The notes beneath the pieces were generated by a model, which did no database searches, was not told the origin of the DNA, and saw only the letters and a program-made list of their open reading frames with translations. The position numbers were made by a program, and so were the translations under genes. From a virus, in IMG/VR virus record IMGVR_UViG_3300030102_005977, positions 1 to 20,061 of that record: a stretch of 20,061 bases of DNA; one strand, given 5' to 3'. Shown one piece after another: positions 1 through 20,061 of this stretch (positions within the stretch are counted from its first letter, which is position 1; the number at the start of each line of letters is the position of its first letter).

Positions 1-1
1 T

Positions 2-475
2 GCTAATCGTGCGGTGGGATTAAATGTTAATATTGCAGATAGCACTAGCAACGAGTGGCTCATCACCGGAGTGCAGCTTGAGGTCGGCGAACAGGCCACG
101 CCGTTTGAGCATCGGTCATTTGCGGATGAATTGGCTAGGTGTCAGAGGTACGCATACAAAATCGGCGGCAGTAGAAACGATACATACGGGCCGGGGATGG
201 GTCTTTATCAAGATGGTAACGAGTTTAACTTTGGCCCTGTGTTTCCCCCTGTCACATTTAGAGCCAATCCTTCTCTAACAGTTTTTGGCACGGCTCCCGC
301 TATCAAAATCAACGGCGGTGCAAATACAGGTTTTACAGCAACTATTTCTTGCGCCGCTAATGAAATGCAATTTATCAGGCTTACGAAATCAAGTCACGGC
401 TTGTCGGCCTCGCATGTAGCCAATATGAATTTTGCATCAACTTCTGACTATATCATTTTGGATGCGGAGTTGTAG
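2..475 (+). CDS. Phage tail fibre / receptor-binding protein, C-terminal part (5' truncated)
   Basis: The reading frame is open to the left edge, so only the last ~157 residues are present and the true start lies outside the window. Early residues read ITGVQLEVGEQATPFEHRS followed by ELARCQRYAYK. This signature is common at the C-terminus of tail-fibre or tail-spike proteins of marine phages, just before the variable tip (family knowledge). The remainder, rich in Gly, Asn, Thr and Phe, would be the exposed receptor-binding tip. The DNA here is visibly richer in A+T than the genes downstream, as often seen in exchangeable host-range modules. It is followed after 2 nt by a small co-oriented gene. 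Fibre-type assignment is fairly secure; the receptor is unknown. Confidence 0.75.
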   Translation, partial: ANRAVGLNVNIADSTSNEWLITGVQLEVGEQATPFEHRSFADELARCQRYAYKIGGSRNDTYGPGMGLYQDGNEFNFGPVFPPVTFRANPSLTVFGTAPAIKINGGANTGFTATISCAANEMQFIRLTKSSHGLSASHVANMNFASTSDYIILDAEL

Positions 476-477
476 AT

Positions 478-666
478 ATGGACGAGATGAACATCACAAG
501 CGCGAAGTATGTCCAAGATGCCGTTTCGAGTGAGAACACTAGCATTACTATTGTGATAGATAGTGAAACTTGGTCTGTACCAAATGATTCCCCCGGCAAC
601 CGCCACTACGACGAAATAATGAAACAGGTCGCAGCCGGTGAGTTGACCATTGCGGATGCTGACTGA
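478..666 (+). CDS. Small conserved phage protein (62 aa), tail-fibre neighbour
   Basis: A 62-residue acidic protein starting ATG 2 nt after the fibre stop. The sequence NITSAKYVQDA...ITIVIDSETWSVP...NRHYDEIMKQVAAGELTIADAD resembles small hypothetical proteins that commonly follow tail-fibre genes in marine phages (recognised from memory, not searched). No membrane segment or enzymatic motif is visible. Its stop overlaps the next ATG by one base (TGATG), implying translational coupling. A role as a fibre-associated or assembly protein is only a guess from position. Confidence 0.6.
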   Translation: MDEMNITSAKYVQDAVSSENTSITIVIDSETWSVPNDSPGNRHYDEIMKQVAAGELTIADAD

Positions 667-836
667 TGAGCAAGCCTACCGTCACATCTGTCAAAGCTGA
701 ACTCGACACGCTTTCGGCTGTCAGCCAGGAGCGGTTCATTGAGCTACTAAGCCGCGTCAAGCGCCTCGAAACCATCATGGTCGGATCTGCCGGCACCACT
801 ATCGTCTTGCTTATTGGCGTCCTTCTTAGCGAGTGA
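666..836 (+). CDS. Small coiled-coil plus C-terminal TM protein (XhlA-like)
   Basis: A 56-aa ORF. The N-terminal ~37 residues are charged and helical (SQERFIELLSRVKRLETIM). A hydrophobic C-terminal segment of about 18 residues follows (VGSAGTTIVLLIGVLLSE). This architecture, a short coiled coil then one membrane helix, is that of XhlA/haemolysin-like phage accessory lysis proteins and of many small marine phage proteins. The ATG overlaps the preceding stop (TGATG), and the following gene starts at a GTG overlapping this stop (GTGA). That strongly supports translation despite the short length. Lysis or anchor function is inferred from architecture only. Confidence 0.6.
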   Translation: MSKPTVTSVKAELDTLSAVSQERFIELLSRVKRLETIMVGSAGTTIVLLIGVLLSE

Positions 837-1012
837 TCCACGCATTTTTGCTGTTCGTGTTTCTCGACGGCAAGCTAGTTTCAAACGACCTCTATTTCTA
901 CAACGTCGATGATTGCATCTACTTTGCGCGTGCGCTGCACAAGCAAGGTGGGCAGATCACGGCCCATTGCCTGCCTAAGCTCATAGATCCAGATAAAGTG
1001 AAGGTGTACTGA
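833..1012 (+). CDS. Small conserved phage protein with N-terminal hydrophobic segment (59 aa)
   Basis: Starts at GTG within GTGA of the previous gene and ends with TGATG into the next, so it is coupled on both sides. The N-terminus IHAFLLFVFLDGKLV is hydrophobic and could be a signal or membrane anchor. The middle (YFYNVDDCIYFARAL) and the two Cys (DDC and AHC) resemble short hypothetical proteins seen in cyanophage-like and other marine phage genomes (from memory). Function unknown; the position among membrane proteins suggests the cell envelope. Confidence 0.55.
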   Translation: MIHAFLLFVFLDGKLVSNDLYFYNVDDCIYFARALHKQGGQITAHCLPKLIDPDKVKVY

Positions 1013-1725
1013 TGCTCGATCCAGTCACCATCGGCACGGCTGTCCAGGTGGCGACAGGCGCATTTAAGGTTTTGCAAAAAGGCTTTGCCGCTGGCCGCGA
1101 ACTAGAGCAAATGACACAGGATCTGTCACGCTGGATGTCGGCTGTGTCAGATGTTGACCACCTAGAGAAAAGCGCCAAGAACCCAAGCCTGTTCCTCAAG
1201 CTGACCAAGGGCAAAAGCATTGAGAGCCTGGCACTGGAAGCCTTCACGGCAAAAAAACAGCTTCAGGATCAACGGTATCAACTGAAGCAGATGATCCAAC
1301 TGACCAGGGGCGTGGCAGCGTGGGACGAGCTGATCGCCCTTGAGGGCAAAATCAGGAAGCAGCGTCAGGAAGCCATCTACGCAGCTCAACAGCGCCGACA
1401 GAAGATCATTGAGTATATCGCCTGGACGGTCGTAATCGGTGCTGGCTTGGCCACGCTGACAGGCTTTGTGCTGCTACTGAAAGCGCACACAGCGCAGGCC
1501 AATGACTGGGCCAATGACATGACCGTCTGCCGCCTAGTCAAGTGCATGAAGATCGACAAGCGGCAAGAGGCTTGCGTCTACAGAGGGGCGCACAATACCC
1601 AGGAGACGCTGTTCTTTACCTACGGCGAATGGAAGCCGCGTGAGTATCTGTGTCAGTGGGAGGTGGATCAGCCGCCGCCACCCAACGTCTATGACGTTCT
1701 CAAAGCCATAAAGGAGAGCCAATAA
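1012..1725 (+). CDS. Conserved phage membrane protein (237 aa), unknown function
   Basis: Begins MLDPVTIGTAVQVATGAFKV and then has a long charged helical stretch (about residues 25-130, including KKQLQDQRYQLKQMIQ and RKQRQEAIYAAQQRRQK). A strong TM helix follows at about 136-158 (IAWTVVIGAGLATLTGFVLLL). The C-terminal domain has four Cys (CRLVKCMK, EACVYRG, YLCQWEV) and a Pro-rich VDQPPPP segment. Similar proteins occur in marine podovirus-like genomes as hypothetical or structural proteins. The long helix plus one TM and a Cys-containing far side would also suit an envelope-disruption or spanin-like role, which is inference. A clear AAGGAG precedes the next gene. Confidence 0.65.
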   Translation: MLDPVTIGTAVQVATGAFKVLQKGFAAGRELEQMTQDLSRWMSAVSDVDHLEKSAKNPSLFLKLTKGKSIESLALEAFTAKKQLQDQRYQLKQMIQLTRGVAAWDELIALEGKIRKQRQEAIYAAQQRRQKIIEYIAWTVVIGAGLATLTGFVLLLKAHTAQANDWANDMTVCRLVKCMKIDKRQEACVYRGAHNTQETLFFTYGEWKPREYLCQWEVDQPPPPNVYDVLKAIKESQ

Positions 1726-2174
1726 TGAACCGTCTGATCTTTGGCGCTGATGACTACCTGAAGCGCTGGGCGGCTCAACGTATTGGCATTGACGGATTTG
1801 GTCCTAGCGCGGCCATCGGGGTGCAGCGTAACGGCGAGATCATCGCAGCCTGCGTGTATCACGACTATCGAGATGGGCAGATCGAGGCGTCGATAGCTGC
1901 TTCCTCCCAGCGGTGGGCAAATCGGTCTGTCCTGTTTGGCTTGTTTGCATATCCGTTCATTCAGGTGGGTGCTAAGCGCCTGCTGGTGACGTGCAGCGAG
2001 GCCAACGACAAGGCGATGAAGATGAACCGGCAGCTTGGCTTTGTAGAGGAAGGCCGGCTGCGGAAGATGTTCGGCAAGCACGACGCGGTGCTTTTCGGAA
2101 TGTTGAAACAAGAATGTAAGTGGATCGGAGTATCAGATGGGCAAGAGCGCACCTACACCACCGCCAGCGCCTGA
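1725..2174 (+). CDS. GNAT-like acetyltransferase-fold protein
   Basis: 149 aa, starting at an ATG overlapping the previous TAA, with AAGGAG 8 nt upstream. The segment KRLLVTCSEANDKAMKMNRQLGFVEEGRLRKMF is the characteristic end of a GNAT fold (helix 4 plus beta-bulge, N-x-x-A...LGF-x-x-EG-x-x-R). The preceding part, ACVYHDYRDG...ASIAASSQRWA, fits the central strands. Such GNAT-like genes recur in the structural cluster of marine phages, where a target is not known. The last ~12 codons overlap the start of the next gene by 38 nt. Fold assignment is good; acetyl-transfer activity and substrate are not established. Confidence 0.7.
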   Translation: MNRLIFGADDYLKRWAAQRIGIDGFGPSAAIGVQRNGEIIAACVYHDYRDGQIEASIAASSQRWANRSVLFGLFAYPFIQVGAKRLLVTCSEANDKAMKMNRQLGFVEEGRLRKMFGKHDAVLFGMLKQECKWIGVSDGQERTYTTASA

Positions 2175-3315
2175 TCCTAATGAGCTGATTTCAGCTCAGG
2201 CAGACGCCAACCGGATCACGCAGTTCACCCCTTACGGCAATCTGCTGTTTGGCTATGTTGGTGACCAGGGGCAGTTTGTGCAGGGGCAAGCGCCGGAAGA
2301 CAGCGATTTCCAGTCTGCAGCGTTCACGCAAGAGACGCCGTTTCAGGCACAGATGCGTGCCGCCACAGAAGGCACTGGTTTGGGGCTTGGGAATCTGGCG
2401 TTTGAGCGAGTAACCGGTCAGACCGTAATCGGTCAAAACCCTGATGGCTCACCTATCTTTGCGGATGACCCCGATTTCCAAAACCCGTTCCGCACCTCGC
2501 CCACACTGTCTGGCATCAGCGCCGCGCAGGAGATTGACCCAACCACTGGCCTGCAGGCGTTCCAGCAAAACATCAGCACTGATGCAGCTCTGCCGTCTGC
2601 GCTTGACACAAGCGGCCTGACAGCCCTCACAAGCGACCCAGAGGGCTTCCGTACCAATGTTGAGCAAACGCTGTTCAACCGGCAGCTCGGCCTGCTGCAG
2701 CCAGAGTTTACGCGCCAGCGCAACACGCTGGAACAGAACCTAGCAGACCGTGGCATCCCGATCACGTCTGAGGCTTATGACAGCGCGATTGGCCGGCTTG
2801 AGACACAGCAAAACGAACAACTGCAGCGTCTCGCACAGCAGGCCACACTGGCAGCGGGTCAGGAATCTGATCGCCTGGTTAACCAGGCACGCAACATCCG
2901 CGCCCAGCAGTTTGGTGAGCGGGCCGCAACTGGTGAGTTCGGCCTAGCACGCCAGGGCCAAGCGTTCAGCCAGGCTGCAGCCAATACCCAGCTCCAGAAC
3001 GCTGCACGCCAGCAGCAAGTGGCTGACCAGCTCCTGAGCAACCAGATCGCTAATCAAAGCCGAAACCGGCAAATCGCTGAGCGGCAAGCGCTACGCAGCC
3101 AGGGTTTCAATGAGCTGGCAGCGTTGCTCGGTGGCCCGCAAGTGCAGCAGGCCAGCTTCTTTGCGCCTGGTTCTGTTGATGTCATGGGCGCTTACGGCGC
3201 TCAGGCTGCGGCGCAGGCTAATGCTTACAACCAGGCGATGCAGAACCGTTCTGCAAACCTTGGCGGGTTGTTCGGTCTGGCCGGCAACCTGGGTGCGGCT
3301 TACTTGCTTTCATAG
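2137..3315 (+). CDS. Structural / internal virion-like protein (392 aa, Gln/Ala-rich)
   Basis: Starts MGKSAPTPPPAPDPNELISAQADANR. This Pro-rich N-terminus followed by an NRITQFTPYGN stretch is typical of a family found in the head/tail-internal region of marine podoviruses (recognised, not searched). The C-terminal half (about 150-390) is very rich in Gln, Ala, Asn and Arg with long predicted helices, as in ejection or internal-core proteins. The end, SANLGGLFGLAGNLGAAYLL, is Gly/Ala-rich and hydrophobic, and could insert in membrane. Overlaps the GNAT gene by 38 nt. No enzyme motif seen. Confidence 0.6.
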   Translation: MGKSAPTPPPAPDPNELISAQADANRITQFTPYGNLLFGYVGDQGQFVQGQAPEDSDFQSAAFTQETPFQAQMRAATEGTGLGLGNLAFERVTGQTVIGQNPDGSPIFADDPDFQNPFRTSPTLSGISAAQEIDPTTGLQAFQQNISTDAALPSALDTSGLTALTSDPEGFRTNVEQTLFNRQLGLLQPEFTRQRNTLEQNLADRGIPITSEAYDSAIGRLETQQNEQLQRLAQQATLAAGQESDRLVNQARNIRAQQFGERAATGEFGLARQGQAFSQAAANTQLQNAARQQQVADQLLSNQIANQSRNRQIAERQALRSQGFNELAALLGGPQVQQASFFAPGSVDVMGAYGAQAAAQANAYNQAMQNRSANLGGLFGLAGNLGAAYLLS

Positions 3316-3324
3316 AGGTACACA

Positions 3325-4587
3325 ATGGCACTTAGACCACGCGCAATGCCCACGTTTGGCTTCCAGCGGCTGAACCCTGCCTATCAGTCAGATCCGCGCC
3401 GCATCATGGGCCAGGCACTGGCACAGCAGGGTGCAAGCTCAGCACCTGTCAGGACGCCTCTACAGGGGCTTGGCAGGCTGTCTAGCGCACTTGTCGGGGC
3501 ATACCTCCAGCGCAACGCTCTGGACGCTCAAGTGCAGCGTGAAGACGCTTATAGAGATTCTTTGACGCAAGCGCTTGGTGGTTTGAATTTAGAAAACGTG
3601 CCTGGATTACAGGCGCTGTCGAAAGTGTCTCCTGAGCTTGCCCTGCAAACAGGCGTCAACCTTGAAGGCCAACTGGCTGTTGCCAACGCAAAACGGACGC
3701 CTCAGAACACTGTACGCGATATGACAACAGAAGAAGTTATAGCTTCTGGCCGCGACCCCAGCTTAGGCGTTTACCAAATTGACAACCTCGGCAAGATCAC
3801 CCCGCCCAGCGGCTCACAAGTTACAGGCGACATCTCGAACCGGTTCGATCAAATCAACGAGGTCATACGTCTCAGCCAAAAAGGCGATTTGACCCAAGCA
3901 GAAGCTCTGCGGCTGGATTTGTTTACCAAAGATCTAGCAAGGTCCCGTCCGGTGGTGGTGCCTGACGGTGCAGGCGGCACTGTCACCATGATGCAGCCAG
4001 GTCTTGATGTCAGCTCAATCACTGGTGGCCAGACAGTCACTGGAGATGTTGCGCTTTCAGGTGACCCAACCAATCAAGCCGGTCAGGGAGCCAATGCCGC
4101 AATCCCTGGTGGCGTTGTGGCTGGCACAAAGCCCGATCAGCTTACCACACAGGAAGCTGAATTTGTGGCAGATGCGGCGTCAGCACAAGCTGATCTGCAG
4201 ACAGTAATCGACATCATGTTTAATGGCGATCTTACAAACGGTGAATATAACTCATCAGTTGCAATCGCTTCAGGCACAGCAGTAGGACGCGGCGCGAGTG
4301 GCGATGCTCAAAGATTGTACGACGCACTGAACAACCTTGTTGACTTGCGGTTGCGTCAGCGCACAGGAGCGACTGCGAATCAGGAGGAGGTGACAAACTA
4401 CCTGAACGCAGTTTTGCCTGGGATCACAACTAGACCTGAAACTCAAAGGGCTAGGGTTGAAAGGCTAATTACAGAACTGAACGCAAAAATCACGGCTTTC
4501 AAAGGTGGTCGCAAAATACCAAATCTTAACATAGTCACCATCCCAGAGGCTGCAGCCAACGACACTGTTGGCGATATCACACTGTAG
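3325..4587 (+). CDS. Structural / internal virion-like protein (420 aa)
   Basis: ATG preceded by AGAGG. The N-terminus, PTFGFQRLNPAYQSDPRRIMGQALAQQG, followed by helical, Gln-rich sequence, matches a type of protein found between tail and lysis genes in marine phages. The C-terminal domain (about 300-410), with SAQADLQTVIDIM and LRQRTGATANQEEVTNYLNAVLPG, looks like a folded helical domain. No catalytic motif is seen. With its two neighbours it forms a trio of large, Ala/Gly/Gln-rich proteins in the place where T7-like phages carry internal core or ejection proteins. That role is inferred from context. Confidence 0.55.
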   Translation: MALRPRAMPTFGFQRLNPAYQSDPRRIMGQALAQQGASSAPVRTPLQGLGRLSSALVGAYLQRNALDAQVQREDAYRDSLTQALGGLNLENVPGLQALSKVSPELALQTGVNLEGQLAVANAKRTPQNTVRDMTTEEVIASGRDPSLGVYQIDNLGKITPPSGSQVTGDISNRFDQINEVIRLSQKGDLTQAEALRLDLFTKDLARSRPVVVPDGAGGTVTMMQPGLDVSSITGGQTVTGDVALSGDPTNQAGQGANAAIPGGVVAGTKPDQLTTQEAEFVADAASAQADLQTVIDIMFNGDLTNGEYNSSVAIASGTAVGRGASGDAQRLYDALNNLVDLRLRQRTGATANQEEVTNYLNAVLPGITTRPETQRARVERLITELNAKITAFKGGRKIPNLNIVTIPEAAANDTVGDITL

Positions 4588-4594
4588 GTGAAGC

Positions 4595-6619
4595 ATGGCG
4601 AAATTAGCTGAAAACCTGTCTGGAGCGCCGATAGCGATACGGCAAATACTTGCGTCTGTGCCAGAAAGTCAAAAGGTTGATGTTCTTGGGCAGTATTATG
4701 ATGTGGTACGCCGTGGCTCAGATCTGTTGGCCAAAAACCCAGACAACGCTGCCCTGCGGAAAAAGATTGATCCCGACGCGATTTATTTCCAACAGGACGA
4801 CGGCAGTATCCAAGTGCTTGACCCGCCTGGGTTTATCCAATCTGTGATACCGCCCCGCGTTGACATGGGCGACATTGTTGAGGGCGGGCGAGTGCTTGCT
4901 GAAACAGGCGGGGGTATCGTTGGCGGTGCAATCCCGCTGGTGGCCGGCAACCTCGGCCCCCAAGCTGCCGTGCCAGAAGAAATTTACACCGTGCCTGCAG
5001 GCGCGGCACTTGGCTCTGAGTTTATGGGTCAGGTATATGACCGCACGATTGATGCACTGTCTGGCGGCGCTGTGCCGCGCGGCACTCCAGTTGAGGAAGT
5101 TGGCAAGGCAGCAACGAATATCGGCATCGAGATGGTGGGTGGCCGGCTTGGTGACGCTGCAACCAGGGCAGTCAAAACCGGCATACAAAAAGGCACACAA
5201 AGACTGACTGGCGTGTCGCCTGGGCAACGTGCTGAAGACTTTGCGCGACTGGGTGTGCAACCAACTGCGGCTACGCTGACTGGCAGACCCTCTGTCGCTC
5301 AGGCTGAAGAAGGTCTTGCATCGTTTTTCACTGCCTCTGATATCATTAGAACAAATCGCGCCCGCGTGATCGACGAGCTTGGTGACGCCTCTAATCGGAT
5401 TGCTCGTAAATACGGCGATCCGCAAGGTAGCCCAGAGGTCATCGGCAGTACGATCAGGGCTGGTGCGCTTGCAACTGCCGACCGCATCAGCGCCAAAAAA
5501 GATCAGTTGTATGACGCGGCTTATGACGCGGCTGGTAACATCGGCGTTTCCGTTGGCGGATTGCGTGCTTTAGAGGCAGAGCTGAAAACAGAATTAGCTG
5601 CAGCGCCTACGGCTTTGAAAGATCAGTATGCACCGGCACTGCGTCAGATCGCTGCCATTTTGAAAGATGCAGATGCTGCTGGCGGTCAAATAGACCTGAG
5701 AACCGCGAGGTCAATCCGCACAAACTTAGGCAAGGCGGTCGGGTCAACTTTGCCTGGGCAGACCGTCAGGGTGTTCAAAGCGGGTGATGAAAAGCTGCCA
5801 AGCATTTACAAGGTGCTGACTGAAGATATTGACAGCGCGGTATCTGCAGCAAACCCAGACGCAGCACGCCTGTTGCGCCGCGCAAACGATTACACGCGGC
5901 AAACCGCAAACGATCAGCTCAAAACAATAGATAAAATTGCGCGGCAAAACCTCGATAGCCAGGTGTTTAGCTTTGCCATGAGTGAAGGCAAGCGCGGTGG
6001 TCAGCGCATTAGAGATGTCTTTAAGGTTTTGACTAGGGATGAGCGTGACGCTGTAAGTGCAAGCGTCCTTGGTCGTATGGGTGTGCGCGGTTCTGCCACT
6101 GAAGGTGGTGGCGAATGGTCTGCCAATGTGTTCTTGACCAACTGGCGCAACATGGACAAACGCAGCAAAGACATTTTGTTTGGCGCGCCCAGGTTCAAAG
6201 AAGTTCGCAAAGAGCTAGATTCTCTGGCCCGATTAGCTGACGTGGCAGTAGAAAACATTGGTGAGATCAACCGGTCGCGGTCAGGTGTGACTTTAGCTGG
6301 CTTTTCACAGATTGCTGCAACCGGCGTGGCTTTGGCTCAAGCGGGCGGTTTGGCGCTTGCCGGTGATGTTGGTGGGGCGGCGTCTGCCGCAGCAGCGGGC
6401 GGCGGTGCTTTGCTTGCGCCACGCTATGCGGCAAAACTGATGACTTCACCAAAGTTCATCCGTTGGCTCAAAACTACAGCTCAAGCCAGCAACCGTGGCG
6501 TCAACCCGCTGTCGGTGCAACTAGGCCGGCTGGCAGTCCTGCCAGGCAAAGACCCTGAGCTGGCTGAGGCGGTCAATGCTTTCATCGTAAATATGCAGGC
6601 CAATCTCAGCGGCGAATAG
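4595..6619 (+). CDS. Large internal virion / DNA-ejection-like protein (674 aa)
   Basis: ATG with an AGGTGA-type Shine-Dalgarno; starts 7 nt after the previous stop. Two Gly/Ala-rich hydrophobic regions are visible. One spans about 98-150 (VLAETGGGIVGGAIPLVAGN...). The other lies near 570-615 (GFSQIAATGVALAQAGGLALAGDVGGAASAAAAGGGALL in sequence order, written here only in part by its ends). The rest is long helical sequence (e.g. DRISAKKDQLYDAAYDAAG). Amphipathic glycine-zipper-like stretches in a large late protein just before lysis genes suit a membrane-inserting ejection protein. No lytic transglycosylase motif was found. Function is inferred from composition and position. Confidence 0.6.
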   Translation: MAKLAENLSGAPIAIRQILASVPESQKVDVLGQYYDVVRRGSDLLAKNPDNAALRKKIDPDAIYFQQDDGSIQVLDPPGFIQSVIPPRVDMGDIVEGGRVLAETGGGIVGGAIPLVAGNLGPQAAVPEEIYTVPAGAALGSEFMGQVYDRTIDALSGGAVPRGTPVEEVGKAATNIGIEMVGGRLGDAATRAVKTGIQKGTQRLTGVSPGQRAEDFARLGVQPTAATLTGRPSVAQAEEGLASFFTASDIIRTNRARVIDELGDASNRIARKYGDPQGSPEVIGSTIRAGALATADRISAKKDQLYDAAYDAAGNIGVSVGGLRALEAELKTELAAAPTALKDQYAPALRQIAAILKDADAAGGQIDLRTARSIRTNLGKAVGSTLPGQTVRVFKAGDEKLPSIYKVLTEDIDSAVSAANPDAARLLRRANDYTRQTANDQLKTIDKIARQNLDSQVFSFAMSEGKRGGQRIRDVFKVLTRDERDAVSASVLGRMGVRGSATEGGGEWSANVFLTNWRNMDKRSKDILFGAPRFKEVRKELDSLARLADVAVENIGEINRSRSGVTLAGFSQIAATGVALAQAGGLALAGDVGGAASAAAAGGGALLAPRYAAKLMTSPKFIRWLKTTAQASNRGVNPLSVQLGRLAVLPGKDPELAEAVNAFIVNMQANLSGE

Positions 6620-6939
6620 TGGCTCAGAAAAAGCTGCAGAGGTCGAGCGAGTTTGATCGCTATGACCTCGACAATGATGGCGTAGTCACAGACGCAGAAA
6701 TAGAACGCGCCCGCGAGATACGCGAGACAGAAGATAAAAGCCGCAAGCACCTGGCGCAGCTCAGGCTGGCACGGTTTGCTCTGATGGGCATGGGCGTCTA
6801 CACGATCCTGCTGTTTATGCCCTTCATACCTGACACCCGCATCAAGTTACTCAGTGAGGTCAGCCCGCTGCTTTACATCTCGTTGAGCGGCGTTGTGGGC
6901 GCTTACATGGGCTTCACGCAAATGGGAGACAAAAAGTAA
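6619..6939 (+). CDS. EF-hand / two-TM membrane protein, lysis-associated
   Basis: 106 aa, GTG start overlapping the previous TAG. Residues 16-27 are a textbook EF-hand loop (DLDNDGVVTDAE: D16, D18, D20, G21, V23, D25, E27). A charged linker follows, then two hydrophobic segments at about 52-71 (ALMGMGVYTILLFMPFI) and 79-99 (VSPLLYISLSGVVGAYMGF). Calcium binding by such loops is well established; its use in this phage family is not known to me. It directly precedes the holin (TAATG overlap), so a holin-partner, antiholin or lysis-timing role is possible. Fold calls are strong, role is inference. Confidence 0.7.
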   Translation: MAQKKLQRSSEFDRYDLDNDGVVTDAEIERAREIRETEDKSRKHLAQLRLARFALMGMGVYTILLFMPFIPDTRIKLLSEVSPLLYISLSGVVGAYMGFTQMGDKK

Positions 6940-7310
6940 TGCTTGGAGTATTGGCATCCATTCTTGGCAATGGCGATGTAATCAAAAAGGGCATGGATCT
7001 CATTGATGATGTCCACAGCTCGGACGAGGAGATGGAGCGCGTAAAGGCGCAGGCCAAGATAGACACGATGGCCGCATATGCGCCCTTTAAGGTAGCCCAG
7101 CGCTATCTGGCCCTGATGTTTACTGCCACCTTTTTGGCGTCTTTCGCGCTGGTACTGGTGATGACGCTACTGGGCAAAACCAACATCCCTGACATCAAGC
7201 AAGTCATTGATGACTTCTATCTCGGTGAAGCAATGCTGACCATCCTGGCCTTTTACTTTGGTGGCGGGATGCTTGAGGGCGTTGTCGGCAAGGTGAAGGC
7301 AAAGAAATGA
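6939..7310 (+). CDS. Holin, 3TM type (GTA/phage holin family)
   Basis: 123 aa. After a short amphipathic N-terminus (LASILGNGDVIKKGMDLIDDV) and a charged stretch, there are membrane segments at about 53-81 (KVAQRYLALMFTATFLASFALVLVM) and 95-115 (GEAMLTILAFYFGGGMLEG), and a basic C-terminus (VVGKVKAKK). The layout matches the 'holin of 3TMs' family described for gene transfer agents and alphaproteobacterial phages. It would permeabilise the inner membrane to release the endolysin. The stop overlaps the endolysin ATG (ATGA), giving the classic holin-endolysin pair. Confidence 0.75.
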   Translation: MLGVLASILGNGDVIKKGMDLIDDVHSSDEEMERVKAQAKIDTMAAYAPFKVAQRYLALMFTATFLASFALVLVMTLLGKTNIPDIKQVIDDFYLGEAMLTILAFYFGGGMLEGVVGKVKAKK

Positions 7311-7756
7311 AGCTGTCAAAGAACTTCTCCTTGCAGGAGATGACCAAGAGCCAGACCGCTCTGCGCCGTGGCATCGACAACACCCCAACACCAGACAAAA
7401 TTGAACCGCTGACCATGCTGTGTGAGAACGTGCTGCAGCCAGTGCGCGATCACTTCGACCGCCCTGTCACCATCACCAGCGGTTATCGCAGCCCAGAGCT
7501 TTGCATGGCCATTGGTAGCAAGCCTACAAGCCAGCACACCAAAGGCCAGGCTGCTGACTTTGAGGTGCCAGGCGTCAGCAATATGGAAGTGGCCAAATGG
7601 ATCGCTGAGAACTGTGAGTTCGATCAGCTCATTCTGGAGTGTTACACCGGCGGCAACACTGGCTGGATTCACTGCAGCTATGTGCATGAGCCGCGTAAAG
7701 AGCTGCTGACATATGACCGTGAAAACGGTTACCGCAAGGGGTTGCTTGATGGCTAG
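7307..7756 (+). CDS. Endolysin, M15 (VanY/zinc D-Ala-D-Ala type) peptidase
   Basis: 149 aa, full-length single-domain peptidase. Zinc ligands and catalytic residues of Peptidase_M15 are visible: H77 and D84 in SQHTKGQAADFE, E111 in LILEC and H122 in WIHCSY. The typical TITSGYRSPELC lies upstream of them, and the N-terminus NFSLQEMTKSQTA also fits the family. It would cut peptidoglycan peptide cross-links or stems in the periplasm. No signal peptide or TM is seen, so export depends on the holin encoded immediately upstream. Start by ATGA overlap with the holin; the next gene begins inside its last codons. Confidence 0.9.
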   Translation: MKLSKNFSLQEMTKSQTALRRGIDNTPTPDKIEPLTMLCENVLQPVRDHFDRPVTITSGYRSPELCMAIGSKPTSQHTKGQAADFEVPGVSNMEVAKWIAENCEFDQLILECYTGGNTGWIHCSYVHEPRKELLTYDRENGYRKGLLDG

Positions 7757-8006
7757 GACGCGACCAGCAAAGGGAAAGGCTAGGGTCAAGGTCACAGCCA
7801 GCGGGAAGCGGGTCAGCTACGGTCAAGCTGGTAAAGCAAAGGGTGGCGGCCCCCGCGTGCGTCCCGGCACCAGCAAGGGCGATAGTTATTGCGCCCGGTC
7901 AGCCGGTCAGATGAAGAAGCACCCAAAGGCTGCGCGTAATCCAAACAGCCCACTGCGACTTTCTCGTAAACGCTGGAAGTGCGCCGGCAAAAAGTCTCGG
8001 AGATAG
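7749..8006 (+). CDS. Small basic phage protein with conserved C-terminus (85 aa)
   Basis: ATG at 7749 overlaps the endolysin stop by 8 nt and was preferred to an upstream in-frame start inside the endolysin gene. The product is very rich in Lys/Arg/Gly. It contains RPGTSKGDSYCARSAGQMKK and ends with PNSPLRLSRKRWKCAGKKSRR, a tail I recognise in many phage and large-virus proteins of unknown function. Two Cys are present (SYCARS, RWKC). First of five consecutive tiny basic genes. A nucleic-acid-binding or virion-packaged role is likely by charge; nothing more can be shown. Confidence 0.65.
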   Translation: MARTRPAKGKARVKVTASGKRVSYGQAGKAKGGGPRVRPGTSKGDSYCARSAGQMKKHPKAARNPNSPLRLSRKRWKCAGKKSRR

Positions 8007-8008
8007 CC

Positions 8009-8167
8009 ATGAAAATGAAGAAGCTAACAGCACGGCAGCAAGCCGCGCTGAAGCGCCATAGCGTCCACCATACGGCTAAGCATATGACTGAAATGCGAAA
8101 GCTCATGCGTGGCGGCAAGACATTTACAGAAGCGCATCGAGCGGCGATGCGTAAAGTTGGAAAGTGA
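8009..8167 (+). CDS. Small basic His/Lys-rich phage protein (52 aa)
   Basis: Starts ATG 2 nt after the preceding stop; the frame is open further upstream but this start gives the family-like N-terminus MKMKKLTARQQAALKRHS. The core KRHSVHHTAKHMTEMRKLMRGGKTFTEAHRAAMRKVGK is a helix-rich motif that I recognise in short phage proteins of marine viruses (unchecked). Strongly basic, with four His in a row-like cluster (H-x-x-H-H-x-x-x-H). Probably binds nucleic acid or is packaged. Part of the basic-protein cassette. Confidence 0.6.
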   Translation: MKMKKLTARQQAALKRHSVHHTAKHMTEMRKLMRGGKTFTEAHRAAMRKVGK

Positions 8168-8174
8168 GGGACCA

Positions 8175-8288
8175 ATGCCTGGAATGATGAAAAAGCCAAA
8201 GGTCATGCCAAAGCGCAGACCGACCAGAGCTGCTGCTAAAAAGAAAATGGCACCACGCCGTCGCACCGCCCGGCGCATGTCTTACTAA
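8175..8288 (+). CDS. Tiny protamine-like basic protein (37 aa)
   Basis: ATG 7 nt after the previous stop, with GAGGG just upstream as a possible Shine-Dalgarno. The 37-residue product is about half Lys/Arg (KKPKVMPKRRPTRAAAKKKM, then RRRTARRMSY) with Pro and Ala as spacers and no acidic residue at all. The composition resembles protamine-like DNA-condensing peptides (inference from charge only). The TAA overlaps the next ATG by one base, which supports it as a real gene despite its size. Confidence 0.5.
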   Translation: MPGMMKKPKVMPKRRPTRAAAKKKMAPRRRTARRMSY

Positions 8289-8461
8289 TGGCACCAAGAA
8301 AAAAATCGTCTGGCCCAAAGCCAACCAATCCAAAGCTCTACGCCACTGTGAAAGCTGCGGCCAAGCGCAAGTTCGATGTCTATCCATCGGCCTATGCAAA
8401 TGCCTGGCTGGTGCGTGAATACAAAAAGCGCGGCGGCAAGTATCGAGGCAAAAAGCCATGA
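8288..8461 (+). CDS. Small basic phage protein, YKKRGG-type (57 aa)
   Basis: ATG overlaps the previous TAA. The sequence KPTNPKLYATVKAAAKRKFD, then VYPSAYANAWLVREYKKRGGKYRG, belongs to a family frequent in large phages and giant viruses (I believe named DUF5872 in Pfam; from memory). The conserved FDVYPSAYANAW and EYKKRGG segments are complete. Function is unknown; it is often found with other tiny basic structural-region genes. Its stop overlaps the next start (ATGA). Confidence 0.65.
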   Translation: MAPRKKSSGPKPTNPKLYATVKAAAKRKFDVYPSAYANAWLVREYKKRGGKYRGKKP

Positions 8462-8703
8462 GCCTGAAGAAGTGGTTCAAGCAGGACTGGGTAGACATTA
8501 GCGCGCCAAAGAAGGGCGGTGGCTTCCAGAAGTGCGGCAGATCCTCAGCCTCTAAAAGCAAAAGGGGCTATCCCAAATGCGTGCCGGCAGCGAAAGCTGC
8601 CCGCATGACCAAGGCTGAACGAACATCAGCCGTGCGCCGCAAGCGATCACGCCGCCAAGGCGTGGGCGGCAAACCTACCAACGTCGCTACCTTTGCCCGC
8701 TGA
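8458..8703 (+). CDS. Small basic Cys-containing phage protein (81 aa)
   Basis: ATGA overlap with the preceding gene. It reads LKKWFKQDWVDISAPKKGGG, then FQKCGRSSASKSKRGYPKCVP and AAKAARMTKAERTSAVRRKRS. The WVDI-x-x-PKKGGG...CGR...YPKCVP pattern recurs in small phage and giant-virus proteins of unknown function (DUF6321-like from memory, unverified). The two Cys could bind metal or form a disulphide. It is the last gene of the rightward late block. Its stop codon abuts the first ACCGTACC integrase arm repeat. Confidence 0.65.
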   Translation: MSLKKWFKQDWVDISAPKKGGGFQKCGRSSASKSKRGYPKCVPAAKAARMTKAERTSAVRRKRSRRQGVGGKPTNVATFAR

Positions 8704-8730
8704 CCGTACCCGACCGTACCTAACCGTACC
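8703..8730 (+). repeat. Left-arm direct repeats ACCGTACC x3 (candidate integrase arm sites)
   Basis: ACCGTACC occurs at 8703-8710, 8713-8720 and 8723-8730, exactly 10 bp apart, i.e. one helical turn. The same octamer reappears on the other side of the tRNA core. Tandem, phased short repeats flanking an att core are the signature of arm-type binding sites for the N-terminal domain of tyrosine integrases. Confidence 0.7.
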
Positions 8731-8826
8731 TTTTTCTGGCGTATGCTGGCTCACTGTGCTACCCACGTTGATAGCAAAAACGGCGGTTTTTCACGGATTT
8801 CAACGGAATAGCTACAGGTTTAAGCG

Positions 8827-8873
8827 GCTTTGCAAGCAGGAGGTCGTCGGTTCGATCCCGTCTGGCTCCACCA
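8827..8873 (+). other. attP: attP core: 3' half of tRNA-Ala(TGC)
   Basis: The 47 nt run from the anticodon loop (TTTGCAA, anticodon TGC at 8831-8833) through the 3' anticodon stem GCAGG, variable loop, T-loop TTCGATC and acceptor 3' strand to the encoded CCA. Sequence upstream of 8827 no longer fits a tRNA (no D arm, no 5' acceptor strand, and only part of the 5' anticodon stem). This is therefore a tRNA fragment, as expected for an attP that restores the 3' end of the host gene on integration. The fragment matches alphaproteobacterial tRNA-Ala(TGC), usually located in the rRNA operon. Exact crossover limits need attL/attR. Confidence 0.85.
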
Positions 8874-8903
8874 TACCCTTCCCCCTGTAATCGTTGAATA
8901 AAT

Positions 8904-8939
8904 AGCCGTCTGGGCCTGCGCCTTGGCGGCTGTTTTTTT
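8904..8939 (+). terminator. Rho-independent terminator between attP core and integrase
   Basis: The stem AGCCGTC (8904-8910) pairs with GGCGGCT (8925-8931) through one G-T wobble. An inner GGGC/GCC extension lies within the loop, and a run of seven T follows at 8933-8939. It would stop rightward late transcription, or host tRNA transcription after integration, before it reaches the integrase. Confidence 0.8.
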
Positions 8940-8943
8940 GGTG

Positions 8944-8980
8944 ACCGTACCGAAAACCGTACCTTTTTTGTATCTGTACC
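8944..8980 (+). repeat. Right-arm repeats ACCGTACC x2 plus a degenerate copy
   Basis: ACCGTACC is at 8944-8951 and 8956-8963 (12 bp apart), with a partial copy CTGTACC at 8974-8980. Same orientation as the three left-arm copies. Together they flank the tRNA core and the terminator, giving a two-armed attP. The last copy touches the operator dyad at the integrase promoter. Confidence 0.65.
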
Positions 8981-8998
8981 TTGTCGCACTACGACAAG
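8980..8998. promoter_or_regulatory. Repressor operator dyad at the integrase promoter
   Basis: Perfect dyad CTTGTCG-N5-CGACAAG. The same 7-bp arms and 5-bp spacer recur at 12958-12976 and, with changes, at 13731-13749 beside the repressor gene. It covers the -35 element of the integrase promoter, so bound repressor would block integrase transcription. Confidence 0.7.
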
Positions 8999-9009
8999 TT
9001 GCTTATATT
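8981..9009 (+). promoter_or_regulatory. Integrase promoter (sigma70-like)
   Basis: -35 TTGTCG at 8981-8986, a 17-bp spacer, and -10 TATATT at 9004-9009. The start of transcription would fall near 9016, followed by AGGGAGG at 9022-9028 and the ATG at 9034. The -35 is half of the operator dyad. Confidence 0.65.
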
Positions 9010-9033
9010 AATACGGTAATTAGGGAGGTTTTC

Positions 9034-10203
9034 ATGGCTAAAACAAAGTGGCTTTTGCCGGTTCGCCAACGCAAAGACGCAGGCACCTGGTTCATCGACG
9101 CACGCAAGATCGGCCTGTCTCAGAAGTATGTGCCAGAGGGTATGCAGTTCTGGACAGAGGATGAAGCTGGCCAGGCTGCGAATCATCTGTGGTCAGATCA
9201 CAATCGCGGGCTGGTCGTCAAAGCTGATCCGGTCACCATCGGCCAAGAAGCTGCCGATGACTTCCTGGCGTTTGTGAAAGGTCGGGCCGAGGTGGGCGAG
9301 ATTCAATCTACCACCCATGCTGAAACGGCGCACAACCTGGCCATCGGTCTGGCAATCAAGATTGACGGCAAGCCAATTGCCAAGCACGACCTGGGCAAGC
9401 TAATCAACCGCGTCACGTTTGAGCGTGTTCGACTTGCGATACTCCGCGCTGTGCAGACGGAAGGCAAAAGTGCGTCCACACAGCAGCACCGCGTCAAGGC
9501 ACTCAAGCAGTTCTTCAACTACTGCTGGGGCAAGGGTTGGGTCACATTGAACCCAATGGACAAGATGGAGCTGACCGGCACTAGCGCCCGCCAGAACCGT
9601 GCGCCGCGCATCCAGACAGAAACTATCCGATGCCTGATGCGTGACGGCTTGGTCGGTGAGACCTTGGTCAGCCGTGCGATGGTTGCGGTCGCTCTGGCCA
9701 CTGGGATGCGCCAGGGTGAGCTACGCGGCCTGCAGTGGCAGGACATCGACTTTGAATTAGAGGAAGTTCGCATCGAGCGTGCGGTCAAGAAGGACGGCAA
9801 GATCGGCCCACCGAAAACTAAAGCTGGCTTTCGTACCATCGACATCGAGCCTAATGCCTTGCAGCTTGCACGCGAATGGAGACTGCAGTCACGCCACAGC
9901 CGTCCGACAGACTTTGTGTTTGCCACCGCTGCTGGCTTTCCTAAGCAGTACAAAACACTTTCCGCACTGATGGATCGCGCATCGGATCGTGCCGGCATTG
10001 AGCGGATGCTGTGGGGCGATATGCGCCACTTCTTTGCCTCAACGCAGCTTAGCAAGCTAGGTGAAGACTGGCCTGAAGTGTCCAGGCAGATGGGGCATGA
10101 GGATGAGGCGTTCACAATGCGCCAATACGGCCACTATGTTAAGAACGCTGACAAGAAGGCCAAGGTGAAGAACAACATGGCCGAGGCAATCTGGGGCAAA
10201 TGA
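9034..10203 (+). CDS. int: Tyrosine recombinase integrase
   Basis: 389 aa from ATG 9034, chosen because AGGGAGG lies 5 nt upstream; the frame is open further up, but that would run through the promoter and arm sites. The N-terminal part (1-60) should bind arm sites. The SAM-like core-binding domain is at about 65-180 (STQQHRVKALKQFFNYCWGK). The catalytic domain follows, with box I R226 in ATGMRQGELRGL, a beta-hairpin Lys in PPKTKAG (K261 or K263), box II R331 in WGDMRHFFAS, H355 in MGHED and the nucleophile Y365 in QYGHY. The first His of the usual H-x-x-R in box II is Gly here. It would catalyse integration at tRNA-Ala via the adjacent attP. Confidence 0.92.
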   Translation: MAKTKWLLPVRQRKDAGTWFIDARKIGLSQKYVPEGMQFWTEDEAGQAANHLWSDHNRGLVVKADPVTIGQEAADDFLAFVKGRAEVGEIQSTTHAETAHNLAIGLAIKIDGKPIAKHDLGKLINRVTFERVRLAILRAVQTEGKSASTQQHRVKALKQFFNYCWGKGWVTLNPMDKMELTGTSARQNRAPRIQTETIRCLMRDGLVGETLVSRAMVAVALATGMRQGELRGLQWQDIDFELEEVRIERAVKKDGKIGPPKTKAGFRTIDIEPNALQLAREWRLQSRHSRPTDFVFATAAGFPKQYKTLSALMDRASDRAGIERMLWGDMRHFFASTQLSKLGEDWPEVSRQMGHEDEAFTMRQYGHYVKNADKKAKVKNNMAEAIWGK

Positions 10204-10206
10204 GAA

Positions 10207-10224
10207 GGGGCGCTACCGCGCCCC
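10207..10224. other. GC-rich hairpin between convergent int and leftward operon
   Basis: GGGGCGC-TACC-GCGCCCC, a perfect 7-bp stem with a 4-nt loop, 4 nt after the int stop and overlapping the stop of the leftward 42-aa gene. No T-run follows on either strand, so it may be a weak or bidirectional terminator or an mRNA 3'-end stabiliser. Confidence 0.5.
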
Positions 10225-10341
10225 AACTACCAGATTCAAGAAACGCTGCCAGATCGTTGGCGGCGTTTTCTTTTTGCGCCAGTAAGCCTTGATGGCCTCA
10301 CTCTGACGCGCACGCTGTTCTGGCGTCCACTTCCTGCCCAT
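10213..10341 (-). CDS. Small basic protein (42 aa), last gene of leftward operon
   Basis: ATG at 10341 on the minus strand, preceded by a strong AGGAGG about 6 nt away that lies inside the end of the Xis-like gene; the two overlap by 44 nt. The product MGRKWTPEQRARQSEAIKAY, then WRKKKTPPTIWQRF..., starts with the TPEQRARQSEAIKAYW motif. I recognise this in short phage proteins and at the termini of phage regulators, where it may bind nucleic acid. The function is unknown. It lies antisense to the int terminator, so the two transcripts would overlap. Confidence 0.55.
   Translation of the reverse strand: MGRKWTPEQRARQSEAIKAYWRKKKTPPTIWQRFLNLVVGAR
10242..10275 (+). terminator. Rho-independent terminator after integrase
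   Basis: AACGCTGCC (10242-10250) pairs with GGCGGCGTT (10259-10267) with one G-T wobble, loop of 8 nt, followed by TTCTTTTT. Oriented to end int transcription. It sits inside the antisense 42-aa gene, on the opposite strand. Confidence 0.65.
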
Positions 10342-10522
10342 AATGTCCTCCTGCTAGTCGGTTGATTTCTGCACGCGGGATGTAGAACTTTGCGCCATCC
10401 TGCACTGCCTGGATGATGCCTTGCTCGATCCAGCGCTTCACTCTGCGCCGCTCATTGTCGTTGTATTGACCAAGGAGCAACACGCACGCCTCAGATAACG
10501 GCAACAGCGCTTGCCTAGCCAT
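10298..10522 (-). CDS. Excisionase-like (Xis/MerR-type) DNA-binding protein
   Basis: 74 aa from ATG 10522, overlapping the upstream gene's stop by 8 nt; longer upstream reading of the frame is only a shadow of that gene. The motif LSEACVLLLGQYNDNERRRVKRWIEQGIIQAV, followed by GAKFYIPRAEINRLAGG, is a winged-helix of Xis or 'DNA-binding, excisionase family' type: a helix-turn-helix, a position choosing between residues, then the 'wing' (x-YIPRAEI). By size, fold and position beside int it probably directs excision or represses an early promoter. Being in the leftward operon, its expression would follow loss of repression. Confidence 0.65.
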   Translation of the reverse strand: MARQALLPLSEACVLLLGQYNDNERRRVKRWIEQGIIQAVQDGAKFYIPRAEINRLAGGHYGQEVDARTACASE

Positions 10523-10931
10523 TCTTGGCCTGCTGATAGCTGAAGCCACCTTGCGGGGCTGGTTGCTGGGGCGCAAAGCCGCCCTGGGCCGGCTGTTGCG
10601 GCGCTGGCTGCTGAGGGGCAAAGCCCTGCGGTGCCGGCTGCTGTGGCGCGAAACCTGGCTGCGCTTGCTGTTCCTGAGCCGGCTGCTGGCTCTGATATGG
10701 ATCAAGCACGTCATTGAACATTTTGGCCTTAGTCACGTCCTCATAGCGGTCGTTGACCTTCTTCTGCATCGAGAAGCCTGGGCGCTGGTTGGTTGCATGA
10801 TAGTGCGCCATCACGGCTTCCAGCAGCGCTGGATCTGTGATGTTTAGCCAGCAGCTCATGCTAACGCGATCAGATACACTGAACCCGCTCACAAGCTGCA
10901 GCTTGCCGTTCTTGAAGTCAGGTGCTGCCAT
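10515..10931 (-). CDS. Putative ssDNA-binding/recombination-partner protein with Q/P-rich tail
   Basis: 138 aa from ATG 10931 (AAGGAG 7 nt upstream). The N-terminal ~80 residues form a compact domain (FKNGKLQLVSGFSVSDRVSM, then CWLNITDPALLEAVMAHYHATNQRPGF). The C-terminal ~55 residues are low complexity with three copies of GFAPQQPAPQ, ending QQAKNG. A folded domain plus a disordered Gln/Pro/Gly tail just after an annealing-protein gene recalls phage SSB-like proteins, but I see no clear OB-fold motif or acidic tip. Function is inferred by context. Overlaps the upstream gene by 14 nt. Confidence 0.55.
   Translation of the reverse strand: MAAPDFKNGKLQLVSGFSVSDRVSMSCWLNITDPALLEAVMAHYHATNQRPGFSMQKKVNDRYEDVTKAKMFNDVLDPYQSQQPAQEQQAQPGFAPQQPAPQGFAPQQPAPQQPAQGGFAPQQPAPQGGFSYQQAKNG
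10550..10670 (-). repeat. In-frame coding repeats (GFAPQQPAPQ units)
   Basis: Three near-identical units of about 10 codons (minus strand) built from GGCTTTGCGCCCCAGCAGCC-like DNA, with shorter PAQ/APQ variants between them. Such units can expand or contract by slippage and account for the tail of the host gene. Confidence 0.6.
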
Positions 10932-11484
10932 TTTCGATCTCCTTTTGTCTTTCAAGCCACACATTGTAAAGACGCTGGTAGGCGTCGGGATTTTCGTTCT
11001 GCAACCGCGCAATCTCAGCCGCGTTGTCTTGGTTCCACTGGTTCAAAGCAACCAACGTCTTCTTGCTTTTGATCTCAGCCTCAAGATTCTCATTGATAGT
11101 TGTGTCTTTCCGCTTGGCAGCGGTCAGCTCATTGGCGCTGGCGATCTGCCCGCCATGCAGGCCAAGGCAGGCCAAAGCACGGCCCCAGGCGCTCGTCTCG
11201 CAGTTCTCAATGGCGCTGGTGCGGTTCACATTGCTGCTGCCGCGTATCTCCTCAGCGTAACCGGTAGCGACTACGGTGCCGTCCTCACGCCGAATGTAAG
11301 CCTTCACGACGACGCGCTGGCCATCATCTGACACCAGTTCGCTTTCCAAGCTGTACGACTTGAAGTGCTGCCGGAAGACCTCAACGCGGGTGCTAACCTC
11401 GGTGTATTTCTTGCCCTTGAGCTGTAACCCCTGAGCGTTGGCCTGGTTGACGGCCTTCATGGCCTCAATGATGTCATTGCTCAT
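10918..11484 (-). CDS. Putative single-strand annealing protein (Erf/Rad52-like phage recombinase)
   Basis: 188 aa. The hallmark segment YAEEIRGSSNVNRTSAIENC, then ETSAWGRALACLGLHGGQIASANEL, is the conserved core of a phage family annotated as Erf-like or ssDNA-annealing recombination proteins. The C-terminal part is charged and helical (ALNQWNQDNAAEIARLQNEN). It sits in an operon with a PD-(D/E)XK exonuclease and an SSB-like gene, as in exonuclease/annealing systems such as lambda Exo/Beta. It would anneal complementary strands in phage recombination. Start overlaps the upstream gene by 11 nt. Family placement is from motif recall. Confidence 0.65.
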   Translation of the reverse strand: MSNDIIEAMKAVNQANAQGLQLKGKKYTEVSTRVEVFRQHFKSYSLESELVSDDGQRVVVKAYIRREDGTVVATGYAEEIRGSSNVNRTSAIENCETSAWGRALACLGLHGGQIASANELTAAKRKDTTINENLEAEIKSKKTLVALNQWNQDNAAEIARLQNENPDAYQRLYNVWLERQKEIENGST

Positions 11485-11827
11485 TCAGCGTCTCCAAAAA
11501 CTCACGACCGGCTGCTGTGATCTGCCAGACGACTTCTTTGCGGCCACGGTCGTTTTTCTCGCGGCGCTGGCTGTCTTCAACCAGCTTCATGCGGTCAAGC
11601 TCTGTCAGGCGAGGTTTGACGCTGTAAATCCAAGCGCCCATTTTCTGGGCCACTTGACTGCCGGTCATCCCTGCCGGCGCGTCTCTGAGAGCTGTGAGAG
11701 CCTCCAACCGCAGGCCGGTGACTTTCGGGGCCACGAACTCAGCAGCCTCAATCTCAGTGTCTCTGGCGTCCTTGTGGACGTTGGGGCCGGCGCGACCAGG
11801 CCATTCAAGCAAATCCTGCTGCACCAT
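11474..11827 (-). CDS. Winged-helix DNA-binding protein (117 aa)
   Basis: Start ATG 11827 follows the stop of the small TM gene by one base, with a G-rich stretch before it as a weak ribosome site. Residues about 45-115 read ALTALRDAPAGMTGSQVAQK, then MGAWIYSVKPRLTELDRMKLVED and a basic wing EKNDRGRKEVVWQITAAGREFL. This is a MarR/PadR-style winged helix with the usual 'K-x-W-x-x-T-x-x-G' ending. Acts as a DNA binder, perhaps a regulator or replication-recombination accessory. A longer reading upstream of ATG is only the out-of-frame TM gene. Confidence 0.65.
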   Translation of the reverse strand: MVQQDLLEWPGRAGPNVHKDARDTEIEAAEFVAPKVTGLRLEALTALRDAPAGMTGSQVAQKMGAWIYSVKPRLTELDRMKLVEDSQRREKNDRGRKEVVWQITAAGREFLETLNEQ

Positions 11828-11828
11828 T

Positions 11829-11996
11829 TCAGCCCCCCAACAACGAAAGAAGGACGACAAAGCACCAAAGGCTAAACAATACAAACAACGCCATTGCCAC
11901 GACGCCCATGATCCGCAGGAACTCCCGCAGACGGCTGTAGGGACGCAAAGGACGGCCAGCTTCATCAACGTGAAGCCATACAAGGTTTCTGTTCAT
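11829..11996 (-). CDS. Small single-TM protein (55 aa) in the recombination operon
   Basis: ATGA overlap with the exonuclease stop, and its own stop lies one base from the next ATG, so it is a coupled gene. The N-terminal ~28 residues are polar (NRNLVWLHVDEAGRPLRPYS). The remainder is one long hydrophobic helix (IMGVVAMALFVLFSLWCFVV, then LLSLLGG). Probably an inner-membrane protein, N-terminus cytoplasmic. Early-expressed small membrane proteins of phages often act in superinfection exclusion or host takeover, but nothing in the sequence decides this. Confidence 0.6.
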   Translation of the reverse strand: MNRNLVWLHVDEAGRPLRPYSRLREFLRIMGVVAMALFVLFSLWCFVVLLSLLGG

Positions 11997-12913
11997 CGGA
12001 ACCCCCATGCTGTTTTTGCTTGTTTGAGGACTTCAGGACGGACATCCCAAGCCCAAAAATGGCCGAAATCTGGCTCGACCAGCGTCAGCAGCTCCTCAAC
12101 GGAATCTGCCTTCTTGAGAAGGTTTTCACGCACCTGGCATTTTGCGGTGATCTGGTTCAGCGCGGCCTGCATACCCTCGGTGGTGAGGCGATCACAGTTG
12201 GCGGCGCTGAAGACGCGGTGGCCGGTGGCATTGGCGTAGACGATGAGCTGGGGCTTGCCAGTGGCAGACCAGTAACCGGCGACCTGGCAAACGTGCGACC
12301 AGTCTGGCTGTTGTGGCAGGCTGGCGGCAGACTTACCTGACTTGGCTTTAGCGCTAAACCGTGACCACTTGGTCTTCAGCTCAACCTGACCACTGAAGTC
12401 TGGGAACCCGCTGTAGGGCAGCTCAAGCCCCGGCAGGCGCGTCAGCACCTCGCTCTCGCCGGTGATGCGGTTCAGCCCCAGCTCACGATGCGCTGCCATC
12501 ACGCCCTCAACAGCGTGCTGCGCTACATCTGCCAGCTCATCACGGTTGATTGCCGCCTTGTCAGCATCTTTGCCGTGATCCCAGTCACGCGGCTGATACT
12601 CATCCATTGCAGCCATACCGTGACGCAACGCCTCATCAAAGGTCATGTCATCGACAAGGTGCTTGTTGGCAATGTCTTGCGTAATGCGACCAGCCGCCAT
12701 GTTGGCGTTGTCGTCTTTGAAAATCTTGATGATCTGCCTGGCGTATTCTTTGTCGCCTACAAGTTCGTCTTTAAGTATCCGCCAACAACGGTTGAGAAGC
12801 GGGCGCACGACGCATTTGTCGTAAAAAGTCTTACAAACAGGGCGGGATTCCGGGTTGGAATGATGAAAATAATGTTTTTCAGTGGCCCAGGTGGGCGCAA
12901 ATGGGAAGGACAT
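11993..12913 (-). CDS. PD-(D/E)XK exonuclease (YqaJ/Cas4/RecB-like), phage recombination nuclease
   Basis: 306 aa from ATG 12913; a TTG six codons earlier is possible but less likely. The nuclease core is at about 165-215: GFPDFSGQVELKTKW (D172, E178, K180), then DWSHVCQVAGYW (Q210), i.e. motif II, motif III ExK and the QxxxY motif of RecB-like nucleases. The N-terminal ~140 residues are helical. It would degrade one DNA strand to feed the annealing protein encoded downstream. First gene of the leftward operon behind an operator-controlled promoter. The ATG has no good Shine-Dalgarno, and a hairpin lies 10 nt upstream. Confidence 0.75.
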   Translation of the reverse strand: MSFPFAPTWATEKHYFHHSNPESRPVCKTFYDKCVVRPLLNRCWRILKDELVGDKEYARQIIKIFKDDNANMAAGRITQDIANKHLVDDMTFDEALRHGMAAMDEYQPRDWDHGKDADKAAINRDELADVAQHAVEGVMAAHRELGLNRITGESEVLTRLPGLELPYSGFPDFSGQVELKTKWSRFSAKAKSGKSAASLPQQPDWSHVCQVAGYWSATGKPQLIVYANATGHRVFSAANCDRLTTEGMQAALNQITAKCQVRENLLKKADSVEELLTLVEPDFGHFWAWDVRPEVLKQAKTAWGFR

Positions 12914-12923
12914 AGAAAAACCC

Positions 12924-12944
12924 CAAGACAATCACCTTGTCTTG
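12924..12944 (-). promoter_or_regulatory. Leader hairpin upstream of the exonuclease gene
   Basis: Perfect 8-bp inverted repeat CAAGACAA-N5-TTGTCTTG. On the minus strand it is followed by GGGGTTTTTC and then the ATG at 12913. It would form near the very 5' end of the leftward mRNA and looks like a small attenuator or stability hairpin. The half TTGTCTTG also resembles the operator half-site. Confidence 0.45.
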
Positions 12945-12946
12945 AG

Positions 12947-12975
12947 GTTTATCATGCCTTGTCGTAAATCGACAA
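12947..12975 (-). promoter_or_regulatory. Leftward early promoter (PL-like)
   Basis: Minus-strand -35 TTGTCG (12975-12970) with a 16-17 bp spacer to GATAAA/ATAAAC (about 12953-12947). The -35 is again one half of the operator dyad. It would drive the recombination operon 12913-10213. The -10 is weak, so the call rests mainly on the shared architecture. Confidence 0.45.
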
Positions 12976-12976
12976 G
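12958..12976. promoter_or_regulatory. Repressor operator dyad for the leftward operon
   Basis: CTTGTCG-N5-CGACAAG, the same arms and spacing as at the integrase promoter. Lies between the repressor's 3' end and the exonuclease gene. A terminator was considered, but the minus strand has no T-run after it. Confidence 0.7.
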
Positions 12977-12986
12977 CTATTTTATT

Positions 12987-13682
12987 TTAGTCATCAAGAA
13001 TAATTTCAACACCGCGCAATTTTGGCCTAAATGAAGCTGATAGTGATGCAGCGGCCCAAACCAACTTTTGGCCCCGCAAAAGCATATCAGTGTTGCTGTT
13101 GTGAACCGTGTACAGGCCGCCAGGCTCTGGATAGACAGTGCCGTTCATCAATCTGGTTTCGACACCACCGTCAACAATGGGCGTTTCAAGCAAAACATAG
13201 GCTTCATGCTGGATTGATGCCTCAGAAACAAATCCCTTTTCTATTGGCTCACGCTCAACATATTCAACAGCGTTTTTCCATTCTTCCCACAACCCAGAGT
13301 AGCCTGGCTCCGCTGACCAGATAATTGCGGCTGTGTTGGTTTGCATATAGGTTTGCAAATACACCTTGCCCCTCGTTTTACCGGCACTGATTTCACGATC
13401 CACGCGAACGCCAGATGGAGGACAATTTTCATCTTCTGGCTTACAGCGGACAATTTTGCAGTAACCCACGATCGGGACTGGGGGCAACGCAAACAGCACG
13501 TCTTGAGCGGTGCAACCCAAAATTTTGGCGTAATGCTCTGCGTCCTGCAGTGTGATGTTGGTGTGGCCATTAACCTGGCGCGACAAGTTCTCAGGCGTAA
13601 TGCCCTTGAGGGCAGCAACCTCGCGTTTTGTCATATTTGCCTGACGGATCATTTGATTCAGGTTATTTGGCATAGATAGCAT
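12987..13682 (-). CDS. CI-like phage repressor (HTH_XRE N-terminus)
   Basis: 231 aa from ATG 13682; a second ATG three codons in (13673) is an equally good start. Residues 10-65 form a helix-turn-helix of XRE/lambda-repressor type: IRQANMTKREVAALKGITPE, NLSRQVNGHTNITLQDAEHYAKILG. Then comes VPIVGY, where LexA/CI S24 domains usually begin, but no Ala-Gly cleavage site or the G-x-S-M serine box follows. The C-terminal ~150 residues are otherwise unfamiliar. It probably binds the CTTGTCG-N5-CGACAAG operators and maintains lysogeny. Divergent to the cro-like gene. Confidence 0.75.
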   Translation of the reverse strand: MLSMPNNLNQMIRQANMTKREVAALKGITPENLSRQVNGHTNITLQDAEHYAKILGCTAQDVLFALPPVPIVGYCKIVRCKPEDENCPPSGVRVDREISAGKTRGKVYLQTYMQTNTAAIIWSAEPGYSGLWEEWKNAVEYVEREPIEKGFVSEASIQHEAYVLLETPIVDGGVETRLMNGTVYPEPGGLYTVHNSNTDMLLRGQKLVWAAASLSASFRPKLRGVEIILDD

Positions 13683-13691
13683 GGTAATAGC

Positions 13692-13710
13692 CCTGTCGCT
13701 GAATGATAAG
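13692..13710. promoter_or_regulatory. Degenerate operator near the repressor start
   Basis: CCTGTCG-CTGAA-TGATAAG keeps the spacing of the operator dyad and even the same CTGAA spacer as the neighbouring site at 13731-13749, with mismatches in the right arm. It lies 10 nt upstream of the repressor ATG, so it may mediate autoregulation. Confidence 0.45.
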
Positions 13711-13719
13711 CTAATTCAT

Positions 13720-13748
13720 CAATAAGCTACCTTGTCACTGAACGTCAA
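13720..13748 (-). promoter_or_regulatory. Repressor promoter (PRM-like)
   Basis: Minus-strand -35 TTGACG (13748-13743), 17-bp spacer, -10 TTATTG (13725-13720). Transcription would start near 13713, giving a leader of about 30 nt with an AGGG before the repressor ATG. Confidence 0.45.
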
Positions 13749-13749
13749 G
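13731..13749. promoter_or_regulatory. Operator between repressor and cro-like genes
   Basis: CTTGTCA-CTGAA-CGTCAAG, a 19-bp variant of the operator dyad (one change in each arm). Its left half TTGTCA is the -35 of the rightward promoter, and the complement of its right half, TTGACG, is the -35 of the leftward repressor promoter. One bound dimer could therefore act on both. Confidence 0.65.
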
Positions 13750-13760
13750 CACGTTAATGT
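13732..13760 (+). promoter_or_regulatory. Rightward early promoter (PR-like)
   Basis: -35 TTGTCA (13732-13737), 17-bp spacer, -10 TAATGT (13755-13760). The predicted start of transcription falls at about 13766-13768, at or next to the cro-like ATG. Confidence 0.6.
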
Positions 13761-13767
13761 CTGCTGC

Positions 13768-13986
13768 ATGACTTTAGATGATTGGCGAAATGAACAGGGT
13801 TGGTCGAAATCGCTGCTGGCGCGTCAGCTTGGTGTGCCACAGACCATCACTGTCACGCGCTGGTGCCACCCCCTCGATGATCCGAGGCGGTCTGTGCCAA
13901 ACCCCGATTATATGCAGCGCATCATCAACCTGACTGGCGGGAAGGTCACACCTAACGACTTCTTCCCCATGTCGGCAGATGGGTAA
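13768..13986 (+). CDS. Cro-like HTH regulator (72 aa)
   Basis: Start at ATG 13768; an in-frame TTG at 13732 would place the N-terminus inside the operator/promoter and was rejected. The protein has a helix-turn-helix (GWSKSLLARQLGVPQTITVT, then RWCHPLDD), in the common form 'L-A-x-x-L-G-V-x-x-x-T-V-x-R-W' with PNPDYMQRIINLTGGKVTPNDFF after it. This layout is that of short phage regulators of Cro type. It is divergent to the repressor and first in the rightward early operon. There is no Shine-Dalgarno and the mRNA may be leaderless. Stop overlaps the next gene by 8 nt. Confidence 0.75.
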   Translation: MTLDDWRNEQGWSKSLLARQLGVPQTITVTRWCHPLDDPRRSVPNPDYMQRIINLTGGKVTPNDFFPMSADG

Positions 13987-14320
13987 GGCGTCACGCGACA
14001 AAGGCTACAGGGCCGAGAACAGCATCCGCAAGAAGCTGGAAGCTAACGGCCTGGATTGCTACCGCGTCCCGCTGTCAGGCGGTGCCGCCATAAAAAACGA
14101 CCTGGTGATCCGCAAGGGTGACCCGCTGCCAGTTGACCAATGGGAGCTGGAGGTCAAATGCCGCGCCAACGGCTTCAAGCAAATTTATGACTGGATGGAA
14201 GGCGCTGATGCGCTGGTGCTGAAGGCTGACCGCAAGCCTGAGCTAGTGGTGCTTGACCTGGATGACTTCTGCCTGCTGCTGCGTGGCCAAGATGGTGATA
14301 CCGATGCTGGCTCACGTTGA
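13979..14320 (+). CDS. Hjc/VRR-NUC-like PD-(D/E)XK nuclease, putative Holliday junction resolvase
   Basis: 113 aa. The N-terminus MGKASRDKGYRAENSIRKKL carries the conserved G-x-x-x-E (E13). It is followed by VPLSGGAAIKNDLVI (D41) and WELEVKCR (E58, K60), then an amphipathic FKQIYDWM segment. This E...D...E-x-K arrangement is that of archaeal Hjc-type resolvases and related phage nucleases. It would cut branched DNA intermediates in replication or packaging. It starts within the end of the cro-like gene and overlaps the methyltransferase start by 17 nt. Confidence 0.75.
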   Translation: MGKASRDKGYRAENSIRKKLEANGLDCYRVPLSGGAAIKNDLVIRKGDPLPVDQWELEVKCRANGFKQIYDWMEGADALVLKADRKPELVVLDLDDFCLLLRGQDGDTDAGSR

Positions 14321-15446
14321 TCTGTGTTCAGGCATCGGCGGTTTCGCCTTGGGCTTTCAGTGGGCTGGCCTGTCCCGCCCGGTGCTGTTCTGTGACATCG
14401 AGGCATGGAGCCGCAAGGTGCTGGCTAAGCATTGGCCTGATGTCCCTATTTCAAATGACGTGAAGGAGTTAGCCAGTGACCCAAGACGACTTGTTCCAGA
14501 CCATGACATCCTCACAGCAGGATACCCATGCCAGCCGTTCAGCCTTGCCGGCAAGCGACGAGGCGAGAAAGATGACCGTCACATCTGGCCAGAAATATTT
14601 GCCATTGTGCAAGCAAAGCGGCCGCGTTGGTGCGTTTTTGAGAATGTTTCTGGACACATCAACATGGGCCTCGACCAAGTGCTATCTGACTTGGAAGGTG
14701 AAGGCTACACCGTCCAACCATTTGTTGTTCCAGCTTGCGCCGTCGATGCCCCGCACAGACGCGATCGAGTCTGGATCATTGCTGCACACGCCGACAGCGA
14801 AAGCCAATCAGATGTCACCGGACATGGTGAAGAAGGGCAGTGGGTGGGGCGTGCCGCGTCAGATGATGCCGACGCCAACAGCCAGCGACCATATAGAGCG
14901 GAACAGCACCAGCAGCGAGGCGGTAAATCCGTTGACGGGCAAGAGCGTGAGCTTGGATCGGTTTGTAAAGTTCTGGCCGGACGAGGAGACCCAGCAGAGC
15001 GGTCAGCCGCGGATGTGGCCCACGCCGGATGCCAGCGACAGGGGGCCGAGGTCAGCGGACTTGGTGGTCAATCAATCAACGGTTCAGCGGCGGGACAGCG
15101 GACAGAAACGCGGGATGGATTTGCAGACGGCCGCCAAGTTTTTCCCTACGCAGACAGCGAACGAGGATGCAGCAGGGACGCCAAACGGCAAGATGCAAGC
15201 GATGCTGGGCAACCATCCGGATGTCAGAGGCACGACGCCAGAAGAGTGGGCGCAGGGGTCACTCAACCCAGCGTGGGTGGAGTGGCTAATGGGCTATCCA
15301 CCTGGTTGGACGAACCTAGAGACATCCCAAGAGTAGCAACCGGCGTGAAGCAGAGGGCAGCACGGCTCAAGGGGCTGGGCAATGCCATTGTGCCGCAAAT
15401 CGCCATGCAGATCGGCCTGACGATCAAGGCGGTCGAACATGGCTAG
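14304..15446 (+). CDS. DNA (cytosine-5) methyltransferase
   Basis: 380 aa from ATG 14304; ATG 14292 is an alternative. Ordered motifs are I (DLCSGIGGFALGF), IV (GYPCQPFSLAGKRRG, catalytic C76), VI (CVFENVSGH), VIII (APHRRDRVWIIAAH) and X (RLKGLGNAIVPQIA). Between VIII and X the target-recognition region (about 165-335) is strongly biased to Gln, Gly, Asp, Arg and Ser (e.g. DADANSQRPYRAEQHQQRGG), because the same DNA also codes for a second protein in the +1 frame. It would methylate cytosine in a sequence not predictable here, to protect phage DNA. No cognate restriction gene is seen. Confidence 0.85.
   Translation: MLAHVDLCSGIGGFALGFQWAGLSRPVLFCDIEAWSRKVLAKHWPDVPISNDVKELASDPRRLVPDHDILTAGYPCQPFSLAGKRRGEKDDRHIWPEIFAIVQAKRPRWCVFENVSGHINMGLDQVLSDLEGEGYTVQPFVVPACAVDAPHRRDRVWIIAAHADSESQSDVTGHGEEGQWVGRAASDDADANSQRPYRAEQHQQRGGKSVDGQERELGSVCKVLAGRGDPAERSAADVAHAGCQRQGAEVSGLGGQSINGSAAGQRTETRDGFADGRQVFPYADSERGCSRDAKRQDASDAGQPSGCQRHDARRVGAGVTQPSVGGVANGLSTWLDEPRDIPRVATGVKQRAARLKGLGNAIVPQIAMQIGLTIKAVEHG
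14476..15336 (+). CDS. Overprinted gene within the C5 methyltransferase (286 aa)
   Basis: GTG start at 14476 with GAAGGAG at 14462-14468, spacing 7 nt, in a frame +1 to the methyltransferase, and open for 861 nt. The protein begins TQDDLFQTMTSSQQDTHASR. It has a helical LCKQSGRVGAFLRMFLDTST and KCYLTWKVKATP, repeated (L/M/W)PTPTASD-like units (HTPTAKAN, MPTPTASDH, WPTPDASDR, FPTQTANED), and the C-terminal SLNPAWVEWLMGYPPGWTNL. That ending is one I recognise from many phage proteins that are often mis-labelled as methyltransferase. Frame, ribosome site and motifs support real translation. Function unknown, possibly linked to DNA modification. Confidence 0.7.
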   Translation: MTQDDLFQTMTSSQQDTHASRSALPASDEARKMTVTSGQKYLPLCKQSGRVGAFLRMFLDTSTWASTKCYLTWKVKATPSNHLLFQLAPSMPRTDAIESGSLLHTPTAKANQMSPDMVKKGSGWGVPRQMMPTPTASDHIERNSTSSEAVNPLTGKSVSLDRFVKFWPDEETQQSGQPRMWPTPDASDRGPRSADLVVNQSTVQRRDSGQKRGMDLQTAAKFFPTQTANEDAAGTPNGKMQAMLGNHPDVRGTTPEEWAQGSLNPAWVEWLMGYPPGWTNLETSQE

Positions 15447-15672
15447 AGGGTTCAGCACCATGCTGGCGCGGAAAATCCGCATCTCCACGGTGCCAGGTGA
15501 GTGGCGTGAGGTGCTGGAGTGCGAACACTGCGATGCCCAGGGCGAATGTGAGGTCGAGATCGCTGTGCCGGATTATCTGCGCGGCGGCGACCTCACCACC
15601 GGTTTTGGCCAATGTCCCGTCTGTGAGGGCCGGGGCTATGTAGAGCTGCCGGAAGATGAAGACGATGAGTAG
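15439..15672 (+). CDS. Small zinc-finger protein (DnaJ-type Cys motifs, 77 aa)
   Basis: ATG overlaps the methyltransferase stop by 8 nt. It has CEHCDAQGECEVE at about 28-40 and CPVCEGRGYVELPED near 59-73, two C-x-x-C knuckles, the second in the C-x-x-C-x-G-x-G form of DnaJ-type zinc domains. The tail is acidic (EDEDDE). Four Cys can bind one zinc. It may be a nucleic-acid or protein adaptor in the early operon; no enzyme motif is present. Overlaps the next gene's likely start by 8 nt. Confidence 0.6.
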   Translation: MARGFSTMLARKIRISTVPGEWREVLECEHCDAQGECEVEIAVPDYLRGGDLTTGFGQCPVCEGRGYVELPEDEDDE

Positions 15673-16237
15673 CGCCAGCCTACAAGCTGGCATGAAGCTC
15701 ATCGGCGTCAATGATCGCGGCGACCGGCAGAAAGATGACTTCTACGCCACGCCTGCCGCAAGCACAGAAGCCCTGCTTTCAGTTGAGAAGTTTGAGGGCA
15801 GGATCTGGGAGCCGTGCTGTGGGCAGGGGCATATATCGGAGGTGCTGTCTGCCGCAGGCTACGAGGTGCAAAGCACCGATCTGGTTGATCGTGGCTACGG
15901 CACCCCTCGCGTTGACTTCCTTATGGAGACGCAGCGCTGCGAGAACATCGTGACCAACCCACCCTATGGCAAGCTGGCGCTGCCAATGGTGGCCCACGCT
16001 ACGCAGTTGGCCAGCCGCAAGGTGGCCATGCTGTTGAAGTTGCAGTTCCTTGAGGGTGTAGAACGCAAAGCCTTCTTTGCTCACACGCCGCCGGCAAGAG
16101 TTCACGTTTTTTCAAGCCGGCAAAGTCTTATGAAGAATGGTGATGACTACAGCGACGGCCCAGGCGGCATGATGGCGCTGGCCTGGTTTGTCTGGGAGCG
16201 GGGGCATCGTGGTGACACGGTGGTCAAGTGGCTATGA
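15665..16237 (+). CDS. N6-adenine-type DNA methyltransferase
   Basis: 190 aa from ATG 15665; ATG 15656 is in frame and also possible. FYATPAASTEALL is typical of phage Dam-like enzymes, followed by motif I-like IWEPCCGQGHISEVL (SAM-binding), an acidic STDLVDRGYG and the catalytic NPPYG (98-101) in ENIVTNPPYG. The C-terminal AHTPPARVHVFSSR and GMMALAWFVWERG complete the fold. It would methylate adenine (or possibly cytosine N4) in phage DNA. Sits two genes after the C5 methyltransferase, suggesting a two-enzyme protection set. Length is short but motif-complete. Confidence 0.8.
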   Translation: MSSASLQAGMKLIGVNDRGDRQKDDFYATPAASTEALLSVEKFEGRIWEPCCGQGHISEVLSAAGYEVQSTDLVDRGYGTPRVDFLMETQRCENIVTNPPYGKLALPMVAHATQLASRKVAMLLKLQFLEGVERKAFFAHTPPARVHVFSSRQSLMKNGDDYSDGPGGMMALAWFVWERGHRGDTVVKWL

Positions 16238-16620
16238 CCAGGGATGAGGCACTGGCAGATGCAGATCGTGAGATCAGCCGGCTCATCGTGGAGGGGCGCG
16301 GCCTGTTCTACATAGCTGAGCTGTACGGCGTGCCAGTGCGCCGACATCAGTCCAGGCATTTCCCCAGCATCGACAGCAAGCATCTCATGCTGCCGGAATA
16401 CCTACAGGGACAGCCTGGGACGCTGACGCTGGACTATCTCAGAGAGCAACTAACAGACCTGGTGATGAGCATTGAAGCAACAAGACAGCAGGACAGACCA
16501 GTGCGCCGCCTGTGGCCACACTCATTGGATCAAGGAAGCGACGTGGGTCATGCTGGCCAGCGGCCACTTCATCTGCGCCAGAGAGCAATGCCACTTGGCC
16601 ATCAGGGGGCAACAGGATGA
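16234..16620 (+). CDS. Hypothetical protein, N-terminal HTH-like region (128 aa)
   Basis: ATG overlaps the methyltransferase stop (ATGA). The first ~80 residues look genuine: RDEALADADREISRLIVEGR, then GLFYIAELYGVPVRRHQSRH, with a 'L-I-x-x-G-x-x-L-x-x-I-A-x-x-Y-G-V' helix-turn-helix flavour. The last ~48 residues (RQQDRPVRRLWPHSLDQ...) are low-complexity and overlap, in another frame, a better zinc-ribbon ORF at 16472. The stop forms ATGA with the XF1762-like start, which argues the frame is used to the end. Function unknown. Confidence 0.5.
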   Translation: MTRDEALADADREISRLIVEGRGLFYIAELYGVPVRRHQSRHFPSIDSKHLMLPEYLQGQPGTLTLDYLREQLTDLVMSIEATRQQDRPVRRLWPHSLDQGSDVGHAGQRPLHLRQRAMPLGHQGATG

Positions 16621-16666
16621 GCCAGAAGCTGCAACCAACGCCGATAGCGTTGCGCGAGGCCAATGA
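16472..16666 (+). CDS. Zinc-ribbon-like small protein overlapping the previous gene (64 aa)
   Basis: TTG start inside the preceding gene, +1 frame. It contains CAACGHTHW and FICAREQCH, two Cys pairs 25 residues apart with aromatic spacing typical of small zinc ribbons. The end (DEPEAATNADSVARGQ) runs 50 nt into the XF1762-like gene. No clear Shine-Dalgarno is seen. Either it is a real nested gene or the C-terminal domain of the 16234 gene reached by a frame change. The Cys pattern suggests selection on this frame. Confidence 0.4.
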   Translation: MKQQDSRTDQCAACGHTHWIKEATWVMLASGHFICAREQCHLAIRGQQDEPEAATNADSVARGQ

Positions 16667-17075
16667 GTTCGTCCGCAACTTTCATCGGCACAACAAGCCG
16701 ACACAAGGCGGCAAGTTTGCCATCGGGGCTTTGCATGACGATGAGCTGGTAGGCGTTGCTATTGTGGGCAGACCAGTTTCTGCCACCCTCGATGATGGTT
16801 GGACGGCTGAAGTCACTCGCGTTTGCGTTAGAGATCACGCACCGCGAAACGCCTGTTCGTTTCTTTATGGACGTTGCTGGCGCATTTGGCAGCAAATGGG
16901 CGGCAAGCGAATGGTCACTTACACGCTGCAGACTGAGAGCGGCGCATCATTGAAGGGTGCTGGCTGGCAAGTCATGGGAGAGGTGAAGCCGCACGATAGG
17001 TGGACGCCAAAGGGCGGCAAAAGAGACTGGCAGCCGATCTATGGGCAACTGAAGTTTCGGTGGGAAGCAGGATGA
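16617..17075 (+). CDS. XF1762-like (GNAT-fold) phage protein
   Basis: 152 aa, ATGA overlap with the previous gene. The sequence ALREANEFVRNFHRHNKPTQ, GGKFAIGALHDDELVGVAIVGRPV, EVTRVCVRDHAPRNACSFLY and RMVTYTLQTESGASLKGAGW is the recognisable order of the XF1762 family of phage/prophage proteins, related to N-acetyltransferases. The G-x-P-V, TRVCV and NACSFLYG blocks are intact. The activity is unproven; such genes are common in early regions of temperate phages. Probably the best-supported gene of this small-gene cluster. Confidence 0.75.
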   Translation: MSQKLQPTPIALREANEFVRNFHRHNKPTQGGKFAIGALHDDELVGVAIVGRPVSATLDDGWTAEVTRVCVRDHAPRNACSFLYGRCWRIWQQMGGKRMVTYTLQTESGASLKGAGWQVMGEVKPHDRWTPKGGKRDWQPIYGQLKFRWEAG

Positions 17076-17278
17076 TCGAGCCAGGCGACGGAACGATGGA
17101 AAAGCGGGAGAAGCTGGGCCAGTGCGTCAAGTGCGAAACAGCCCTGGTTGACCCTCACCAGTGCCGTGTCTGTGGCTTGCGATTCGGAACGCAAGCCCGC
17201 CCCACAGCTATATATGGCGTTGTTAATGACCCTAACCAAAGGCCATCACCAAAGCCATCTAAGAACCAAAAATCTTGA
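17072..17278 (+). CDS. Small zinc-ribbon protein (68 aa)
   Basis: Starts ATGA over the previous stop (an internal Met at 17096 is an alternative start). EKLGQCVKCETALVDPHQCR, then VCGLRFG, has two C-x-x-C pairs 11 residues apart, a typical rubredoxin-like zinc knuckle. The C-terminal tail is Pro/Lys/Asn-rich and disordered (DPNQRPSPKPSKNQKS). Function unknown; third Cys-rich small protein in this operon. Confidence 0.6.
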   Translation: MIEPGDGTMEKREKLGQCVKCETALVDPHQCRVCGLRFGTQARPTAIYGVVNDPNQRPSPKPSKNQKS

Positions 17279-17327
17279 TTAAAAAAAGCGCTTGAGAAAG
17301 CGCGTAAGCGAGGAGATTGCTTAAAAC

Positions 17328-17654
17328 ATGATTTTATCGAGGCGCGAAAATCCGTCAAGTGAAAAGTTGCAAAGGCAACGAGTTCAACAACTTATAGGCC
17401 GCGTAGCGAAAAGGGCGAAACACCCTTATCGCACTGCCGTCGAGAAACGGAAGAAGAATGAGTTTCTAGTCAGGCAGCAGAAGGTCTTTGCCTCACTGCA
17501 GGAAATGCACAGCCTCGACCGCTACAAAGAGATGCGGAAAGCCTACTGGCATATGGGGCCGTTCCAACAGCGCAAGTTTGTCGATTACTGGGAGACGTAT
17601 TTCTATGAACGTAGAACAGCTACACGACCTGTTTCTCCAGGCAGCAGAGACTGA
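17328..17654 (+). CDS. Hypothetical basic protein (108 aa)
   Basis: ATG 17328; an AGGAG lies about 13 nt upstream, further than usual. The product is very basic (RQRVQQLIGRVAKRAKHPYR, EKRKKNEFLVRQQ), helical, and ends in RKFVDYWETYFYERRTATRP. The last 50 nt overlap the next gene. No recognised family. The 49-nt gap before it contains a small GCGCTT-GAGA-AAGCGC hairpin without a T-run. Could be nucleic-acid binding on charge alone. Confidence 0.5.
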   Translation: MILSRRENPSSEKLQRQRVQQLIGRVAKRAKHPYRTAVEKRKKNEFLVRQQKVFASLQEMHSLDRYKEMRKAYWHMGPFQQRKFVDYWETYFYERRTATRPVSPGSRD

Positions 17655-17988
17655 CAGAAGGTTGCCGCCGGCAACCCGCAAGCAAAAGCTCAGCTCATGG
17701 CCAGACTACCCGCTGGACTGGCATGGCTACGGCTGGACACAGATCGGGCCGACAAGACTGCACCCGACCTCAAAGCAGATTAGTGACTTTGATGAAGCCA
17801 TGCGCCTCACAAGCATCATGCCAGAAGACGACCGTCGCCTGGTCTGGGCCGTGGCGCACAGCGCTGCTTTTAGGGCCAGAGGGCCAGCATGGAAGAAGCT
17901 GGCGATCATGCTAGGACTGCACGATCCGCGCATCGTCAAACGCAACTATCGGCACGCTCTCATTGAGCTGCATTACAAGCTCAATTGA
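17605..17988 (+). CDS. Conserved phage protein, DUF6362-like (127 aa)
   Basis: Start ATG 17605 with GGGAGA upstream; the frame is open further upstream only as an overlap with the previous gene. It reads NVEQLHDLFLQAAETDRRLP, then W-P-DYPLDW, SDFDEAMRLTSIMPEDDRRL and VWAVAHSAAFRARGPAWKKL, ending IVKRNYRHALIELHYKL. This has the shape of a phage family (DUF6362 from memory). The end 'R-G-P-x-W-x-x-L-x-x-x-x-G-L-x-x-x-x-V-x-R-x-Y-x-x-A-L' is like a helix-turn-helix. It precedes the terminase module, so it may be a regulator of late or packaging genes, which is inference. Confidence 0.6.
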   Translation: MNVEQLHDLFLQAAETDRRLPPATRKQKLSSWPDYPLDWHGYGWTQIGPTRLHPTSKQISDFDEAMRLTSIMPEDDRRLVWAVAHSAAFRARGPAWKKLAIMLGLHDPRIVKRNYRHALIELHYKLN

Positions 17989-18003
17989 TCTTTTTCGATA
18001 AGG

Positions 18004-18333
18004 TGGTTGCAAGTGTCTCTAAATCTGGTATCGTTCCTGTAGACTGCAACCATATGTGGTTGCGTGCAACCAAGGTTCCCCATAATGCGAAAGTATCAGC
18101 CGGCCCAAGTCGATTGGGCTGAGATAGAGCAACGCATCCAGGCAGGCGAGAGCTTCAACGCAGTTTCTAAGGATTACAGCGTCTCACGGCAGGCCATACA
18201 GAAGCGATGCCAGCGTGAGGGATGGATCAGCGACAAGCCGCTGACGGTTACAATCAAACGGCAGCGTAGGGAGTTGCAGGTTGCAACCATGCAACCAGAT
18301 GCAACCAACCAAGCGGTTGCCGAGGTGCAACCA
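18004..18333. repeat. Cluster of GCAACCA/TGGTTGC repeats (candidate pac or regulator site)
   Basis: Eight exact copies in 330 nt. Upstream of the small terminase start they are at 18004-18010 (reverse), 18046-18052, 18057-18063 (reverse) and 18066-18072. Inside the gene they are at 18283-18289, 18291-18297, 18301-18307 and 18327-18333. The pair at 18046-18063 makes a perfect dyad with a 4-nt centre. The heptamer also occurs singly elsewhere in the window (about ten seen), so the clustering rather than the word is the signal. Confidence 0.5.
18007..18034 (+). promoter_or_regulatory. Possible promoter for the terminase genes
   Basis: TTGCAA (18007-18012), 16-bp spacer, TATCGT (18029-18034), just upstream of the repeat dyad and the small terminase gene. 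Weak -10; offered as a candidate. Confidence 0.35.
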
Positions 18334-18702
18334 TCGTCACCAGTGATCGCCAGAGACGATAAGAAGGCTGGAGTGCTAGAGCTACTGCGTGATGGCGTGC
18401 CAAAGAAACACGCGGCGCAAGTTGTTGGAGTGCATGAGACAACGCTGCATAGGTGGATCTCTGAGTGCGAGAACTTCGCCAGTGAGGTACGCGCAGCAGA
18501 AAGCGCTGCTGTCGCTCTCAGGGTGCGCCGGATCGGCCAAGCCGGTGAACGCGACTGGCGGGCTGATAGTTGGTATCTTGAACGAACTCAAAGGGATAGC
18601 TTTGGCAGCGACAATGCAAAGAGCGGCGCTGTCAATGTCCAGATCAACATCGAGCGCGACTCAAAAGGTACGGAACCGGTACGGATAGAGTCTATCGACT
18701 AG
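18085..18702 (+). CDS. terS: Terminase small subunit
   Basis: 205 aa from ATG 18085; a GTG at 18064 would start inside the GCAACCA repeats. Two helix-turn-helix regions are seen: residues about 11-45 (IEQRIQAGESFNAVSKDYSV, SRQAIQKRCQREGW) and about 95-130 (VLELLRDGVPKKHAAQVVGV, HETTLHRWISECENF). These are joined by a Gln/Ala/Pro linker encoded by the repeat cluster. The C-terminus LRVRRIGQAGERDWRADSWYLERTQ is the conserved terminase small-subunit pattern. It recognises phage DNA (pac/cos) and recruits the large subunit, which follows. Confidence 0.75.
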   Translation: MRKYQPAQVDWAEIEQRIQAGESFNAVSKDYSVSRQAIQKRCQREGWISDKPLTVTIKRQRRELQVATMQPDATNQAVAEVQPSSPVIARDDKKAGVLELLRDGVPKKHAAQVVGVHETTLHRWISECENFASEVRAAESAAVALRVRRIGQAGERDWRADSWYLERTQRDSFGSDNAKSGAVNVQINIERDSKGTEPVRIESID

Positions 18703-18868
18703 CGCAAACCCTTGCTGAGCTTGCGTTACAGCGTAGACGACCTCCTGCTTACGAGGCATTTCTGACAGGATGGCCCCCTGGGCCTGACCACACCGGGCCG
18801 GCTTGCGCGGCGACGTATGCGTTATATGAACACCCGCGCTTCCATAAAAAACAGGTTTCTCAGGTTGC
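18703..18868. other. 166-nt gap between terminase subunits
   Basis: No gene with an acceptable start codon is visible. One frame is open throughout (from about 18600 to 19000, running into the large terminase) but without ATG, GTG or TTG before 18880, so it is not annotated. No terminator or clear promoter seen. Confidence 0.5.
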
Positions 18869-20061
18869 ATGGCCAGAACCATCAAGATTGATTATGACCC
18901 GCAGCCAAAGCAGGCGCTGCTTCACAAGTGCCGTGCCAAGCAGATTTTGTTTGGCGGCGCTGCTGGTGGTGGCAAGAGCCATGCGGGGCGTTATGACCTG
19001 ATTGGCTTTTGCTTGGAGAACCCAGGCTTGCAGGCGTTTATTTTCAGGCGGTCACTGCCTGAGCTGGATGCCAACCATATACAGCCGTTGAAGCGTGAGC
19101 TGCCGCGAGAGCTTGGCAACTACAATGAGACGCGCAAGCGCTATGAGTTCTTCAATGGCAGTTCAATCCAGTTCCAGTATCTGGAGCGGGACAGCGATTG
19201 TGACCGTATTCAGGGGACTGAGATACATATAGCGCTGGTTGATGAGGCGGGTCAGATGACGCCTTATCAGTTGGGTTACATCAAATCGAGGATGCGTCTG
19301 GGCAACTTCCAGCCCAAGCAGGAGGGCTTTTTGCCCCGGCTGGTAATGACGGCCAACCCTGGTGGTCAAAGCCACAATTATTTGAAGGCGCTGTATATCG
19401 ACCCTGCGCCGGCAGAACAGTATTTCTACGATCACACGATGCGTGATCCGAATGATCCGTCTGACAAGGGCTGGGTGACGATGTATATCCCGGCCAAGAT
19501 GGCTGACAACAAGTATATTGACCCTTCATATGCTTCTAGCTTTTCGGCACTGCCTGATGAGCTGGCCAGGGCGTTGCGTGAGGGCGACTGGGATTTGGTT
19601 GTAGGTTCGTTCTTTGGCGACATCTGGCAGCGTGATCTTCATGTGGTCAGGCCGTTTGAGATACCGGATCACTGGACTAAGTTTCGCAGCTTTGACTGGG
19701 GTTCTGCCTCGCCGTTCAGTGTTGGCTGGTGGGCGGTAGCGGATGACCATGAGTATTTCCCCGATGGGGCGTTGATACGCTATCGAGAGTGGTATGGCGC
19801 TGCTGGGCCTAATCGCGGTCTGAGGATGACTGCTGAGGAGGTTGGCGCTGGCATCCGCAGCCGTGAGGCTGGTGAGCGCATAGATTTTGGCGTTGGTGAT
19901 CCAAGCATTTGGAAGTTTGACGGCGGGCCGTCGATTGGTGAGCGGCTGTCTAAGATGGGCATACGCTTTCGCCGCGCAGACAACAGTAGGGTTGCCGGAT
20001 GGGATCAGGTGCGCCAGCGCCTGATTGGAGATGATGGTTGCCCAATGCTTTTTGTTTTCAG
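18869..20061 (+). CDS. terL: Terminase large subunit (3' truncated by window end)
   Basis: The first 397 residues are present; the gene runs off the right edge. Start ATG 18869 follows an in-frame TAA at 18845. Visible are Walker A (GGAAGGGKS, 29-37), Walker B LVDEA (VDE at 124-126), the coupling-like VMTANPGG near 160 and the first nuclease aspartate D276 in SFDWGS, followed by YREWYG and FGVGDPSIW. It is therefore an ATPase-nuclease that packages DNA into the prohead. Preceded by the small subunit, no strong Shine-Dalgarno. The portal gene would be expected to the right. Confidence 0.9.
   Translation, partial: MARTIKIDYDPQPKQALLHKCRAKQILFGGAAGGGKSHAGRYDLIGFCLENPGLQAFIFRRSLPELDANHIQPLKRELPRELGNYNETRKRYEFFNGSSIQFQYLERDSDCDRIQGTEIHIALVDEAGQMTPYQLGYIKSRMRLGNFQPKQEGFLPRLVMTANPGGQSHNYLKALYIDPAPAEQYFYDHTMRDPNDPSDKGWVTMYIPAKMADNKYIDPSYASSFSALPDELARALREGDWDLVVGSFFGDIWQRDLHVVRPFEIPDHWTKFRSFDWGSASPFSVGWWAVADDHEYFPDGALIRYREWYGAAGPNRGLRMTAEEVGAGIRSREAGERIDFGVGDPSIWKFDGGPSIGERLSKMGIRFRRADNSRVAGWDQVRQRLIGDDGCPMLFVF

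Follow-up and report, generated by a model that had tools for sequence, protein, structure and literature searches.

The DNA analysed here, referred to below as the window, is a single viral contig of 20,061 bases that is most likely a fragment of a temperate phage, judging by its integrase, repressor and terminase-like genes. It carries a gene for a C5-cytosine DNA methyltransferase in which a second long frame is open on the same strand. Both frames, A (alpha) and B (beta), are open where a preliminary description of the window had placed them, B entirely within A and +1 relative to it, and the Shine-Dalgarno sequence, its 7-nt spacing and the PTP-like units mentioned there are also present (Table 1). 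The gene is flanked by a resolvase gene and by a putative second DNA methyltransferase gene, and a promoter scan found no promoter.

Motifs I, IV, VI, VIII and X, together with the profile match, place A among the C5-cytosine DNA methyltransferases (PF00145). The Pfam DNA_methylase match (E 3e-39) covers only residues 4-168, stopping right after motif VIII, and HhaI, the top match in the PDB, aligns over residues 3-165. No motif-IX-like stretch is recognisable in A. Taken alone, A is without the target-recognition domain (TRD) and motif IX that belong between motifs VIII and X of the same chain, since the Pfam match ends at residue 168, nothing resembles motif IX, and the module region described below is selected in frame B. 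In most members of the family A reads W..EPxVGRVAxGIPxRVDRLKGLGNA directly over the motif-IX-like end of B. It had been pointed out that the same bases spell VGGVANGL in A (15273-15296) and WVEWLMG in B (15274-15294), which is the case; the further view of VGGVANGL as the canonical stretch before motif X needs amending, as A of the window has ~17 extra residues here and a second similar stretch, WLDEPRDIPRVATGV, stands between VGGVANGL and motif X.

The protein encoded by frame B ends in the motif-IX-like sequence LNPxWVEWLMGYPxGW. It matches PHROG 1008 (phrog_1008, E 7e-34), a family labelled "DNA methyltransferase", and has no match in Pfam, NCBIfam or the PDB sequences; its N-terminal region showed no likeness to anything known in the Pfam and PDB sequence searches. 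Matches of the B profile to Csf1 were dismissed as chance matches. AlphaFold modelled B on its own with low confidence (mean pLDDT 59), doing best in the N-terminal conserved region, and a PDB search with this model found no relatives.

Table 1. Features of the methyltransferase locus and of its surroundings in the window
Feature	Position	Strand	Remarks
Integrase	8923-10203	+	
cI-like repressor	12987-13682	-	
RusA-like / PDDEXK Holliday-junction resolvase	13979-14320	+	3' end shares 17 bases with the start of A
Frame A (alpha), C5-cytosine methyltransferase catalytic chain (best reading)	14304..15446	+	ATG, 380 aa; phrog_363; Pfam PF00145
A motif I DLCSGIGGFALG, AdoMet binding	14319-14354	+	
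B Shine-Dalgarno GAAGGAG	14462..14468	+	within A codons (V-K-E-L); 7 nt before GTG at 14476
Frame B (beta), nested +1 gene: N-terminal region, WPTP modules, motif-IX-like end	14476..15336	+	GTG, 286 aa
A motif IV GYPCQPFS, catalytic PCQ	14520..14552	+	
B N-terminal conserved region TSGQK...YLTWK...LLFQLAPSMPRT	14581..14775	+	overlaps A motifs VI-VIII
A motif VI ENV	14640..14660	+	
A motif VIII PHRRDRVW	14751..14783	+	
B module 1 LHTPTAKA	14782..14865	+	class 4
B module 2 MPTPTASD	14866..15015	+	singleton class
B module 3 WPTPDASD	15016..15141	+	class 9
B module 4 FPTQTANE (FPTQTANEDAAG...)	15142..15258	+	class 2
B motif-IX-like end SLNPAWVEWLMGYPPGWTNL	15259..15318	+	partly under A VGGVANGL
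A motif X GLGNAIVP	15372-15395	+	3' of B stop
Putative second DNA methyltransferase	15656-16237	+	directly downstream; phrog_799, E 6e-63; NPPY motif as in amino-methyltransferases

Selection on the nested frame

The loci used for comparison were gathered with B as the query, with the catalytic part of A alone as the query, from bacterial assemblies and from phage records, and were checked together. A relative of A was accompanied by an open relative of B in the +1 frame at 194 of 194 loci, with none broken; B ends inside A at 186 of them and past the stop codon of A at 8. Among the loci found through A, where B had no part in the selection, B was present in all 78 that were new. Seven apparent cases of an A homologue without B, from the Hades and Kagunavirus sets, were rejected as such, since in each the +1 frame is open and only its ending diverges (for example LLGFP, LMAFP or LQGYP); this reading of exceptions set aside short contigs and a few other loci (L250, L260, L327, L328 and L330).

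When synonymous codons of the window were shuffled without altering the protein or codon usage of A, frame B acquired a mean of 4.2 stops and was free of them in only 0.24% of 20,000 shuffles, and over 148 loci the same procedure led to an expectation of 6.5 stops per locus in B, against 0 observed. The reverse shuffle, of the synonymous codons of B, raised ~8 stops in A, and it follows from the two results that both frames have been kept open. The start of B has also left its mark on codon choice in A. An SD-like site precedes it at 112 of 135 loci, in the general pattern AAGGAG-TTAGC-N-RTG; at the Shine-Dalgarno sequence Lys is encoded by AAG in 88 of 89 cases (background 63%, p 9e-15), and at the start Leu is encoded by TTA in 64 of 84 (background 28%, p 2e-17), p-values that are optimistic because the loci share descent, although the effects are large.

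Two further comparisons bear on the protein itself. In the stretch before motif VIII, B is more similar between loci than A imposes (z>2 in 135 of 146 loci, median z 6); z-scores for the module region were left unused because an A-based alignment is unreliable there. Fractions of differences at the three codon positions of A (A1/A2/A3), taken from 24 independent, non-overlapping pairs with alignments that are loose in the module region, were 0.172/0.099/0.351 in the A-only N end, 0.084/0.038/0.141 from the B start to motif VIII, 0.273/0.132/0.136 in the module region, 0.093/0.028/0.065 over the motif-IX-like end of B and 0.154/0.131/0.385 in the A-only C end. The peak in the module region falls at A1, and because A1 is the third codon position of B (B3), this region has the signature of a sequence coding in frame B. 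Before the modules and over the motif-IX-like end, the same figures point to mutual constraint of both frames.

A contrary reading is that frame B is untranslated, open through codon bias, and similar between loci as a by-product of A. The N-terminal half of B does lie over the best-conserved part of A, which by itself yields some similarity in B, as seen in the null means. We nevertheless give this reading almost no credence, as it is already contradicted by the synonymous shuffles, the codon-position switch in the modules, the codon choice at the start site and the unbroken series of open frames; a chance open frame was likewise rejected by the open-frame counts, the shuffles, and the codon-position and similarity tests. 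On this comparative evidence B is a real gene, selected as a protein along its whole length and not a by-product of A, and the stretch of A between motifs VIII and X, its apparent TRD, is mainly a shadow of B. The preliminary description had named three findings that would speak against overprinting, i.e., a broken frame B, a Shine-Dalgarno sequence that is not conserved, and no constraint beyond that due to A; in the homologues the frame proved intact, the site was kept and the extra constraint was present.

Homology of B and variation of its modules

The second half of B consists of 1-8, mostly 2-4, tandem units of ~30-50 aa that start with [WLF]xTPxAxD (WPTP modules). By similarity these fall into ~40 recurring classes plus singletons, and 94 arrangements were found in 122 B proteins. 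Replacement has affected 42% of the modules in comparisons of loci that are 95-99% alike in the catalytic part. The window and locus L010, for example, have catalytic parts 96% alike and share no module at >=60% (best 0.51), while the modules it has in common with locus L009 are 3 (98%) and 4 (92%) but not 1 and 2. The same class occurs twice in one protein in 2 of 93 arrangements, against an expectation of 8.4 when positions are preserved (P 0.003), and class 2, to which module 4 of the window belongs, is always the final module in the 17 distinct arrangements in which it occurs. This pattern would look like that expected of tandem recognition domains with different specificity, and each module presumably recognises a DNA sequence. 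Our searches of the open-access literature for overlapping phage methyltransferase genes returned no account of the module system, and the system, with its combinatorial composition and wholesale swaps between near-identical catalytic frames, appears to be undescribed so far.

The C-terminal half of B is homologous to part of a one-chain enzyme. HHalign aligns B residues 129-283 with residues 221-411 of single-chain actinophage enzymes (97%, E 1.3e-10), a segment that lies between motifs VIII and X. Mycobacteriophages Moonbeam and Ramsey and many relatives encode the whole stretch from motif I to motif X in a single frame, with LPTP units and EWMMGWPxGW in between, and the one protein Ramsey gp69 has matches to the A family (phrog_363) and, C-terminally, to the B family (phrog_1008). 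The AlphaFold model of a single-chain relative has a confident core and IX-X part, with the modules <50, and its nearest folds are HhaI and HaeIII. A split enzyme results in JewelBug, Geodirt, L220 and L222, where the +1 frame holds TRD-IX-X; a nested B, with motif X once more read in A, is the layout of the window and of the Paenibacillus, Hades, Kagunavirus and Jedunavirus types. Our identification of motif IX in B draws on its position, its spacing to motif X, its likeness to the canonical motif and this homology. The preliminary description had B-type endings as stand-alone proteins of many phages, often labelled methyltransferase; the label is that of PHROG 1008, and the proteins themselves, among loci read in both frames, are nested in or overlap A or are fused into single-chain enzymes rather than standing alone.

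Several arrangements vary on these layouts. In Gordonia phage Gudmit (L091:2387-3772), the LPTP modules of a single gene switch frames, the earlier ones being read in +1 and the later ones in A. At L052:2489-3889 and L077:2489-3817, B extends past the stop of A and more WPTP modules follow the first motif-IX-like stretch. The number of LPTP modules varies from 1 to ~5 among the closely related single-chain enzymes of mycobacteriophages (L204-L229). A distant enzyme family, in Stenotrophomonas phage SBP3.1phi2.1 (L095:2501-3677), has the same layout, with a +1 frame that ends in LNPCFGDWVMGWVTGWSDL and is unannotated as such.

A probable two-chain methyltransferase and its rivals

The best reading of these data is that A is the catalytic chain and B the specificity and motif-IX subunit of a two-chain C5-cytosine DNA methyltransferase made from overlapping frames, to which we assign a probability of about 0.83. 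Comparison of loci establishes that B is selected, that it carries the VIII-X segment of single-chain relatives, that A is without this segment and that modules are exchanged. The preliminary description had offered two interpretations, a recognition region of A remodelled by dual coding or an overprinted B that helps A as its specificity partner, and these findings favour the second. Frame A would provide AdoMet binding, the catalytic Cys loop, motif VIII and motif X. From its own Shine-Dalgarno sequence inside A, B would be translated as a second chain composed of the conserved N-terminal region, the exchangeable recognition modules and motif IX. We infer that the two chains assemble into an active enzyme, B taking the place of the TRD and motif IX of a one-chain enzyme, and that the complex methylates phage DNA at sequences picked by the modules, perhaps one target to each, presumably as protection against host restriction. 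The stretch of A over the modules would have to stay open for the ribosome to reach motif X and would otherwise be mostly a passenger.

Two other readings accept B as coding. A programmed frameshift near motif VIII could join the recognition segment of B to A, giving a hybrid of I-VIII, TRD and IX with the nested start secondary, and the order of parts would then be exactly that of the single-chain relatives, the frames being +1 apart throughout. We consider this unlikely, given that the start and Shine-Dalgarno sequence of B are conserved against the codon background of A, that the first 100 residues of B, which would be useless, are conserved beyond the level A imposes, and that a second shift back would be needed to gain motif X. 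Alternatively, B could be an independent protein, such as a regulator or an anti-restriction or nuclease partner, and A an enzyme complete by itself; A does retain motif X and a long VIII-X segment, and the N-terminal region of B has no known likeness. This seems very unlikely to us in view of the homology of B to what one-chain methyltransferases carry between motifs VIII and X, the evolution of the corresponding stretch of A as a shadow of B, and the finding of no B without an A-type frame among the loci read.

Known systems and the place of the nested modules

Split enzymes are a known kind. M.EaeI is a two-polypeptide C5 methyltransferase like M.EcoHK31I, and the gene for the small chain of the latter, as reported by Lee, Kam and Shaw in 1995, lies within that for the large chain in a different frame, an arrangement to which the nested second chain of the window corresponds. 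By its published definition M.EcoHK31I (YGGCCR) has a larger polypeptide with motifs I-VIII and X and a smaller one with motif IX, the division also seen between the two chains of the window, but its TRD is predicted on the large chain (PMC3404938), whereas the selected frame in that region of the window is B, with four modules from a combinatorial set. Plasmid searches returned relatives but no named M.EcoHK31I. The alpha and beta chains of M.AquI likewise make up a C5 methyltransferase, divided within its variable region (PMC3404938). Its beta chain, however, holds motifs IX and X where B holds only IX, which brings it nearer to the JewelBug/Geodirt layout. The multispecific methyltransferases of Bacillus phages (SPR, phi3T, rho11, H2) are single-chain enzymes read in one frame. 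Their tandem target-recognition domains confer several targets (PMC8936443), and the tandem exchangeable modules of B resemble them in arrangement, the feature by which we compare them, but lie in the other frame.

The same nesting, already annotated as an "internal gene" or as a second "DNA methyltransferase", is found in Paenibacillus larvae phages (Shelly gp56, Lily gp63) and in PHROG 1008; we found no explanation for these internal genes, and none is given in the searched passages of the 48-genome paper. A second frame is likewise hidden in the methylase genes of ShiLan and other actinophages, which have out-of-frame HNH insertions (PMC11855218), but those are mobile insertions encoding nucleases, and B is a constant part of its locus with TRD/IX homology.

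What sets the window apart is its nested set of combinatorial, putative recognition cassettes. We lean slightly towards the view that it represents a widespread class of phage methyltransferases in which such cassettes, carried in a frame nested within their own catalytic gene, are exchanged between phages with both frames kept open, allowing rapid shifts of methylation pattern in step with the restriction systems of hosts. If this is true, M.EcoHK31I would no longer be a lone curiosity but an instance of a common phage design, many genes annotated as "DNA methyltransferase" or "hypothetical" would be specificity subunits, and the ~40 exchangeable classes would amount to a natural library for the recognition code of C5 methyltransferases. 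The locus is also an unusually clean case in which comparison reveals, stretch by stretch, which of two overlapping frames selection acts on.
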